Origin: Kordiimonadaceae bacterium
GTDB taxonomy: Bacteria > Pseudomonadota > Alphaproteobacteria > Sphingomonadales > Kordiimonadaceae
Reading direction: 5' to 3'
Assembly (NCBI GenBank): GCA_017640725.1
Contig: JAEPQB010000001.1
Span: 1,798,001 to 1,862,000, forward strand
DNA length: 64,000 bases
Both the position numbers and the translations under genes were made by a program. The notes under the pieces are model-generated. The model searched no databases, was not told where the DNA came from, and was given only the letters and a program-made list of their open reading frames with translations. Positions 1 to 64,000 of the stretch are shown here, piece by piece. Numbering within the stretch: position 1 is the first letter of the stretch; every line of letters starts with the position of its first letter.

Positions 1-304
1 TAGCAATGTTGCCGGAAATGGTCAGGCTATCAGCACCCTTCAGGGCGTAAAGAAAACCAAGCGGATTATTGGTGAGGGCGTCGTTAAACCATGCCTGAAG
101 CGGGGCATGCCCCCGCTCGGCTACGGACCGTGCGGTGCGCATTTCTGCAAGAATGGCGGTGTCAGCTTCTTCAACGAAAGTTTCTTCGCTGGCAAAGACA
201 ATGAAGTAGGCTGCAAACCCAACCCCTAACAGCATTAGGCCTGCCAACAATGCCCCCAGCGCCAAGCTTGAGCTGCGGCTGTAACGGGTAAGCGCTTCTG
301 TCAT
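1..304 (-). CDS. Sensor histidine kinase, N-terminal part (cut by window edge)
   Basis: This reading frame is absent from the ORF track because it runs off the left edge. Translated on the minus strand it starts MTEALTRYSRSSS, has one hydrophobic helix at about residues 14-36, and continues into a probable periplasmic segment. The ATG overlaps the stop of the response regulator gene as ATGA, so the two are translationally coupled. An OmpR-type regulator followed directly by a membrane protein of this layout is the standard arrangement for a two-component system. The kinase core (HisKA, HATPase) lies outside the window, so the identity rests on context plus the N-terminal membrane helix. The signal it senses is unknown. 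Confidence 0.75.
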   Translation of the reverse strand, partial: MTEALTRYSRSSSLALGALLAGLMLLGVGFAAYFIVFASEETFVEEADTAILAEMRTARSVAERGHAPLQAWFNDALTNNPLGFLYALKGADSLTISGNIA

Positions 305-987
305 GTAGGGGCCTGCATGCGGTAGCCTGCGCCGCGTACGGTTTCAATCAATTGCGTGTCAGAGTTTGGGCTAATTTTCTGCCTCAGTCGGCTGATATGC
401 ACATCGATGATGTTGGTTTGAGGATCAAAATTATAATCCCATACGTTTTCAAGAAGCATGGTGCGGGTCACCACCTGACCCTGATGCCGCAAAAGATACT
501 CAAGCAGTTTAAACTCTCTGGTTTGCAGCTCCACTGACTGACCTGACCGTGTCACCGTGCGCGCAAGCAAGTCCATTTCGAGGTCAAAGCACTGAAGCTT
601 GGTTTGCTCGGCGCCTGCTGGTTTGCTGCGGGCAATCATCACCTCAAGTCGTGCTACCAATTCTTCAAAGGCAAAGGGTTTGATCAGATAATCATCTGCG
701 CCAGCCTTAAGGCCTTTCACGCGTTCTTCCACGCTGCTTAGGGCGCTGAGCACCAGCACAGGTGTTTGAATGTCAGAGGCCCTGAGCGCGTTTAAAATCG
801 TCAGACCCTCAACCCCTGGCAGCATGCGATCGGTGATAATGGCGTCATAGGTTTCGGTGGTGGCCAGAAAAAGACCATCTTTGCCGTCCGATGCCGTGTC
901 GACGGTGAAGCCAAGCTCGCGCAGGCCTTTTTCAATATAGCCGACGACCTCTTTATCGTCCTCAATCACCAAAATACGCATTGTCAT
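301..987 (-). CDS. OmpR/PhoB-family response regulator
   Basis: DNA-binding response regulator of 228 aa, normal length for the OmpR family. The receiver domain (about 4-115) has the acidic pair D10/D11, phospho-acceptor D53 in ITDRMLPG, and K103 in LIKPF. The winged-helix Trans_reg_C domain follows (about 130-225), ending in the typical DVHISRLRQKI and RGAGYRM motifs. It is co-transcribed with the partial histidine kinase through an ATGA overlap. A second ATG two codons in is equally possible as start. It faces away from the alpha/beta hydrolase gene across a 135-bp spacer that contains one putative TetR operator (1074-1093), so the pair may be linked to that regulon. The target genes cannot be read from sequence. 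Confidence 0.93.
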   Translation of the reverse strand: MTMRILVIEDDKEVVGYIEKGLRELGFTVDTASDGKDGLFLATTETYDAIITDRMLPGVEGLTILNALRASDIQTPVLVLSALSSVEERVKGLKAGADDYLIKPFAFEELVARLEVMIARSKPAGAEQTKLQCFDLEMDLLARTVTRSGQSVELQTREFKLLEYLLRHQGQVVTRTMLLENVWDYNFDPQTNIIDVHISRLRQKISPNSDTQLIETVRGAGYRMQAPT

Positions 988-1073
988 CTCTTTTGCTTAC
1001 AGGGCGCACTGACTCTACGAGTATTGAAGGCCGATCGGACCATTTGAGGCTTTCTTCTCAGACAGATGCCTAT

Positions 1074-1093
1074 TATTGTATGGATGGTCAATA
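1074..1093. promoter_or_regulatory. Putative TetR operator, copy 1
   Basis: TATTGTATGGATGGTCAATA, an imperfect inverted repeat (TATTG / CAATA arms, 20 bp). It lies 29 bp upstream of the alpha/beta hydrolase start and in the spacer shared with the divergent two-component genes. The same 7-6-7 layout occurs at four other places, all in front of genes of the 1-10.4 kb island. Assignment to the TetR regulator at 4909-5562 is inference. Confidence 0.6.
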
Positions 1094-1122
1094 AGGCGAA
1101 TAGCGGGCACGGGGAGACGCTG

Positions 1123-2127
1123 ATGAAACTTTGGAAGAAAATCCTGCTGATTGTGGTTGCGGCAATTGTGCTTGTTCCCGCCGGCGTCTATCTCACATCG
1201 CTGGATTGGGACAGAACGCACCGGGCTTATGTGTCCAGTCTTCCCCTGTTTGAAACGGGTGTGGCAGACGGTGAGTATCAGATCACTGCCGGTGACTTCA
1301 CGTACCGTGCCCGGGTCGCAGGTTTGAATAATACGGGCCCGAATATTCTGCTGCTACACGGATTTCCGGAGTCGTCCGTTATCTGGGAAGAACTGATCGC
1401 TGCCGCAGCGAGTGAGGGGTTTCGGGTGGTTGCATTTGATCAGCGTGGCTACAGCCCGGGCGCGCGACCAAGCGGCGTTGAAAACTATAAGCTGCCGCTA
1501 CTGATTAACGACGTTTACGCGGTCGCAGATGCCGTGGGGTTCGACACATTTCACTTGGCAGGCCACGACTGGGGCGCTGTTGTTGGCTGGTTCACTGTCA
1601 TGAACAATGACTATGGCCGCATAAATAGCTGGGCGGCGCTTTCGATCCCGCATTCAGGTGTGTTTTTTAAAGGCACGATTGACGACCCGGTTCAAGCTGA
1701 ACGGTCAGGCTATGTGAAGTTTCTGCAGCGCCCGTTTTTGCCAGAGTTTCTGTTCACCATGCGGTCGCAAAAGTCGCTGAAAGACATGTTTGCGCGCGTA
1801 CCTGCCAGAAACCGGGACGAATATATTCGCATCCAGTCTGAGCCAGGCGCCCTTACAGCGGCATTAAACTGGTACCGTGCCGTTGATGTAACCGCGATTG
1901 CCGAAGGGGCAGAGTTTCAGAAAGCAGTTGCGCTGCCGACCCTGTTTATTTGGGGCAAAAATGATTTTGTGATTTCTGAATCCGTTATTGCATCAGCGCG
2001 TAACCTGATGCCGGAAGACTATACTGAACTTGCCCTCGATGCTGGCCATGCGCTTTTGCAGCATGCACCTGATGAGGTGTTACCGGCGCTGATTGCCCAT
2101 TGGCATAGACAGTCCAGCCCTGAATAG
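1123..2127 (+). CDS. Membrane-anchored alpha/beta hydrolase, epoxide-hydrolase type
   Basis: Alpha/beta-fold hydrolase of 334 aa. The ATG at 1123 is preferred over the track start at 1066 because GGGGAGA precedes it and it opens directly into a hydrophobic helix (residues 6-26) that would anchor or export the enzyme. HGFPES (79-84) forms the oxyanion region, and GHDWG carries the nucleophile D149, an aspartate as in epoxide hydrolases and haloalkane dehalogenases rather than a serine. D281 and H309 (DAGHALLQH) complete the triad. The family hydrolyses epoxides or C-halogen bonds; the substrate here is unknown. A putative TetR operator sits just upstream, placing it in the same regulon as the TonB receptor and PQQ dehydrogenase. 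Confidence 0.88.
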   Translation: MKLWKKILLIVVAAIVLVPAGVYLTSLDWDRTHRAYVSSLPLFETGVADGEYQITAGDFTYRARVAGLNNTGPNILLLHGFPESSVIWEELIAAAASEGFRVVAFDQRGYSPGARPSGVENYKLPLLINDVYAVADAVGFDTFHLAGHDWGAVVGWFTVMNNDYGRINSWAALSIPHSGVFFKGTIDDPVQAERSGYVKFLQRPFLPEFLFTMRSQKSLKDMFARVPARNRDEYIRIQSEPGALTAALNWYRAVDVTAIAEGAEFQKAVALPTLFIWGKNDFVISESVIASARNLMPEDYTELALDAGHALLQHAPDEVLPALIAHWHRQSSPE

Positions 2128-2163
2128 AAAAAACAGCACGAGGCCGGTTGGCTTCGTGCTGTT
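2126..2163 (-). terminator. Rho-independent terminator of the TonB receptor gene
   Basis: A perfect 10-bp stem AACAGCACGA/TCGTGCTGTT with a 12-nt loop. On the minus strand it is followed by TTTTTT, which fits the end of the TonB receptor transcript. The plus strand lacks a T tract, but the stem may also help end the convergent hydrolase transcript. Confidence 0.75.
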
Positions 2164-2232
2164 CTGGGAAGGGCCTGCGGGTGTCCCCAAGGGAAGGGCG
2201 CAACGGGGCAGGCCAGGGGTCACCACCACCCC

Positions 2233-4623
2233 TTAGAAGTTATAGTTAAGCTCCAGGCCGTAGGTGCGTGGCTCCAGCACGTTCACACTGCGGAACCGAC
2301 CGACAAGCGGTCCATCCTGACCGATGCGTGTCACTTCATCACTGTCGAAGATGTTTTTCATGTAAGCTTTTAGAGCCCAGGTGCCGTCACCTTGTGAGAG
2401 CACGAGTTGCGCGTCCGCCTGGCTCCAGGAACCAATACGGTCGGTCGGCTTGTTGAACTCGTTTGCGAAATAATTGTCCTGCCACGCATAGTCCACGCGC
2501 GCGGTAAGCTGATATTCGCCGTCAAGCTGCCAGGTGTAATCCCCGCCAACTTTGAAGGAGAAGTTTGGTGCATTCCGAAGCGTATTGCCGGCGATGTCCT
2601 GAATAACATTGCCGTCGGCATCGAACTGACGATTGCCGTTTTCGTCAAGTGCGATCACCACGCCAGGCGCCAGGCCTGCCGGGTCCCCGGGGTCAGACGT
2701 CAAAATGTTATCCAGCGTGACATCAAGGTAGGCAAAGTTGGCGTCCAGGAAGAACGCATCTGAGACCGCATAGTAGAACTCGGCCTCAAAACCCTTGATG
2801 TCCGCGTCGGCGTTAACGGTGACAACCGACACGCCGCGCACTGCGCCGATTTGCAGGTCGGTATAGTCATAATAGAAGGCGTTCAAGTTGGCGCGCAGGC
2901 GGCCGTCGAGGAACGTGCTTTTGGTGCCAACTTCGAAGGTATACAGGAATTCCGGGTCGAATGTTTCGCCGCCTGCGGGTCCACCAGGGTTCAGCCCACC
3001 GGCCTTATAGCCACGCGAGAATGTGCCATACAGTAGCGTGTCTTCATCCAGCCGGTGGTCAACGCTCAGCTTGCCGGTTGTGACGCTCCAGTCTTCTTCG
3101 GCGGCGGTGAAGTCTGGCAGGCTCCAGAACACTGTGCGGGTCCTGATTGATTTTTCGTCCCACGTGTGACGCACACCGACAGTCACGCGAGTGCGGTCTG
3201 ACATGTCATAATAGCCTTCCCCGAAAATAGCGAAACTGTCAGAGACGATATCTTCGCTTTCAATCGTGAAAAACTCGGCTTCGTCAGGCAGGCCAAGCAA
3301 GTTCTGGCCGATACTGAGGATCGGGTGGCTGAACTGTGCTTTTGCGTCGGCGTCATATTCGAAATAGAAGGCACCGATCAGGAAATTGAATTGGCCTTCA
3401 TAGTTGGAAGCAAGTCTCAATTCCTGGCTGAATTGTTCGGCAACCAGAATATCCTGACGGCCAGAGCGGATCTCGTCTGTTGTGATGTCATTGACAAAAT
3501 CAGCGCGGTACGTCACCGGGAAATTCAGCCGCTGGTTGCTGACAAAGCGATCAAAATCCTGGAACCGGTATGTGTCCAGGTCCTGGTAACCGGTGACGGC
3601 CGTGAGCGACAGGTCGCCAAAATCATAGGTCATTTCAAACGAGATAAAGAGCTCGTCCACCTGTGTGATGGGTTCCTGATCAATGTTCACAGTCCGGAAG
3701 TCCGGTGGGTTGAACGCATCAGAGAAATAATCACCGCCCGGCAGTGCACCAAGGAAATCAATGGAATTCCAAAGCGTGTTAGTAACATCCGGCGTTTCAA
3801 AGCCGCGCGAAAGTGCTGAACACCCAAACTGTGGGTCTTTGGTGCAGGTGCCTTTGGTTTCGTTGGCGCGGTTACTGTCTTCCTTCAGGTAGTTAACAAC
3901 CAGCGTCGCCGAGAAATTGTCACCGATATCCAGCGTTGAGGAACTTCTGAGCGCGTAACTGTCACGACCATCCACGTCGTTGCCTGTGAACAGGTTGGTA
4001 TTGTAACCGTCCCGTTTCAGGTAAATGCCAGCAAAGCGCTGTTTGAAATTGTCACTGACCGGCAGGTTAAGGGCGCCGCGGACCCGAAAGTTGTCATAGT
4101 TGCCGTACTGCACATTCACATGGCCGCCAAACTCGTCCGTGGGGCGTGCAGTAATAATGTTGAGGACGCCAGCGGTGGTGTTCCGGCCGTATAGCGTGCC
4201 TTGCGGACCACGCAGCACCTCGATGCGCTCAATGTCGAAATACTCGGTGTTTCGGCCCACTGGCGCGTTCAGGTAAACCTCGTTTACGTGATAGCCAAGG
4301 CCGTTTTCAGCGGTGCTTGAGATCGCGTTGTTGCCAACACCGCGCAGGTTCGCGCGGGCCTGGTCAAAGATCAGGTTTGGTACCGACAGCTGCAGGTCAA
4401 CCAGCTCTTCGATCACGCGCGTATCCAGCGCGTCGCCTGAAAAAGCAGAAATGGCGATGGGCACATCCTGCAGCGACTGTTCCCGCTTTTGTGCCGTCAC
4501 GATGATTTCTTCAAGCGCGAAGTCTTCGCTGTCTGTTGCCCCTTGCTGGGCGAACGCGCCGTGAGAAACGGACGCGAGTAAAGCCAGGCTCAACGCGTGG
4601 CGCGGTTTATTCAATATGGACAT
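2233..4623 (-). CDS. TonB-dependent outer-membrane receptor
   Basis: TonB-dependent receptor of 796 aa. It has a signal peptide (about 1-25, ending GAFA), a TonB box in EEIIVTAQ (about 38-45), a plug domain with the LRGPQGTLYGRN signature, and a long beta-barrel ending in an aromatic terminus (LNYNF) typical of outer-membrane proteins. The start is supported by a strong GGGGGGAG ribosome site. The plug resembles the broad receptor class of sphingomonads and marine alphaproteobacteria that import siderophores, glycans or aromatic compounds. No siderophore biosynthesis is nearby. It is divergent from the TetR gene, with two tandem putative operators in the spacer, so it probably imports the compound degraded by the island. 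The substrate is unknown. Confidence 0.93.
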   Translation of the reverse strand: MSILNKPRHALSLALLASVSHGAFAQQGATDSEDFALEEIIVTAQKREQSLQDVPIAISAFSGDALDTRVIEELVDLQLSVPNLIFDQARANLRGVGNNAISSTAENGLGYHVNEVYLNAPVGRNTEYFDIERIEVLRGPQGTLYGRNTTAGVLNIITARPTDEFGGHVNVQYGNYDNFRVRGALNLPVSDNFKQRFAGIYLKRDGYNTNLFTGNDVDGRDSYALRSSSTLDIGDNFSATLVVNYLKEDSNRANETKGTCTKDPQFGCSALSRGFETPDVTNTLWNSIDFLGALPGGDYFSDAFNPPDFRTVNIDQEPITQVDELFISFEMTYDFGDLSLTAVTGYQDLDTYRFQDFDRFVSNQRLNFPVTYRADFVNDITTDEIRSGRQDILVAEQFSQELRLASNYEGQFNFLIGAFYFEYDADAKAQFSHPILSIGQNLLGLPDEAEFFTIESEDIVSDSFAIFGEGYYDMSDRTRVTVGVRHTWDEKSIRTRTVFWSLPDFTAAEEDWSVTTGKLSVDHRLDEDTLLYGTFSRGYKAGGLNPGGPAGGETFDPEFLYTFEVGTKSTFLDGRLRANLNAFYYDYTDLQIGAVRGVSVVTVNADADIKGFEAEFYYAVSDAFFLDANFAYLDVTLDNILTSDPGDPAGLAPGVVIALDENGNRQFDADGNVIQDIAGNTLRNAPNFSFKVGGDYTWQLDGEYQLTARVDYAWQDNYFANEFNKPTDRIGSWSQADAQLVLSQGDGTWALKAYMKNIFDSDEVTRIGQDGPLVGRFRSVNVLEPRTYGLELNYNF

Positions 4624-4714
4624 TTTTTCTCCCCCCGGATTGTTGTGAAGGGCGCGCCTCCCATTGGCGAAATGCCCCCGCTGTCTGTTTCCGCATGTCG
4701 GGCATATTGTTCCT

Positions 4715-4734
4715 TATTGTATAAAGAGTCAATA
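4715..4734. promoter_or_regulatory. Putative TetR operator, copy 2
   Basis: TATTGTATAAAGAGTCAATA, same 7-6-7 inverted-repeat layout as the other copies, in the spacer between the TonB receptor and the divergent TetR gene. On the minus strand its arm contains TTGAC, a possible -35 element for the receptor gene, so binding would block that promoter. It is separated by one base from copy 3. Confidence 0.65.
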
Positions 4735-4735
4735 C

Positions 4736-4755
4736 TATTGTAATGATTTACAATA
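4736..4755. promoter_or_regulatory. Putative TetR operator, copy 3 (perfect arms)
   Basis: TATTGTAATGATTTACAATA has perfectly symmetrical 7-bp arms (TATTGTA/TACAATA). It is the most symmetric of the five copies and lies nearest the TetR gene. Copies 2 and 3 are 21 bp apart centre to centre, two helical turns, so two dimers could bind on one face. Confidence 0.68.
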
Positions 4756-4908
4756 AAAATCGGATAAAGATCCTATTTTACCCCCTTTTGCTAACCAAAT
4801 GGTCAATAAATAGCGAAAATAGAAACTCCGATAGGTTGCTATGGCTTGAGTTGCTGCAATCATTGCCGTTAGAGTATTTGGGGCTAATCAACATGGGTCA
4901 CGGAAATC

Positions 4909-5562
4909 ATGGCAACGGCAGATGCAAAAAAAACGACCAAGCGAACGCGGCTAAACCCCGAAGATCGCAAGCAAATTATTTTGGATACGTCCGCGCGTAT
5001 TGTCTCGGAAGAGGGTGTGTCCGTGCTAACCATGGACCGCATTGGCAAAGAAGTCGGCGTCAGTAAGTCGCTTATTTACGCCTATTTCCCGAATGTGACG
5101 CAGCTATTGAAAGAATTGTATGCACGCGAGTTGAAAGCGCTCCGCATGCTGCAAGTGGAAGCGGCTGATGAAGCAACTACCTTTGAGGGCATGGTCCGGC
5201 GGGTAACGCATGTGTATATGGAGTATATCGACACGCGCGGCATGCTTCTCTACCGCCTGCAGTCCGAGCCCAGCATCACCGATGGCATCAGTGGCCCCAC
5301 CTATTACAGCCGTGCAACAGCCGTTAATTATGTGGCGGAAATCATCCATGAGACATTTGATATCCCGATGGATATCGCGGTGGCCGCAACCGATATTTCA
5401 TACGGTTTGCCGGAGGCGGGCGGTAACTATCTGCACCGCAAAAAAGCCGACCGCCAGCAAATTGAGGACCTGACAGCAACCATGCTGATTGGCTCGATCA
5501 AAGAACTGGCCGCAAACTATCAAACACGTTTGCGGCCCTTGAAGCGCGGTAAGTCCGAATAG
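4909..5562 (+). CDS. TetR-family transcriptional regulator
   Basis: One-component regulator of 217 aa. The TetR_N helix-turn-helix spans about residues 22-68, with the recognition helix around VSKSLIYAYFPN (51-62). The C-terminal ligand/dimer domain shows no close landmark. It is divergent from the TonB receptor, and the spacer holds two tandem palindromes typical of TetR autoregulation. Three more copies precede the hydrolase gene and the PQQ-dehydrogenase/GST spacer, so this protein is the best candidate for local repressor of the whole island. The inducer is presumably a substrate or intermediate of the pathway. Family assignment is firm; the regulon is inferred. Confidence 0.92.
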   Translation: MATADAKKTTKRTRLNPEDRKQIILDTSARIVSEEGVSVLTMDRIGKEVGVSKSLIYAYFPNVTQLLKELYARELKALRMLQVEAADEATTFEGMVRRVTHVYMEYIDTRGMLLYRLQSEPSITDGISGPTYYSRATAVNYVAEIIHETFDIPMDIAVAATDISYGLPEAGGNYLHRKKADRQQIEDLTATMLIGSIKELAANYQTRLRPLKRGKSE

Positions 5563-5582
5563 CGCCAAATTCGCAGAGCCTC

Positions 5583-6341
5583 CTACATCGGGAAGATCGA
5601 CTGCCCGCCATCAATAATGATTTCCTGGCCAGTGATGTAATTGCTTTCGCTGGATGCGAGGAACACGGCAATGCCTTCCATGTCCTCAAGCGTTCCGATC
5701 ACACCAGACGCCGTGCGCCGGCGTGCAGAATCCTGGAAGTACTGAGGTGTTTTCAGGGACATTTCTGTTTCAATAAACCCGGGCAACACAGCATTCACCT
5801 GAATGTTGCTCCGGCCAAGCTCAACAGCCAGCGCGCGTGTCAGTCCCGATACAGCTGCCTTGGTTGCGCTATAGCCGGCCCCGTTCCCAATGCCCAGATG
5901 GGCGGCAATCGAAGAAGTGACAACCAGTTTGCCGGGCGCCCCCCGCTCAATCAGCTGCTTGATCACAGGTTGGTAGGTATTCACGACGCTTGTCAGGTTG
6001 AGGTCCACCACCGCTGACCAGTCATCCGCTGAAAGTTCATGCAGCAACCCGCGTGCGCCGGACCCTCCCGCATTGGCAAAACAACTGTCTATCTGGCCAA
6101 AACGCTCCATTGTTTCAGCAAATGCAGTGGCCACGCTATCGGTGTTGGTTACGTCGCATACGAAGGCGGCCGCGTCTCCGTCCAATGCCGCCAGCTCCTT
6201 TAGTGCTGCTTCATTTTTGCTCTCGTTGCGCCCCCAAATAGCGACCTTTGCGCCTGCCTTTAAAAGCCCTTTGGCAAACGCGAGCCCAATGCCGCCATTA
6301 CCACCTGTCACCAGCGCAACTTTACCGGTCAAGTCAAACAT
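5583..6341 (-). CDS. Short-chain dehydrogenase/reductase (SDR)
   Basis: Classical SDR oxidoreductase of 252 aa, full length. The cofactor motif TGGNGGIG is at 12-19, the NAG motif at 90-92, and the catalytic residues are S143/S144, Y157 and K161 (YSATK). It ends IDGGQS, as in FabG-like enzymes. A basic residue after the first strand (GRNES, about 38) suggests NADP(H) preference. It starts 2 bp after the stop of the VOC gene and so is third in the run PQQ dehydrogenase-VOC-SDR. It probably oxidises or reduces a pathway alcohol or ketone in the cytoplasm after import. The substrate is unknown. Confidence 0.9.
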   Translation of the reverse strand: MFDLTGKVALVTGGNGGIGLAFAKGLLKAGAKVAIWGRNESKNEAALKELAALDGDAAAFVCDVTNTDSVATAFAETMERFGQIDSCFANAGGSGARGLLHELSADDWSAVVDLNLTSVVNTYQPVIKQLIERGAPGKLVVTSSIAAHLGIGNGAGYSATKAAVSGLTRALAVELGRSNIQVNAVLPGFIETEMSLKTPQYFQDSARRRTASGVIGTLEDMEGIAVFLASSESNYITGQEIIIDGGQSIFPM

Positions 6342-6343
6342 TC

Positions 6344-7381
6344 TTATTGTCTCCGTTCAAACATTGGCAATGCTGTCAGAGACAGCGCAGAACCTTCGTT
6401 AAATTCTGTGATCGACAAGAGATTGCCGTCAGGGTCACGCAGAAAAATTGCACGCCCGTCTTCGACAGCGACAACGCCTGTCAATGTATCAATCCCTGCT
6501 GCCTTCAGTCTTGCTGCGTCAGCCGCAATGTCATTGCTTTCGAGCGCGATCAGATTGTAACCAATCTCATTCAGGGCCACCGGTTCCTCCGCTGCCTCTG
6601 TGCGCGGCTTCGCATATTCCCAAAATTCAAGGTTATAGAAGGGGGCAAGCCGAAACCACGCGCCGTGAAGCACGCCGCCCTCAAGCCCCCCAACCAGGTC
6701 AAATGTAGGGCCTTTGATATTATCCACCCTGCGATAGGCCTCAAAACCCAACAGCTTGCTATAAAACTCCATAGTGGCCGTCAAATCGTGGGTTGCCAGC
6801 GCGACATGACCCATCCAAACGTCAATATTCATATTGGGGTCCGGGTTATGCTCGATCTCAAACATCAAACCATCGGGGTCCCTAAGATACCCATACATGT
6901 AACCAACGCCGCGCATATCAACCATGGCTTTGCTGGTGCTGACCCAGGTTGCTCCAGCTCCCACCGCCTTACCGTCAATCGGTTTGGTTTTAGGTGCTAT
7001 AAAGCAAATGTGGGTGATGCCCGGGCCCTGCGGTTGAAGGGAATTGTCTCCCGCATGCTGGCTGCCTTCAAATGCCATCAGTTTCAGAAAGCTGTTCGGC
7101 CCGCGCAGCTGCAGCATGGCTGCTGGCAAATCGCTCCCGCCGACGGCGGATCGCAGCGCTGGGCTCACGTCTTTCTGCGCTCCAACGGCCTCAAGTCCAA
7201 ACGAACCGGCATAGAACTCCTTTGCTGCATCCAGGTCCTTCACACTCATGCCGACGTGATTGACGCCAATAATGCTCGAGTTGCCGGGTTTATAGAGTGC
7301 ATCGGTACGAGTTTCTTGGGCAGCGGCACCGACGGCAAGAAATCCACTTATTGCGGCGGTTACTGCGAGTGCCTTAATCAT
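6344..7381 (-). CDS. Exported protein with two VOC (glyoxalase/dioxygenase fold) domains
   Basis: 345 aa with a clear signal peptide (MIKALAVTAAISGFLAVGAAA, cleavage near 21), then two vicinal-oxygen-chelate domains at about 37-160 and 190-325. Typical first-strand motifs are NHVGMSVKDLDAAKEFY and GHVALATHDLTATMEFY, and each half ends with RDPDG. The VOC fold includes glyoxalase I, extradiol dioxygenases and fosfomycin-resistance proteins, usually cytoplasmic; an exported two-domain form is unusual. Its start overlaps the end of the PQQ dehydrogenase gene by 8 bp (ATGATTAA), and the SDR follows 2 bp later, so all three form one operon. A periplasmic isomerase, lyase or dioxygenase step is plausible but not shown. 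Confidence 0.85.
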   Translation of the reverse strand: MIKALAVTAAISGFLAVGAAAQETRTDALYKPGNSSIIGVNHVGMSVKDLDAAKEFYAGSFGLEAVGAQKDVSPALRSAVGGSDLPAAMLQLRGPNSFLKLMAFEGSQHAGDNSLQPQGPGITHICFIAPKTKPIDGKAVGAGATWVSTSKAMVDMRGVGYMYGYLRDPDGLMFEIEHNPDPNMNIDVWMGHVALATHDLTATMEFYSKLLGFEAYRRVDNIKGPTFDLVGGLEGGVLHGAWFRLAPFYNLEFWEYAKPRTEAAEEPVALNEIGYNLIALESNDIAADAARLKAAGIDTLTGVVAVEDGRAIFLRDPDGNLLSITEFNEGSALSLTALPMFERRQ

Positions 7382-9230
7382 TTTTGGTTTCCTTCACTTT
7401 GTACGAGAGCAAAACATTGCCGAACTTTTGACCCCATTTGTCATAGCCGGACGTAACCAGCATGCGGTGCCCCACAAGCACTGGCCCGTCCGAGTCCATC
7501 GAGCCACCCTCCGCCTCGACGCCGTTAACAGACGTGAATTTGCGGTTGGTATCATCGTGCCAGAGAATGGCGCCCGTTTCGGCGTCAAAAATGTGCATTA
7601 CGCCGTCTAAGCCGCCACCAAACACAAGCCCATTACCCAGCGTTGCCGCTGACGATAGGCCTGGGGAACAACGCCATTTGGCATCGCCGCAAACATCTTT
7701 TGTCAGGGTTTTCCAGATCAGCTCACCGGTCGCGGCGCGAACCGCATGCATGCCAGACTGCGCTGGTTTATGAGCGTCCCATGGATAGACGGACAAGTCT
7801 GAGATAGGTACAAACAGCACGTCACCGTCAGATGCCATGCCCCAATGGATGCCGCCCATAATGCCGCCGCGACCCACTTGATTGCGCCACAAAAGCTTGC
7901 CGCCGTCATCCGGGTCCATGGCATACACCATGCCCGACTTTTGGCCCGCAAGAATGATGTCATGGCCGCTTGGCAAGGTTGTCAGTACGGGCGGTGCGCC
8001 AAAGTCATAATCTGGCCCCCGGTTTTCGGGGCAATTTGGCCCTGCAGTCCAGCCACATGACCCATTCCAGGCATCGTCTTTTGTGACCTGGTTTACCCAC
8101 TCAATTGCACCCGTCTCGATGGATAGTGCAACAATGGCGTCGCTGGTGCCTGTGGTGGGGCGGGAGTAGTTTTCGCCCGTTCCAACATATATGCGGCCGC
8201 GTTTTGCGTCGATCGTAGGGCTGGACCAAATTGGCACGCCCGAGGGGCCAAAACGGGCGGTCCCAACTGAAGTCTCGCCCTGCGGTTTGGCCTTCTCCAG
8301 CATGTAGGACTGCCACCGCGTCTCGCCTGTCATTTTATCCAGGGCCAGAATGGAGCCCCGGAATGTGCAACAGGCATAGTCCGGGTTTGCGGCTGACACC
8401 ACCTCACGTGACGAAACCGGAACATACAGCGTGTCCCCATGCACTACTGGCGAGCCAGTGATGGTGGCAACAGGATGATCATCCGCGCGGATTTTCCACG
8501 AAACCTGCTGAGTTGCCAGATCCAGCCCATAAACATTGCCTTCAAAGTCACCGAAATATAGACGTGACGCATTGCCCGTTTCGTCGGTATCAATTGCGAT
8601 CGCGCTTCTCACTTCTGCGTCGACCTGCACGTCGAAATGAATGCAGCCGCTGTTGATATCCAGCGCATAAATTTTGCCATTTTGCGCTGCGGTAAACAGT
8701 GTATCGCCCGCAACAGTTGGCTGGGCGCGGGCGCGGGCGCTGTCAGGAAACGCGAACACCCAATCAAGTTCCAGACCTGAAACATTTTCAATCGTGATTG
8801 AACTTTCGACATGTCGCGCATTAGCGAGGCCAAGGCCCCAATTTACAATCTTGGCCGTAAGCGGGGATGCAGAGAAATCGCGTTGATCCTTGCAGTATGC
8901 TGCAGCGTTGCTGGCAGGGGAGCCTGTTTCAGCGCTTGGTGCTGCGCCAAGATAGTCGGCAATCAGCCGCCGTTCATCCGGCGACAAATGTCCTGACTGG
9001 ACCAGCATAACACCGTCGTTCATCGCTCTGAATATATGGTCGGCGGAAAGCCGTCGCAGGGCTTCCGTTAACGGCGCTTCTGCGGCGCCGGCATCGTGGC
9101 AGGCGGCGCAGTTTTCCTCAAACAGCGTTTTGCCGTCTGTCGGGTCATTGCTCGCCAGTGCACTCAATGAGTGCAACATGATGCCAGCAGCTAAAGTTGA
9201 AATACCGGTAAATTTGCGCGCGATTGGCAT
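7374..9230 (-). CDS. PQQ-dependent quinohemoprotein dehydrogenase (polyvinyl-alcohol-dehydrogenase-like)
   Basis: Periplasmic quinoprotein of 618 aa. It has a signal peptide (about 1-27, ending SALA), an N-terminal cytochrome c domain with CAACH (C41, C44, H45), then an eight-bladed PQQ propeller (about 130-610) with repeated GxxxALDxxTGxxxW tryptophan-docking motifs. The adjacent cysteines C287-C288 (DYACCTFRGS) match the vicinal disulfide found near PQQ in this family. Heme c upstream of the propeller is the arrangement described for polyvinyl alcohol dehydrogenases of sphingomonads. It would oxidise an alcohol in the periplasm and pass electrons to the respiratory chain. No PQQ biosynthesis genes are in the window. 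First gene of a three-gene operon, with two tandem putative TetR operators upstream. Confidence 0.88.
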   Translation of the reverse strand: MPIARKFTGISTLAAGIMLHSLSALASNDPTDGKTLFEENCAACHDAGAAEAPLTEALRRLSADHIFRAMNDGVMLVQSGHLSPDERRLIADYLGAAPSAETGSPASNAAAYCKDQRDFSASPLTAKIVNWGLGLANARHVESSITIENVSGLELDWVFAFPDSARARAQPTVAGDTLFTAAQNGKIYALDINSGCIHFDVQVDAEVRSAIAIDTDETGNASRLYFGDFEGNVYGLDLATQQVSWKIRADDHPVATITGSPVVHGDTLYVPVSSREVVSAANPDYACCTFRGSILALDKMTGETRWQSYMLEKAKPQGETSVGTARFGPSGVPIWSSPTIDAKRGRIYVGTGENYSRPTTGTSDAIVALSIETGAIEWVNQVTKDDAWNGSCGWTAGPNCPENRGPDYDFGAPPVLTTLPSGHDIILAGQKSGMVYAMDPDDGGKLLWRNQVGRGGIMGGIHWGMASDGDVLFVPISDLSVYPWDAHKPAQSGMHAVRAATGELIWKTLTKDVCGDAKWRCSPGLSSAATLGNGLVFGGGLDGVMHIFDAETGAILWHDDTNRKFTSVNGVEAEGGSMDSDGPVLVGHRMLVTSGYDKWGQKFGNVLLSYKVKETKND

Positions 9231-9278
9231 GGAAACACTCTCTCCCCTTGTGCGCCATCTGAGGGTAACTTACGCTCT

Positions 9279-9298
9279 TATTGCAACTTTAGTCAATA
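9279..9298. promoter_or_regulatory. Putative TetR operator, copy 4
   Basis: TATTGCAACTTTAGTCAATA, matching the common TATTGnn-N6-nnCAATA layout with one variant base in the left arm. It lies 49 bp upstream of the PQQ dehydrogenase start, in the divergent spacer shared with the GST gene. Confidence 0.6.
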
Positions 9299-9301
9299 TA
9301 C

Positions 9302-9321
9302 TATTGTAAATATAGTCAATA
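9302..9321. promoter_or_regulatory. Putative TetR operator, copy 5
   Basis: TATTGTAAATATAGTCAATA, second member of the tandem pair in the 299-bp spacer between the PQQ dehydrogenase and GST genes. It sits 23 bp (centre to centre) from copy 4. Its minus-strand arm includes TTGACT, a possible -35 element toward the dehydrogenase operon. The remaining spacer to 9529 shows no further structure. Confidence 0.63.
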
Positions 9322-9529
9322 AAGAAACTTTCGGTTCCTCCCCAAATCGCGGCCTTTGGTTAACTCGACACAAGCATTTCTTGTTTGAAGATGGCGTACA
9401 CGTGCCAATCTTACCAATAACGATAGCAATAATGTGACATGGCCAGCCGTTGACCTTGGGGAGATGCTTTGCCACGTTATCTGCAATGCTCAAGAAGCGC
9501 TCTCTCGCGCGACAAAGGAAATTCTGACT

Positions 9530-10414
9530 ATGTCCGATAACAATACTTACACTCCGCCTAAAGTATGGAAATGGGATAGCGAAAGCGGTGGACGCTTTGC
9601 GAAAATAAATCGCCCAATTTCAGGCGCTACTCACGAGAAAGAACTGCCCTCTGGAAAGCACCCGTTTCAGCTCTATTCACTAGCAACGCCAAACGGCGTG
9701 AAAGTGACAGTTCTTCTGGAAGAACTGTTGGAAGCCGGGCATACGGGCGCTGAGTATGACGCCTATACCGTTGATATCGGCGAAGGTCAGCAATTCAGCT
9801 CCGGTTTTGTGGCGGCAAACCCTAATTCCAAAATCCCTGCCATGTGGGACAAAAGCGGTGACGAACCAGTCCGCTTGTTTGAAAGTGCTTCTATTATGAT
9901 GCATCTGGCAGAAAAGTTCGACGCCTTTTTGCCTGCTGAAGGACCGGCGCGCGCGGAATGTTTGTCCTGGCTCTTTTGGCAGATGGGCAGTGCACCCTTC
10001 CTGGGTGGTGGCTTTGGCCATTTTTACGCCTACGCGCCGGAAAAATGGCAGTACCCGATCGACCGTTACGCCATGGAAGTGAAGCGGCAACTTGATGTTC
10101 TAGACAAGCAGCTTGCTGACAAGAAATACATTTGTGGTGATGACTATACCATTGCTGACATGGCCATTTGGGCTTGGTACGGCGCACTGGTGCTCGGCAA
10201 GCTATATGAAGCGGCTGAGTTTTTGGATGTGGCGTCCTATACGAATGTAGTGCGCTGGGCGAAAGAGATTGCCGAACGGCCTGCCGTGAAGCGCGGCATT
10301 ATGGTGAACCGCGCGTGGGGTGACCCAGCGGGGCAGCTGAGGGAACGTCACGACGCCAGTGACTTTGAGCATGGAACCTGGGACAAAGTTGGCGGCGAGG
10401 AAGCTGCCGAATAA
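9530..10414 (+). CDS. yghU: Glutathione transferase-like protein, YghU family
   Basis: 294 aa, starting at the ATG with AAAGGAA upstream rather than the longer track start at 9434. The N-terminal region (TYTPPKVWKWD, then INRPISGATHEKELPSGKHP) and the C-terminal RHDASDFE segment match the E. coli YghU/YfcG group nearly end to end from memory. These proteins have a thioredoxin-like domain (about 45-135) and an all-helical domain (150-290), bind two glutathione molecules, and show disulfide-bond reductase activity with weak classical GST activity. It is divergent from the PQQ dehydrogenase operon and shares its operator-bearing spacer, so it may protect against, or act on, an electrophilic intermediate. 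A strong terminator follows. Confidence 0.9.
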   Translation: MSDNNTYTPPKVWKWDSESGGRFAKINRPISGATHEKELPSGKHPFQLYSLATPNGVKVTVLLEELLEAGHTGAEYDAYTVDIGEGQQFSSGFVAANPNSKIPAMWDKSGDEPVRLFESASIMMHLAEKFDAFLPAEGPARAECLSWLFWQMGSAPFLGGGFGHFYAYAPEKWQYPIDRYAMEVKRQLDVLDKQLADKKYICGDDYTIADMAIWAWYGALVLGKLYEAAEFLDVASYTNVVRWAKEIAERPAVKRGIMVNRAWGDPAGQLRERHDASDFEHGTWDKVGGEEAAE

Positions 10415-10441
10415 GCTCCCTGATAGTTTTCAATCATTTTG

Positions 10442-10470
10442 GCCCGGCGTTGAATGCGCCGGGCTTTTTG
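10442..10470 (+). terminator. Rho-independent terminator of the GST gene
   Basis: Perfect 8-bp GC stem GCCCGGCG/CGCCGGGC with a 7-nt loop followed by TTTTT. It lies 28 bp after the GST stop codon and directly before the convergent antiporter gene. Confidence 0.9.
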
Positions 10471-10477
10471 TGGGGGG

Positions 10478-12292
10478 TCAGCCTTTCGCAGTTTCTTCGC
10501 GGTCAGAGAGATAGTCGCTGTCTGAGTCCAGAATCTGCTTCAGTTCTTCCATGTTTTTGCGAACAGCAGTGCCATATGCTTTTTCGTCACCCCACAGAGC
10601 AGACAGTTCAACAAGTGCTGACTTGTCATGGTCTGCGAAACGTTCGCCTGTTTGGCGTGCCAAAGCCTCTGGCATGCCAAGTTGCTGCAACACTTCTTCG
10701 CCCAAGGAAATGGCAGACTGGAATGTGTCGCGCTCAAACACTCGCACGCCGCGCCTGATCAGTTCATAGGCATGCTGCCTATTACGGGCCCTGACGGCGA
10801 GTGGCAGGTCGGGGTAATGTTTCTGGGCAACGCGCACAATTTCGAGTGATTTTTCAATGCTGTCTACGGCAATTACAAGCAGCTGCGCATCTTTCGCGCC
10901 CGCTGCCCGCAACAAGTCCAGCCGCGACGCATCGCCAAAAAATACTTTGTTGCCGAAGCGGCGCACCAGTTCGATTTGTTCGGCGTCATGATCCAGAATG
11001 GTAAGATGATGGCCCGCAGCCATGAGCATACGGCCAACGATTTGGCCGAACCGTCCAAAGCCGACCATGATGATGGGGCCATCAGGCTCGACCGCGTCAG
11101 GCTGATCATGGGGGGCCTGCACCATTTTTGGCGCTACCAGCTTTTCGTAAATGATCATCATCAGCGGTGCGCTGATCATGGAAAGTGCAACCACGAGCGT
11201 GCCAATGGCTGCGGTTCGACCATCAAACACGCTGCTTTGGCGGGCGTATTCAAACAAAACGAAGCCAAATTCACCACCCTGGGCGAGGAAAAACGCCACC
11301 ATCAGCCCGGAACGCCGGTCAAGCTTGCAGACTTTTGCGACAATCAGCAGCAAAACAAATTTAGCCACAATCAAAAGACCGACCGCCGCCAGGATCAGGC
11401 GCAGCTCTTCTGAAAGCAGATTAAAGTCAACACTTGCCCCAACGCCCAGGAAAAACAGTCCCATTAACAGGCCTTTAAATGGCTCCAGGTCGCTTTCGAT
11501 TTCATGGCGATATTCGTTTTCTGCCAGTACCACGCCGGCCACAAAGGCACCAAGTGCCGGTGACAAGCCGACGAGATTCATCAACAGTGCAATACCGACA
11601 ATCATTAAAAGCGCTGCAGCGGTAAATATTTCTCTGAGCCGTGAATGGGCAATAAATCGGAATATCGGTTTCACCACATAGCGCCCACCCAGGATCAAAA
11701 GCACAACGGCAACTAGCGGCAGCAAGACTTTCAACAATGTGCCACCGCTATCGTCCGCACCTGTGGCTACCGTGGTTGTGGCCAGGAGCGGCAGCAAACT
11801 GATAATCGGGATTACGGCAAGGTCTTGCATCAGCAAAATGCCAAAGCCGGTTTGGCCACCCGGTGTTTTCATCAGGCCTTTTTCGCCGAGGCTTTGCAGC
11901 ACAATGGCGGTCGAGGAAAGCGCAAATATGAGGCCCAGAGCGATCGCTTGATTGACGTTGTTAACCAGCACCATGCTGATGCCTGCAAGTACAACAGCAG
12001 TGGCGAGAACCTGTGTCAGACCAGCGCCCAAAATGAGCGATCGCATGCTCCACAGAAGGCTGGGCTTGAGTTCAAGCCCGATCAGGAACAACAGCATCAC
12101 AACGCCAAATTCTGCGAAATGCAGCATCTCGGTCTGGTCGCCTACTGCCCCGATACCAAAGGGTCCGATCAAAACACCCGCAATCAGATAGCCGAGAACC
12201 GAGCCAAGGCCAAGGCGCTTGGCGATGGGCACAGATGCCACAGCTGCTATCAGATAGATGAAGGCAGTGGACAGAAAATCACCGTGTTCCAT
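10478..12292 (-). CDS. Kef-type monovalent cation:proton antiporter (CPA2) with RCK domain
   Basis: Inner-membrane K+ efflux/H+ antiporter of 604 aa, the length of KefB/KefC. About 12 hydrophobic segments cover residues 5-385, including GYLIAGVLIGPFG and the ALSSTAIVLQ segment typical of CPA2 transporters. A cytosolic Rossmann RCK/TrkA-N domain follows (about 405-525), with the nucleotide motif GFGRFGQIVGR. KefB/KefC are gated by glutathione and its conjugates and acidify the cytoplasm during electrophile stress. The convergent neighbour is a glutathione transferase, consistent with but not proof of a shared role. There is no KefF/KefG-like flavoprotein beside it. Confidence 0.88.
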   Translation of the reverse strand: MEHGDFLSTAFIYLIAAVASVPIAKRLGLGSVLGYLIAGVLIGPFGIGAVGDQTEMLHFAEFGVVMLLFLIGLELKPSLLWSMRSLILGAGLTQVLATAVVLAGISMVLVNNVNQAIALGLIFALSSTAIVLQSLGEKGLMKTPGGQTGFGILLMQDLAVIPIISLLPLLATTTVATGADDSGGTLLKVLLPLVAVVLLILGGRYVVKPIFRFIAHSRLREIFTAAALLMIVGIALLMNLVGLSPALGAFVAGVVLAENEYRHEIESDLEPFKGLLMGLFFLGVGASVDFNLLSEELRLILAAVGLLIVAKFVLLLIVAKVCKLDRRSGLMVAFFLAQGGEFGFVLFEYARQSSVFDGRTAAIGTLVVALSMISAPLMMIIYEKLVAPKMVQAPHDQPDAVEPDGPIIMVGFGRFGQIVGRMLMAAGHHLTILDHDAEQIELVRRFGNKVFFGDASRLDLLRAAGAKDAQLLVIAVDSIEKSLEIVRVAQKHYPDLPLAVRARNRQHAYELIRRGVRVFERDTFQSAISLGEEVLQQLGMPEALARQTGERFADHDKSALVELSALWGDEKAYGTAVRKNMEELKQILDSDSDYLSDREETAKG

Positions 12293-12391
12293 ATGGTCCC
12301 CCGATGTTGTGTGCTTCCACCAGATTGGTGGGCATGGTTGTTGTTATACTACGCGCTGAAGACATCACCAGTTTAATCGGGCTGGCAAACG

Positions 12392-12420
12392 AAAAAGCCG
12401 TGCGATGGGTTTCGCGCGGC
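12392..12420 (-). terminator. Terminator of the pirin gene
   Basis: 8-bp stem GCCGTGCG/CGCGCGGC containing one G-T wobble; on the minus strand it runs into TTTTT. It lies 21 bp after the pirin stop codon and upstream of the antiporter gene, so it separates the two transcripts. Confidence 0.75.
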
Positions 12421-12441
12421 TTCGATGATTTTAGCACTAGG

Positions 12442-13143
12442 CTATTTGGTCATATCAAACAGCAGGATTTCGCTGTCTTTTTCAGCTTTGATGCTGATCA
12501 GATCTTCTTTGCTGATCGCGGCACCATCGCCGGCTGAAAGTGTTTCGCCGCCAAGGGTGAACTCACCTTTCACGGCCTGAACCCAGATCAAACGGTCGAT
12601 AGATGTTTCATACTCAACAGTTTCGCCAGCTGGCAGCAATGTAGCGTTCAGTTTCACATCCTGGTGGATGGTAACCGAGCCGTCGCGGCCATCGGGCGAG
12701 CCGACCAGCTTCCAGTTGCCCGTCTTGTCCGCGTCTGAATAGGCTTTTTGCTCATAAGAGGGCGCAATGCCATTTTTCTCTGGCATGATCCAGATTTGCA
12801 GAAAGTGCACATTGTCTTCTTTGGAGTGATTATATTCACTGTGACGAATGCCGGACCCTGCAGACATACGTTGCACGTCACCTGGGCGAATTACTGAACC
12901 GGTGCCAAGCGTGTCTTTGTGCTCGAGGGCGCCGTCGATCACATAAGAGATAATCTCCATGTCGCTGTGGCCGTGGGTTGGGAAACCCTCACCCGGTTGA
13001 ACGCGGTCTTCATTGATAACCCGCAGATGGCCAAAACCCATGAACTGTGGGTCATAATAGCTGCCAAACGAAAAGGTGTGATGGCTATTGAGCCAGCCAT
13101 GGTTCGCCATGCCGCGTTCAAAACTTCTTCTAACTGTCATCAT
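12442..13143 (-). CDS. Pirin family protein (YhhW-like)
   Basis: Bicupin of the pirin family, 233 aa. The start is set at the ATG preceded by AAGGAG (7-nt spacing) instead of the longer track start at 13176. The N-terminal cupin has the metal-ligand pattern FPTHGHSDMEIISYV, with a later His in GIRHSEYNHS and the Glu in SEYN typical of the family. E. coli YhhW and human pirin show quercetinase activity, and others act as redox or metabolic regulators; the in vivo role here is unknown. It is divergent from a LysR regulator, a pairing often seen for pirins, and that regulator probably controls it. Confidence 0.9.
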   Translation of the reverse strand: MMTVRRSFERGMANHGWLNSHHTFSFGSYYDPQFMGFGHLRVINEDRVQPGEGFPTHGHSDMEIISYVIDGALEHKDTLGTGSVIRPGDVQRMSAGSGIRHSEYNHSKEDNVHFLQIWIMPEKNGIAPSYEQKAYSDADKTGNWKLVGSPDGRDGSVTIHQDVKLNATLLPAGETVEYETSIDRLIWVQAVKGEFTLGGETLSAGDGAAISKEDLISIKAEKDSEILLFDMTK

Positions 13144-13247
13144 GATCTTGCTCCTTTGCATCTTGTGCTTGACCACAATTTAAGAAGGATCATTATGAGA
13201 GACAATTATGCTAATAAGTGACATAGTGTTTCCAAAAAGGATACAAT

Positions 13248-14159
13248 ATGGACAAATTCAAAAACCTGACAGCTTTTGTAAATGTAGTGGAGGCAAATGG
13301 TTTTGCTGCCGCTGCCCGTCGGTTGGGGCGCACACGCTCCAGCGTCAATAAATCGGTGATGGCGCTCGAGGATGAGCTGGGCGTGCAGCTTCTCAATCGC
13401 ACGACCCGGCGGGTGAGTGCCACCGCAAACGGTGAGGCTTACTACGCCAGGGCTAAAATAATTCTGCAGGACATTGCAGAAGCCGACCGGGCAATAGCTG
13501 AAAATGATGATGAACCTAAAGGCACGCTCAGGCTAAACGCACCTCTTTCCTTTGGTGCGTTGCATTTAAGCAAAGCCCTATCGGACTTTTTGGCCCAATA
13601 TCCTGGACTCAAGCTGGAGCTCGCGCTCACAGACCATTTTGTGGATCCGCTTGATGGCGGATTCGATGCCGTCGTTCGTATTGGTGCACTGAATGAAAAC
13701 CCGTCCCTTATCGACCACCCCATTGTTGAAATGCAACGGTTTCTGGTCGCGTCACCGGAGTTTCTCCATGAGCACGGGAACATAAAGTCAGTCAACCAGC
13801 TGAAGTCGTTGCCATGTCTGCATTATGGCTCGCTTGGGGAAGGGCATGTCTGGCGCCTGTTAGGCAAGGGGCAGGAATTGAATGTCCCGGTTAACGGGGT
13901 GATGTGTGCCAACAACGGCGAGGCGTTGCAGCAGGCCGCTTTGTGTGGCCTGGGCGTTGCCATGTTGCCAACGTTTATTGTGGGGCCCGCATTGCAAACA
14001 GGTGCCTTGGTGCGCGTGCTGCCGGATTATGCACCGCCGCCCATTCACTTGATGCTGCTGTATCCACCTAGTCGGCATTTATCTCCCAAAATCCGACAGC
14101 TGGTCGCATTCTTATATGATCGGTTCGGCGAGCATCCGCCGTGGGATCTGTTCAACTGA
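13248..14159 (+). CDS. LysR-family transcriptional regulator
   Basis: 303 aa. N-terminal winged helix-turn-helix (about 3-60; VEANGFAAAARRLGRTRSSVNKS) and a periplasmic-binding-protein-like effector domain (about 90-295) with the signature VRIGALNENPSLI and ASPEFL. The overall pattern is that of the YafC/DmlR-like subgroup, in which the regulator is usually divergent from an oxidoreductase or pirin. The 104-bp spacer to the pirin gene would hold its binding site. A short weak ribosome site (AAAAGGA) precedes the ATG. Confidence 0.9.
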   Translation: MDKFKNLTAFVNVVEANGFAAAARRLGRTRSSVNKSVMALEDELGVQLLNRTTRRVSATANGEAYYARAKIILQDIAEADRAIAENDDEPKGTLRLNAPLSFGALHLSKALSDFLAQYPGLKLELALTDHFVDPLDGGFDAVVRIGALNENPSLIDHPIVEMQRFLVASPEFLHEHGNIKSVNQLKSLPCLHYGSLGEGHVWRLLGKGQELNVPVNGVMCANNGEALQQAALCGLGVAMLPTFIVGPALQTGALVRVLPDYAPPPIHLMLLYPPSRHLSPKIRQLVAFLYDRFGEHPPWDLFN

Positions 14160-14247
14160 CTTAAGTTTATTTTTGGCGTTCTGGCTTGCATTCCACCTCT
14201 ATAACAAGTGATGGTTCGGTATCCACTCAATGCCCGGAGGACCGATC

Positions 14248-14760
14248 ATGCCATTCCACAAAAGCGCTGCGATTTGCTTGGCGCTGTTTTTCGCTTCCGC
14301 GGCAAACGCAGAAGTGATTGAAGCAAGCCCTGACCACTTTGTGCTGCGCCATGAAGCCAACTCCACATTGAGCCCTCAGGAAATGTGGGCCCGTCTGATT
14401 AACCCTTCCAGCTGGTGGCACCCGGACCATTCCTATTCCGGCGATGCCAATAACCTGTCACTTGATGTGCGGGCCGGTGGTCTGTGGAAAGAAGAATGGG
14501 AGGGCGGGTCTGTCACCCACGGCGAAGTTGTTTTCGTTAATCCTGGTGTGCAAATCAGGTTGGATGCCCCTTTTGGCCCCTTACAGGCCATTGGCGCGAA
14601 AACCATCTGGACCATAACGATCTCGGCTGACGGCGAAGGGTCTAAAGTCGTATTTGACGAAATATCGCACGGGGTAGCCAGCAGTAAACTGGATGAGCTG
14701 GCGCCTGCGGTCGATTTTGTGAAATCTGAAGGTATTCGCCGCTTAACCGCAGTTGAGTGA
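14248..14760 (+). CDS. Exported SRPBCC (START-like) domain protein
   Basis: 170 aa. The ATG at 14248 is chosen over 14230 because CGGAGGA lies at ideal spacing and it opens a good signal peptide (MPFHKSAAICLALFFASAANA). The mature part resembles the polyketide-cyclase/AHSA1 SRPBCC fold: MWARLINPSSWW at the start, a central LDVRAGGLWKEEW, and a C-terminal helix near SEGIRRL. These proteins bind hydrophobic ligands; an exported copy suggests lipid or small-molecule binding in the periplasm. No clear operon partner: the LysR gene ends 88 bp upstream and the YHS gene is convergent. Confidence 0.75.
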   Translation: MPFHKSAAICLALFFASAANAEVIEASPDHFVLRHEANSTLSPQEMWARLINPSSWWHPDHSYSGDANNLSLDVRAGGLWKEEWEGGSVTHGEVVFVNPGVQIRLDAPFGPLQAIGAKTIWTITISADGEGSKVVFDEISHGVASSKLDELAPAVDFVKSEGIRRLTAVE

Positions 14761-14775
14761 GATTTTGATACTCAG

Positions 14776-14838
14776 TGCGCAGCCGACGTGGTTGAGGCAA
14801 GCCGGCTGCGCAGCTCCGCCGGGGGGTATTGGCGGAGC
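14776..14838. terminator. Two adjacent hairpins between convergent genes
   Basis: TGCGCAGCCG/CGGCTGCGCA (perfect 10 bp, 17-nt loop, 14776-14812) is followed at once by GCTCCGCC/GGCGGAGC (8 bp, 14813-14838). Neither has a good T tract, so intrinsic termination is uncertain. The position between convergent stops suggests a shared 3'-end structure. Confidence 0.45.
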
Positions 14839-14850
14839 GGGAGTTAGCGT

Positions 14851-15357
14851 TTAGCCTTCAAATGGGATTGCTTCCAATTTGTCTGCGGAAACATTTTTGA
14901 TCCGCTTCCAGTTGGAATTGGCAGCCTTGATGCGACCCTTTGGGTTCTCAAGCCACATATCGTGGATCTGTAGAGAGTTGTTGAGGTAAAGCTTGCCATC
15001 AACGATTTCGAAGGCTTCCGGGTCAACTTCCAGCTTCAACCCAACAGATGTGCCGAACGAACAAAAGCCGCCATACTGCGGTGCGTAGCCGCGTGGATTG
15101 CTGGCAAATTTGTCGCGGTTGGACGCAGTAGAGAAACGATATTCCACGCCGTCATAAGTATGGGTGAACCGGCTTTTGCCAGCAGTTGGCACGCCCTTAT
15201 TGAAATAGGCAACGACGTCATAGCCCTTAACACCCAGTTTATGGTCACTGACATTGGCAGTGCGAACTTCTGCGGCGTTTGCCTGTCCCACCATTACGGT
15301 GGCTGTAACTGCTGCAATCATGAATGCAGCCATGTTTTTTAGTATTGAACCAATCAT
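14851..15357 (-). CDS. Exported YHS-domain protein
   Basis: 168 aa. The start is moved to the ATG after AAGGAG (6-nt spacing), giving a signal peptide (MIGSILKNMAAFMIAAVTATVMVGQANA). The mature protein has a YHS domain: YDVVAYF, then YRFSTASNRDKFASNPRGYAPQYGGFCSFG. This is the form found in many alphaproteobacterial secreted YHS proteins of unknown function. YHS domains are linked to metal-handling proteins (P-type ATPases, Tll0287-like proteins), but no ligand can be assigned from this sequence. Single gene, convergent with the SRPBCC gene. Confidence 0.82.
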   Translation of the reverse strand: MIGSILKNMAAFMIAAVTATVMVGQANAAEVRTANVSDHKLGVKGYDVVAYFNKGVPTAGKSRFTHTYDGVEYRFSTASNRDKFASNPRGYAPQYGGFCSFGTSVGLKLEVDPEAFEIVDGKLYLNNSLQIHDMWLENPKGRIKAANSNWKRIKNVSADKLEAIPFEG

Positions 15358-15483
15358 TTTTTGCTCCTTGGTTTGCGTCAATGACGCATAGATACGGAGC
15401 GTGATCGCTTTAATCTATGAGCGATAGTCGGGATAATTTGTCAGATCGTCTTTAATTACCGAGCAACGAACCAATGGGCCAAT

Positions 15484-16416
15484 TTATTGAACTTGATTTT
15501 GCCTCCGGTATTGACCCGGCCCGGTGCCTACGGTTTTCTTGAACACTTTGCTGAATGAAGCAAGAGACTGATAGCCAACAGTTTCTGCTATTGCGTCTGT
15601 TGATAGCTCGCTTTCAATCAAAAACTGACAGGCCTTTTGCATCCTCCAGTCGGTGACATATTGCATTGGGGTCATACCCATCATGCTTCGAAATCGGTCA
15701 GCGAATACTGATCGTGACAGCCCCGACTGACCCGCAAGTAATTCAATGGTCCACACGTCGCCGGGAGCCTCATGAAACTTCTTGAGACCTTTGCCGATGT
15801 GCTTGTCTCCCAGTGCTTGCAACACACCACTGTCATTGTCTGAATTAGCGGCCCAAGCCCTGACCGCATGGATCAAAAGGATTTCCGACAAGCGTTTAAC
15901 AATAGCTTGTCCTCCCATCAAAGCACCCGAGGACTCGTACCCCATGTAACGCATGGCGTTTTCGAACCACGAAAACTCAATTGCATCCGAGCCTTTTATC
16001 AGAATAAAGGGCGGTAAATCTGACAAAAGCGGGTGGTTAAATCGTGGATCAAACTCGAAATGTCCACATACAAGATGCCCGTAACCAGAGCCATCCCCGC
16101 CATAAATAAAATGGCCTTCGCCGGTGTATCCGGCAATTTCGAGCGCCTTGTCGAGGCTGATAATTGGCGTATCCATGGCATTAGACAAGGTGTGTGCGGC
16201 ACCGTGGGGGATAATAATCATATCGCCAGACGATAAAAGCACAGGGTCATTTGCGCCCTCGACATTCACCCAGCAGTCACCACCTGAGGCGAGGTGAAAT
16301 CTGGCTACATTTTGATATTTAGGCACCTGAATGCCCCACGGTGCAGAAAACTCTGTGGTGAAATACAAAGACCCCCTGAATTTCAGCAGGTCCAATATAT
16401 CGCTTAAGGCATCCAT
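15484..16416 (-). CDS. AraC-family regulator with cupin sensor domain
   Basis: 310 aa. An N-terminal cupin-type AraC binding domain (about 5-185; DMIIIPHGAAHTLSN is the cupin core) and a C-terminal double helix-turn-helix (about 205-305) with the canonical end TVGYQSLASFSKVFKKTVGTGPGQYR. Regulators of this shape often control a neighbouring oxidoreductase or detoxification gene. It is divergent from the VOC-MAPEG pair (148-bp spacer), which it probably regulates. The effector is unknown. Confidence 0.9.
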   Translation of the reverse strand: MDALSDILDLLKFRGSLYFTTEFSAPWGIQVPKYQNVARFHLASGGDCWVNVEGANDPVLLSSGDMIIIPHGAAHTLSNAMDTPIISLDKALEIAGYTGEGHFIYGGDGSGYGHLVCGHFEFDPRFNHPLLSDLPPFILIKGSDAIEFSWFENAMRYMGYESSGALMGGQAIVKRLSEILLIHAVRAWAANSDNDSGVLQALGDKHIGKGLKKFHEAPGDVWTIELLAGQSGLSRSVFADRFRSMMGMTPMQYVTDWRMQKACQFLIESELSTDAIAETVGYQSLASFSKVFKKTVGTGPGQYRRQNQVQ

Positions 16417-16564
16417 TATTTTCTCCTTTCCCGAATTATGTCGAAAAAGTGCTGTTATGCAAACGACCAGGACGATCTGACAAATAATGCGGACGAATGA
16501 AAATTGTTCATCTGAAATGACCGACTAGATATGGCCTCACACGAATTGAAAAAGAGGACATATC

Positions 16565-16948
16565 ATGATTGATCATATGAGCGTGGGTGTTGAATGCCTG
16601 GACACCGCACGCGAATTTTATACCAAGGTTCTGCAAACTTTGGGCTTTGATCTGAAAGTGGAAACTTCAGATTTGCTGGCGTTTGGCGGCACGGGCATCG
16701 AATTTCTTGCGATGAAACCTTTTGACAAAGCAATGGCGTCCGCCGGAAACGGTATGCATGTCGCATTCACGGCACTTAGTGAAGACCAAGTGGACAAGTT
16801 TCATGCTGTTGCCATGGAGTTGGGCGCCACTTGCGAGGGCATGCCAGGCAAGCGCAATTACCCCCACGCAGAGGTTTATGCAGCTTATGTGCGTGATCCT
16901 TTTGGCCACAAACTTGAGGCCCTCACCAACGGCCTGTCGGCGCGATAA
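16565..16948 (+). CDS. VOC family protein (glyoxalase/bleomycin-resistance fold)
   Basis: Single-domain VOC protein of 127 aa. It starts MIDHMSVGVECLDTAREFY (first beta-alpha unit with the metal-ligand His) and ends YVRDPFGHKLEAL (the second half-site Glu). GAGGA precedes the ATG at good spacing. The pattern is the common small bacterial lyase/resistance type acting as a homodimer; the substrate is unknown. The MAPEG gene starts 11 bp after its stop with its own AAAGGAG, so they form an operon that joins two protein families often involved in glutathione-linked detoxification. Divergent from an AraC-family gene. Confidence 0.87.
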   Translation: MIDHMSVGVECLDTAREFYTKVLQTLGFDLKVETSDLLAFGGTGIEFLAMKPFDKAMASAGNGMHVAFTALSEDQVDKFHAVAMELGATCEGMPGKRNYPHAEVYAAYVRDPFGHKLEALTNGLSAR

Positions 16949-16959
16949 AGGAGTGCATA

Positions 16960-17382
16960 ATGTCTGATATCATTTTTTACCTTACCCTCAGCGGACTGCT
17001 CACACTGTTGCTGTGGACGCCCTACATCGTTGCCAGAATGTTCGCCTGGGGTATTCCGACATTCCTCAATAATTACCCGGAAGGGTTTCCAGCGAAATCG
17101 CCAGAGCAACCCTTGTGGGCGGCGCGCGCCCAGCGGGCGCACCTCAATATGGTTGAGACCATGCCGGCTTTTGTGGCCGTCACGGCGGCCGCCCTCTTGG
17201 CGCCAGGCCTCGGTGAACTCGGAACTGCCTCGGTTGCCTATTGGAGCACGGTTTTCTTCTATGCACGTCTTGTCCATGCAGCCGTATACATTGTGGGTAT
17301 CCCTTACCTCAGAACACCTGTTTACCTCGTGTCTTGGTTGTCGGTGCTCATGATTGGTTTTGAGGTTATTGGCACGCTGTAG
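16960..17382 (+). CDS. MAPEG family membrane protein
   Basis: 140-aa integral membrane protein with four hydrophobic helices (about 5-27, 60-82, 85-108, 115-138). The family signature is ARAQRAHLNMVETMPAF, found in eicosanoid and glutathione metabolism (MAPEG) proteins. Eukaryotic members are microsomal glutathione transferases; bacterial members are poorly characterised. It follows the VOC gene at 11 bp and is likely co-transcribed. The function is probably glutathione conjugation at the membrane, by family only. Confidence 0.85.
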   Translation: MSDIIFYLTLSGLLTLLLWTPYIVARMFAWGIPTFLNNYPEGFPAKSPEQPLWAARAQRAHLNMVETMPAFVAVTAAALLAPGLGELGTASVAYWSTVFFYARLVHAAVYIVGIPYLRTPVYLVSWLSVLMIGFEVIGTL

Positions 17383-17455
17383 CGCGTTTGACCGAGCCCA
17401 AATATAGAGGGGCAGAACCCGTCAAAGCCGATCCTGCTTTGCTGCCACTCGAATC

Positions 17456-17480
17456 TCCCCTATGCTCACGCGTAGGGGAG
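17456..17480 (+). promoter_or_regulatory. Hairpin covering the ribosome-binding site of the 17488 gene
   Basis: CTCCCTA (17456-17462) pairs with TAGGGGAG (17473-17480) with one bulged G and a 10-nt loop. The whole Shine-Dalgarno GGGGAG is inside the stem. The folding may reduce translation or simply be chance; no ligand-binding structure is visible. Confidence 0.35.
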
Positions 17481-17487
17481 ATGTTTG

Positions 17488-18105
17488 ATGAACAAGCAAT
17501 TGATACTGGTTTGTGCTGCTGGCTTTATGGTTTCTGCGCTGTCTACGGTGAACGCACTGGATCATCACGGTAAGGACAAAAAAACCGCAGCAGAAAAGGC
17601 CGCAGAGGCCCTCGCAAACATGAGCGATGAACAGCGAAGACTGCTGAATACAACACCCATAACCGGTGATCGTTATCCCTCACCGCCCGAGCCGCACTAT
17701 GGCCCGGAAACAGGCTCTATTCATTTTGAAGACAAAGACCCAGGCCCGACGATCGGCGGCACTATCACCATGAAGCCTGCTGTGGATGAAAACGGCAAGC
17801 AATTGGACGCCGCGAGCGAAGGCATCACCATGTATATGATCCATTGGGGCCTTGAAGTCGGCGAGCCGGGCACAGCCGACGATGCTGGTGCCGGTGACTT
17901 GGGCGGCGACTGTATGGGATTTCGGGATACAGGCCATGTAGTTGCGATGCCGGCGTCAGACGCGGGCGATGGCATGACCTGGGAAATCCCGATGGGAACC
18001 AAGGTACCCAGCGAGGCCGTTTATTTTGTAGGGCACACGCTATATGGCCGCATCCATAATTTGGCTAAATGCACTCAGACACCGATCCAAAACTGGGTCG
18101 AGTAA
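17488..18105 (+). CDS. Secreted protein of unknown function
   Basis: 205 aa, not recognised. The ATG at 17488 (preceded by GGGGAG) is chosen over the TTG at 17485. The signal peptide is MNKQLILVCAAGFMVSALSTVNA. The mature part is acidic, begins with a charged helix (HHGKDKKTAAEKAAEALANMSDEQRRLL), and then is probably all-beta. Two cysteines (CMGF and AKCTQ) could form a disulfide; HWG and repeated His residues hint at metal binding but are not diagnostic. It is 105 bp downstream of the MAPEG gene and convergent with the asparagine-synthetase-like gene. The ribosome site can pair with an upstream CTCCC. Confidence 0.75.
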   Translation: MNKQLILVCAAGFMVSALSTVNALDHHGKDKKTAAEKAAEALANMSDEQRRLLNTTPITGDRYPSPPEPHYGPETGSIHFEDKDPGPTIGGTITMKPAVDENGKQLDAASEGITMYMIHWGLEVGEPGTADDAGAGDLGGDCMGFRDTGHVVAMPASDAGDGMTWEIPMGTKVPSEAVYFVGHTLYGRIHNLAKCTQTPIQNWVE

Positions 18106-18136
18106 AACCAGACTAGCCCCAAGCGGTTGCACGGAG

Positions 18137-20053
18137 TTAATCTAGTACCGTGCGCTCTTCCTGGCCGGTAATCCAGACCAGCCCATAGTAGAGCCGCGAC
18201 CCGACCAACGCGAACTTAGTGGTCGCGAATTCACCTGATTGAATGGCCGCTAACAACTCGTCGCGATCAAGTATGCTCCAAACGCTGGAAGATCTTTCCA
18301 AGTCACCCGCCAACTCCAGGAAATGGTATTGCACGGCTTCCATATAGGCTTGCCTTCCCAAATTGTGGATGCCACGAATGTCGCCCTGCGGCCGTGTTAA
18401 TGCTTCCGCATTGACGGGTTGGGCGGTCATTTTACTCAATTCTGCCCTAACCAGTTTTTGTGGATCACTCATCAGCTCAACTGGCCAGTCACTGGCGGCA
18501 AATGGCACCTCAATCAGCCCAGGAACGCCGAACTGTGTCATTATGTCATAGGTCAATCTCGCCCTGTCGCGATCGTCGACAGATAGTGCCGCCTGCGCGG
18601 ATACCAGCCGCACATCATTCAAGGGCTCAAATGTGGGTCGGCTGTCGTTTATGACCTGGACCGTAAACCCACTGTGTCGCCAGCCCCGGTCTGCTAGATA
18701 ATAGGCGTCTTTAACGTTTGCTTCGCTAATGTCTTGGGCCAGAAGCCAATCAATTTGATGTTCGAAGGCGCGTGCAGCTTGGTGCAAAAATTCGTCCGTG
18801 AACAGTTGGTGAGTAAATCTGCTCCTCGAAATCAGTTGGGCCGCAAACTGCGCCGTGAACGTGGTTGAAGCCGCCCTCAAAAGTTGTTTCAGGCGCAAAC
18901 TCCAGCCTTCAGAGGCTGCCAGTGAACGGTGGTATGATTGCATTTTCTTTTGTTGATGTGGCTTGGTGCTGGGGAAGAATGATTTGGTCCGTGCTTCTGC
19001 ACAGCCCCCTCGCACTTGGGCAACATTACTAAGCCGCTCGACGCCTAACCCAGTATGAAACAGGTTTGATGAGCCCATCGATCGGAAAGCTGCGCGAGCA
19101 GTGGCAGCGATCGGGTCTATGATTTCACCAGGCCCGACATTAGATAGAAACCCTGACCGTTTCAGGTCAAAATGATTTATCAACCGGTTGGCCACACCAC
19201 GGTCTGGTCCTCCTTCGGGTCCACCGGTGAAAACATGAAAATTCCGCGCTTTGGCTCCGAGGAAACTGCCTAACACCAAGCGCGTATCCTTGCCGCCTGA
19301 TAGGTCAATGGCGAGGCCTCGATCTGGCAAAGTCTGCGCCAAACTATTTGCCCGTTTCATGAGGCCGGATGCTGCAGCGCGCATACTAGCCTCATAGGTG
19401 CCGTATTGGTTTTTCCATGGCATAGAAAAACGCTTTAACCTTGCTTGCTTGCCATCGCCAACAACAGCATAGCCTGTGGGCAGTTTTTCGACGCCAGCAA
19501 GACCGGTTTTTGTCCAGCCGCCCACACCAAATGCGGCTTCAAATGCGTTTGAAGTAAAATCCCGTTCACATGCAAACCCAAGCCGAGCGGCAGCCTTTTC
19601 AATGAGATGAAGAGAGTTGCTGATCAGCGTATGGCCGCTTCTTTCAAGGCGAAAAAACGCGTATTGGGACAGCGGGTCAGGTGAAAGCATAAACGAACCG
19701 TCTTCGTCTATGCGCGCCGCGCCAAAAACACCGGAAAGATGGATGGGAGTTTCGCCCGCAGACACGCCGTCCAGATAAGAGCTGATGGCCACCGCAGCGG
19801 CAGTTGGCGAACTGTTGTCTAGCAGATGGTTGTGGGCGCCGTCGTCCGAAATAAAGGCGCCATCCCAAAACACCAACGCCGGGTCATTGGGAGTGCTGCG
19901 GGTGTGAGGCGCCACACTTGAGATAACTGATATGCGACCAAGATGCGCTTCAAATGGCGCGGGAGTTACTACCCCAAAGTCCTGATCAGTGAACTGGCTC
20001 GCTGATAAGGTCGCTGGATTGCCACAGGTTGGGAAATGAATGACAAATTTCAT
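18137..20053 (-). CDS. Asparagine-synthetase-like protein lacking the amidotransferase cysteine
   Basis: 638 aa. The N-terminal ~200 residues follow the class II glutamine-amidotransferase-like fold (LSGVFGAARIDEDGS; PTGYAVVGDGK linker), but residue 2 is Lys, not the catalytic Cys. The C-terminal ATP-pyrophosphatase domain carries the PP-loop as LSGGKDTRL (251-259) in place of SGGxDS. Enzymes of this build that lost the cysteine include beta-lactam synthetase and lasso-peptide cyclases, which make an amide with another amine. Here no precursor peptide or partner gene lies beside it: gyrB is 67 bp upstream on the same strand. It could also belong to the AsnB-related proteins seen in polysaccharide loci. 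The function is open. Confidence 0.78.
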   Translation of the reverse strand: MKFVIHFPTCGNPATLSASQFTDQDFGVVTPAPFEAHLGRISVISSVAPHTRSTPNDPALVFWDGAFISDDGAHNHLLDNSSPTAAAVAISSYLDGVSAGETPIHLSGVFGAARIDEDGSFMLSPDPLSQYAFFRLERSGHTLISNSLHLIEKAAARLGFACERDFTSNAFEAAFGVGGWTKTGLAGVEKLPTGYAVVGDGKQARLKRFSMPWKNQYGTYEASMRAAASGLMKRANSLAQTLPDRGLAIDLSGGKDTRLVLGSFLGAKARNFHVFTGGPEGGPDRGVANRLINHFDLKRSGFLSNVGPGEIIDPIAATARAAFRSMGSSNLFHTGLGVERLSNVAQVRGGCAEARTKSFFPSTKPHQQKKMQSYHRSLAASEGWSLRLKQLLRAASTTFTAQFAAQLISRSRFTHQLFTDEFLHQAARAFEHQIDWLLAQDISEANVKDAYYLADRGWRHSGFTVQVINDSRPTFEPLNDVRLVSAQAALSVDDRDRARLTYDIMTQFGVPGLIEVPFAASDWPVELMSDPQKLVRAELSKMTAQPVNAEALTRPQGDIRGIHNLGRQAYMEAVQYHFLELAGDLERSSSVWSILDRDELLAAIQSGEFATTKFALVGSRLYYGLVWITGQEERTVLD

Positions 20054-20120
20054 GGACCGTATTCGTCTTTCTATTTCCCCTTAATTCAGTTTGAACGATG
20101 CGCGATTTTGACAGTCGCAA

Positions 20121-22574
<2,454 letters not shown>

Positions 22575-22580
22575 CTAACT

Positions 22581-23837
22581 CTAGACAGCGCACGGCTGGA
22601 TCACGCCGTGTGCCACTTCAAAAAATTCTGCTTTACCCATCAGGGACTTAAACAAACTACGATCAGTGCCTGTAAGCCAGCACTGGCTTCCAAGTGCGGC
22701 TAGCTCTTCAAACAAAGCTGCGCGCCGATCAGAATCCAGGTGGGCCGCAACTTCATCCATCAGCATCAGCGGCGCCTGCCCCTTAAGGGCAATCTGCAAT
22801 CGCGCGTTCGCGAGTATGAGGCCGATTAACAGCGCTTTTTGCTCACCGGTGGAACATAAGTCCGCCCGCATGTTCTTCGCGCTGTGTGTAACGATGAAAT
22901 CAGTTTTGTGAACACCTGTGCTGGTGCGCCCAGCCCGCGCATCAAGCGCACGCTCGTTTGCCAGCCTGTCAGCATAAGCTGCCTCAGCGTCAACAGCCTG
23001 TATGCCGTCAGCCAACTGGTTTTCGAGCCAGCCATCAAGAGCAAGTTCAGCCTTCGGGAAGGGGCTCGCGGGCGCGTCAGCAATTTGACCGGCGATCTGG
23101 CCAGCAAACTCAAGTCGGGCAACGGCAACAGCCACTGCATGCTCTGCCATTCGCGCTTCAAGGGCGGTTAGCCAAGCACTATCTGCGGCCAAGCCTTGCT
23201 CGGACAGAAGTCGATTGCGATCACGCATGGCGCGCTCGAAGGCGCTTACTTGTCGGCTGTGGTCGGGAAATAGCCCAAGAACCAGTCTGTCCAAAAACCG
23301 GCGACGCGATGAAGGCCCTTCAATGAAAAGCCTGTCCATTTGAGGCGTCAGCCAACTGACGCTCCACCGATCCCCTAAGGCACTGGTATTCGGTTTGTTT
23401 TCCCCGTCGATACGAACGACCCGGCGCTGTGCCTGCTTTTGGCCGTCTTCGCCGGCATCATTGGCCGCGCGCACGGGGTCTTGCCCTGTGCCAACCTTGA
23501 CGGGTTCGACCAAATCATCTGCTTTGAGTTCAAGGCTAAGAGCAACAGACCAGGGGCCACCGCCGATGCGACCAACATCTGCAATGTTGGCGCCTCTAAG
23601 CCCGCGCCCGGGCGCTGCATAGCTGACAGCTTCCAGAACGTTGGTCTTTCCAGCACCATTGTCGCCCGTAAGCACGACCAAAGGCTGCTGGCAGGCCAGG
23701 TTCAGGTGACACTGCTGGTATGATCTGAAGTCAGTCATCATAAGTCGTGAGACAAATACGAGTTCCTGTGCACCGCTTGAACTCGTCACAGGCGAGCTGC
23801 CAGTGGCTGAGTCCAATGAATGCGGCGCTTGGGTCAT
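22581..23837 (-). CDS. recF: DNA replication and repair protein RecF
   Basis: 418 aa. The track starts at a TTG at 23840; the ATG at 23837 is preferred. SMC-like ATPase with Walker A GDNGAGKTN, signature CSTGEQKALLIGL and Walker B PLMLMDEVAAHLD. The N-terminal ~30 residues before LMMTDFRSYQ are extra compared with the usual RecF start and have low complexity. RecF loads RecA at gaps with RecO and RecR. It lies 40 bp after dnaN and 27 bp before gyrB, giving a conserved replication operon. Confidence 0.96.
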   Translation of the reverse strand: MTQAPHSLDSATGSSPVTSSSGAQELVFVSRLMMTDFRSYQQCHLNLACQQPLVVLTGDNGAGKTNVLEAVSYAAPGRGLRGANIADVGRIGGGPWSVALSLELKADDLVEPVKVGTGQDPVRAANDAGEDGQKQAQRRVVRIDGENKPNTSALGDRWSVSWLTPQMDRLFIEGPSSRRRFLDRLVLGLFPDHSRQVSAFERAMRDRNRLLSEQGLAADSAWLTALEARMAEHAVAVAVARLEFAGQIAGQIADAPASPFPKAELALDGWLENQLADGIQAVDAEAAYADRLANERALDARAGRTSTGVHKTDFIVTHSAKNMRADLCSTGEQKALLIGLILANARLQIALKGQAPLMLMDEVAAHLDSDRRAALFEELAALGSQCWLTGTDRSLFKSLMGKAEFFEVAHGVIQPCAV

Positions 23838-23877
23838 CAAAAAGGCTTTTCCTTATCAGAGCGGGACGATATCGCCG

Positions 23878-24993
23878 CTAAACCCGCATTGGCATAAGAA
23901 CGTAGAGAGCGCCTTCATCCATCAAGTCCTTCAAGACCGTGGGGGCAGACGGGTCAGCCAACATCACCTGCACCATGTCACCCTCAATCTGGGCAAGGAT
24001 GTCCATCAAATAGCGGCTGTTGAAACCAATCTCCATGGCATCAGAGCCATAGGCGGCAGCCAGCTCTTCGCGGGCAGTTCCACTGTCAGGGCTATTGACC
24101 GATAGCTTCAGCATGTCCTGATCAAGCGAAAGCTTCACAGAGCGTGTTTTGTCAGAGCTGATGGTGGAAACCCTGTCAACAGCCTGCGAGAACAAACGGC
24201 AGTCGATCTCGAGCATTTTGTCGTTTCCTTGCGGGATAACGCGGCTGTAGTCCGGGAAGGTGCCGTCAATCAGCTTGGAATTTACAACGGTGCTATCGAA
24301 GCTGAACTTCATTTTGGTGTCCGAAAGCGCAACCGTGACATCGCCTTCATACTCGTCGATAAGCTTGCGCACCTCTGCCACGGTTTTGCGCGGCACGATA
24401 ATGCCGGGCATGCCGGTCGCCCCCTCAGGTACATCCTGTTCCACTTGCGCGAGCCTGTGGCCGTCGGTGGCTACGGTGCGCAGTGTTGAACCAGACTCAC
24501 CCTGTGCAACATGAAGGTAAATACCATTGAGATAGTACCGCGTCTCTTCAGTAGAGATCGCAAAGCGAGCTTTGTCGATAAGCCGCTTAAGCTCTTCACC
24601 GGCGATTGCAAAACGATGCGGCAGGTCGCTCTCGCTCATTGTCGGGAAGTCTTCTTTGTCGAGGCACGCCAATGTAAAGCGCGAGCGCCCTGCTTTAACC
24701 ACCAGCCGATCACCGTCTTCGAGTGTCAACTCCACTTCAGCGCCGTCCGGCAACTTGCGAGCAATGTCAAACAACGTGTGGGCCGGCACGGTGGTCGCGC
24801 CCGGCTGTGCGACTGCTGCACCAGTTCTTTCAACAATGGAGATATCGAGGTCAGTAGCGGTCATGGCAACGCCATCCCCTTCGGCCTCGATCATCACGTT
24901 GGAAAGAATGGGTATGGTGTTGCGGCGTTCAACTACGGACTGCACATGCCCCAATGTTTTCAGAAGGGAATTCCGTTCAATGGTGAATTTCAT
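23878..24993 (-). CDS. dnaN: DNA polymerase III beta sliding clamp
   Basis: 371 aa. The start is set at MKFTIERNSLLKTL, which matches the family; the track extends 18 codons upstream without support. AAGAAGA precedes the ATG. The three clamp domains are readable, with NTIPILSNVMIEA and TATDLDISIVE in the first, GIYLHVAQ and ATDGHRLAQVE in the second, and the conserved C-terminal MPMRV. As a ring dimer it tethers Pol III and other DNA enzymes. It is first of the dnaN-recF-gyrB run and is separated from dnaA by a terminator and 264 bp, so it probably has its own promoter. Confidence 0.97.
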   Translation of the reverse strand: MKFTIERNSLLKTLGHVQSVVERRNTIPILSNVMIEAEGDGVAMTATDLDISIVERTGAAVAQPGATTVPAHTLFDIARKLPDGAEVELTLEDGDRLVVKAGRSRFTLACLDKEDFPTMSESDLPHRFAIAGEELKRLIDKARFAISTEETRYYLNGIYLHVAQGESGSTLRTVATDGHRLAQVEQDVPEGATGMPGIIVPRKTVAEVRKLIDEYEGDVTVALSDTKMKFSFDSTVVNSKLIDGTFPDYSRVIPQGNDKMLEIDCRLFSQAVDRVSTISSDKTRSVKLSLDQDMLKLSVNSPDSGTAREELAAAYGSDAMEIGFNSRYLMDILAQIEGDMVQVMLADPSAPTVLKDLMDEGALYVLMPMRV

Positions 24994-25159
24994 GAAAAAA
25001 TCTTCTTGTCTGACTGCATTAATTGGCTGCCTGCAGAAGGCGCCCATTGCCCGGATTGCATCTCCCCCGAGATGCGCCGGAACGGGCCAAAATTAGCCCG
25101 CTGGCACCCCCTTAGTAGGCCTTGAAATACAATAACGGGTTTCAGGGCAAATCCAAATG

Positions 25160-25185
25160 AAAAAGCGCCAAAAATGACGCTTTTT
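25160..25185 (-). terminator. Terminator downstream of dnaA
   Basis: AAAAAGCG/CGCTTTTT stem with a 10-nt loop lies 73 bp after the dnaA stop codon. The A/T flanks make it work on either strand, but the minus-strand position fits the end of the dnaA message. The rest of the dnaA-dnaN spacer shows nothing clear. Confidence 0.65.
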
Positions 25186-25257
25186 TTTCAGTTGAGAATC
25201 ATTGGATTTCTGCCGATTCGCCTTGGTTTGAAAACCGGCAGGTTTTGATGCCAGAAA

Positions 25258-26670
25258 TCAGCCTGCCAACAGCCTTGTCAGACGGGTAATATCTTCGTCT
25301 AAAGTGCTGTCAGACTTCACCAAATCTTCAATCTTTCTGACCGCATGCATAACGGTCGTGTGGTCTCGGCCACCAAACCTGCGTCCGATCTCGGGCAGGC
25401 TTCTGGATGTTAGCTGCTTCGAGAGAAACATGGCGACTTGGCGTGGCCGGGCGATGACCCGTGAGCGGCGCTGTGACAGCATCTCGGAGAGCCGCAGATT
25501 ATAGTATTCTGCCACGGTGCGCTGGATTTCATCGATGGTGACCTTGCGATCGTTTGCCCGAATGAGGTCCTGCAAAACGTCACGTGTCATTTCCATCGTG
25601 ATGGGGCGCCCAACAAGCGTGGCATACGCCATAACACGATTGAGTGCACCCTCGAGTTCTCGCACGTTGGAAATAATGCGCTTGGCCAGAAATTCCAAAA
25701 CCTCTACTGGCACATCCACGCCGGGCACTTGCTCGGCCTTGGACTGCAGGATGCCCAGACGCAGTTCATAGTCTGTGGGATGGATGTCAGCCACAAGGCC
25801 CCAACCCAGACGTGACACAATACGTTCTTCAATGCCTTCAAGGTCCGTTGGGGACCGGTCGGCCGTGATGACAAGCTGGCACCGGTTGTCAATTAACGCA
25901 TTGAAAGTATGGAAGAACTCTTCCTGTGTGCTTTCTTTGTTGGCGATGAACTGCACGTCATCAACCATCAGTAAGTCAGCCGCCCTGAACTTCTGCTTGA
26001 ACGCGTGGGTATCTTTGTACCGAATTGCCGAGATGAATTCGAACATGAATTTTTCAGCGGAGACGTAAGCCACTTTTTTCTGCGGGGCCCGGCGTTTCAC
26101 TTCCCAGGCGATGGCGTGCATCAAATGCGTTTTACCAAGACCAACACCACCATGCAGAAACAGGGGATTGAAAGACACTTCGTCGCTCTCTGCTATGCGC
26201 TTTGCAGCCGCGTAGGCAAGCTCGTTGGATTTACCAACAACAAAGGTGTCAAAAGTATATTTCGGGTCTAAAGCCGCTTTTTCGTCGTCTTTTGTAGACG
26301 CGTCGATCTGAGGTGCGCTGTCAGCACGCACAACCGGTTGGGCCGGCGTGGCTGGAACAGCACCCTTCGCAGCGAGTCGGATACTCAGGCTTTTTACCCT
26401 GTTATCTTCGGCATGGAAAAAATCCATCAGCCTCGGACCATAATTGCGCTGAATCCAATCTCGCACGAACTTGGTTGGCGCAGTTAACTCAACTGTGCCG
26501 CCATCAAGACCATGATAGCCCAATTGGCCAAGCCATGTGGTATATGCCTGTTGGCCGAATTCCTGTTTGAATTTCGTGCATACACGTGCCCAAGGTGTAT
26601 CTGATTCTGCTGATACGCTGGCCGCAATCCCCCCGGTTGCCCCCATGTTGTCCTTCTCCCCATTCGACAT
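25258..26670 (-). CDS. dnaA: Chromosomal replication initiator DnaA
   Basis: 470 aa with all four DnaA domains. Domain I is at about 25-100 (WARVCTKFKQEFGQQAYTTW), followed by a short linker, then the AAA+ domain (about 135-345) with Walker A HGGVGLGKTHLMHA and Walker B LLMVDDVQF, and domain IV ending in the DNA-reading signature GGRDHTTVMHAVRKIE. It opens oriC and acts as a transcription factor. Two starts are possible: the track ATG at 26670, or the ATG at 26646, which has the better ribosome site (GGGGAGAAGGA). It is transcribed alone, with rpsT upstream on the same strand behind its own terminator. Confidence 0.97.
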   Translation of the reverse strand: MSNGEKDNMGATGGIAASVSAESDTPWARVCTKFKQEFGQQAYTTWLGQLGYHGLDGGTVELTAPTKFVRDWIQRNYGPRLMDFFHAEDNRVKSLSIRLAAKGAVPATPAQPVVRADSAPQIDASTKDDEKAALDPKYTFDTFVVGKSNELAYAAAKRIAESDEVSFNPLFLHGGVGLGKTHLMHAIAWEVKRRAPQKKVAYVSAEKFMFEFISAIRYKDTHAFKQKFRAADLLMVDDVQFIANKESTQEEFFHTFNALIDNRCQLVITADRSPTDLEGIEERIVSRLGWGLVADIHPTDYELRLGILQSKAEQVPGVDVPVEVLEFLAKRIISNVRELEGALNRVMAYATLVGRPITMEMTRDVLQDLIRANDRKVTIDEIQRTVAEYYNLRLSEMLSQRRSRVIARPRQVAMFLSKQLTSRSLPEIGRRFGGRDHTTVMHAVRKIEDLVKSDSTLDEDITRLTRLLAG

Positions 26671-27030
26671 CGGAATTTATTCTCCGCTATCGCGCATTTT
26701 ATGCGCTCTATTCCGATAGGATCGCCCTGCATCCAGCCCTAAAGGATGGTTGGCGCCCAACTGTTTATTTTTGTGTGACTCACGGCCAAAAATATCCTGT
26801 CGGCGCGCTGGGGCACCAAGAGTGATTGGCTATGGTCAAAGTCGGTGGCGATACCCCCCGCAACTCAAGCACAAAGTATCTGTGGACCGTTCCCTATAGA
26901 GGGAGGTTGGTTGCCCACCAGACCCACCGAGGTCAGGAGGCTAATTTACATAGGGGCCATTGGCCCAGCAACTGAATCATTCACTTGACAGAAAGATCAA
27001 GATTCAGCCTATGGCGTGAATCACAGTGGG

Positions 27031-27072
27031 ACACAATATGTGGTTTTGGCGTGGTGAGGCACAAAATATGTG
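27031..27072. repeat. 12-bp direct repeat, 30-bp period, upstream of dnaA
   Basis: ACACAATATGTG (27031-27042) and ACAAAATATGTG (27061-27072) match at 11 of 12 positions. Each is itself partly palindromic (CACA/TGTG arms). The 30-bp spacing is close to three helical turns, as for paired protein-binding sites. Confidence 0.5.
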
Positions 27073-27103
27073 CTCTTTTTGTTCCCATAATTTGCGGCAA
27101 ACA

Positions 27104-27133
27104 AAAAAAGCCGCTTCACATTGAAGCGACTTT
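27104..27133 (-). terminator. Terminator of rpsT
   Basis: Stem CGCTTCA/TGAAGCG with a 3-nt loop, extended by AAAG/CTTT after one mismatch; on the minus strand it is followed by a seven-base T run. It lies 46 bp after the rpsT stop codon. Confidence 0.85.
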
Positions 27134-27178
27134 CTAATCGTTTTCAGCCCCAATCTTGGGTGCGAATCGGAAGACCGA

Positions 27179-27442
27179 TTATGCGATTGCTTTAACGCGT
27201 TTGGCCAAGCGAGAAACTTTGCGAGATGCAGTCTTCTGATGCATTACGCCTTTGGTCACGCCGCGCATGATTTCTGGCTGTGCATTTTTAAGTGCGTCCG
27301 CAGCGTTCACTTTGTCGCCTGACGCAATCGCTTCTTCAACCTTGCGGATGAAAGTGCGGATGCGGCTAACGCGCGACTTGTTGATCGCAGCGCGACGGTC
27401 GTTACGACGAATGCGTTTTTTGGCCTGTGGTGAATTTGCCAT
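27179..27442 (-). CDS. rpsT: 30S ribosomal protein S20
   Basis: 87-aa basic protein, standard S20 length. It begins [39 protein letters not shown] and ends [12 protein letters not shown], the usual pattern of long basic helices that bind 16S rRNA. An AAAGGTAG ribosome site precedes the ATG. The position just upstream of dnaA, on the same strand, is common in alphaproteobacteria. A strong terminator follows. Confidence 0.97.
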
Positions 27443-27629
27443 TTTACTACCTTTGTTCGGGTGCCTGCCTAGCTTCGATTATCTGACCGAAACGGCGGCG
27501 CCTTTTCACTACTCAACTGGCCTCAGGCGTTTGCCGAAGCACAAAATTAATTCGAGGACGGCTCTATATACGTACAATCAAGTCCCGTCAATAGCGAAAA
27601 CACTCACTTTCTTGAGGGAAATGGGGCCT

Positions 27630-28406
27630 TTAGCGATTCTTGAATTGAGGTTGCCGTTTCTCAATGAAAGCGTTCATGCCTTCTTTCTGGTCCTCCGTGG
27701 CAAACAGCGAGTGGAACAGGCGACGTTCAAACAGCAATCCTTGTTGGAGCGTCGTTTCCAGCGCGGCGTTTGTCACTTCTTTTGCCAGCGCTACGGACGG
27801 TGCTGAAAGCTCAGCAATCGTGGTGGCAATTTCCATCACAGTTTCCAGCAGGTCTTCGGTTGGCGCGATTCGGCTGACAAGACCAGCGCGTTCTGCTTCA
27901 ACGGCGTCCATCATTCTGCCGGTCAGCATCATATCCATGGCCTTTGATTTGCCCACAAGGCGGGTGAGCCGTTGTGAGCCCCCAATGCCCGGAATAACGC
28001 CAAGTTTGATTTCTGGCTGGCCAAATTTTGCGCTTTCTGCTGCTACGATGAAGTCACAGGCCATCGCGATTTCGCAGCCTCCACCCAGCGCATAACCAGA
28101 CACGGCGGCAATAACCGGTTTACGAACGGTCGCAAACACCTGGTTGATTCGTGCAAACAGGTCGGCAGCCAAAACGTCAGCGAAATCCTGGCCGGACATT
28201 TCTTTAATGTCGGCGCCAGCAGCAAATGCTTTTTCGCTGCCGGTTACAACGATCGCACCAATATCATCATTGCCTTCCAGTGACAGAAGGGCTTCGCCCA
28301 ACTCTTCAAGAAGTTTGCTGTTCAGCGCATTCAACGCTTCCGGCCGATTGAACGTAATCAGGCCTACGCCTTCCTGATGATCAAGGAGAATGGTTTCAAA
28401 GCTCAT
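27630..28406 (-). CDS. Enoyl-CoA hydratase
   Basis: Crotonase-family enzyme of 258 aa. The oxyanion-hole motifs are [11 protein letters not shown] (about 62-72) and [15 protein letters not shown] (about 106-120). The catalytic Glu pair is consistent with E115 (in GGGCEIA) and the Glu of [11 protein letters not shown]. It closely resembles the FadB1/PaaF-type short-chain enoyl-CoA hydratases that alphaproteobacteria keep near dnaA and mutM. It hydrates trans-2-enoyl-CoA in beta-oxidation. It is transcribed alone; rpsT follows on the same strand after a 187-bp spacer. Confidence 0.93.
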
Positions 28407-28507
28407 TCGCTTGCCCTGTTGTTGCCCAAGAAGTCCTGAGTCCTAATATCGACAATCGCATTTGAAAAGAAAATAATATTGGTCTTGGGACACTGGTCCA
28501 TATTTGG

Positions 28508-28888
28508 TCACTGCCTTGGTTCCAGTCGCAATATAAGCGTTGGCGATGTAGTGGCTTGTTCAGGTTTAGCCAGTTGCACCATGCTTTCGTCCCGTATACA
28601 GCGCAACTGGTCCGCGACTTTGCTACAGGTCCAGTCTAATCCTGCTAACGCACTGCCGTACGCCTTGAGGGCCGAATCTATCGGCACTGAAAAAACAATT
28701 CCTATTTCGGCCACTGTTCCACTGGGTGCGTCAAAAATCACAGGTTCACCGATGAGGGTGGTTACGATGTCGAGATAGGGCACGTCCGGAAAGCCATCAA
28801 TGAACCGGCTTGGCTGAACAGCCTGCGCGACTTCCGCCAATCCTGCGAACACGATCAGCATCGCTGCGGTTTTTCTAAGCAGTTTCAT
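28508..28888 (-). CDS. Small exported protein of unknown function
   Basis: 126 aa. The start is set at ATG 28888 because GAGGA precedes it at 8 nt and it opens a signal peptide (MKLLRKTAAMLIVFAGLAEVAQA). ATG 28903 is a possible alternative; the longer track ORF runs back into mutM. The mature part is short, with no family I recognise, and two cysteines (WTCSK and RCIRDE) that could form a disulfide. It starts 22 bp after the mutM stop and is likely co-transcribed with it. Confidence 0.68.
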   Translation of the reverse strand: MKLLRKTAAMLIVFAGLAEVAQAVQPSRFIDGFPDVPYLDIVTTLIGEPVIFDAPSGTVAEIGIVFSVPIDSALKAYGSALAGLDWTCSKVADQLRCIRDESMVQLAKPEQATTSPTLILRLEPRQ

Positions 28889-28910
28889 GTCAGTCGTCCT
28901 CATGGGCCCT

Positions 28911-29747
28911 TTATGGTTGGCAAATGGGGCAAAAGAAAGTTGAGCGATTGGATTGTACAATCCTTTCGATTGTACCGCTGCATTTTTGTGCAAGACAAGC
29001 CTCCCCCTCGCGCCCATACGCTCTAAAATTATGCTGAAAATAGCCAAGTTCACCCGATACCTGAGCATAATCTTTTAGAGTTGAACCACCTGCCGCAATG
29101 GCATCATTCAAAACGTCGCGGATAATTGGGAGCAGCTTTTCAACTTCATGTCTTTTCACTTTGTCGGCACGACGCTGCGGGTGAATGCCAGATCGCCACA
29201 GCGCTTCGCAAACATATATGTTGCCAAGCCCCGCGACGACTTTTTGATCGAGCAATGTAGTTTTGATGGGAGACTTTCGGGTTTTCAGGCGTGACCAAAG
29301 GTAATCGGCGTCGAAACTATTGCCCAGCGGTTCCGGACCAATGTCTTTAATAAGGGCATGATCCTGAATCGTATCTGTATCGCTGAATACAATGAGGCCA
29401 AATCGCCTTGGGTCGTTAAAAACAATCAGATCGTCCCTCTCAGTCAGAAACGTTATGTGGTCATGTTTTTCACGCGGCGGTTTTTCAGAACCGTTGGCGT
29501 GGATACTGACCCTGCCAGACATGCCCAGATGTAAAATCGCGACAAGACCATCTTCACATTCGATCAGGATGTATTTTGAACGCCTTCGGAGTTGGGTGAC
29601 CCGGTTACCTGAAAACCGTTCTTCAAACTGGTCTGGGATATCGACCCGCAATTTTGGAACAAACGCACGTACTTTATCGAGTCGCACCCCTTCCATAACA
29701 GGCGCCAGGCCACGCATAACGGTTTCAACCTCAGGAAGTTCGGGCAT
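28911..29747 (-). CDS. mutM: Formamidopyrimidine-DNA glycosylase
   Basis: 278 aa. The processed N-terminus MPELPEVET supplies the catalytic Pro2 and Glu3. The H2TH region has [21 protein letters not shown], and a C-terminal zinc finger ([10 protein letters not shown] ... FFCPICQP) has C-x4-C then C-x2-C spacing, a variant seen in alphaproteobacteria. It excises 8-oxoguanine and formamidopyrimidines and cuts the AP site. It is divergent from ubiE and precedes the small exported protein gene. Confidence 0.96.
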
Positions 29748-29867
29748 ATTGTCGCGCTTTCCTTTGTATTTTCAATGTTCTCTGGTACTTGGTCTGGCGG
29801 TTCGCTATGGTCGCGCACCAAACGGGGATCATGGTTAAGCAGCCAGCAGCCAAGAGACAAGGCGGAA

Positions 29868-30632
29868 ATGTCAGTTAAAGAAGATAAAGACACAGGTGCG
29901 ACCACGCACTTCGGTTTTAAAACCGTCGATGAAGGCGACAAGGCAGGCCTCGTTCGAGGTGTTTTCAACTCCGTTGCTGACCAGTATGACATCATGAATG
30001 ATGTAATGAGTGCCGGCGTCCACCGGCTGTGGAAAAATTCCCTGATCAACAGTGTGAACCCGCGTCCGGGCATGAAGCTATTGGATGTGGCTGGTGGCAC
30101 AGGCGATATTGCATTTCGTTTTCTGGATGCTGCCAAGAAAACAACTGTAACAGTGTGTGACATCAATGCCGAAATGCTTCGGGTCGGTGATGCCCGCGCT
30201 GCGGACAAAGGCTATAGCGAGCGGTGCAGTTTTGTGTGTGGGGACGCTATGAAGCTTCCTTTCGAAGACCGCACAATGGACGCTTATACGATAGCCTTTG
30301 GCATCCGTAATGTGACCCGTATCGAAGAAGCGCTTGCTGAGGCTTACCGTGTACTCAAGCCAGGCGCACGTTTTTATTGCCTGGAGTTCAGCCCGGCGGT
30401 TGTGCCGGTTCTTCAGGAGGCATACGACACATACAGCTTCAAAGTGATTCCAGCCATGGGGCAAATGGTGGCACAGGACCGTGACAGCTATCAATATTTA
30501 GTGGAAAGCATCAGACAGTTTCCTACCCCAGAAAAATTTGACGCCATGATTAAGGCGGCCGGGTTTGCTCGAACCCACTGGCGCAGCATGTCCGCAGGTG
30601 TTGTTGCCATCCATAGCGGCGTTCGTCTCTAA
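29868..30632 (+). CDS. ubiE: Ubiquinone/menaquinone biosynthesis C-methyltransferase
   Basis: 254 aa from the ATG at 29868 (ORF-track start at 29775 adds 31 unlike residues from the mutM side). Class I SAM-dependent methyltransferase with [12 protein letters not shown] as motif I and the UbiE signatures [24 protein letters not shown] and [23 protein letters not shown]. It C-methylates the benzoquinol ring in ubiquinone synthesis. ubiB begins 10 bp after its stop; the pair forms the usual alphaproteobacterial ubiE-ubiB operon. Confidence 0.96.
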
Positions 30633-30642
30633 AGGTCTGCTG

Positions 30643-32175
30643 ATGTCAGTGTTTCGCTATCTTATTCAGCTTTTCTCCATGGCCGCGCACTTCAGGCGCT
30701 TCGGGGCCATTCGCGCATTGTCGCGCATTGATCTGGTGCCGAACTGGGCCCCTCAACTGTTACGCAGCCTGACATTCTATATTCCGCGTCGTCGCGGCTT
30801 GCCTCAAGCGGACGGTGAGCGGCTTGCCATGGCACTAGCAGCTATGGGGCCAGCTTACATAAAGCTGGGTCAAACGCTTGCCACGCGACCAGACCTGGTG
30901 GGACGGCCTATTGCGGAGGGTTTAGCAACCTTGCAGGACCGCCTGCCGCCATTCGCAACAGATAAAGCAAAGCAAACAATAGAAGAGCAGCTGGGTCTTT
31001 CAATTGATGAGTTGTTCAATACCTTTGAGGATGAGCCAGTGGCCGCTGCCTCTATCGCACAGGTACACAAAGCACAGTTGAAAAACGGCAAGTCGGTTGC
31101 TGTGAAGGTACTGCGTCCTGATATTGAGGTACGTTTTACGCGTGACCTGTCATTGTTTCAGTGGCTCGCCGGTCTTGGAGAACGCCATAGCGTAGAGGGT
31201 CGTCGGTTACGCCTTCTACAAGTTGTCGACAAAGTGCGCGAAACAGTCCTGGCAGAGATGGACTTGCGGCTAGAGGCTGCCGCTGCTGCAGAGCTCGCCG
31301 ACAATATGGAAGGCGAGCCGGGGTATCGACTGCCTTCGATCGAGTGGGAAATGACTTCGCGGCGTGTCATGACACTGGAATGGGTGGACGGTATTCGTGT
31401 TGCGGACCGGGACGCGCTTGAAAAAACAGGTTATGACCTGGAAGCTCTCGGCGCGCGTGTGGTGCAGGTATTTCTGAAGCAAGCATTGCGCGACGGTTTT
31501 TTCCATGCCGACCTGCACCAGGGCAATTTGATTGTTGAGCCCGATGGCACCATTTGTGCCATTGATTTTGGCATTATGGGGCGCCTGTCAAAACTTGAGC
31601 GTCGCTTCCTTGCTGAAATTTTGTTTGGTTTCATCCGCCGCGACTATGACCGGGTAGCCGACGTGCATTTTGATGCGGGATATGTCAGCCGCCGAGAAAG
31701 CCATGAAGAGTTTGCTCAGGCCATGCGGGCGATTGCTGACCCGATAATGGACCTGCCTGTTGAGGAAATCTCAGCGGGCAAGCTTCTGACCCAGCTTTTT
31801 GCCACCACTGAGCGTTTCAATATGCAAACGCAGCCGCAATTACTGCTTTTGCAGCGCACAATGGTAATGGCAGAGGGGATGGCGTTGCACCTCTATCCAA
31901 AGTCAAACATGTGGAACATTTCAGAGCCTGTGATTGAAGAGTGGGTGCGCTCCAATTTGTCGCCAGAAGTGCAACTGGCAGACGCGATCAATCAATTGCC
32001 GCGTCTTATCGAACGACTGCCTTCCCGCATCGAGCGCTGGTTGGCGGAAGAAGATGCTCCGCCGGCAGCTGAGCCTGATTTCCTAAAGCCTGAAGCATCT
32101 GGAAACGGTCGCCTTTGGCCTTTTGTTTTTGGATTAGTTGTGGGCGCGATTCTGCTCAAGGTTTTGACCTACTAG
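30643..32175 (+). CDS. ubiB: Ubiquinone biosynthesis protein UbiB (ABC1/ADCK atypical kinase)
   Basis: 510 aa from the ATG at 30643, 10 bp after ubiE. Atypical protein-kinase-like ATPase of the ABC1/ADCK family: the KxGQ motif is in YIKLGQTLATRPDLVG, the A-rich nucleotide loop in AAASIAQVHKA, and the catalytic region in FFHADLHQGNL and AIDFGIMG. One or two hydrophobic helices at the C-terminus (WPFVFGLVVGAILLKVL) anchor it in the membrane. It is needed for ubiquinone assembly, probably by extracting lipophilic intermediates. Confidence 0.96.
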   Translation: MSVFRYLIQLFSMAAHFRRFGAIRALSRIDLVPNWAPQLLRSLTFYIPRRRGLPQADGERLAMALAAMGPAYIKLGQTLATRPDLVGRPIAEGLATLQDRLPPFATDKAKQTIEEQLGLSIDELFNTFEDEPVAAASIAQVHKAQLKNGKSVAVKVLRPDIEVRFTRDLSLFQWLAGLGERHSVEGRRLRLLQVVDKVRETVLAEMDLRLEAAAAAELADNMEGEPGYRLPSIEWEMTSRRVMTLEWVDGIRVADRDALEKTGYDLEALGARVVQVFLKQALRDGFFHADLHQGNLIVEPDGTICAIDFGIMGRLSKLERRFLAEILFGFIRRDYDRVADVHFDAGYVSRRESHEEFAQAMRAIADPIMDLPVEEISAGKLLTQLFATTERFNMQTQPQLLLLQRTMVMAEGMALHLYPKSNMWNISEPVIEEWVRSNLSPEVQLADAINQLPRLIERLPSRIERWLAEEDAPPAAEPDFLKPEASGNGRLWPFVFGLVVGAILLKVLTY

Positions 32176-32261
32176 GCCCCAAACTTGCCAAATTTCCTCT
32201 GATCCGCGAAACTCTCAGTCGGGAGTTATGGGTATTCATCACATTTCAGGGGAGAGATTAG

Positions 32262-32657
32262 ATGGAAAAAATAGAACCGTATTTTGTGCCGTTCGGCAGG
32301 TTATTGCTGGCCGTCCTTTTTATAATGGCGGGCGCCAGCAAAATCGCCAGTGGCGGTGCCGGCATGATTGAATATATGGAATCAGCCGGTGTTCCAGGCA
32401 TCTTGTTTTGGCCTGCGGCACTTTTTGAACTGGTTGCGGGACTAATGATTTTGGTTGGGTACAAAACCAAATTGGTTGCCTTCTTGCTCGCGGGCTTTTG
32501 CTTGCTAACTGGAGTGCTGTTTCATTTTATTCCAGAGGACCAAACCCAGATGACCATGATGTTCAAAAACTTTGGCATGGCTGGTGGTTTCTTGTTCCTG
32601 GCGCGGTTTGGTGCCGGAGAACTTAGCATGGATAACCGGGCGTCTGCGGAAGAATAA
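32262..32657 (+). CDS. DoxX family membrane protein
   Basis: 131 aa with four hydrophobic helices (about 9-30, 48-67, 70-90, 102-120) and the DoxX start GRLLLAVLFIMAGASKI. GGGGAGAG precedes the ATG. Members of the family have roles ranging from thiosulfate:quinone oxidoreductase subunits to redox-linked membrane proteins, and no specific partner is nearby. It stands as a single gene after ubiB (86-bp spacer), convergent with the Sel1-repeat gene. Confidence 0.88.
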   Translation: MEKIEPYFVPFGRLLLAVLFIMAGASKIASGGAGMIEYMESAGVPGILFWPAALFELVAGLMILVGYKTKLVAFLLAGFCLLTGVLFHFIPEDQTQMTMMFKNFGMAGGFLFLARFGAGELSMDNRASAEE

Positions 32658-32661
32658 CGAT

Positions 32662-32694
32662 AGAAAAAGGCGTGCAACTATAGTTGCGCGCCTT
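32662..32694 (-). terminator. Terminator of the Sel1-repeat gene
   Basis: A 12-bp stem AAGGCGTGCAAC/GTTGCGCGCCTT (one G-T wobble, 4-nt loop) runs into TTTTT on the minus strand. Its outer edge overlaps the stop codon of the Sel1-repeat gene, so the coding sequence ends inside the terminator. The plus strand lacks a T run. Confidence 0.85.
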
Positions 32695-34549
32695 AGCCGC
32701 CAAATCGCTTATTATAAGCGTCAATTTTTTTACGCATGTTTTCACGGGCCTCCTTACCCTCAAACATAGCGTCAACCAGTTCTTTGGTGCGAGCGTCGGA
32801 CACACTCGTCGGCCTATGACCTGCTGCCGTTCGCTGCCAAATTCGGGGCGGCGAGATTTTTCCGGTCATATCGACAAATCCCTTGACATAACTCCGCATA
32901 CATTCATCCCAAGTGCGATAGTCGGCATTGAACTTATTTATTTTTGCTTGTGTCGGTGCGGTATCGGGCAAAGCGGGCATATCGTTACAATGGCCGCGCC
33001 ACCCTTTCTTTCTTATCGTTTGGAACTGGACATACAGCGCGGCTTGGTCCTCAGAGATTTTTTGCCAGTATCTTGATGTTCTTACGGCACGATCTATTTT
33101 TTCTTTGCTCTCGACCCACTTTTGGCGTGTGAAGTCCGATGCATGATTGGTCGTGGTCAGAATAGAAATGACTGTATCATACAAGAATTCTATGTGATTG
33201 GGTTCGTAATAGTTATAGACATCATCCTCACGGGCTATTCGCTCCAATTTTCGGATGGCCCCTAAGGCAGTTCTATTCAATGTTGGAGCATCTTTACTGT
33301 TGCTTACAGCATTGAAAATCCGTTTTTCCAGCAGCCAAAAATGGCTTCCAGGCCCGCTGGTTATCAAATAGAAAACGCGGGAAAGCACGTCAAAGTTTTT
33401 TGCCGCAATCAGTTCATTGACAGAATTTACCAACACATTGGTCTGTTGAGCAAAGTAAAGAGCTTCCAACGCTTTGAGTTGTACTACTGGGTCGCTATCG
33501 CGAACAGCTTTTTCCAGCCATGCAACAGCCTCGGGGGTATTTTTTGCTTTCAGGAGTTGACGGCCAATGTCAACCGCAGCATTACCCTCACCGTTTTGAA
33601 AAGCAGCTTCAAGAATCTGAAAATACAAGCCCCTGTGGTTTTTTTTCCATCCATCAATGGCTGATCGAATTTCGCTCCATTCATGGTTGTTAATGATGTT
33701 ATTGATCCAGTGAGTCTGCCGTTCAGTATTTGAAGGGATGTATTCACGGGCACCTGAATAAAGTACAACCAGTTCTGTTTTTGCTTCAACTGCGCCTGCT
33801 TTTGCAGCTTGTTCATACCACTTCAGACTTTCAGCATAGTCGCCTTTTTCGTGGGCGAGCACCGCTGAAACCGTCATTGCTTCTATTACGTTCAACTCCG
33901 CGGCCCGTTTTAGCCAAACGGAAGCTTCTTCAATGTCGGTTTTACCCAAATTACCTCCCAGCAACACCGAGGCGTAGGCCATCATGCCTTCCACATAGCC
34001 TTCCTCTGCAAGGCCTTTGAGCAACTGTAGGGATTTTTCGGGATTTTTCTCTACGCCGTCGCCTGCCACATGAAGCCCCGCAAGGGAGAGGCGCGCAAGC
34101 ATATGCCCCTGTTCGGCAGCATCTGAAAAAATTTCGATAGATTCTTCTGGAGTAACTTGGAGTTTGCCTGCCCCATAAAGATCAACTCTTGCACTGAGCA
34201 ATCCTAGTTCAACAGCCATTTCAAGGTGTTCAACCTGCTGCTCCGTATCACCAAGCGCATAATATGCGCGCGACAAGAAGTAATGAAGTGCTGCGTCCTC
34301 TGGCTTTTCGGCGACCTCTGTCTCACACGCCATTTTGGCGGCAGCAGCGTCAAAATCTCGCTCAAACACACCTGGATACTCTTCAGTTTTTAGCCACGGC
34401 TGTGTCGCCAAAGCCCTGCAGTCGCTATGCTCAGCCTTGCGTTTGGCCTCTTGGTATCCGCTCCATGCTCCCTCGATGAAAGCGTACCCAACAAACCCGA
34501 CAACTGCGACACCGATGAGCGCAAAAAAACGCGTAATAAATTTCATCAT
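32693..34549 (-). CDS. Sel1-like repeat protein with N-terminal membrane helix
   Basis: 618 aa from ATG 34549 (GGGGGG precedes it; the track starts 7 codons earlier). A single N-terminal hydrophobic helix (MMKFITRFFALIGVAVVGFVGYAF) anchors it facing the periplasm. It is followed by tandem Sel1/TPR-like repeats at about 95-280 (AAEQGHMLARLSLAGLHVAGDGV, LAEEGYVEGMMAYASVLLGG, AAELNVIEAMTVSAVLAHEKGDY). The C-terminal 330 residues are mostly helical and unlike any family I recognise. Sel1 repeats mediate protein-protein contacts; the partner is unknown. It forms a single-gene transcript. Confidence 0.82.
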   Translation of the reverse strand: MMKFITRFFALIGVAVVGFVGYAFIEGAWSGYQEAKRKAEHSDCRALATQPWLKTEEYPGVFERDFDAAAAKMACETEVAEKPEDAALHYFLSRAYYALGDTEQQVEHLEMAVELGLLSARVDLYGAGKLQVTPEESIEIFSDAAEQGHMLARLSLAGLHVAGDGVEKNPEKSLQLLKGLAEEGYVEGMMAYASVLLGGNLGKTDIEEASVWLKRAAELNVIEAMTVSAVLAHEKGDYAESLKWYEQAAKAGAVEAKTELVVLYSGAREYIPSNTERQTHWINNIINNHEWSEIRSAIDGWKKNHRGLYFQILEAAFQNGEGNAAVDIGRQLLKAKNTPEAVAWLEKAVRDSDPVVQLKALEALYFAQQTNVLVNSVNELIAAKNFDVLSRVFYLITSGPGSHFWLLEKRIFNAVSNSKDAPTLNRTALGAIRKLERIAREDDVYNYYEPNHIEFLYDTVISILTTTNHASDFTRQKWVESKEKIDRAVRTSRYWQKISEDQAALYVQFQTIRKKGWRGHCNDMPALPDTAPTQAKINKFNADYRTWDECMRSYVKGFVDMTGKISPPRIWQRTAAGHRPTSVSDARTKELVDAMFEGKEARENMRKKIDAYNKRFGG

Positions 34550-34741
34550 TCTGTCTGCCCCCCAGCTCACCCGGTTAAATGGTACCGAAAATTGACAAAT
34601 TTCTCAATAAGGCTCAGCGAAACACGGAAATGTGTGTCTCAATGATATTCGACGGGGCCTAGTTTCATTGCGGTCGACGCCAAAGCCCCCTATATGTCTC
34701 ATGAAACCCTGTGGGGCAGGTGACGGAAAGGCTTTGGGCAA

Positions 34742-35947
34742 ATGCTTGATGGCAAACGTATTCTTCTGATCATTGGTGGCGGCGTGGCCGCCTATAAGTC
34801 GCTTGATTTGGCGCGGCGCCTGATGGAGCGCGGCGCGAGCGTGCGCGGTGTGCTGACCCCTGCTGGCCAGCAGTTCATCACACCGATGAGCGTGGCGAGT
34901 CTGACTGGCGACGAATGCTACACAGAGCTTTTTTCCCTCAAAGATGAAGCAGAGATGGGCCATATCCGCCTGTCGCGTGAGGCGGACCTTGTAGTTATTG
35001 CGCCCGCAACCGCTGACCTGATGGCCAAAATGGCAAACGGTCTTGCGAATGACCTGGCGAGCACAATTTTGCTCGCGACCGACAAACAAGTATTGATCGC
35101 ACCCGCTATGAATGCGGAAATGTGGGCTCATAAAGCGACCCAGCGCAACATTGAAACGCTGAAGCGCGACGGCATCCTGATGGTAGGGCCGGGCGATGGC
35201 ATGCTCGCATGCGGCGAAGTTGGCCCTGGTCGCTTGGCCGAAGTGCCGGACATGGTTGCTGCCATCGAAGACTATTTCTCAGGCGGTATTCGCCCGCTCA
35301 CCGGTAAACATATTGTGGTCACCGCAGGCCCGACGCACGAGCCGATCGATCCGGTGCGCTATATCGCCAACAGATCTTCAGGCAAACAAGGATTTGAGAT
35401 CGCTGGCGCACTTGCGGAGCTTGGCGCAAAAGTATCGCTCGTGGCAGGTCCGGTGTCTTTGAACACGCCAGCTGGCGTAAGCCGAATTGATGTGGAAACG
35501 GCTGTCGAAATGGAATCGGCAGTTCAAAACGCGCTTCCCGCTGACGCGGCCATTTGTGTTGCCGCGGTTGCGGATTGGCGCATGAAAACCGGTTCGAACG
35601 GTGAAAAACTAAAAAAGTCCAAAGACGGTATTCCCGCGCTCGACCTGACCGAGAACCCTGACATCCTCAAAGGATTGTCTGGTATGAAAAGCGGTCGCCC
35701 CGCCCTTGTGGTGGGCTTTGCCGCCGAAACCGAAAAGGTGATCGAGCACGCAACGGCCAAGCGTGAGCGCAAAGGTTGCGATATGATTGTTGCCAACGAT
35801 GTGTCCGCGGCCACAGGTATTATGGGCGGCGACAGCAATCAGGTGCATATCATTTCTGATAAGGGCGTTGAAAGCTGGCCCACCATGGGCAAAGATGATG
35901 TGGCAAAGGCTCTTGCAAAAACCATCGCCGCCGTACTCACTGACTAA
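34742..35947 (+). CDS. coaBC: Bifunctional phosphopantothenoylcysteine decarboxylase / phosphopantothenate-cysteine ligase
   Basis: 401 aa, full length. The CoaC flavoprotein domain (about 1-185) has GGGVAAYKSLDL, PAMNAEMW and ACGEVGPGRL with the active-site Cys. The CoaB ligase domain (about 190-400) has VTAGPTHEPIDPVRYIANRSSGKQG, AAVADWR and VGFAAET. Together they convert 4'-phosphopantothenate to 4'-phosphopantetheine in coenzyme A synthesis. The dut gene follows 12 bp later; the coaBC-dut pair is conserved across proteobacteria. Confidence 0.97.
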   Translation: MLDGKRILLIIGGGVAAYKSLDLARRLMERGASVRGVLTPAGQQFITPMSVASLTGDECYTELFSLKDEAEMGHIRLSREADLVVIAPATADLMAKMANGLANDLASTILLATDKQVLIAPAMNAEMWAHKATQRNIETLKRDGILMVGPGDGMLACGEVGPGRLAEVPDMVAAIEDYFSGGIRPLTGKHIVVTAGPTHEPIDPVRYIANRSSGKQGFEIAGALAELGAKVSLVAGPVSLNTPAGVSRIDVETAVEMESAVQNALPADAAICVAAVADWRMKTGSNGEKLKKSKDGIPALDLTENPDILKGLSGMKSGRPALVVGFAAETEKVIEHATAKRERKGCDMIVANDVSAATGIMGGDSNQVHIISDKGVESWPTMGKDDVAKALAKTIAAVLTD

Positions 35948-35959
35948 AGAAAGAAACCT

Positions 35960-36418
35960 ATGTCCACAGTAGCCATTAATGTGACCGTGCTTGAGCACGG
36001 CCAAAATCTTCCCTTGCCAAAGTATGAGACCGAACAGAGCGCCGGTATGGACCTCTACGCCGCCCTTGGTGATGGTGAGACTGTTACGCTTGGCGCGCTG
36101 GAGCGGGCGATGATCCCAACCGGCCTCGCGATGGCGCTGCCGTCTGGCTATGAAGCACAAGTGCGGCCACGCTCAGGTCTCGCTGCCAAAAACGGTGTGA
36201 CGGTTCTGAACACGCCCGGCACTATCGACGCGGACTATAGGGGTGAAGTGAAAGTTATTTTGGTGAACCTCTCAAATGAGCCTTTCACCATTGAGCGCGG
36301 CATGCGGGTGGCTCAGATGATCATCGCGCCTGTCACACAAGGCGCGTGGATTGAGGTTGAAAGCCTTGACGAAACCGCCCGCGGTGCTGGTGGGTTTGGG
36401 TCAACCGGTACGCGCTAG
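35960..36418 (+). CDS. dut: dUTP diphosphatase
   Basis: 152-aa trimeric dUTPase with all five motifs: [34 protein letters not shown] and the C-terminal GAGGFGSTG. It hydrolyses dUTP to dUMP and keeps uracil out of DNA. It starts 12 bp after coaBC, and its stop codon directly abuts the next gene's ATG (TAGATG), showing tight coupling. Confidence 0.97.
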
Positions 36419-36847
36419 ATGTTCTATGTTTTTGATCTGGACGGCACGCTCGCGAACGTAGAGCACCGCAGGCACTTTGTGAATTGTGCCAAACCAGACT
36501 GGCGCTCATTTTATAAGAGCTGCGTAACAGATACGCCGATTGTGCCTGTTGTGGCGGCGCTGAAGTCACATGTGGCGGCCGGGCACAGGGTGGAAATATG
36601 GTCGGGCCGGTCAGATGAAGTGAAAGCTGAAACGCTTGACTGGCTCGAGGCCCAGAGCATTGATCCGGCGCTCTTGACCAACATGCGTCCCGCCAAAGAC
36701 TATCAGCCAGATGATGCACTAAAGCGGCAATGGCTGCATGCTTGTGACCAGCGGCCTGACGCCGTTTATGACGACCGTAACAAAGTGGTGGCGATGTGGC
36801 GCGCGGAAGGCATACAGTGCTTTCAGGTTGCACCCGGGGATTTTTGA
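36419..36847 (+). CDS. HAD phosphatase resembling polynucleotide kinase 3'-phosphatase domain
   Basis: 142 aa. HAD motif I is FDLDGTLANVEHRR (3-16), motif II IWSGRSD, and motif IV YDDRNKVV. The sequence order matches the C-terminal 3'-phosphatase domain of phage T4 PseT and similar stand-alone proteins common in phages. No kinase domain is present. It begins immediately after the dut stop codon and is 7 bp from moeB, so it sits inside a nucleotide/cofactor operon. A role on DNA or nucleotide 3'-phosphates is suggested by family and by the dut neighbour, but not shown. Confidence 0.78.
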   Translation: MFYVFDLDGTLANVEHRRHFVNCAKPDWRSFYKSCVTDTPIVPVVAALKSHVAAGHRVEIWSGRSDEVKAETLDWLEAQSIDPALLTNMRPAKDYQPDDALKRQWLHACDQRPDAVYDDRNKVVAMWRAEGIQCFQVAPGDF

Positions 36848-36854
36848 CGAGCCG

Positions 36855-37628
36855 ATGGACTTCACCGACGAACAGCTTGAGCGATACGCACGCCACATCA
36901 TTTTGAAGGATGTGGGTGGTGCCGGGCAACTGGCTTTAATGCGCGCCAAAGTTCTGGTCGTGGGGGCCGGTGGACTGGGTTCACCGCTATTATCATATCT
37001 CGCGGCTGCTGGTGTCGGCACCATCGGTATTGTCGATGATGACGAGGTGGACCTGTCGAACCTGCAGCGGCAGATTATTCACGCGACAAATGATATTGGT
37101 GAGGCCAAGTCAGAAAGTGCAGCAGCGTCGATTGCTGCGCTGAATTCAGATGTAAAAGTTGTTCAGCACAACTTGCGTCTGGACGCGGAAAACGTTGCTG
37201 ACATTATTGGCAATTACGACATTGTTGCGGACGGCACTGACAACTTTAAAACCCGGCACATCGTCAACGACACCTGTGTGGCGTTGAAAAAGACCCTCGT
37301 GTCGGCGGCGCTTGGGCCGTTTGAAGGGCAGATTGGCACGTTCAAACCGCATGCGGGTGAGGGTCTGCCGTGCTATCGCTGTTTCCTGCCAGAGGAACCA
37401 CCCGAGGACATGCAGCGTACTTGCTCAGACATAGGCATTTTAGGCGCTGTCGCTGGCGTCGTAGGCACGCTTCAGGCGACCGAAGTTTTGAAGGAAATAC
37501 TGGGCATTGGCGATAGCCTGGCGGGCAAGATGCTGTTTTATGATGCGCTGACCGCATCGACCCGGACGATCAAACTGCCGCAAGACCCGAAGTGTCCGGT
37601 GTGTGCCACAGGAGGCCATCATGGCTAA
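36855..37628 (+). CDS. moeB: HesA/MoeB/ThiF-family adenylyltransferase
   Basis: 257 aa from the ATG at 36855 (MDFTDEQLERYARHIIL, the expected start; the track ORF begins in the upstream gene). E1-like fold with the nucleotide motif VVGAGGLGSPLLSYLAAAGVG and the Arg-finger region DLSNLQRQIIH. Zinc cysteines are in CYRCFLP and CPVCATG. It activates the C-terminal Gly of a sulfur-carrier protein (MoaD, ThiS or similar) with ATP. The carrier is not in the window, so molybdopterin versus thiamine use is not settled; MoeB is the better fit on length. The DsrE-like gene overlaps its end by 8 bp. Confidence 0.88.
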   Translation: MDFTDEQLERYARHIILKDVGGAGQLALMRAKVLVVGAGGLGSPLLSYLAAAGVGTIGIVDDDEVDLSNLQRQIIHATNDIGEAKSESAAASIAALNSDVKVVQHNLRLDAENVADIIGNYDIVADGTDNFKTRHIVNDTCVALKKTLVSAALGPFEGQIGTFKPHAGEGLPCYRCFLPEEPPEDMQRTCSDIGILGAVAGVVGTLQATEVLKEILGIGDSLAGKMLFYDALTASTRTIKLPQDPKCPVCATGGHHG

Positions 37629-38037
37629 AGCAGATCGCCGCCCCATGACCTTGATGATGATCTCTGCGGAGGCAGAACGCATTCACATGGCGCTGATGAC
37701 CGGCGCCACCGCTGCCGCGATGGGCCGGCCTGTCACCTTCTTTTTTTCCAAGGCTGCGGTGAAGTTTCTGTTGCCAGACGGTTGGGCTGGCCTGCGCACC
37801 AGCACAGGCGTCCCTGCCATCTCCATGGACAAAGCACTCGAGGCCAAAGGTGTGGCCGATAGCGGCGTTTTGATCGACGGTCTGGCAGCGCTTGATGTCC
37901 GCATGGTGGCCTGTGAAACCGGACTGCGCGAACACGATATTAATGCGGTGGACCTTGTCACTCGTCCGGCTGTTGAAGTTTCAGGACTGGCAGATATCAT
38001 TGAAAAAGGGGCCGGCGGTGACTGGCTGACATTTTAG
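37621..38037 (+). CDS. DsrE/DsrF-like sulfur-relay family protein
   Basis: 138 aa from ATG 37621, which has a strong AGGAGG and overlaps the moeB stop (ATGGCTAA). The alpha/beta DsrE fold is indicated by MTLMMISAEAERIHMALMTGATAAAMGRPVTFFFS at the start. A single cysteine occurs in MVACETGLR at the position where DsrE-family sulfur carriers have theirs. Overlap with a MoeB/ThiF-type enzyme supports a role in sulfur transfer, by context. No other sulfur-relay genes are nearby. Confidence 0.78.
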   Translation: MAKADRRPMTLMMISAEAERIHMALMTGATAAAMGRPVTFFFSKAAVKFLLPDGWAGLRTSTGVPAISMDKALEAKGVADSGVLIDGLAALDVRMVACETGLREHDINAVDLVTRPAVEVSGLADIIEKGAGGDWLTF

Positions 38038-38054
38038 CAGCTAGGGAGGCCATT

Positions 38055-38447
38055 TTGACCGACGAAAAACTCTTAGCAGCGTTTGAAGCGGCCACCTTGA
38101 CCTACAAACAGTTCACGCACCGTGCCCATGTGAATGTTGCCTGGTTGTATGTGCGGGACTTTACGCTACCGGTAGCATCAGAAAAATTTATCCGGCACCT
38201 TAAGGCACTGAATAAGGTGCACGGTGTTTCGGCCAACTATCACGAGACGATTACGTGGTTTATGCTGCTACTTATCGCGGACCGTCAGGGAAAAAACCCG
38301 GTTGTTACCTTCGAGGACTTCGAGGCCAATAATTCAGACATGATGCGAGACGCCAAAGGATTGTTGGCCCGCTACTATAAGGACGAAACATTGTGGGGCG
38401 ACCATGCCCGTCGCTGTTTCACCCTGCCGGACAAACTCGCGCTCTAG
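38055..38447 (+). CDS. Conserved hypothetical protein (TTG start)
   Basis: 130 aa, not recognised. It begins at a TTG (38055-38057) 6 bp after GGGAGG; there is no ATG or GTG nearby. It is mostly helical, with TYKQFTHRAHVNVAWLY and NYHETITWFMLLL, several His residues, and a C-terminal WGDHARRCFTLPD. It follows the DsrE-like gene by 17 bp and closes the coaBC-dut-HAD-moeB run. Its last codons share the CTAG tetranucleotide with the convergent racemase stop. Confidence 0.78.
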   Translation: MTDEKLLAAFEAATLTYKQFTHRAHVNVAWLYVRDFTLPVASEKFIRHLKALNKVHGVSANYHETITWFMLLLIADRQGKNPVVTFEDFEANNSDMMRDAKGLLARYYKDETLWGDHARRCFTLPDKLAL

Positions 38448-39139
38448 TCTGCAAGCGCCCAACTCACTGCAGTTTCCGCATGAATGGCTGTGGTATCCAT
38501 TATGGGCAAGTCTGTGTGATTGTCAGTGATTAACATACCAATTTCGGTGCAACCCAGAATAACCGCCTCGGCCCCTTGTGCGCGCATCTTTTCAATGCAC
38601 GCCAGATAATGGTCACGGGAGCTGTCGAGCACAGAGCCCAAACAAAGTTCCTCATAAATAATGCGATGGACTTCTGCACGGTCATCGGCATCTGGGGTGA
38701 TGACCTCGACCCCAAATCGGTCTTCAAGCCGGTTGCGATAAAAGGCTTTTTCCATCGTATAGGCTGTTGCCAACAATCCGACTTTCTTGAATTGCTTTTG
38801 CTTGATTTTTTCACCTGTTGCATCGGCGATATGCACAAGCGGAAGGCCGCTCACGGCTTCCACCTGATCCGCGACCATATGCATTGTATTTGTCGCGATT
38901 AGCAGAAAATCCGCACCGGCTGCTTTCAACCGAAGGCCGCAGTCCCCTAAAATCTCTCCGGCTCGGACCCAGTCATCTGATGCTTGAAGGGCTTCGATTT
39001 CATCAAAGTCAACGCTTAGCATAGCTATTTTGGCACTGTGCAAACCGCCCAAACGCGCTTTCACGCCTTCATTCAGCATGCGGTAATAAAATGCTGTCGA
39101 CTCCCAGCTCATGCCGCCGATTACGCCGATCGTTTTCAT
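38444..39139 (-). CDS. Aspartate/glutamate racemase family protein (YgeA-like)
   Basis: 231 aa of the Asp/Glu racemase superfamily: IGVIGGMSWEST at the start and GCTEIGML near the C-terminus. Canonical enzymes use two cysteines. Here the first position is Thr (T83 in IATNTMH) and the second is C197, the same pair described for E. coli YgeA, which racemises a broader set of amino acids. It probably converts L- and D-amino acids in the cytoplasm. The adjacent solute-binding protein gene lies 9 bp upstream on the same strand, so they may form an operon. Confidence 0.88.
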   Translation of the reverse strand: MKTIGVIGGMSWESTAFYYRMLNEGVKARLGGLHSAKIAMLSVDFDEIEALQASDDWVRAGEILGDCGLRLKAAGADFLLIATNTMHMVADQVEAVSGLPLVHIADATGEKIKQKQFKKVGLLATAYTMEKAFYRNRLEDRFGVEVITPDADDRAEVHRIIYEELCLGSVLDSSRDHYLACIEKMRAQGAEAVILGCTEIGMLITDNHTDLPIMDTTAIHAETAVSWALAD

Positions 39140-39148
39140 TTTTTCTCT

Positions 39149-39961
39149 CTAGTATTTCAGCAGGATCTGTTCTCTGAATTCCTCACGAACAGTCTCTGTA
39201 TATTGCCAAATTCTTTCAACTAATGAAGGATTGTTTTCAGTGAAGCGCGCCGAAAAAACGATGAAATAGGGGTTTTGTTTTAAGGGTTCGGGATCGCGGA
39301 CGATCTCGGAAAATAGTGTGATCTCTCGTCTGATGATTGCATCGGTCATATTTCCCGGCGCTGCAATCGCGTCGAAGCGGCCATACCGCAGGAGATTGAG
39401 GAGCCCTTTGGTTGTGCCTGCTTCCGTCACGTTTGCATTCCATTTTCGCAAGTCGGCGACAATGGAGTAACCCATCGGTGCACCAATCGAAATGGAAGGA
39501 TCAAGCAATCTCTTTCCGTCCCAATAGGTCATTCCTCTGTCGAGGTGATAGAGAAAATATCCAGACGTAGTAATTCTCTTTTCTGGGTCCGGAACATCGC
39601 CACTCATCGGGAACTTTGCAATTTCTGCCCTTTCCGGGCGAAAAGACGAAATAACACTATCTATGCGTCCCGCACTTAGTAGTGCCAAACACCGGTTCCA
39701 CGAATACCTATTAAATGACACTTTGGCACCGGCCTGTGCAGCGATTTTTTGGTAGAGTTCAATGTCCACGCCCGGCTTGTCGGACGGTACGTCTCTGCCA
39801 TTGCCGAGATAAGCAGGATAAAGCTCGGTATCCTGATAACAGAACCGAATGGTCGGCTGATCATTTTCCATGGTTGGCTCAGCAGCATAGCCAGCACCTG
39901 ACTGCATGCCCAGCACCAGTGCGTATGCGAAGACCTGAATGGAAAATGCGAGCCTGTTCAT
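39149..39961 (-). CDS. Extracellular solute-binding protein, family 3-like
   Basis: 270 aa from ATG 39961 (the track starts at an upstream TTG). The signal peptide ends near GAGYAAE. The fold is of the amino-acid binding type: TIRFCYQDTELYPAYLG, VDIELYQKIAAQAGAKVSF, LLSAGRIDSVISSF and the second-lobe LRYGRFDAIAAPG. No ABC permease or ATPase is beside it, so it may be a stand-alone receptor-like or orphan binding protein. It lies 9 bp upstream of the racemase on the same strand. An amino acid ligand is plausible. Confidence 0.8.
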   Translation of the reverse strand: MNRLAFSIQVFAYALVLGMQSGAGYAAEPTMENDQPTIRFCYQDTELYPAYLGNGRDVPSDKPGVDIELYQKIAAQAGAKVSFNRYSWNRCLALLSAGRIDSVISSFRPERAEIAKFPMSGDVPDPEKRITTSGYFLYHLDRGMTYWDGKRLLDPSISIGAPMGYSIVADLRKWNANVTEAGTTKGLLNLLRYGRFDAIAAPGNMTDAIIRREITLFSEIVRDPEPLKQNPYFIVFSARFTENNPSLVERIWQYTETVREEFREQILLKY

Positions 39962-40025
39962 CTTGCGCCATCTCCTCAATGGCTTTTTGATGACCCCACA
40001 GCATGCATACGTAACTAACTTCAGT

Positions 40026-40889
40026 TTAGGTCATTCCGCGATCGCGCTCAATTGGATATGTGCCAAAAATCTTAACGCGTTTTGTATGGAAGCGAAGTTC
40101 TTCCATCGCGCGGGCAACATTAGCCATGCCTTCATGTCCAACAATGTCGGCGTAAAACTCGCTGACTTTGAAACTGTCAGATTCGTAATAGCTTTCAAGT
40201 TTGGTCATGTTTACCGAGTTTGTCGCGAATCCACCAAGCGCCTTATAGAGTGCGGCTGGAATGTTGCGCACTTCAAAGGTGAAACTGGTCATGACCGGAC
40301 CTTCAATTTCTTCATAGTTTAAGGGTGAACGAGACAGGATGACAAAACGAGTGGTGTTATTGCCCTCATCTTGCAGGTCGCGCTTAATAATTTTCAGGTC
40401 ATAGACTTCTGCAGCCAGTTCGCTGGCGATGCCAGCAATCGAGTTATCGTTTAACGCAGCGACATGTTTGGCGGAGCCTGCAGTGTCGGCAAACGGCTCT
40501 CTGGACAGTCCCATTGCGCGCAAGTTTTTGCGGCACTGTCCTAGTGCCTGTACATGGCTGGTCGCTGTTTTCAATGTCTCTTCGGTTGCGTCATGGGTCG
40601 CCAGTAAACAGTGACGGATGCTCTCGAAATGTTCGCCCACAATATAAAGGCCACTTCCCGGCAAAAGGATATGAATGTCGGCCACCCGACCGGCAGTTGA
40701 GTTTTCTATCGGGATCATCGCCAGCCGAGCTTTTTTGTTGCGCACTGCAGCGAGCGCATCTTCAAAGCTGGGGCAGGGCAATACATCCATGTCAGGGTAG
40801 CAGGCACGGCATGCCATGTGGGAGTATGCGCCAAGTTCTCCCTGGAACGCGATCATGTTTTCTGGATTGGCTTTGGCTGGCTTGGTCAT
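40026..40889 (-). CDS. pheA: Prephenate dehydratase
   Basis: 287 aa from ATG 40889 (MTKPAKANPENMIAFQGELGAYSH), which matches the family start; the track ORF adds 80 unlike residues upstream. The dehydratase domain (about 10-190) has IPIENSTAGRVADIHILLP and the TRF loop NTTRFVILSR. A C-terminal ACT domain (about 200-275), with MTKLESYY, gives feedback inhibition by phenylalanine. It converts prephenate to phenylpyruvate. No chorismate mutase domain is fused. No clear ribosome site precedes the chosen ATG, so the start has some uncertainty. Confidence 0.94.
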   Translation of the reverse strand: MTKPAKANPENMIAFQGELGAYSHMACRACYPDMDVLPCPSFEDALAAVRNKKARLAMIPIENSTAGRVADIHILLPGSGLYIVGEHFESIRHCLLATHDATEETLKTATSHVQALGQCRKNLRAMGLSREPFADTAGSAKHVAALNDNSIAGIASELAAEVYDLKIIKRDLQDEGNNTTRFVILSRSPLNYEEIEGPVMTSFTFEVRNIPAALYKALGGFATNSVNMTKLESYYESDSFKVSEFYADIVGHEGMANVARAMEELRFHTKRVKIFGTYPIERDRGMT

Positions 40890-41217
40890 AAAGGCTGCGA
40901 TTCGTTTGTTGTGCGGAAACGATTTGTGCCAATAGACGTATTGAGTGTCAACGCGGCAGACGATTTCTGGGTCGAATGTTGCTGCTTCCAGGCCCTTGCG
41001 AACATTTGTCGCGGCATAAATCCCCCCGAATACGGTGAATGTGCTAAAAAACGACGATTCTCGACTTGAATTTTCACGTGACCTGCGGCTATTGTCGCGC
41101 GCAAACGGGCGGGCCATCGATTTGTGCATTTTGGTGTGTTAACCGGCATTTAACAAGCGAGCCCTACAATATCAGCCGACGATCCATGAGACCCGTCGCC
41201 TGCAAGGAGATAAGCCA
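40890..41217. other. 328-bp spacer between pheA and the cytochrome c gene
   Basis: Divergent promoter region. The pheA reading frame stays open for 80 codons into it without resembling prephenate dehydratase. No hairpin-plus-T-tract attenuator or short Phe-rich leader peptide was seen by eye. An AAGGAGAT ribosome site serves the GTG start of the cytochrome gene at its right end. Confidence 0.4.
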
Positions 41218-41808
41218 GTGGATTCCTTTGAGTGGAATAAAGTGTTTGCCGCCGTGATCGCTTCAGTATTGCTGATCATGGTAGTTGGCATCGTTTCAGA
41301 AATCCCGTTCCATCAGGAACAAGACAAGCCAGCTTTCACAATTGAAGTTGCACAGGAAGCGTCGGCGGAAGCACCAGTGGACACTGGTCCAAGCTTCGCA
41401 GAGCTTCTTGCTGTTGCTGACGCTGGCAAAGGCGCACGCCAGTGGAACAAATGTAAAGCATGCCACACGCTTCAAAAAGACGGTGCGCATAAAACTGGCC
41501 CGAACCTGTATGGCATTGTTGGTCGCACCGTGGCAGCAATTGACGAATTTCGTTACTCAAGCGCACTGGACGCTATGGGCACAGCGGTTTGGACATACGA
41601 AATGGTTGATGAGTGGCTTGCGAACCCACAAGCCATGGCAAAAGGGTCCAAGATGGTTTTGGCTGTGCCTAAGGCGGGCCAACGGGCTGACCTGATTGCG
41701 TATCTTGCGACTTTTACCGACACGCCAGTTCCATTCCCAACACCTGAAGTGGCCGAGGAAGTTGAAGAAGCAGCTGAAGAAGTAGCGGATGCAGCCACCG
41801 GCAATTAA
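41218..41808 (+). CDS. Membrane-anchored class I cytochrome c (CycM-like)
   Basis: 196 aa beginning at GTG (41218) 8 bp after AAGGAGAT. One N-terminal uncleaved helix (FAAVIASVLLIMVVGIV) anchors a periplasmic heme domain with CKACH (about 80-84), KTGPNLYGIVGR and the likely Met ligand in MAKGSKMVLAVP. It ends in a Glu/Ala-rich tail. This is the CycM/cytochrome c552 arrangement, an electron carrier between the bc1 complex and terminal oxidase in alphaproteobacteria. It is divergent from pheA and followed by a terminator. Confidence 0.92.
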   Translation: MDSFEWNKVFAAVIASVLLIMVVGIVSEIPFHQEQDKPAFTIEVAQEASAEAPVDTGPSFAELLAVADAGKGARQWNKCKACHTLQKDGAHKTGPNLYGIVGRTVAAIDEFRYSSALDAMGTAVWTYEMVDEWLANPQAMAKGSKMVLAVPKAGQRADLIAYLATFTDTPVPFPTPEVAEEVEEAAEEVADAATGN

Positions 41809-41831
41809 GCTTTGCCAAATTGAATTTGAAG

Positions 41832-41858
41832 AAGCGGGCCACTTTGGTCCGCTTTTTT
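41832..41858 (+). terminator. Terminator of the cytochrome c gene
   Basis: AAGCGG-G-CCA/TGG-T-CCGCTT, a 10-bp stem with one G-T pair and a 3-nt loop, followed by TTTTTT. It sits 23 bp after the cytochrome stop and just before the convergent NlpC/P60 gene. Confidence 0.9.
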
Positions 41859-41873
41859 ATTGGGTACGGTCAA

Positions 41874-42749
41874 TTATGTTAGTCGGCGAAACCCACTGAA
41901 GGGCTTCTTTTTGCCCTCGTTTTTCACCCATTCTGTCACGTTGTCCACTGTATCGACAGTGACGGCCATATGCGTGGCATTTGCGTGCAGCATGTGAACC
42001 GAGTCCAGCATCCAGCCAACATGACCAGGGAAGAATGCCAAGTCCCCGCGCTGGGCAGCCTCTCCTTTTTCCAGAGGCCGGCCCAAGCTCTTGAACTGGC
42101 TGCTGCTGTCTCTCAAAACTCGGTGCCCTGCGGCAGCAAGCGATAGCTGCACGAGGGCGGAACAGTCCATGCCGATAAGGGTTCGTCCGCCCCATAAATA
42201 AGGAGTGCCAACAAAACGCTCTGCTACGGTCACAGGATCATCCGCAAACGCCCCTAGTGGGCTTATGTGCGCAGCATATATAAACCCGCCATTTTCGTGC
42301 GGTAGAAACCCATTCTGCACCGACGCAGGTGTTTTGATGTGCACATAGCTCGCCATTGGAAGGGGCAAAAGTGGCTCCGACTTGAGGTCCGGCTCCCGGT
42401 ATATGTGACTCATAGGAACATTAATGCGGTGGGTTGGGCGTCCCATACCGCGCATGGTTGCACCTGTTAAAATCCAACCAACATACCCATCCAGCACTGA
42501 GGCAATTTTCAGCCACCCATCGGCGCGCTCCAGAATTTGTACAGGTTCGCCGTAAAGAAGCTCGCTCACAGTTTCCGCGCTGGGCGATGGCTTTTTTTTG
42601 ATGGCTGTCCAGGGCAAGGCACATTCTGCATCTATATTTGTTACTGTCTGCAGCGAGCTGTTGCTGGATTGCTCGTGATTTGGGTCATGCAGCGCTGGCA
42701 AACCAAATGGTTTGAGTCGAGACATTTTGGAAGAATTTTGACTATTCAT
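41874..42749 (-). CDS. NlpC/P60 cell-wall peptidase with SH3 domains
   Basis: 291 aa from ATG 42749, which overlaps the MarR stop (ATGAATAG). No signal peptide is evident, so it may act in the cytoplasm on recycled peptides. SH3-like regions are at about 45-100 and 105-165. The NlpC/P60 domain (about 172-290) has C196 in GMDCSALVQ and H243 in PGHVGWML, with H256 as the likely third residue. Family members cleave gamma-D-Glu-diamino-acid bonds of murein peptides. Last gene of the ferredoxin-aminopeptidase-MarR-NlpC run; pairing with a leucyl aminopeptidase fits peptide recycling. Confidence 0.88.
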   Translation of the reverse strand: MNSQNSSKMSRLKPFGLPALHDPNHEQSSNSSLQTVTNIDAECALPWTAIKKKPSPSAETVSELLYGEPVQILERADGWLKIASVLDGYVGWILTGATMRGMGRPTHRINVPMSHIYREPDLKSEPLLPLPMASYVHIKTPASVQNGFLPHENGGFIYAAHISPLGAFADDPVTVAERFVGTPYLWGGRTLIGMDCSALVQLSLAAAGHRVLRDSSSQFKSLGRPLEKGEAAQRGDLAFFPGHVGWMLDSVHMLHANATHMAVTVDTVDNVTEWVKNEGKKKPFSGFRRLT

Positions 42750-43098
42750 CGTCAAGTGGTACCGATTTGTCGGCCGCCACAATGCGATCCGACAATTCAC
42801 TTAAATATACTGCGCCTTTGACGGTGCGGGTCACCAGAACGCTTCTGCCGTCTCTTTCATCTTTAGACCGCTTGATAAGGCCTTTTTTGCTCAGCGTGTC
42901 CAGTGCCCGCGTGATAACAGGCTTGGCAACATTCAGGTCGGCTGCAAGGCCACGCACTGTGTGCGGCGGTTCGGTCATATAAACGCTCAAAATCACAGAC
43001 ATCTGTCGGGACGTTAAGTCAGGATCATCAGACCTGACCGTAGCGCGATGAGCTTCGCGCCACACCTTTAACATTCTAGGATTTGTCTTTTCTGTCAC
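42742..43098 (-). CDS. MarR-family transcriptional regulator
   Basis: 118 aa, shorter than the typical ~140. Winged helix-turn-helix: TVRGLAADLNVAKPVITRALDTLSKKGLIKRSKDERDGRSVLV is the core (about 47-88). The short first dimerization helices suggest a compact member. It lies 79 bp after the aminopeptidase and overlaps the NlpC/P60 start by 8 bp, so it belongs to that operon and may regulate it. The ligand is unknown. Confidence 0.85.
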   Translation of the reverse strand: MTEKTNPRMLKVWREAHRATVRSDDPDLTSRQMSVILSVYMTEPPHTVRGLAADLNVAKPVITRALDTLSKKGLIKRSKDERDGRSVLVTRTVKGAVYLSELSDRIVAADKSVPLDDE

Positions 43099-43177
43099 CC
43101 CGGAATCCCTCGTGCAATTTGCCGATCAAAAGGGTTTATCAGTTGTTCCTTAAGACAGTCCTAACGTTCAGCGCTGA

Positions 43178-44587
43178 TTAGCTTTTTAAAACTGACTTTA
43201 TTGCTTCGAAAGACGCACGTAGCCCCTGAGCCTCCCCACCGGGTGGCCGGCCGGGACGTGTTTTCTTGTTCCAAGCATAAACATCATAGTGAACCCACGG
43301 AATGGACTTGTCGACAAAGCGTTGCAAATAGAGGGCTGCGGTTATTGAACCAGCAAACCCGCCATCAGCAATGTTGCCCAAGTCCGCAATAGAGCTGGAA
43401 AGGCCGCTGTCATATGGCGCCCACAGCGGCATGCGCCAAAGTGGATCACTTGTCGTTTCAGCTGATTTTTCCAGCGTGCGCCACAGCGAACTTTTATTGC
43501 AATAGGTTGCAGGAAGATCTGCGCCCAGCGCCACGCGTGCTGCGCCCGTCAAGGTGGCGAAGTCCATCAGCAGCGCAGGGTTTTCTTCGCAGGCAAGTTG
43601 AAGAGCATCACACAAAACGATGCGGCCTTCGGCGTCTGTATTGCCCACTTCAACGGTCAGGCCCTTGCGGGTGTTGATCACATCCCCCGGGCGATAACTG
43701 TTGGCAGACACGGAGTTTTCGACAGCAGAAACCAGCACGCGTAAATTGACCTTCAACTTGCTGGCCATTATGAGCTGCGCCAAGCCTAAGGCGTGCGCAG
43801 CCCCGCCCATGTCTTTTTTCATTATACGCATGCCGGCGCTTGGCTTGATATCCAGGCCGCCTGTGTCAAAACAGACACCTTTGCCGACCAGGGTAACCAA
43901 AGGGGCTGCTTCATCGCCCCAACGGAGGTCAATCAAGCGAGGTTCGCGCCCCTCAGCTGCGGCGCGACCAACAGCATGTATAGCCGGGAAATTCTCTTCC
44001 AGAAGATCTTCGCCCACAATTGTACAGCACGTGCCACCATATTTCTCAGCCAGACCTTCAGCTGTGTCTTGCAAGTCTGCTGGCCCCATATGTTCTGCGG
44101 GGGTGTTGACCAAGTCGCGCACCAAGGTGGTTGCTTCCACCTGGTTTTTGACAGAAGCGACGACATTTCGGGGAAGGCCAACCAACTTCATATTGGTCGC
44201 TGAATGTTTCACATATCGATCAAATTTATACTGCGCGAGACACCAGCCAAAAGCACCCGCGGCTAACACAGCAGGGTCCCATTCGCCATCAATGCTATAT
44301 GTTCCGGGGTGAAGCAGCTTCACTGTGCCCGCCAGCCACCATGGGTCCTTTGCGCTAGCGTCTTTGTTGCCAGTTCCCACCAAAATCTTTGCAATAACAC
44401 CACCTTTACCTGGCACGGGTGCAATGGTGTTTTTACGAGCATCGAAACCGTTCGCTTCAACCCAAGTTCGAGCCGTTTTGCTTAGCCTGCTTAAGACTTT
44501 CTCCAGGTCTTTCTTCGAAACCGGGACAAGCGCAATGGTATCGTCTTTTGGTTTTCCAGAAGAAATTAAGCTGGCAAGGGAAGGCAT
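43178..44587 (-). CDS. Leucyl aminopeptidase family (M17) metallopeptidase
   Basis: 469 aa. The M17 signature NTDAEGRIVLCDAL is present, with metal-binding residues in VGKGVCFDTGG and IMKKDMGGAAHAL. The N-terminal domain is shorter and diverged relative to E. coli PepA, as in the alphaproteobacterial group. It removes N-terminal residues from peptides in the cytoplasm with two metal ions. It starts 17 bp after the ferredoxin stop; the MarR and NlpC/P60 genes follow. Operon context suggests use in peptide turnover. Confidence 0.93.
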   Translation of the reverse strand: MPSLASLISSGKPKDDTIALVPVSKKDLEKVLSRLSKTARTWVEANGFDARKNTIAPVPGKGGVIAKILVGTGNKDASAKDPWWLAGTVKLLHPGTYSIDGEWDPAVLAAGAFGWCLAQYKFDRYVKHSATNMKLVGLPRNVVASVKNQVEATTLVRDLVNTPAEHMGPADLQDTAEGLAEKYGGTCCTIVGEDLLEENFPAIHAVGRAAAEGREPRLIDLRWGDEAAPLVTLVGKGVCFDTGGLDIKPSAGMRIMKKDMGGAAHALGLAQLIMASKLKVNLRVLVSAVENSVSANSYRPGDVINTRKGLTVEVGNTDAEGRIVLCDALQLACEENPALLMDFATLTGAARVALGADLPATYCNKSSLWRTLEKSAETTSDPLWRMPLWAPYDSGLSSSIADLGNIADGGFAGSITAALYLQRFVDKSIPWVHYDVYAWNKKTRPGRPPGGEAQGLRASFEAIKSVLKS

Positions 44588-44604
44588 ATATGACTCCGAG
44601 TTCG

Positions 44605-44925
44605 TTAGGCTTCAGGTGCGATCGTAACACTCAGGCCGTCGAGACTATCATCCACTTCAATCTGACAAGACAGACGTGACGCGCCTGATTGGTAATGCTC
44701 GCTGTCTTCAAGAAGATACTGTTCATCGTCTTCCATCGCAGGCAGTTTTTGATAATCATCACCGTTCACAAATACATGGCATGTGCAGCAACTGCAGCAA
44801 CCACCACAAATGGCAGCGAGATCATCAAAATCGTTATTGCGAATATTTTCCATCAGCGACAAGCCGACTTCAGCTTCGATGTCGCGGGTCTGACCGGCAA
44901 GATTTGTAACAGCGATTTTTACCAT
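44605..44925 (-). CDS. [2Fe-2S] adrenodoxin-type ferredoxin
   Basis: 106 aa from ATG 44925 (MVKIAVTNLAGQ); the track adds 35 unlike residues. The cluster motif is C-x5-C-x2-C (CGGCCSCCTCHVFV) with the last ligand in RLSCQIEV, the adrenodoxin/FdVI pattern. The motif has three extra cysteines interleaved. It donates electrons to P450s or to Fe-S assembly in this family. Its partner here is unknown; the aminopeptidase gene follows 17 bp downstream. Confidence 0.92.
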   Translation of the reverse strand: MVKIAVTNLAGQTRDIEAEVGLSLMENIRNNDFDDLAAICGGCCSCCTCHVFVNGDDYQKLPAMEDDEQYLLEDSEHYQSGASRLSCQIEVDDSLDGLSVTIAPEA

Positions 44926-45194
44926 GAAGATTGTTCCGTTTGAGTTGGCCCGAACAGGGAGTGGGTTTCTGCAAATGTAGGTCGGCAATGGCCTGCCGAC
45001 AAGGTGAACCCAGCGCTTAGCAAATATCACGCTTGTACAACAGAAAAAATGCGCATGACTGAGCCACAGGCAGGAAGCGGCAAAAAGTTCAAGTGAACGA
45101 ACCTTTGGGCAGTTTCCAGCGTGTATCGGGTACGAAGATTGAATTCATGGTGAATTATGTCGCGATCGGTCGAGTTTCGAACAGGAGGAATGAC

Positions 45195-45530
45195 ATGAGC
45201 GGTTCTCGAGTTTTTTATGTGGCAATGATGGTGGTTGGCACCGTGCTGCCCTGGTATTTTTTTAGTGGCTTTATTGCTGAAAATGGGGCTGGTGTGGCCG
45301 GATTCGTTGGGTCAATGTATGTCAACGGAGCGGCCGGCGGCGCAGTGACAGACCTGTTTATCTCTGCTTTTGTATTTTGGGTTTGGTCGTATGGTGACGC
45401 GAAACGCACCGGCGTGGCCAATTGGTGGCTGGTCCTTCCGGCAACGCTTGCGGTTGGTCTTTCTCTGGCTTTGCCGTTGTATTTATGGCTGAGGGTTGGA
45501 GCCCTAGATAGGGCTTCCTCGCCGACATAG
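45195..45530 (+). CDS. DUF2834-like membrane protein
   Basis: 111 aa from ATG 45195, preceded by AGGAGGA. Three hydrophobic helices: about 7-26, 47-66 and 80-100. The start RVFYVAMMVVGTVLPWYFF and the central DLFISAFVFWVWSYGDAKR resemble the small bacterial DUF2834 family; this is recalled, not searched. Function unknown. Single gene, divergent from the ferredoxin operon across a 269-bp spacer. Confidence 0.7.
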   Translation: MSGSRVFYVAMMVVGTVLPWYFFSGFIAENGAGVAGFVGSMYVNGAAGGAVTDLFISAFVFWVWSYGDAKRTGVANWWLVLPATLAVGLSLALPLYLWLRVGALDRASSPT

Positions 45531-45637
45531 GTATTTGCAGTTCGCTGTTTGTCGACAAAATCCAATCACAAAACATATTGTTTCAGATGTAACCTTTGCC
45601 CTACACTCCGCTCAAAAATTGGGCGGAGTGTTCCGGT

Positions 45638-47032
45638 ATGACCGCAAGCGTTTTGGATCTTTTCAACATTGGCATAGGCCCTTCAAGTTCCCACACCGTG
45701 GGGCCGATGAAGGCGGCACTCGAGTTTGTTCAGGGTGTCAAAGAAGCCGGTCACCTGGAGAAAACCAAACGTATTGTTGTGAAGCTGTATGGCTCGCTTG
45801 GCGCAACAGGTCGTGGTCACGGATCAGACACAGCAGTCCTTCTTGGCTTAATGGGAGAAACGCCGCGCGAAGTGGATGTCGAAGCCATCCCAGGCCTGAT
45901 TGAAAACGTCAGGCGCCAGCAAGCTATATCACTGCTGGGCGAACACACCATTCAGTTCAATGAAGAATTTGACCTGCAGATGCTGCCACGTGAAAGGCTG
46001 CCTTTCCATCCCAATGGTATGGAGTTCTGGGCCTACTGCGATGCTGGCCAAGAACGGGCTCGTACAATTTATTACTCCATTGGGGGCGGCTTCATCGTTC
46101 ATGAGGCTGAGGCTGAAGCCGACCAGTTTGACGAGACACCCGTTAGCCAACCCTATCCATTTTCAAGCGGGGACGAGTTGCTGGCGCACTGCGCAAAAAC
46201 CGGTAAATCCATCAGTGATATTACGCTTGCAAATGAGTGTGTGCTCAGGAGCGGCGATCAGGTCCGTGCGGAGCTATTGGAAATATGGTCTGTCATGGAA
46301 GAATGCGTCAAGCGGGGCTGCAGTCGTGATGGCGATATGCCTGGCCTCAATATTGGTCGAAGAGCGCACAAACTACATCAGCAGCTGTCTGCACGCCCGG
46401 AAACCGCTTTAACCGACCCCCTCACTATCATGGACTGGGTAAATCTGTATGCCCTTGCTGTAAATGAAGAAAATGCCGTGGGTGGCCGTGTAGTGACCGC
46501 GCCAACAAACGGTGCCGCGGGCATTGTTCCGGCGGTTTTGCACTATTACGTCCGATTTGTGCCTGGCGCCAATGAAGAGGGGATCGTTCGCTTTTTACTG
46601 ACGGCCGGTGCGGTGGGGCTTCTTTTCAAAATGAATGCTTCTATCTCAGGTGCAGAAGTTGGCTGCCAGGGGGAAGTTGGCAGTGCCTGTTCAATGGCTG
46701 CTGCGGGGCTGACGGAGGTGCTGGGCGGCACACCAGAGCAGGTAGAAAATGCTGCTGAAATTGGTATGGAACACAATTTGGGCCTCACGTGCGACCCGGT
46801 TGGAGGGTTGGTGCAGGTACCGTGCATTGAACGCAATGCCATGGGTGCGGTAAAAGCGATCAATGCCGCGCGGCTTGCTATTCGCGGTGACGGAAATCAC
46901 TTTGTTTCGCTCGATAAGGTGATCCGGACGATGCGTATTACTGGGCGCGATATGAAAACCCAATATAAAGAGACCGCTGAGGGCGGATTGGCGATAACTG
47001 TTCCGATCGCAGCAACAGTTGTGGACTGTTAA
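45638..47032 (+). CDS. sdaA: L-serine ammonia-lyase (serine dehydratase), single-chain
   Basis: 464 aa from ATG 45638 ([24 protein letters not shown]); the track starts at an upstream TTG. Iron-sulfur L-serine dehydratase with the beta domain first and alpha domain second. The conserved pieces are GSHGTGHGT-like [28 protein letters not shown] and [12 protein letters not shown], which together give the 4Fe-4S cysteines. It deaminates L-serine to pyruvate. It is a single transcription unit between the DUF2834-like gene and the chemoreceptor. Confidence 0.95.
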
Positions 47033-47158
47033 TCTCGTTTGAGCACAAGGGTTTCCTCGTCCGTACAACGCTCCAGAACCCCTTGTTTATAGAATCGTAA
47101 CCATTGATATGTTAACCCTAAGTTGCCTTGGGGGTCGCGCAGACTAGGGGCAGGGATC

Positions 47159-49255
47159 ATGCGCGACGGACATGCTACAGGTCGTGGAGACCAGAATTCG
47201 CTTGAGCAAATTTTAGAACAGGCGATTGATGCAGTCGTCACTATTGACGAGAACAATTGCGTTACATTCTTCAACAAAGCAGCTGAGTCCTTGTGGGGAT
47301 ATTCTCGCGATGAGGTGCTTGGAGAAAACGTCAAAATGCTGGTGCCTGACGAGTTTCGCACCAATCATGATAACTTTGTAAATGCAAACCGGGAAACTGG
47401 CCAAGACAAGATCGTTGGAACAAGCCGTGACGTTGAGGTGCAGCGCAAAGATGGCAGCCGCATCTGGGCAAACCTGTCACTGTCGAAAGTCGCCAGCGGT
47501 GACAAAATCACCTACACCGCCTTTGTAAAAGACATCACGGAACAACGCCGTGCGCAGGAAATCGTCAATCAAACCTTAGAGCAGGCCATCGATGCTGTTG
47601 TTACCATTAACCAGCAAAATGAAGTGACTTTCTACAATGCGGCCGCCGAAAATTTGTGGGGCTATTCTCGCAATGAAGTAATTGGCAAAAACGTTAAAAT
47701 GTTGGTGCCAACCGAGTTTCAAGCCAACCACGACAACTATGTAAACGCGAACCGCGAAACCGGCCAGGACAAGATTGTTGGCACAAGCCGGGACGTGGAG
47801 GTTCAGCGCAAGGACGGTAGTCGATTGTGGGCAAACTTGTCGCTATCAAAAGTCGAAATAGGTGCTGAGATAATATACACGGCGTTTGTAAAAGATATTA
47901 CGGAACAACGCCGTGCGCAGGAAATCGTCAACCAGACATTGGAACAGGCCCTTGATGCGGTGGTCACCATCGACGAGCAGAACTGCGTCACCTTTTTCAA
48001 TAAAGCCGCAGAGAAGCTTTGGGGCTATTCCCGTGACGAGGTAATTGGCAGAAACGTCAAGATGCTGGTGCCATCAGCCATTCAGGGTGCGCACGATAGT
48101 TATGTGAACGCCAACCGCGAAACAGGTCAGGACAAGATCGTTGGGACCAGCCGCGAGGTCGAAGTTTACCGCAAAGACGGCAATATGTTGTGGGGTAAGT
48201 TGTCGCTAGCCAGAGTTAAGCTTGATGACGCCACCATTTACACAGCCTTTGTCCAGGACGTCACGCAAGAAGTTGAAAACAGAGAGCGCTTCAAAATGCT
48301 GTCGCTGGTGGCCGATGAAACAGACAATTCGGTTATCATCACTGATGCTGCTGGTCTGATCGAATATACCAATCCTGGTTTTGAGCGTATGACTGGATTC
48401 ACTTTTGAAGAAGTCCAGGGGCGCAAACCTGGTGACGTTCTGCAAGGTAAATTGACTGACTTTGGAGCCAAGGAACGCATCAGACAAAAACTGCATGCGC
48501 GCGAACCATTTTATGAGGAAATCCTCAATTACACCAAAGGTGGTGAACCCTATTGGATCTCCCTTTCAATCAATCCAATCTTTAGCGCCAGTGGTGAGCT
48601 GGAACGCTTTATTTCTGTGCAGGCGAATATTACTGACACCAAAGTTGCCGCTCTTGAATTCACCGCCCGCATCGACGGAATCGAACGATCTAACGTTGTA
48701 TTTGAATGGGATGAATTTGGTAGTTTTGCCAAAGCCAATAGCATCGGATTGAACCTTTTGTCAGACAATGGCATCGATAGCCCTAGCCTGGCCAGTATGG
48801 TTACAGAGGACAATATCAGCCGTGTGAAGGCTGGCGAATTTTTGTCTCAGGAAATCACTTTGGAAGGCACCAGTGGGAAAAAACTTTTCCTATCAGGCAG
48901 CTTGCAGGCCATCTCCGACTATCAGGGCAAGCTTTCTTCTATTGTGCTTTACGCCAATGATGTTACCGAACGCCGAACAGCCATTGAAGAAACCAGCAAT
49001 TTGATGCGTAACGTGCTGGACCGCATCAGCGGAACAGCAAGCTCGATTGATGCAATCGCGCGCCAAACCAATTTGCTGTCTCTCAATGCCACTATCGAAG
49101 CAGCGCGTGCGGGTGATGCTGGCAGAGGTTTTGCGGTGGTTGCCAGTGAAGTGCGTAATCTCGCATCCGGTTCTTCGGACTCAGCGTCCGAAATCGCCAG
49201 CTTGATTGAAGATACGCGCCAGCAGATTGAGGCACTTGAGGCAGATATGGACTAG
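47159..49255 (+). CDS. Soluble chemoreceptor with triple FixL-like PAS domains
   Basis: 698 aa from ATG 47159 (AGGGGCAGGG upstream). No membrane helix. Three nearly identical PAS domains of 121 aa each (about 19-139, 140-260, 261-380), a fourth PAS with PAC (about 385-505), a divergent PAS-like segment (about 510-610), and a very short C-terminal MCP signalling hairpin (about 615-698) carrying the canonical tip [36 protein letters not shown]. Each repeated PAS has a His (H70, H191, H312) and, 20 residues later, an Arg (R90, R211, R332), matching the spacing of the heme-ligand H200 and R220 of Bradyrhizobium FixL. A heme/oxygen-sensing energy-taxis receptor is inferred. No che genes are in the window. 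Confidence 0.85.
47213..48301 (+). repeat. Three tandem 363-bp coding repeats (PAS units)
   Basis: Units begin at 47213, 47576 and 47939, an exact 363-bp (121-codon) period. Each opens LEQA(I/L)DAVVTI and contains [17 protein letters not shown] in all three. Units 1 and 2 are closest at protein level; unit 3 has diverged at its end. The nucleotide sequences differ at many third positions, so the duplication is not very recent. Confidence 0.9.
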
Positions 49256-49306
49256 AGCGGTTTCTGTCACTTGCCAGATGCTCCTTGTGTCTGGCAAAAG
49301 GGCGGC

Positions 49307-49687
49307 ATGGTTCGGCAATATTCCACATTCCCAGCGATATACGCACTGATTAAAGAAATTCCCGCAGGGCAGGTCGCGAGCTACGGTATGATAGCCAGCC
49401 TCATCCCAGGCGCGACTGCGCGCATTGTGGGGTTCGCTACTGCCGCAACACCGTCTGGCGAAAACATCCCCTGGCAGCGGGTGATCAATAGCCAGGGCAA
49501 AATCAGCGAACGCGACGGCGCCGCAAGGCAGCGCGCTAGGCTTGAAGAAGAAGGCGTGGAGTTTTCTAAAGCGGGTAAAGTCAATTGGGCACATCACCGA
49601 TGGATAGGGCCTAGTCAAGCCTGGCTTGACGAAAACAGATTGGACCCCATCGACTTCATGACTATCCAGGCCGGGTGGCCCGGATAG
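49307..49687 (+). CDS. Alkyltransferase-like protein (ATL)
   Basis: 126 aa from ATG 49307 (AAAGGGCGG upstream). It matches the C-terminal O6-alkylguanine-DNA alkyltransferase domain, but the active-site PCHR is PWQR (W56 replaces Cys). This is the ATL signature, as in E. coli YbaZ and fission yeast Atl1. ATLs flip and bind O6-alkylguanine without repairing it and recruit nucleotide-excision repair. It follows the chemoreceptor by 51 bp and is convergent with the RND pump gene (3-bp gap). Confidence 0.9.
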   Translation: MVRQYSTFPAIYALIKEIPAGQVASYGMIASLIPGATARIVGFATAATPSGENIPWQRVINSQGKISERDGAARQRARLEEEGVEFSKAGKVNWAHHRWIGPSQAWLDENRLDPIDFMTIQAGWPG

Positions 49688-49690
49688 GCA

Positions 49691-52600
49691 CTATTCCCCA
49701 GCCTTTAAAGTGATGGCTTGCTCTTCTGTGTCCTCGTCGGTTTCACCTGCAACTGCATGTTCGTGACCGGGCACAAGGTTCCTCAGATCCTCGACCACCA
49801 GCACAAGCGCGGGCAGCACAAACATCATCATCAGGCTGGAAAACACCAGGCCCGTCGCAAGGCTGACGGCCATCGGGATCAGGAACTGCGCTTGTGGACT
49901 GGTTTCTGACATTATTGGCAACAAGCCCAAAGCTGTTGTGATGGTTGTCAGGGTGATTGGTCGGAACCGGCGAATGGTGGCCTTGACCACTGCATCCATC
50001 GCGGACACTCCCTTGGCGCCGTATTCTATGTTGAACCTGTCCACGAGAACCACGGAAGAGTTCACCACGACGCCCGACAAAGCAACCACGCCGAACATGG
50101 AAACAAACGACAGGTCAAAGCCCAAGAGCTTGTGCCCAAATATGGCGCCCGAAAGCCCTAGTGGAATCGAAAACAAAATCACAATTGGCTGAATGTAGCT
50201 TTTAAGCTGCGTGGCGACGAGCGCATAAATCACAACAATGGCAAGAACAAATCCCCGCAACAATGAAGCGAAATCCTCCGCCTGCTCGCGGGATTGTCCT
50301 TCAGGCTGCCAGCGCAGGCCCGGAAACTCGACCATTAGGTCCGGCATGATCTGATTTTCGACAATGGCGCTGACGGTGTTGGGTGTGGTGATGCTTTCAT
50401 CCACGTTCGCCGTCACATTCAGCACGCGTCGACCGTTAACACGTTCGATCGATGTTGGGCTTCGGCCTTCTTCGATGCTCGCAACCACAGAAAGCGGAAC
50501 ACCGCTGCCATCAGGCAGGCGAATTCGCAGCTCATCAAGGGCAGAAAGGGCGCGGCGGGCGTCAGCCGGATAGCGCACAAAAACTTTTATTTCCTCGCGG
50601 CCACGCTGAATGCGCTGCACTTCTTCCCCGAAGTAAGCCTGCCTTAGCTGGCGGGCGAGGTCGTTTGGCTGCAAACCAGCCGCGATGCCAGTTTCTTTCA
50701 TCACAAATTCATACTGACGCTTGCCAAGGTCGAGACTTGAATCGATCTGTCCAACCCCGTCGATAGAAGTCAGCATGTCGGCCAGTTTGCCAGTGGCCGC
50801 AAACAGTTGGTCTTCGTCGATATGGGTCATTTCAAAACCCAAGTCAGCTTGCTGTGGCCCGAGCGTGGAATTGAAACTAAGGGTTTCTGCACCTGGAACA
50901 TTGCCGGTTTGGTTTTCCCACCGCCGTTGAATTTCCGCGGCTGAGAAGGAGCGTTCATCAGTGTCAGTCAGTTCAACAATTACCTGACCCAAATGGCTTG
51001 CTGTGCTGCTTGAAGATATGTCGCCAGGCCCTTGGGCGGTGGAATAAGACCCGCCAATTGTGATGGCAACAGCTTTGATAACATCTTCACCATTCTCGCG
51101 TTTGATGTCAGCTTCTACAGTTTTAAGAGCTGCAAGCATCTGCTCAATAGCCTGCTCTGTCGCCTCATAGGGGGCACCTTCCGGAAGCGCCAATCGAGAC
51201 GAAATTTCCGAGCCCTCAATATTGGGGAAAAACACGACGCGCACATGGTTGTTGCTGACCATCGATGACGACACCATGATAATGCCAACTGCGATTGCCA
51301 GCGTGACGTATCTGTAGCGGCCGCTTAGTACCGTCAATTTCTGTACAGAATTTTGAGCGAAACGATCAAATCCACGCGAAATCTTTACCTGAACTCGGCG
51401 CAATAGACCCTTTGACCATCTTTTCTCGTCGCTCAAATGCTGGGGCAATATGAGGAATGCCTCAATCAGGGAAACAGCAAGAATTGCAATCACCGCAATC
51501 GGAATAGGCCGGGTTATTTTTGCGAAGGTCCCTGTTTGGAAGAGCAGCGGTGCGAAGGCCACCATGGTGGTCAACACACCGACAAGAACGGGCCCGTATA
51601 TGTTGCGGACCCCTTCATACGCGGCACGCTTGCCTTTAAAGCCTGCCTGCTGTTCAGAATATATGTTCTCCCCGACAACAATGGCATCATCAACCACGAT
51701 GCCGATCACTACAATCAGTGCGAACAGCGTTACCATATTGAGAGATACGTCGGCGGAGCCAAAGAACAGGAATCCACCAAGAAAACTAATGGGGATGCCC
51801 ATCGCCACCCAGAAGGCAAGTTTCAGGTCAAGCGTTAACACCAGCATCAAAAACACCAGGGCAAAACCCAAAAGGGCGTTGCCTGTCAGAAGGCTGATGC
51901 GGTCTGCCAAAATTTGGGTCTGGTCGCGGAACAGCGAAACCGAAATGCCTTCAGCTAACTGTGCCGTGGCCAAAAAGCTCATCACCCGGGTTTTAACCGT
52001 CAGAATGTCGGCTGTTTCATTCCTGAGCACGTCCAGCAGTATGGCTTGCTCGCCGTTATATTCGTTCCTCAGTTCTTCATCAATGAAGCCATCGATGATG
52101 GTGGCAATATCTTTCAGGTAGACTGTTTGGCCGTTTTGGTTCGCGCGCACCACAATGTCGCGGAATTCGTCACCGATGCGCGCGCGGGCATCGGTTCTCA
52201 ATAATATCTGCCCGCCAGATGACTTGATTGTACCTGCCGACAATTCAAGGGACGACAGGCGAACGGCCGCAGCAACTTCATTGAAGGACAGATTGTAATT
52301 TCTAAGCGTGTCTTCGCTGACTTCGATAGCAATTTCGCGTGTGCGCGCGCCGCGCATGGTAATGGCAGTAACACTATCGAGCGCGAGCAGATCGCGTTCC
52401 AGAGTTTCCGCAGCGCGCCGCAATTCATTTTCACCGACTTGCCCGGTAAGGACCAGCGTCACCACATTTGAAAGCGGTTGGTTCACTGCCACAACCGGTT
52501 GTTCTGCATTGCCGGGGGGAAAGTCAATCAGCGAGTCAACGGCAGCCTGAACTTCATCTTTCACCTGGTAGGGGTCGACAAAATCCTCAAGTTCCAACGT

Positions 52601-52969
52601 GACAACTGCACGGTTCTCAAACGCAGTGGACCTGACCCGCTCAACACCATTGATACCAAGCACACTTTCTTCGATGCGCCTGCTAACACTGTCTTCCACT
52701 TCTTCTGGTGTGGCGCCGGGGTAGGTAACTCGTACCGAAATCGTGCCAGTGTTCACTACAGGAAACACTTCAGATCGCATCGTTACCGCAGTCATCAATC
52801 CGCCGAAGATAAAGAGCACCATCAAGAGGTTGGTCATGACTGAGTTATCTAAAAACTGGGCCACCAGCCCCATGATGCCACTTGCGCCCTCAGGCACTTT
52901 ATCGGGGTTGCGCGCGATCACCTGTGGGCGCGCACTGGTTGTTTCATTCTCCGCGGGGCCATCGCTCAT
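49691..52969 (-). CDS. RND efflux transporter, inner-membrane pump subunit
   Basis: 1092 aa. Twelve membrane helices with two large periplasmic loops; the proton-relay Asp pair is in GIVVDDAIVVGENIYSE, and the second half has SGVVVNSSVVLVDR. It belongs to the AcrB/MexF-related RND group; the first loop pattern (YPGATPEEVEDSV, SRRIEE) is typical of drug or small-molecule exporters of the wider HAE family. It forms a tripartite pump with the adaptor encoded just upstream (ATGA overlap). No outer-membrane TolC-type channel is encoded here. The substrate is unknown. Confidence 0.92.
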   Translation of the reverse strand: MSDGPAENETTSARPQVIARNPDKVPEGASGIMGLVAQFLDNSVMTNLLMVLFIFGGLMTAVTMRSEVFPVVNTGTISVRVTYPGATPEEVEDSVSRRIEESVLGINGVERVRSTAFENRAVVTLELEDFVDPYQVKDEVQAAVDSLIDFPPGNAEQPVVAVNQPLSNVVTLVLTGQVGENELRRAAETLERDLLALDSVTAITMRGARTREIAIEVSEDTLRNYNLSFNEVAAAVRLSSLELSAGTIKSSGGQILLRTDARARIGDEFRDIVVRANQNGQTVYLKDIATIIDGFIDEELRNEYNGEQAILLDVLRNETADILTVKTRVMSFLATAQLAEGISVSLFRDQTQILADRISLLTGNALLGFALVFLMLVLTLDLKLAFWVAMGIPISFLGGFLFFGSADVSLNMVTLFALIVVIGIVVDDAIVVGENIYSEQQAGFKGKRAAYEGVRNIYGPVLVGVLTTMVAFAPLLFQTGTFAKITRPIPIAVIAILAVSLIEAFLILPQHLSDEKRWSKGLLRRVQVKISRGFDRFAQNSVQKLTVLSGRYRYVTLAIAVGIIMVSSSMVSNNHVRVVFFPNIEGSEISSRLALPEGAPYEATEQAIEQMLAALKTVEADIKRENGEDVIKAVAITIGGSYSTAQGPGDISSSSTASHLGQVIVELTDTDERSFSAAEIQRRWENQTGNVPGAETLSFNSTLGPQQADLGFEMTHIDEDQLFAATGKLADMLTSIDGVGQIDSSLDLGKRQYEFVMKETGIAAGLQPNDLARQLRQAYFGEEVQRIQRGREEIKVFVRYPADARRALSALDELRIRLPDGSGVPLSVVASIEEGRSPTSIERVNGRRVLNVTANVDESITTPNTVSAIVENQIMPDLMVEFPGLRWQPEGQSREQAEDFASLLRGFVLAIVVIYALVATQLKSYIQPIVILFSIPLGLSGAIFGHKLLGFDLSFVSMFGVVALSGVVVNSSVVLVDRFNIEYGAKGVSAMDAVVKATIRRFRPITLTTITTALGLLPIMSETSPQAQFLIPMAVSLATGLVFSSLMMMFVLPALVLVVEDLRNLVPGHEHAVAGETDEDTEEQAITLKAGE

Positions 52970-54129
52970 GACGCGTCACCGTTCTGCGTATGGCGGATCT
53001 TAACAGGCCGCGCCACAAAACTTGTTGGCACTTGGGAGATGACAATTCCGTCTTTGGGGTCGAAAGACCGAACCACAACAAAGTCATCGGCGGTATCCAC
53101 AATATCAACGTTATGTTCTTCAAGCCGTGAGTTTGCAACGCGCCATACACTGGTGCGGGTCGCCATTGCAGCCGCAGGCAAGCGGAACACACCAGTTTCC
53201 AAACGCCCTGAAACATCCAGGCTGACAAATTGACCGGGAGTTAGTGTCGCACCGGTAGGCACCGACAAAATCAGAGGCTGCAGGCGCGTGCGCTCGTCAA
53301 GTGCACTGCCGACGCTCGTCAGTTCAGACAAAAGGGTGGTATCAACCCCGTCTACGCGTACTTTTGCAGTTTTGCCGGGTGCGAGGCCAAGTGCTTGAAC
53401 AACAGCGGTTTCGGCGCTCGCCCGAATGCGAAGAGCGTTTGCCACATAAAAACTGCCATACTGACCGTTGGGTCCAACAAGCTGGTCAAGCTCGATATTG
53501 CTTTCAATAATGCGAATGTCGTTTTTGGCAGTCACATTGGTGCGTGCCAGATTCACTTCAGCCTGGCGGACATTTGCTTTTGCCGCCGCGAGACGCGCTT
53601 CAATCGCGCGAATTTGTGGTTCTTTGGCAACCAGCGCGGGCGCAGGCCGATCAGGGTAAACGCGTTCCCAATCCTTAACGAAATTGCTGGCGTCTGCCCG
53701 GGCTTGCTCAAGGTCAGCGGCAGCGGCCGCTACATCTGCGCGGCTGCGCTCCAGCGCGATTTCATAGTCAGTGGGATCGAGGGAAAACAGTGTTTCTCCC
53801 GCGCCAATGGTGCCGCCGGGCACCAGGTTATCGTGCAATCCCACAACGCGCCCGGTTACTTGTGGGCTGATCGCAACATTGGCGCGTGCTTCCACTTGGC
53901 CCGAAAGTCGCCGGCTTGCAGTATGAGCAGACTGGTTGGGCACTAAAACATCAACTACCACCTGTTCAGGTTCAGGCGAAAGGGCGGGGCCACTATCTGC
54001 TGTCAGGTTAAGAAGGCCGGTCAGTCCAATGGTGCCACCTACCACCAGAACAACAAATACAATCTGTAACAGGCCGCTTGCAGTATCATTACTTTTCGCG
54101 GTGTGAATGGCTTTTAGCACTCGGTTCAT
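52966..54129 (-). CDS. RND efflux periplasmic adaptor subunit (HlyD/MFP family)
   Basis: 387 aa. One N-terminal helix (GLLQIVFVVLVVGGTIGLTGLL) anchors it in the inner membrane. The lipoyl/barrel-sandwich motifs are SGQVEARANVAISPQVTGRV and the matching second half near IIESNIELDQLVGP; a long alpha-hairpin of heptad repeats lies between (about 125-190). The C-terminal beta-barrel domain follows. It couples the RND pump to an outer-membrane channel. Its stop codon overlaps the pump start as ATGA, so the two are translated together. Confidence 0.92.
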   Translation of the reverse strand: MNRVLKAIHTAKSNDTASGLLQIVFVVLVVGGTIGLTGLLNLTADSGPALSPEPEQVVVDVLVPNQSAHTASRRLSGQVEARANVAISPQVTGRVVGLHDNLVPGGTIGAGETLFSLDPTDYEIALERSRADVAAAAADLEQARADASNFVKDWERVYPDRPAPALVAKEPQIRAIEARLAAAKANVRQAEVNLARTNVTAKNDIRIIESNIELDQLVGPNGQYGSFYVANALRIRASAETAVVQALGLAPGKTAKVRVDGVDTTLLSELTSVGSALDERTRLQPLILSVPTGATLTPGQFVSLDVSGRLETGVFRLPAAAMATRTSVWRVANSRLEEHNVDIVDTADDFVVVRSFDPKDGIVISQVPTSFVARPVKIRHTQNGDAS

Positions 54130-54301
54130 AAAGCCCGTCTTTCTCGTTTAATAATGCCCGGGGCCTGCCCAAGGTGCCAAGATATGTTTGCGCTTAAGCA
54201 CCGGTCCCATCGCTTGTTCGTTAAATTGGGGCAACTGGTTCAATTTTCACCCAATTCACGGCATTTTTTTGATTACTCTTCATGCGCCTACAGGCCCTAG
54301 G

Positions 54302-55363
54302 CTAAGAGTAGTACGACTGGTACCAGTCAACGAATCGGCGAATTCCCTGTTCAACCGTTGTGGCGGGCTTATAACCGGTCGCCTCCACCAGCGTTTCCAC
54401 ACTCGCACTGGTGTCGGGTACATCCCCGGGCTGAAGCGGCTTCATCTCCATAATGGCTTTTTTGCCCAGGCATTCTTCCAGCACATTGATATAGCGCAGC
54501 AATTCAACCGGTTGGCCGTTGCCAATATTATGAATGCGCCATGGCGCTTTGGAGCTTGCGGACGCTGGGTCACTGCTGTCCCAATCGTTGTTTGGTGTCG
54601 CAGGGCTATCAAGCGTTGCCACCACACCGCGCACAATGTCTTCCACAAAGGTGAAGTCCCGTATGTGGTTGCCATTGTTGAAAACGCTGATCGGTTCGCC
54701 CGCCAAAATGGCGCGTGTGAACAAAAACAGCGCCATATCAGGCCGACCCCACGGGCCATATACGGTGAAAAACCGCAGGCCTGTTGTTGGGGTGCCAAAC
54801 AAGTGGCTGTAGCTGTGTGCCATCAATTCGTTGGCACGCTTGGTTGCGCCGTATAGTGCAACTTGATGGTCCGCTGGGTTATGCACAGTAAAGGGCATGT
54901 TGGTGTTTGCACCGTAAACAGAGCTCGTGGAAGCATACACCAGGTGCTTTACGTCATTGTGCCGGCAGCCCTCCAGCATGGTCAGGAAGCCGGTGACATT
55001 GCTGTCCACATAATCAAACGGGGCGTTTAAAGAGTGGCGGACGCCCGCCTGCGCGGCCATATGCACAACACCATCAAATTTTTCGGCGGCAAAAAGATCG
55101 GCAATGGCGTCCCGATCCGCAACGTCCATTTTCTTGAAGACCAAATCACCTAGGCCGTAATTCAAGCCCGCATGTTCCGGGAAAAAGCCTTTGCCGCTGC
55201 CCCCAGCAAAAGCCTCCGTCGCGGCAAGGCGGGCTTCTTTCAGGCTTACGTCATAATAGTCATTGAGATTGTCTATGCCGATCACTGTGTCGCCGCGTGC
55301 GACCAGAAACTGGCTGATATGGCTGCCGATGAAGCCTGCGGCACCGGTGACAAGAACTTTCAT
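54302..55363 (-). CDS. NAD-dependent epimerase, UDP-glucuronate 4-epimerase type
   Basis: 353-aa extended SDR. The nucleotide motif is [10 protein letters not shown] (6-15); NAD binding continues with [18 protein letters not shown], a signature of the UDP-glucuronate epimerase group (LpsL, Cap1J). The active site is YGATKRANE, with STSSVYG upstream. It would interconvert UDP-glucuronate and UDP-galacturonate for surface polysaccharide. It is at the left end of the exopolysaccharide block and is divergent from the Pro/Ala-rich protein gene. Confidence 0.9.
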
Positions 55364-55689
55364 ATGAAAAGAACCCTTATGCAGTCTGCGACAGCAAAAA
55401 GCTGTTGCTGGTGGAAAGCCAGCCTAACCGAAGCCCTAATAACCAGCAATCGCGATTCGTTTTAAAGGTTGCTTCGTGTCGCAGTGACATGTGCCAAATT
55501 GGTGCATGAAGGGCGAAAGCCAAACACTTGTTTTGGCTGAATTTCTTCGAATCGACCCCCCATTGGTGCATAGATGCAACAAAATGCCATTTTTTGCCGA
55601 GGGCGCTTTGACAGGCAAGGGTGCCTGTGACATAGTGCAAATAGGAATTTGTGCCTGAAAGGTCAGGCAAAAGCATTTGGAGCCTTCTT
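55364..55689. other. 326-bp divergent spacer of the polysaccharide block
   Basis: No gene seen. The minus-strand ORF at 55377-55859 is a shadow of the Pro/Ala-rich gene. The spacer holds promoters for the epimerase and the secreted protein; TTGACA-like and TGTGACATAGTGCAAATAGG (-10-like) pieces are visible near 55608-55644. No clear operator repeat was found. Confidence 0.4.
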
Positions 55690-56499
55690 ATGCGTATTGC
55701 AATTATGGCAGCTGCCTTTGGTGTAGTGTTAGGGACGCCAGGTATCGCACCCATGAACTTGACACAGCCAGCGTCTGCACAAGACGAACAGGGTACACCG
55801 CTAACCCTGGAGCAACGCATTGTTGCGGCGGCTGGGGATGAGACAGCTTTAGCAAACATTATTGCTCAGGAAACTGCTGCTGGTAACACTGCAGGTTTGG
55901 CCACGGCTTTGGCGAATGCGGCGACCACGTTGGCTGCCACAAATGTGACCTTGGCGGCGACCGTAGTGCAGCAAGCCATTACAGTGGCTGAAACGGCCGG
56001 GTCTGACGCACAGACAACGGTTGGTCAAGCGGCCAGTACAGTTGCCTCAACCGCACAGGCCCAAGGTGATACGGCTACGGCGAACGCAGTAGACAACGCG
56101 GCAACCGGCTCGAGTTCTGGTACTGCGTATCAGAACGCTGGCGGCACTTCAGGTACTGCTGCGCAAACGCCGGCACCGGCCCCTGAAACTCCTGCGCCCG
56201 CGCCAACGCCTGAGCCAGACCCATCTCCTGCGCCAGAGCCTGATTCTACGCCTGCGCCAGAGCCGACAACGCCGGCACCAGAAACGGGATCGAATGAGCC
56301 TGCTCCTGCTCCTGCACCAGCACCGGTTTCTACACCAGCGCCAGCGCCAGCAGGCGAAAACCCTGCTAACGCTCAGAACCCTGTGACCACAACGTCGCAG
56401 GGAACCGGGGGAACAACAACCGCTGACGCAGGCAATCCGGCTCCTCCTCAGGGTGCGCCGCTGGTACCGGAGCCCGAGCCAGAAGACAGCCCGGGCTAG
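55690..56499 (+). CDS. Secreted Ala/Thr-rich protein with Pro/Ala-rich C-terminus
   Basis: 269 aa from ATG 55690 (TGGAGCC upstream; the track adds 13 codons). A signal peptide is followed by an Ala/Thr-rich, mostly helical segment (about 30-150) of imperfect ATT/AAT/VAT repeats, and a C-terminal half (about 155-269) dominated by TPAPAPE-like units such as APAPTPEPDPSPAPEP. The proline tract is extended and probably spans the cell wall or surface. No enzyme motif. It lies next to a metallophosphatase and the export genes, so it may be a surface or structural component of that system. Confidence 0.72.
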   Translation: MRIAIMAAAFGVVLGTPGIAPMNLTQPASAQDEQGTPLTLEQRIVAAAGDETALANIIAQETAAGNTAGLATALANAATTLAATNVTLAATVVQQAITVAETAGSDAQTTVGQAASTVASTAQAQGDTATANAVDNAATGSSSGTAYQNAGGTSGTAAQTPAPAPETPAPAPTPEPDPSPAPEPDSTPAPEPTTPAPETGSNEPAPAPAPAPVSTPAPAPAGENPANAQNPVTTTSQGTGGTTTADAGNPAPPQGAPLVPEPEPEDSPG

Positions 56500-56524
56500 G
56501 CTGGACTGGCAAATAGATTTTCAG

Positions 56525-56556
56525 AAAAGGTGGAGGCTGGCCCTTCACCTTTTTTT
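56525..56556 (+). terminator. Terminator after the Pro/Ala-rich gene
   Basis: 8-bp stem AAAAGGTG/CACCTTTT with a 13-nt loop, ending in six T residues. It lies 25 bp after the gene stop and overlaps the first codons of the ORF-track phosphatase ORF, which supports moving that gene's start to 56599. Confidence 0.88.
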
Positions 56557-56598
56557 ATGCTCAAGTGCCAACATGTTTTCAGTGATCAAGGCGCAACC

Positions 56599-57369
56599 AT
56601 GAATTTTTTGAAGCGACTGTTTGGCCGGGGTACGGGCGGCAAAGAAGCCTCATTCAAAGCTGCGGGCGGAGAATTGTTGTATGCGGTTGGTGACATTCAT
56701 GGTCGCGATGATTTGCTTGCGGACCTCTTGGTTCGAATAGAGGCTGACCGCCATAGCCGCGCTGCGCACGAGCGTTGTACGCTGGTATTCCTCGGTGACT
56801 ATGTTGATCGAGGCTTCCATTCCAAACAAGTTTTGGACCGGCTGTTGGCTCTTTCACCCAATTGGGCAACCGTGGTGCGCCTGAAGGGCAACCATGAAGA
56901 TATGATGCTCGACTTTATGCTGGACCCGGTCGCCAATGCCAGCTGGTTACAGTTTGGTGGGATTGCCACACTCGCTAGTTATGGTGTTGTTCTCGAAGAG
57001 GACGAAACAGGCGCACCCAATTTGCAGAAAGCGTCAAAGAACCTGTTTGCAGCGCTTCCCGATGATCATTTCCAGTTTTTACGCGATGCACCTCTCATCC
57101 ACCAGTCAGGCGACTATTTGTTTGTGCATGCGGGCATCAGACCGGGTGTGCCTCTGCACGCCCAGGACCCGCGCGACCTGACCTTCATCCGGGATGCTTT
57201 TACGGAAAGTAACAAAAACTTTGGCTTCCGGGTGGTGCATGGTCATACCGGCGTTCAAAATCCGCTTGCGCTGCCAAACCGGGTGGCTGTGGATACGATC
57301 GCTTATGCTACAGGTCGTTTAACTGCTGCGGTCATTTGCGAAGAAACACTCGATTTCCTCAGTACTTAG
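56599..57369 (+). CDS. Calcineurin-like metallophosphatase (PPP family type)
   Basis: 256 aa from ATG 56599. The PPP/ApaH-type motifs are GDIHGRDDLL (31-40), GDYVDRG (about 72-78), GNHEDMML (about 99-106), and HAG and GHTG further on, which coordinate two metals. No signal peptide, so it is cytoplasmic. It resembles the bacterial PrpA/PrpB serine/threonine phosphatases; the substrate may be a phosphoprotein, possibly the tyrosine autokinase system nearby, though this is inference. It lies between the Pro/Ala-rich protein gene and the outer-membrane barrel gene. Confidence 0.88.
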   Translation: MNFLKRLFGRGTGGKEASFKAAGGELLYAVGDIHGRDDLLADLLVRIEADRHSRAAHERCTLVFLGDYVDRGFHSKQVLDRLLALSPNWATVVRLKGNHEDMMLDFMLDPVANASWLQFGGIATLASYGVVLEEDETGAPNLQKASKNLFAALPDDHFQFLRDAPLIHQSGDYLFVHAGIRPGVPLHAQDPRDLTFIRDAFTESNKNFGFRVVHGHTGVQNPLALPNRVAVDTIAYATGRLTAAVICEETLDFLST

Positions 57370-57558
57370 TGTGAAAAAGGGCGGCAATTGTTGCGCTCAG
57401 GCAACAGCCGGGCAACATAATCTAAACATTGGACTTTTTCGCCTTGATCCCTTATGACATTGGTAAGGTTTTCTCGTTATTTTAAGCAATAGTTTTATGC
57501 CGATGAGAAGTTTTGATTAAAACGGGGCACCATTACCTGGGGTAGAGGAATTTTTTTG

Positions 57559-58860
57559 ATGAAAATGCACACCATGACGTCATTGCTGGCGCTTGCTTCT
57601 GTTGCCGGCCTTAGCATTTCTGCAACTGCACAAGACACTGCTGACCAGGTGGTTTCAGTTTACGAGAGAAGTCGCCCAGACTTTCAGGCACCCGGTGCCC
57701 GCAGTGGTAGCTTTATCTTCTCACCCACTATTAATGCGGGTGGCCGTTTTAACTCAAACATCTTTGCCCGTCGGGCAGGTGCCACAGCATCAAATCCCGG
57801 CGAGATTGATGATTTCATCTGGTCGGTTCAGCCTAATTTTGCGCTGACTTCTGATTGGAACCAGAACTTTGTGCAATTCACCGCTGGTGCAGATATTGCC
57901 AAGTATTCGGATAACGGCCGTGAGGATTACGAAGACTTTAACGTTGGTGTGAATGGCCGCATTGACATTGAACGCGGTATGAACTTTACCTGGGGCGCGA
58001 ACTATGTGGACCAGCACGAGGATCGCGGTGCTCCAGATACCAATGGCTTGCAGTCTGAGCAAACCCGTTTTCAGAGGTTTGATGCAAATGTGGGCTTCCT
58101 TCGGGACCAGTCGATTATGTCGCTGGCCGTTGATGCCAACTACGAAAACTGGACTTTCTCCGATGCTGACCTCCTTGGTGGTGGCCGGTTGGACAACACC
58201 CAGCGTGAGCGGGAGCGTTTTTCTGGTCGTGTGCGTGTTGGTTACGAGGTTGACCAATATTATGATGCCTTTGTTGAGCTTACTGCCAACCGTGTGGAGT
58301 ATGAAGACGCACAGGCAACTGGAGGTCCGCAGCGGAATTCTGATGGTTGGGAAGCCCGCGTTGGTGCCGCGTTTGATCTAACTGGCACGTCCAGAGGGGA
58401 ATTCTTTGTCGGCTATCTGCGCCAAGAGTACGATAGCGATTCACTTGGTGAAATTGATGATTTCACCTTTGGTGCCAATCTGTTGTGGAACCCAACGGGT
58501 CTTACTTCAGTCAACGTTGGCATTATACGGGCGGTTAACGAAACCATCGTTCTCGACCGTGACGCCAATAACACTCTGGCCTTTGCTTCTGGCGTTCTGG
58601 CGACGACCTACAGCTTGGGAATTGAGCACGAGCTACAGCGCAACTTCCTTGTGAAAGCTGGTTTGAGTTATGGCACGCAGGACTTTAACAATACCATTCG
58701 TTCGGATGACAACTATACCGCCAACTTGGGCGCCAAATATTTCATCAACCGAAATTTTGCCCTGAATGCCGATTATAACTGGGATTATCGGAACACGAAT
58801 GCTGCTGGCCAAGACTTCAAACGGCACGTGTTCATGGTAGGTTTAACTGCCAACTGGTAA
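57559..58860 (+). CDS. Outer-membrane beta-barrel protein of the polysaccharide locus
   Basis: 433 aa from ATG 57559 (the track starts at TTG 57556). A signal peptide (ending ATAQ), then a beta-barrel (about 55-433) of alternating strands, ending in aromatic residues (MVGLTANW). It resembles the BBP2/DUF560-like barrels found beside Wza-Wzc genes in marine alphaproteobacteria. A role in polysaccharide export or assembly is inferred from the neighbouring export genes. It is followed by the Wza-like gene 57 bp later, so they are likely one operon. Confidence 0.78.
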   Translation: MKMHTMTSLLALASVAGLSISATAQDTADQVVSVYERSRPDFQAPGARSGSFIFSPTINAGGRFNSNIFARRAGATASNPGEIDDFIWSVQPNFALTSDWNQNFVQFTAGADIAKYSDNGREDYEDFNVGVNGRIDIERGMNFTWGANYVDQHEDRGAPDTNGLQSEQTRFQRFDANVGFLRDQSIMSLAVDANYENWTFSDADLLGGGRLDNTQRERERFSGRVRVGYEVDQYYDAFVELTANRVEYEDAQATGGPQRNSDGWEARVGAAFDLTGTSRGEFFVGYLRQEYDSDSLGEIDDFTFGANLLWNPTGLTSVNVGIIRAVNETIVLDRDANNTLAFASGVLATTYSLGIEHELQRNFLVKAGLSYGTQDFNNTIRSDDNYTANLGAKYFINRNFALNADYNWDYRNTNAAGQDFKRHVFMVGLTANW

Positions 58861-58917
58861 TACACTGCGAAGGTATTGTTGCCTTCAATTCCCATTACCG
58901 GCGTAAGTGAGTAAACC

Positions 58918-59484
58918 GTGGTACGTTTTGTAATAAATATTTTGATGGCGGCACTTCTATTTGGGGGTGCCGTTGTTGTTCATGCCCAGAGCAACGATAG
59001 TTTACCGGCCGTATCCGAGGGTACACCGAGGTATCAATTGGGTTCCGGTGACCAGATCAGAGTAACCGTCTACGGCGAAGAAGATCTGTCAGGCGAATTC
59101 GAGCTGGACGGTAGCGGCACAATCGCCATGCCGCTTATTGGTGCAGTGGTCATTGGCAGCCAAAATTTGGCAGATGCCGAAGCCCTTATTGTCAAGCAGT
59201 TGGCAGACGGTTACCTCGTTAATCCGCGTGTTAGCATCGAAGTTTTGAACTATCGCCCCTTTTATATTTTGGGTGAAGTGAAAGATCCCGGTAGTTACCC
59301 CTACGTTAGTGGCATGACGGTGCTTAATGCGGTTGCGCTTGCTTCTGGTTTCACTTACCGGGCGAGTGAAAGCAAAATCGAAGTGACGCGCCGCATCAAT
59401 GGTGTTGAGCAGAAATTCAGGATTGAAGTGACTGCCCAGGTTCTGCCCGGCGACATCCTTCGAGTGCCAGAGCGCTTTTTCTAA
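58918..59484 (+). CDS. Polysaccharide export protein (Wza/GumB-like)
   Basis: 188 aa from a GTG start. The signal peptide ends near VVHAQ. The Poly_export domain has YQLGSGDQIRVTVYGEEDLSGEFELDGSG and the SLBB domain has FYILGEVKDPGSYPYVSGMTVLNAVALASGF. There is no lipobox Cys and it lacks the long C-terminal part of E. coli Wza, so it is a short, periplasmic-type member. It would form the export channel with the barrel protein and the Wzc-like kinase. It is 89 bp before the kinase gene. Confidence 0.9.
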   Translation: MVRFVINILMAALLFGGAVVVHAQSNDSLPAVSEGTPRYQLGSGDQIRVTVYGEEDLSGEFELDGSGTIAMPLIGAVVIGSQNLADAEALIVKQLADGYLVNPRVSIEVLNYRPFYILGEVKDPGSYPYVSGMTVLNAVALASGFTYRASESKIEVTRRINGVEQKFRIEVTAQVLPGDILRVPERFF

Positions 59485-59573
59485 TAAATTTCGACATTGA
59501 TGCCCGAGACGATAAACTTGGCCGCATTGCACATCCGCGCTATATAGAAGCCACCACGACCTGAGAGAACGGC

Positions 59574-61835
59574 ATGTACGACCAAGCGTACCATGATAAA
59601 AATGAAAACCAGCAGTCTGTTGTGCCACAGCCGCAGGATGACGATGACGTCATTGACCTGCGCGCACTAGCCCTTGTGCTGTTGCGGCGCAAGTGGATCA
59701 TTATCAACACCGTTCTGTTTTGCTCAGTTGTCGCTGTCCTTATCTTGTTTCAGTTAACACCGCGGTTCACGGCTTCTTCCATGCTGGCTATGGAAACACG
59801 TCAAAACCAGGTTGTTGACGTGCAAGCGGTTATGTCTGGTATGGGGACTGATGTAGCGGCCATCAAAACTGAAATTGATGTTCTGCAGTCACGTCGTTTG
59901 GTTGGCAAGGCGGTCGATCAGTTGAACTTGGTAAATGACCCTGAGTTCAATGGTGCGTTAAACACTGAAAGAAGCCTGTTATCGTACCTTAACCCCATCA
60001 ATTGGGTCCCTGACAGTTTGAAACGCTCCATTTTTGGTGAAGCGCCGGTTTTGGCCGCGGATGTTCAAGCGGAAAGAGAGCGCGCGCAAGTTGTTGATTC
60101 GATAGTGGGCAGGCTATCCATCACAAACCCGCCGAGATCCTACACAATCACTATTGCTTTTGAGTCAGCACATCCTGCAAAAGCAGCTCGAATTGCCAAT
60201 GGAATAGCAGACCTGTATCTGACGGATCAGTTGGAGGCCAAATTCGAAGCCACACAGCGAGCCAATGAATGGTTGAATGGCAGGATTTTTGACCTTCGCG
60301 AAAATGTGCGCACGTCGGAAGTGCAAGCACAGCAGTTTCGCGAGGAAAACAGGCTTATTCAAACCGCGAGTGCTGGTCTGGTGTCTGACCAGCAGTTGGC
60401 TCAGGTGAACTCGCGGTTAATTGACGCCCGCACGGACCTCGCCAGAACCGAAGCCCGGTTTAGCCAGATTTCAGATATCTCGCAGTCCGATGTGACCGAC
60501 TATGCCGGGCTGAGCGAAGTTTTGGATAGCCCGCTTATTCAACGGCTCCGGGAACAGCAGTCTCAGGTTCTTCGCAACCGTGCTGAACTTGGCACACGCT
60601 ACGGGCCAAAACACCCGCGGATGATCAATGTGGAAGCCGAGCTCACGGACATTGACAGCAATATCAAGAGTGAAATTCGCAAAGTTGTTAACGGCATTCA
60701 AAATGAGGTGGATGTTGCGCGCGCCCGGGTAACAGCGCTTGAGCAAAATCTTGAACAGCTGACAGTGGAAAATGTTGCGCTGAACCGCGCCCAGGTGCAG
60801 TTGCGTGAACTTGAGCGTGAGGCAGAGGCAAACCGTGTGCTTCTGGAAACGTTTTTGGCGCGGTTTAAAGAAACAACCAACCAGCAAGACATCCAGCAAG
60901 CGGACGCTCGAATTATTTCACGTGCAGACGTTCCGCTCTACCCGTCATTCCCAAACAAAAAACTGATCTTGGCCTTGGTTATTTTTGCAGCCACTGGCCT
61001 TGGAGTCGGCTTAGCTTTTTTGCTTGAGATGTTGGACAATGGTTACCGAACGCTGGAGCAAATTAAGCAAGACCTTGGCCTCCGTGGTGTTGGTATCATT
61101 CCTATGCTCATGTCAAACAAATTGCAGGGCGTCAGCGTCGAAGATTATTTGCTAGAAAAGCCTTCGTCGTCTTTTGCTGAGTCGCATAGAAACGTGCATG
61201 CAGCGATGTTGTACTCCGGTCCAAGGCAAAATACGCCGCAAGTTGTTATGGCGACGTCATCGGTTCCTGGCGAGGGTAAGTCCACCTTTTCACTGTGTTA
61301 CGCAAGGCTGATGGCGCGCTCAGGTATGAAGGTGCTGTTGGTTGAGGCTGATTTGCGTCGTCCTGTGGTAAAGGCACGATTGAAACTCGACGAAAACCAG
61401 GCCGACCTGGTTTCAGTGCTTGAAGGAACCGAAATGGGCGGGCAGCAGTTGCATAAAGACGAAGCATCCGGCCTTCACATCCTCAGCGGTAAAGGTCATC
61501 CCGACCCACAGAAACTATTTGGCGGTGAAAAATTTGCAGGGTTTATGGCGTGGGCGAGAGAGAACTATGATTTGGTCGTCCTTGACACACCTCCTGTGCT
61601 TGCGGTGTCAGATGCTGTCGTATTATCGCATCATGTTGATGCTGTTTTGTACGTTGTGCAGTGGGAAACAACGCCCAAAAAGTCTGTTGAAACCGGTGTC
61701 AGCCAGTTGAGAGAGACGGGTGCGCCGCTTGCAGGTGTTGTTGTCACGCAAGTGAATATCAAACGTCACCAGTCATATGGATATGGCGACCAAGGCTATT
61801 ATTACGGAACGAAGAGCGGATATTACTCAAACTAA
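59574..61835 (+). CDS. Polysaccharide co-polymerase with tyrosine autokinase (Wzc-like)
   Basis: 753 aa. The N-terminal Wzz/GNVR domain has a transmembrane helix (about 42-60), a long periplasmic coiled-coil (about 200-430), and a second helix (about 462-483). The cytoplasmic BY-kinase has Walker A SSVPGEGKST (about 562), Walker A' VLLVEADLRRP and Walker B LVVLDTPPVL. The C-terminus is a tyrosine cluster (SYGYGDQGYYYGTKSGYYSN) for autophosphorylation. It controls chain length and export of the polysaccharide. No separate Wzb phosphatase is seen nearby; the PPP-type metallophosphatase two genes upstream is a possible but unproved counterpart. Confidence 0.94.
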   Translation: MYDQAYHDKNENQQSVVPQPQDDDDVIDLRALALVLLRRKWIIINTVLFCSVVAVLILFQLTPRFTASSMLAMETRQNQVVDVQAVMSGMGTDVAAIKTEIDVLQSRRLVGKAVDQLNLVNDPEFNGALNTERSLLSYLNPINWVPDSLKRSIFGEAPVLAADVQAERERAQVVDSIVGRLSITNPPRSYTITIAFESAHPAKAARIANGIADLYLTDQLEAKFEATQRANEWLNGRIFDLRENVRTSEVQAQQFREENRLIQTASAGLVSDQQLAQVNSRLIDARTDLARTEARFSQISDISQSDVTDYAGLSEVLDSPLIQRLREQQSQVLRNRAELGTRYGPKHPRMINVEAELTDIDSNIKSEIRKVVNGIQNEVDVARARVTALEQNLEQLTVENVALNRAQVQLRELEREAEANRVLLETFLARFKETTNQQDIQQADARIISRADVPLYPSFPNKKLILALVIFAATGLGVGLAFLLEMLDNGYRTLEQIKQDLGLRGVGIIPMLMSNKLQGVSVEDYLLEKPSSSFAESHRNVHAAMLYSGPRQNTPQVVMATSSVPGEGKSTFSLCYARLMARSGMKVLLVEADLRRPVVKARLKLDENQADLVSVLEGTEMGGQQLHKDEASGLHILSGKGHPDPQKLFGGEKFAGFMAWARENYDLVVLDTPPVLAVSDAVVLSHHVDAVLYVVQWETTPKKSVETGVSQLRETGAPLAGVVVTQVNIKRHQSYGYGDQGYYYGTKSGYYSN

Positions 61836-62016
61836 TCCGATTGAGTTTTCTTTGTTCTGGCGCAAAGTCACAGCTAATTCCAATTCACAGCCATGTAGAT
61901 CGGCTTTTGCACCTGACATCACTCACCTGAACCTCAGCTAAACGCATACGTTCCAAATTTATTCATTTGACCCACCTATGCTAGGCTCCTCATGAAACAC
62001 TCGGGGGAGAATTCAA

Positions 62017-64000
62017 ATGGGTTGGGGTACCAAGTTTTTTTCACATGCGTTGGCAGCGGGTCTTTGCCTTGTTTTTCAAGCTAATCAAAGTCAGGCGCAA
62101 GATAGTTTTGATCTGAACGCAGGCATTTTACCTGTCTCGCCTCTGGTTGTTCAGGACCAGGAAAAAACCGCTATCCGGTACCTGGAATTGGATTGGCGAC
62201 AGATACTGAAAGCTGAAGACCCAACTATACAAATCACCGATGCACCATCTGTGCGTGCATGGGAAGATGGCCGCTGGCCTTATGGGCTAGACGTCAAGTC
62301 CCACGCACTTGGTTGGGAAATTACGAAGATTGCTCCCGGGTCCAGTGCCGACGTTGATGGTGCCCTGAAGGTGGGCGACGTGATATTTGCCGGCATGAAA
62401 AACGCCTTCCGCGAAAAGTTAGACCCGGCGGAATTTGACAACACCCCCCTTATCGAAAAAGACCCTTCCGCCATCTATGACCTTATCTATGGCAACCTAA
62501 ACGACGAACTCGCGCTCGAGGTCATCCCCAAAGGGAAGAAACTGGGTGCCCTTCAACTCAAGCTGGGGCGCTTTCATCAAACACCGCGCCTCCTGCTGTC
62601 TTTTGCGCAGCAACCTGACCTGCCCATGAAAACCTGGATTGCACACGGGGACCGTGTCAGTGCGATTGTTTACGAAGGTGTTTTTCCGGGTTCTGACAGG
62701 CCCATGAGTTTCATGCGGGTTTATTTTGCCAAAAGCCTCGCAGCTATGAACAAAAACAACCAATTACTCACGCATGTGGTGAGCCCGAGAGGCATTGTGA
62801 GCGTCGCCCTGAATTCGGCCAATAATTTTGGGGACGAAGAGTATTTTGCCATGAAATGGCGCTACCGAGCGCAAAAGATCAAAACAAAAGAAATCGAAGC
62901 CGCGACAAGAACGGATGAGTCCCGTCGAACGGTTATGCAGGGTTCCATCGCATTTCAGCTGCTTGGTGCAAGCAGCGGTGCGAGCGACAAAATCTTCCCC
63001 TATTATGGCGGCAAGCGCATGCCGGGTGGCAATGTTGCGGCACTTCGCTTTGTCGATCCAAACGGTGACGGTGTTTCGGTTGTTTCGGGCCGTCGGCCAT
63101 TTGGGTACCGGTTTGGCCTTGCGATGCTGCGCACCAACTGGACGGTGTATGACAAAACGGGCGGCCTGCGCACCTCCCACAACGGGTTTGACAAAAACCA
63201 TGTCCCGTTGGGGCCGCTGCTGCAAATCAAAGGCGACAAAAGGAAAGGCTTCCCGTCTGACCCAAAGAAATTCAAGTATGAAAAAACCGCCTGGTATATT
63301 GGGCCTGTCAAACAGGGCACGGATGACTGGCCGTATTCCTATCACTTCACGAGTGAAAACCTACCTTTTGTGATGCAAAGCTGTGCAGTGTCTTCAAAAC
63401 TGATGCGCTATCAGTTGACGGCATGGGGCCAGCACAAAATCACCTTTGGCAAAAACATGGCCAAGAAGTGCGGCACCCCCTGGCGGCCAGGTTTTGATAC
63501 CGCGCCAACAACACAGAATGAATATGAGTTAACAGCCGCCGACCGCCAAGATAGCAGAAAGTTCTGGGCATATGACTACTCACATCATGGCGGCTCTCCA
63601 GACTCTCCAAGCCTTGTGCAAGGCACAATGCTAAATCCTTCACCAGACAACCGCTGGGTATGGTTGCATGGTTATGGAAAAGTATCTCGTTTTGTCGGGC
63701 GTGAGCACATGCAGGTCATGGAAGGATACTGGCAGCACGGCTTGTTTGTCGAAGGCGAGCTCACACGTCCAAACGCCAGTAAATCCGGGAGTGTCACGCG
63801 AATTTATGGGCGGTCACTAGATGTACCGATGATGCAATTGCAGCGCATGACTTTGTCAGACCCAAGACTGAGTACAGCCATCAGGCCTCAGACATTCCGT
63901 TACGCGAACGGGTATTTGCAAACAGACATAATGGGTCAGTCAAAGACCTCTAACCATAGAACAAAAATCGGGCTCAAATGGCGTGGTCTTGCGCCGAAAG
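62017..64000 (+). CDS. Large exported protein with PDZ-like domain (cut by window edge)
   Basis: Not in the ORF track because it has no stop inside the window. From ATG 62017 (GGGGGAGA upstream) the frame stays open for 661 codons to the right edge. A signal peptide (MGWGTKFFSHALAAGLCLVFQANQSQA) is followed by a PDZ-like segment (about 95-130: WEITKIAPGSSADVDGALKVGDVIFAG). The rest is a long, mainly beta-rich stretch with many aromatic and charged residues and no catalytic motif I recognise. It is 181 bp after the Wzc-like gene, same strand, and may belong to the polysaccharide system. The C-terminus is unseen. Confidence 0.75.
   Translation, partial: MGWGTKFFSHALAAGLCLVFQANQSQAQDSFDLNAGILPVSPLVVQDQEKTAIRYLELDWRQILKAEDPTIQITDAPSVRAWEDGRWPYGLDVKSHALGWEITKIAPGSSADVDGALKVGDVIFAGMKNAFREKLDPAEFDNTPLIEKDPSAIYDLIYGNLNDELALEVIPKGKKLGALQLKLGRFHQTPRLLLSFAQQPDLPMKTWIAHGDRVSAIVYEGVFPGSDRPMSFMRVYFAKSLAAMNKNNQLLTHVVSPRGIVSVALNSANNFGDEEYFAMKWRYRAQKIKTKEIEAATRTDESRRTVMQGSIAFQLLGASSGASDKIFPYYGGKRMPGGNVAALRFVDPNGDGVSVVSGRRPFGYRFGLAMLRTNWTVYDKTGGLRTSHNGFDKNHVPLGPLLQIKGDKRKGFPSDPKKFKYEKTAWYIGPVKQGTDDWPYSYHFTSENLPFVMQSCAVSSKLMRYQLTAWGQHKITFGKNMAKKCGTPWRPGFDTAPTTQNEYELTAADRQDSRKFWAYDYSHHGGSPDSPSLVQGTMLNPSPDNRWVWLHGYGKVSRFVGREHMQVMEGYWQHGLFVEGELTRPNASKSGSVTRIYGRSLDVPMMQLQRMTLSDPRLSTAIRPQTFRYANGYLQTDIMGQSKTSNHRTKIGLKWRGLAPK

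Follow-up and report, generated by a model that had tools for sequence, protein, structure and literature searches.

The TetR-family repressor EdcR controls estradiol catabolism in Caenibius tardaugens, a member of the same order as the bacterium analysed here, and its proposed operator is TnnCnnTACnAnTnGTAnnGnnA (PMC8700777). By its biology, EdcR is the closest described case to the TetR-family regulator encoded at 4909-5562 on the plus strand of our window, by which we mean the whole 64-kb stretch of DNA that was analysed. Both regulators lie inside a catabolic cluster with a TonB receptor and a VOC protein, and both are associated with palindromic operators (putative ones in the window) near promoters. 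However, a comparison by operator and gene content showed that the two systems have different operators and different enzymes, and the TnnCnnTACnAnTnGTAnnGnnA form was absent from the five window sites and from the 56-site consensus described below. FrrA, a flavonoid-responsive TetR protein of Bradyrhizobium (PDB 6g87, 6g8g and 6g8h), provides the best PDB sequence match of the window TetR (6g87; residues 17-104, 6.7e-7) and is among its best fold matches, at 21% identity. The sequence similarity is concentrated in the DNA-binding half, scores almost as high are common among TetR proteins, and the match gives no safe inference on ligand or operator. An attempt to read the ligand from the fold was likewise set aside, with no one structure standing out, and PheR, another regulator met in the literature, is of the IclR family. 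Neither this operator nor this TetR clade is described in the open literature that we searched, outside which further papers are possible, and a search by operator sequence returned only unrelated papers.

The window TetR has 217 aa and carries a TetR_N helix-turn-helix at its N-terminus (PF00440, E 3.3e-11, 43.2 bits against a cut-off of 24), with Y57-A58-Y59 in helix 3. Its predicted fold consists of nine helices and is all-helical (pLDDT 76, pTM 0.69; the C-terminal part is of moderate confidence, with 3 sequences in the input alignment), and it matches solved TetR proteins with E values of 2e-6 and weaker and TM scores of 0.5-0.6. The N-terminal helix-turn-helix, and a predicted all-helical fold that includes a C-terminal ligand-binding/dimerisation domain, place the protein in the TetR family. 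None of the 14 NCBIfam TetR equivalogs listed (AcrR, FasR, BetI, KstR, SlmA and others) reached its cut-off, the best score being 31.8 bits for AcrR against a cut-off of 271.

The TetR gene is divergent from that of a TonB-dependent receptor (2233-4623, minus strand; PF00593 and PF07715). Three further minus-strand genes probably form one operon, namely a PQQ-type dehydrogenase with an N-terminal cytochrome c domain (7374-9230; PF01011, PF13360, PF13442), a VOC/glyoxalase-fold protein (6344-7381; PF00903) and an SDR oxidoreductase (5583-6341; PF13561), in that order of transcription; the first two overlap by 8 bp and the VOC-SDR gap is 2 bp. The locus also encodes a membrane-anchored, epoxide-hydrolase-like alpha/beta hydrolase (1123-2127, plus strand; PF00561), whose top PDB matches are epoxide hydrolases. 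We read signal-peptide-like starts by eye on the PQQ, VOC and TonB proteins and a hydrophobic anchor on the hydrolase, and thus the cell envelope appears to be where most of the module operates. We refer to the TonB receptor, cytochrome c/PQQ dehydrogenase, VOC, SDR and hydrolase genes as the envelope catabolic module.

We identified five exact matches to TATTG-N10-CAATA in the window, all on the plus strand, and no others: operator 1 (TATTGTATGGATGGTCAATA, 1074-1093), operator 2 (TATTGTATAAAGAGTCAATA, 4715-4734), operator 3 (TATTGTAATGATTTACAATA, 4736-4755), operator 4 (TATTGCAACTTTAGTCAATA, 9279-9298) and operator 5 (TATTGTAAATATAGTCAATA, 9302-9321). These are the five 20-mers of the initial annotation, each exactly where it had been placed. 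With one mismatch allowed there were 11 matches against 1.6 expected in shuffles, and no shuffle reached 11. Operators 2 and 3 form a 21-bp tandem in the divergent TonB/TetR spacer, and operators 4 and 5 a 23-bp tandem 5' of the PQQ-VOC-SDR operon. Both spacings had been given correctly, but their reading as two helical turns suits 21 bp and not 23 bp (~2.2 turns). Operator 1 falls inside the longest open reading frame, which opens at 1066; the hydrolase start is likelier to be ATG 1123, since GGGGAG lies directly 5' of it and it agrees with the start in the L016 relative. Operator 1 therefore probably lies upstream of the hydrolase gene, ending 29 bp before its ATG, and with this start the claim that the sites are confined to spacers 5' of genes holds. 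The arms of the site at 4736 are indeed perfect, although they are 8 bp long (TATTGTAA/TTACAATA) and not 7 bp. A half-site, GGTCAATA at 4800-4807, was considered as a TetR autoregulatory site and rejected, as it is not kept in L016.

We propose, with a probability of about 0.88, that the five elements are operators of the 4909-5562 TetR protein, which would repress three transcription units until a ligand binds. A TetR dimer would occupy TATTRTA-N6-GTCAATA elements at or close to the promoters of the hydrolase gene, of the TonB receptor gene (with the divergent TetR gene) and of the PQQ dehydrogenase-VOC-SDR operon. It would hold these units repressed until a small molecule, presumably a substrate or intermediate of the uptake-and-oxidation pathway, occupies the C-terminal domain, and the tandem copies in two spacers would probably hold two dimers. 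Such ligand-relieved repression is the most likely mechanism, judged by analogy with other TetR-family proteins; we infer the physical binding, the preference for repression over activation, the inducer and the role of the tandem sites.

The TTGAC arm of the sites faces most TonB genes, the SDR genes and, in the window, the PQQ operon; it faces away from the hydrolase gene and from PQQ genes in other Sphingomonadales. An overlap with -35 elements, as suggested initially, is thus possible where the arm faces the gene but does not serve as a general rule. A scan of promoter offsets (140 tested) gave a weak -10 peak at offset 25 in one group (z 3.6) and weak peaks at offsets 0, 5 and 6 in the other (z 2.6-3.9), so the statistics behind a -10 or -35 placement of the operator are weak. 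The best promoter of the window itself, ATTACA-N17-TACAAT, whose hexamers fall in operators 3 and 2, was no better than those in shuffles. It is unlikely that TetR binds these sites mainly to activate, or needs ligand in order to bind, with the TonB and PQQ sites recruiting polymerase. Some TetR-family proteins are activators, and the tandem sites of the window lie 48-112 bp 5' of the TonB and PQQ start codons, so that a position upstream of the promoter is possible. In most Sphingomonadales relatives, however, 4-40 bp separate the end of the PQQ site from the predicted start, and in the clearest cases (L074, L087, L089 and L090) a TTGACA-N16-TATAAT/TATGAT promoter has its good -10 within the operator; both placements suit repression, which we continue to favour. 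The window's TonB/TetR sites are ~150-175 bp from the TetR start, and autoregulation through this shared spacer is uncertain. In relatives whose PQQ, VOC and TetR genes all point the same way, TetR could in addition control its own gene from the PQQ operator.

In the closest relative, where loci L016 and L070 are on the same contig, the TetR protein is 80% identical to that of the window. Gene order is the same and five sites occupy the same five places, with one 5' of the hydrolase gene, a 21-bp pair between TonB and TetR and a 23-bp pair 5' of PQQ. The counterpart of operator 1, with one mismatch, is at L016:6116, 5' of the orthologous hydrolase gene; the MAFFT alignment of this spacer did not run through the site, which was located by pattern. 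Operator 2 is an identical 20-mer, and operator 3 has two substitutions that leave its arms imperfect. Pairwise alignment showed the TonB/TetR pair as a nearly unbroken island within a diverged spacer, and operators 4 and 5 as retaining arms and spacing with changed centres and surroundings.

Of 401 genomes of the order, 29 yielded homologues of the TetR protein; a sample of the class added 3 more genomes, and 35 TetR loci were retrieved for comparison. SDR, VOC, TonB and PQQ genes recur near the TetR gene in varying order. A matrix built from the five window sites alone (threshold at least 16.8 bits) gave 51 matches in the 34 other TetR loci, L070 being left out. Two thirds of these (34/51) are within 150 bp 5' of TonB, PQQ, VOC, SDR or hydrolase genes, zones that make up 2.5% of the sequence of the 34 loci and in which 1.3 matches were expected. 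Sites precede TonB genes in many relatives, PQQ genes in most relatives that have one, the hydrolase gene also in L070 and L071, and the SDR gene, as an operator of its own, in L076, L077, L078 and L083. Several of the other 17 matches precede further plausible targets: L102 and L104 have matches before MFS or amidohydrolase genes, and at L078:3675-3694 a canonical site precedes an SSF-GalT-GalK operon with a GH42 beta-galactosidase gene nearby, where the regulator may have acquired sugar genes. Sites are thus kept in relatives that retain the TetR gene, as the initial annotation anticipated, with all five present at the orthologous locus and a matrix match in 21 of the 23 loci that remain once one paralogous clade is set aside. 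L075 and L082 have no canonical site, only degenerate matches before TonB, though their TetR proteins are in the main group.

These comparisons also revise the list of targets. The hydrolase, TonB and PQQ genes stand as proposed, and VOC and SDR are to be added since both belong to the PQQ operon. The divergent neighbour of that operon encodes a glutathione transferase, a YghU-like glutathione-dependent disulfide-bond oxidoreductase (9434-10414, likely start 9527, plus strand; NF008731, 514 bits), which had also been counted in the regulon. We rejected it as a member: none of the 35 related loci gave a tblastn match above 80 bits, and L016 has an amidohydrolase gene in its place. It is probably no target, because it is absent from this locus in all relatives.

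Across the 401 genomes, the exact pattern TATTRTA-N6-GTCAATA, derived from one of the 29 TetR-bearing genomes, occurs in 13 of these 29 and in 9 of the other 372 (Fisher p = 2.6e-11 with kinship ignored; given that kinship, the association is partly non-independent). All 21 sites in TetR-bearing genomes belong to the module, including one in G083 that is on another contig, before the PQQ homologue of that genome. In G056, a genome without this TetR, no site accompanies the PQQ homologue.

We derived the consensus TATT(G/A)TA(C/T/A)N(A/T)(A/T)T(A/C)GTCAATA from 56 distinct sites, which were gathered by the five-site matrix and are therefore somewhat biased towards the form of those sites. The T at position 6 is the least fixed arm position. 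Position 7 is invariably A and its mirror position 14 nearly always G, and thus the operator is consistently asymmetric; an asymmetric consensus is unusual for a homodimer site. The outer arms have their dyad axis at about position 10.5, and the inner pairs A7-T15 and (C/T)8-G14 at about position 11. Neither TATTGAC-N6-GTCAATA nor TATTGTA-N6-TACAATA occurs in the relatives' loci, and we estimate that a symmetric GAC/GTC site would score just above the matrix threshold. The symmetry of the 4736 site, pointed out initially, is not conserved, and it is not shared by the family consensus.

We also found 11 loci (L088 and L091-L100) whose TetR proteins form a paralogous clade, 42-49% identical to the window's. 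The canonical site is absent from all 11, and their TonB/VOC spacers hold variant dyads, read by eye, such as TTGGACTATATGTCC and TTTGACTTAAAGTCCA. At the position of A58 in helix 3, ten of the 11 paralogues have Lys or Arg and L097 has Thr; elsewhere the residue is Ala, Asn, Thr or Val. These observations fit a change of operator specificity in the clade, which is essentially one evolutionary event. In a close Kordiimonas relative (G068:C4; L097 and L070), two TetR paralogues are separated by ~24 kb; canonical operators accompany the one and variant operators the other, so that cross-talk could be probed there within a single cell. More broadly, we give an even chance to a wider reading in which TetR proteins of one lineage, distributed across several families of Alphaproteobacteria, control variants of the envelope module through an operator of conserved asymmetry, with axes half a base pair apart, and in which the paralogous branch switched to a GGAC-N5-GTCC-like dyad along with the helix-3 Lys/Arg change. 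If so, the two branches would form a natural series from which TetR operator specificity could be read.

The host is a marine bacterium with a Kordiimonas-type genome of 4.04 Mb (G000; the window is on contig C6). Within this genome, scanned by pattern searches, the loose form of the site occurs 18 times, five of them within these 8.2 kb (Poisson P ~5e-10). The strict form TATTGNA-N6-GTCAATA, common to four of the five sites, occurs exactly four times, all of them here, and so has no match at unrelated promoters. We inspected 17 loose or near matches elsewhere, of which 16 were within open reading frames. An intergenic site with two mismatches (AATTGACAATATAGTCAATA, L144:1513-1532, G000:C7:869412-869431) lies just 5' of a gene for a Baeyer-Villiger-monooxygenase-like flavoprotein, with a sorbosone-dehydrogenase-like gene on its other, divergent side, and is possibly an outlying target or a site of another regulator. 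A perfect dyad with similar outer arms, TATTGATA-N4-TATCAATA (L014:1501-1520, G000:C7:276492-276511), lies in the same genome in the spacer that a second TetR gene shares with a divergently transcribed gene for a fatty-acid desaturase, and is probably the operator of that second TetR.

The near-exclusivity of the motif, its conservation, its co-occurrence with the TetR gene and the variant dyads of the paralogous clade make it very probably the operator of this TetR. We regard as very improbable that the sites serve another factor encoded elsewhere and merely travel with the TetR gene. The dyad beside the desaturase gene suggests that similar arms are read by other proteins, but another factor should have sites elsewhere, whereas the strict form is confined to the module locus, the motif tracks this TetR across genomes and the operator form shifts with the TetR clade. 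Chance similarity among promoter spacers, which are AT-rich in a genome with 18 loose matches, can practically be dismissed given the clustering, the exclusive strict form and the conservation of the sites in place in relatives.

In conclusion, the exclusivity of the strict form and the retention of the sites support the original proposal of a TetR operator that defines a local regulon, and judged from sequence the regulon is apparently real, of a conventional, self-contained repressor type, and undescribed. An apparently uncharacterised alphaproteobacterial TetR clade thereby gains a predicted operator, predicted targets and, in the paralogous clade, a counterpart whose site has changed, and its specificity and inducer become directly testable. 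The regulon would tie one TonB uptake system to PQQ/cytochrome c oxidation in the periplasm and to a VOC protein and an SDR, which may aid identification of the substrate. The general understanding of TetR regulation is unchanged. As in typical TetR local regulons, an N-terminal helix-turn-helix is joined to a helical C-terminal domain, the regulator gene lies beside its predicted targets and dyads of ~20 bp are found near promoters; unlike in those systems, the operator consensus departs consistently from symmetry.

Follow-up and report, generated by a model that had tools for sequence, protein, structure and literature searches.

The open reading frame at 18137..20053 on the reverse strand of the window (the whole 64,000-nucleotide stretch of DNA analyzed here) raises the question of what an asparagine synthetase-like (AsnB-like) protein does when the cysteine for glutamine hydrolysis is gone. 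The preliminary description had noted that Cys2 is missing whereas the PP-loop is kept (SGGKDT), and both points hold. The 638-residue product starts at an ATG with MKFVIHFP, so that residue 2 is a lysine, and SGGKDTR is found at residues 252-258 (19280..19300), or DLSGGKDTR in its extended form at residues 250-258 (19280-19306). An in-frame stop lies only 9 codons before the ATG, with no ATG, GTG, or TTG among those 9 codons, and no start codon followed by Cys occurs across the N-terminal 110 residues; Cys10-Gly11 is preceded by Thr and not by a start. The frame recurs at full length in a family of 15 genes with an intact PP-loop. All 15 begin M/V/L-[KEDN]-F, with Cys2 in none and no start with an adjacent Cys at the conserved N terminus, the single TTG-Cys being an unrelated one 37 codons upstream of the conserved start of one member. 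The full-length conservation in 15 genes, the invariant residues, and purifying selection in a close homologue pair confirm that 18137-20053 is a real gene and not a chance frame.

The protein is divided into three parts. Residues 1-209 (19427..20053) comprise an N-terminal Gn-AT-like (Ntn-fold) domain without the Cys nucleophile, delimited from alignments and the secondary structure of the model, with DG at residues 64-65 where AsnB has NGE. The ATP-pyrophosphatase (synthetase) domain, placed by model, profile comparison, and alignment, spans residues 215-535 (18449..19411) and contains both the PP-loop and, at residues 348-353 (18995..19012), the sequence RGGCAE, which replaces SGEGSDE of AsnB in the alignments. 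A helical region follows at the C terminus (residues 536-638; 18137..18448, from the alignment and the AlphaFold model), in which Trp592 and Trp627 are invariant and are retained even by the PP-loop-less branch described below. The Lys and Thr of the PP-loop are specific to the five-member clade of the window gene, with TGGxDSR in the other clades.

Sequence searches with the 638-residue protein against Pfam, NCBIfam, and the PDB gave no matches, nor did a search of PDB sequences with the 15-member family profile. The window protein matches neither PF00733 nor TIGR01536, the latter being weakly matched by two of the 15 members, and it is not matched by the lasso cyclase profiles NF033535 and NF033561, for which the best match in the family was one member to NF033561 (E = 0.058). 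The PADLOC profiles also gave no match to the window protein, and a role in anti-phage defense was dropped for that reason. The fold is more telling. An AlphaFold2 model built from the shallow 15-sequence alignment (pLDDT 85.6, pTM 0.87) retrieved only ligases of the AsnB superfamily as the top Foldseek hits in the PDB, led by TsnB9 (PDB code 7ylz, E = 9.8e-15) and followed by β-lactam synthetase, human ASNS, Escherichia coli AsnB, and carbapenam synthetase, and alignment of the family with canonical AsnB by hhalign gave a probability of 96.8%. The two-domain fold of the superfamily is thus recovered by model, Foldseek, and profile, the SGGxD PP-loop is present, and GGxD is invariant in the 15 genes. 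Judging from the predicted fold and the profile comparison, the window protein is a divergent AsnB-like protein consisting of an Ntn-fold without its nucleophile, an ATP-pyrophosphatase, and C-terminal helices. The preliminary description had reached the superfamily from motifs alone, and fold and hhalign now back it, although no profile library names the protein. The profile comparison that it had proposed favors AsnB over the lasso-type cyclases (see below), without placing the window protein in any ordinary AsnB family.

How far the active site departs from AsnB was judged by alignment. The 15 intact genes are full length at 23-42% identity, and Asp250, Gly253, Gly254, Asp256, Arg258, Arg348, Gly349, Arg456, Glu476, and Arg495 are invariant across them. 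Alignments of the superfamily and of sibling proteins place R-G-G-x-[AG]-E of the family opposite SGEGSDE, with Gly350 at the position of AsnB Glu348 (human Glu364) and Glu353 at that of Asp351 (human Asp367). In human ASNS, Glu364 and Asp367 touch the aspartyl moiety, the mutants E364A, E364Q, and D367A are inactive, and the acidic cluster Glu364/Asp367/Glu368 binds the aspartate amino group (PMC6748925). This cluster is absent from the window protein, whose corresponding residues are Gly350, Glu353, and one that is small or hydrophobic. With Glu364 changed to Gly and Asp367 to Glu, aspartate appears an unlikely substrate. The essential Lys449 of AsnB (human Lys466), located in WRQKEQF as numbered by alignment with 1ct9, aligns with no conserved Lys in the intact members, in a region where the alignment is weak; activity of the window protein is therefore not assured.

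Our leading reading, to which we give about an even chance, is that the protein is a glutamine-independent, ATP-dependent amide ligase belonging to a new branch of the AsnB-like superfamily that is limited to one lineage, both the catalysis and the nitrogen source being deduced. The PP-loop SGGKDTR, with Asp256, would hold Mg-ATP; the carboxylate substrate would be adenylated, with loss of pyrophosphate; and the acyl-AMP would be attacked by an amine or by free ammonia rather than by ammonia derived from glutamine. Arg348-Gly349-Gly350-x-x-Glu353 would stand in for SGEGSDE, the invariant Arg456, Arg459, Glu476, and Arg495 may assume contacts with substrate or phosphate, and the Ntn-fold N-terminal domain would be left as a scaffold or interface.

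Of the 30 genomes examined from the same GTDB family, 17 carry full-length genes of this kind, 22 in total. The PP-loop is intact in 15 of these genes, spread over 14 genomes, and degraded in the other seven. More widely, 301 order-level, 289 class-level, and 399 phylum-level genomes were sampled; they contained no further full-length member, and the partial matches did not exceed 56 bits. It is, so far, an unnamed AsnB-like family confined to one small group of marine bacteria. Plasmids and phages (searched by tblastn) and viral contigs held no match, so carriage as plasmid or phage cargo was dropped, and a recent foreign origin is not favored, since the GC and GC3 (0.53) of the window gene lie inside the range of its neighbors (0.52-0.66). 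Identity between L024 and L025, an intact pair, is 71%, compared with 86-97% for the syntenic flanking genes, with a dN of 0.19 versus 0.015-0.075 and a pair dS near saturation; by these estimates the family's rate of evolution is several times that of the genes beside it.

The genomic setting contributes little to the assignment. The gene does lie beside gyrB (20121..22553, reverse strand, ORF list), 67 bp downstream on the same strand, with recF-, dnaN-, and dnaA-like open reading frames also upstream and likewise on that strand. This location carries no information, since what follows gyrB is different in nearly all of the related genomes: the adjacency is incidental, and an operon-type functional link was dropped. 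The convergent gene on the other side, for a putative secreted protein of 206 residues (17485..18105, forward strand, ORF list), has orthologues in the slot after gyrB in two relatives that have no AsnB-like gene there. No riboswitch or RNA element was found near the window gene. The absence of biosynthetic partners was borne out, as no neighbor family recurs beside the intact members except syntenic orthologues and common enzyme classes. Amide hydrolases were considered as functional partners, namely an M24 peptidase 3 bp upstream of one member (L033:7769-11191), an M61 peptidase near another (L028:9140-13234), and a β-lactamase fold with M20 near a third (L030:7322-12205), and their recurrence was too low to build on. 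Directly after another member are a ShlB two-partner secretion transporter and an open reading frame of at least 2378 codons (L022:11052-19901). Probably, the window enzyme joins an acid to an amine without adjoining helper genes.

The strongest alternative arises within the family itself. At one syntenic locus, the gene is intact in a single genome (L026 of G017, TGGLDSR) and degraded in seven, including that of the window, whose own PP-loop-less copy is L021 (6806-8398, reverse strand, near 156,000 of contig C8); the others are L036-L040 and L118. All seven fall on a single tree branch with full support, and the loss of the PP-loop has a single origin. They are without Asp256, Arg348, Glu476, and Arg495, yet their frames remain open (530-686 residues), and most pairs are ~30-40% identical compared with mostly 55-90% for the flanking genes. 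For the 16 polar invariants found in the synthetase domain, 26% of cells are retained, compared with 79% for the invariants of the N-terminal domain, a difference in retention that is significant over all invariants (Mann-Whitney, p = 2e-4). The sole unsaturated pair, L036/L037, gave a dN of 0.124, a dS of 0.595, and a dN/dS of ~0.21, values consistent with purifying selection on the branch. In the AlphaFold model of L021, the N-terminal domain is confident and the C-terminal part is kept, with the ATP core below 50, and Foldseek still finds TsnB9 and AsnB. The branch is best read as having lost catalysis and kept another role, and the joint disappearance of these residues suggests that they form one site.

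Because a related branch persists without the ATP site, the window protein might itself be a non-catalytic scaffold or regulator that has kept the AsnB fold and can do without the chemistry, like the sister branch. The open frames and constraint of the seven degraded members and the parts conserved in the L021 model speak for this, as does the apparent lack, by alignment, of AsnB Lys449 from the intact branch as well. Conversely, the PP-loop and ~15 charged residues are invariant among very divergent intact members, a pattern difficult to account for unless the protein has a nucleotide-related or catalytic function, and we consider a non-catalytic protein unlikely. Returning to an amide ligase, a wider claim can be put forward tentatively: the family may represent a new class of AsnB-like enzyme that makes an amide through a rewired site, with Arg-Gly-Gly-x-x-Glu and the invariant arginines replacing GEGSDE and Lys449, is encoded by a fast-diversifying stand-alone gene, and has been the source of a conserved non-catalytic branch within the same bacteria.

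What such a ligase would act on is approached through relatives outside the family. In one-by-one comparison the closest were L165 (98.0%), L155 (97.7%), and L161 (97.4%), none with Cys2, followed by canonical AsnB (89-94%), with lasso-type cyclases the lowest of the AsnB-like proteins compared (73-75%). L161 directly follows TIGR03101 and TIGR03100 hydrolases near PEP_O_lig_1 (TIGR03097), and L165 lies near PEP_O_lig_1 (TIGR03097) with glycosyltransferase-like open reading frames and an acyltransferase alongside; both loci are exosortase-A exopolysaccharide clusters. L161, together with L155 and L114, belongs to a second unnamed Cys2-less AsnB-like family of orphans (sibNG), most of them solitary, for instance at a priA-atpH locus, and some in exosortase-A clusters. 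In sibNG and L165, a motif NG(G/S)GGE matches RGGxxE of the window family, and, as in that family, a PP-loop is present (SGG(Y/F)DSR) and there is no Cys2 and no Pfam match (three scanned); unlike the window family, they are ~570-600 residues long, their C-terminal 100 residues are unmatched, and their distribution is wider. The motif reads NGGGGE at the sibNG loci L155-L163, L108, and L111-L114, and in family f8 the position between priA and atpH is conserved, with no pathway partner. Right-handed β-helix proteins adjoin the sibling gene in two genomes (L111:9787-11421 and L112:9709-10929). Because some of these closest outside proteins are encoded in exosortase-A exopolysaccharide clusters, the acceptor would most likely be a cell-envelope glycan or a small carboxylate, the context of these relatives being all that favors this class.

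A more specific proposal, that the protein is a dedicated surface-polysaccharide amide ligase performing uronic acid amidation or amine addition in trans on an exosortase-A-type polysaccharide produced from another part of the genome, draws on the same clusters, on the PEP_O_lig_1 marker in the genome of the window, and on the uronamide precedent of AsnB-like WbpS in Porphyromonas gingivalis (PMC7468200). The distribution argues against it. The exosortase-A marker occurs in nearly all genomes of the family, but two carriers of the gene (G022 and G029) have no clear match to it, many marker-positive genomes are without the gene, and the two do not co-vary across the family genomes. The marker is too widespread to inform, so its co-occurrence was dropped as a clue, and no glycan cluster was seen around any family member. 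We give this proposal only a small chance.

The likeness to β-lactam synthetase and lasso cyclases implied by the preliminary description was not supported by comparison. A cyclase of RiPP, lasso, or β-lactam type acting on a distant precursor would share the superfamily, the absence of Cys2, and the Foldseek matches to β-lactam and carbapenam synthetases. However, no B2 or β-lactam genes are nearby, and the genome of the window has no member of the lasso B2 family PF13471, nor do 26 of the 30 family genomes; neither B2 nor an RRE protein or precursor was seen as a neighbor of family members, lasso-type cyclases show the lowest similarity among the AsnB-like proteins compared, and Gly occupies the catalytic Tyr/Glu position. 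The last point rests on sequence alignment: Gly350 aligns with the Tyr (Tyr348) of the Tyr-Glu dyad of β-lactam synthetase, at the position of AsnB Glu348. In a relative that does have a B2 protein (G018, matching NF033537), the adjacent AsnB-like cyclase is a different protein, scoring 17 bits to the family HMM; the transglutaminase-like B2 loci of G018 and G020 (L152:5255-10010 and L153:6309-8983) have AsnB-like proteins of their own. With no B2 in its genome and no partners, a lasso or RiPP cluster was dropped, and a cyclase of any of these types is highly improbable. An ordinary AsnB whose start had been called wrongly, the possibility of a restored Cys2 raised in the preliminary description, is excluded for practical purposes, because no such start exists in the window gene or its 15 homologues, the AsnB-specific acidic cluster is gone, and the same genome has two canonical AsnB genes elsewhere, its other PF00733-type matches being MnmA/GuaA-type PP-loop enzymes or of no assigned type.

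Among known systems, β-lactam synthetase is also without the nucleophile. The fold of β-lactam and carbapenam synthetases is shared with the window protein, which differs from them in the Gly at the Tyr position, the lack of pathway genes, and low sequence similarity, and lasso cyclases (NF033535) have in common with it an AsnB-like character and the loss of Cys2. The XrtA/PEP-CTERM amidotransferase (TIGR03108) and WbpS are set apart, as the window protein has neither a profile match to TIGR03108 nor a location in a polysaccharide cluster. AsnB (E. coli 1ct9, human ASNS) shares the domain order and the SGGxD PP-loop, but the window protein has no Cys2, no Asp-binding GEGSDE, and, by alignment, no counterpart of Lys449. 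TsnB9 (7ylz) is the closest structure, with an Ntn-fold and a PP-loop ATP-pyrophosphatase (TM 0.63 by target length), yet it starts MCG with Cys2 and has the SGE motif, both missing from the window protein (MKF); SaHAT, a homologue of TsnB9, uses ATP to activate a free carboxylate (PMC13418202). AsnB-like enzymes are a recurring source of new amide chemistry, from asparagine to β-lactams, lasso peptides, hydroxamates, and uronamides. The window family, which none of the profile libraries used here covers, has changed both the site of nitrogen supply and synthetase residues supposed to be essential; it would test how far this chemistry can be rewired and, through a branch under selection without an ATP site, offers a comparison of enzyme and pseudoenzyme within one genus.
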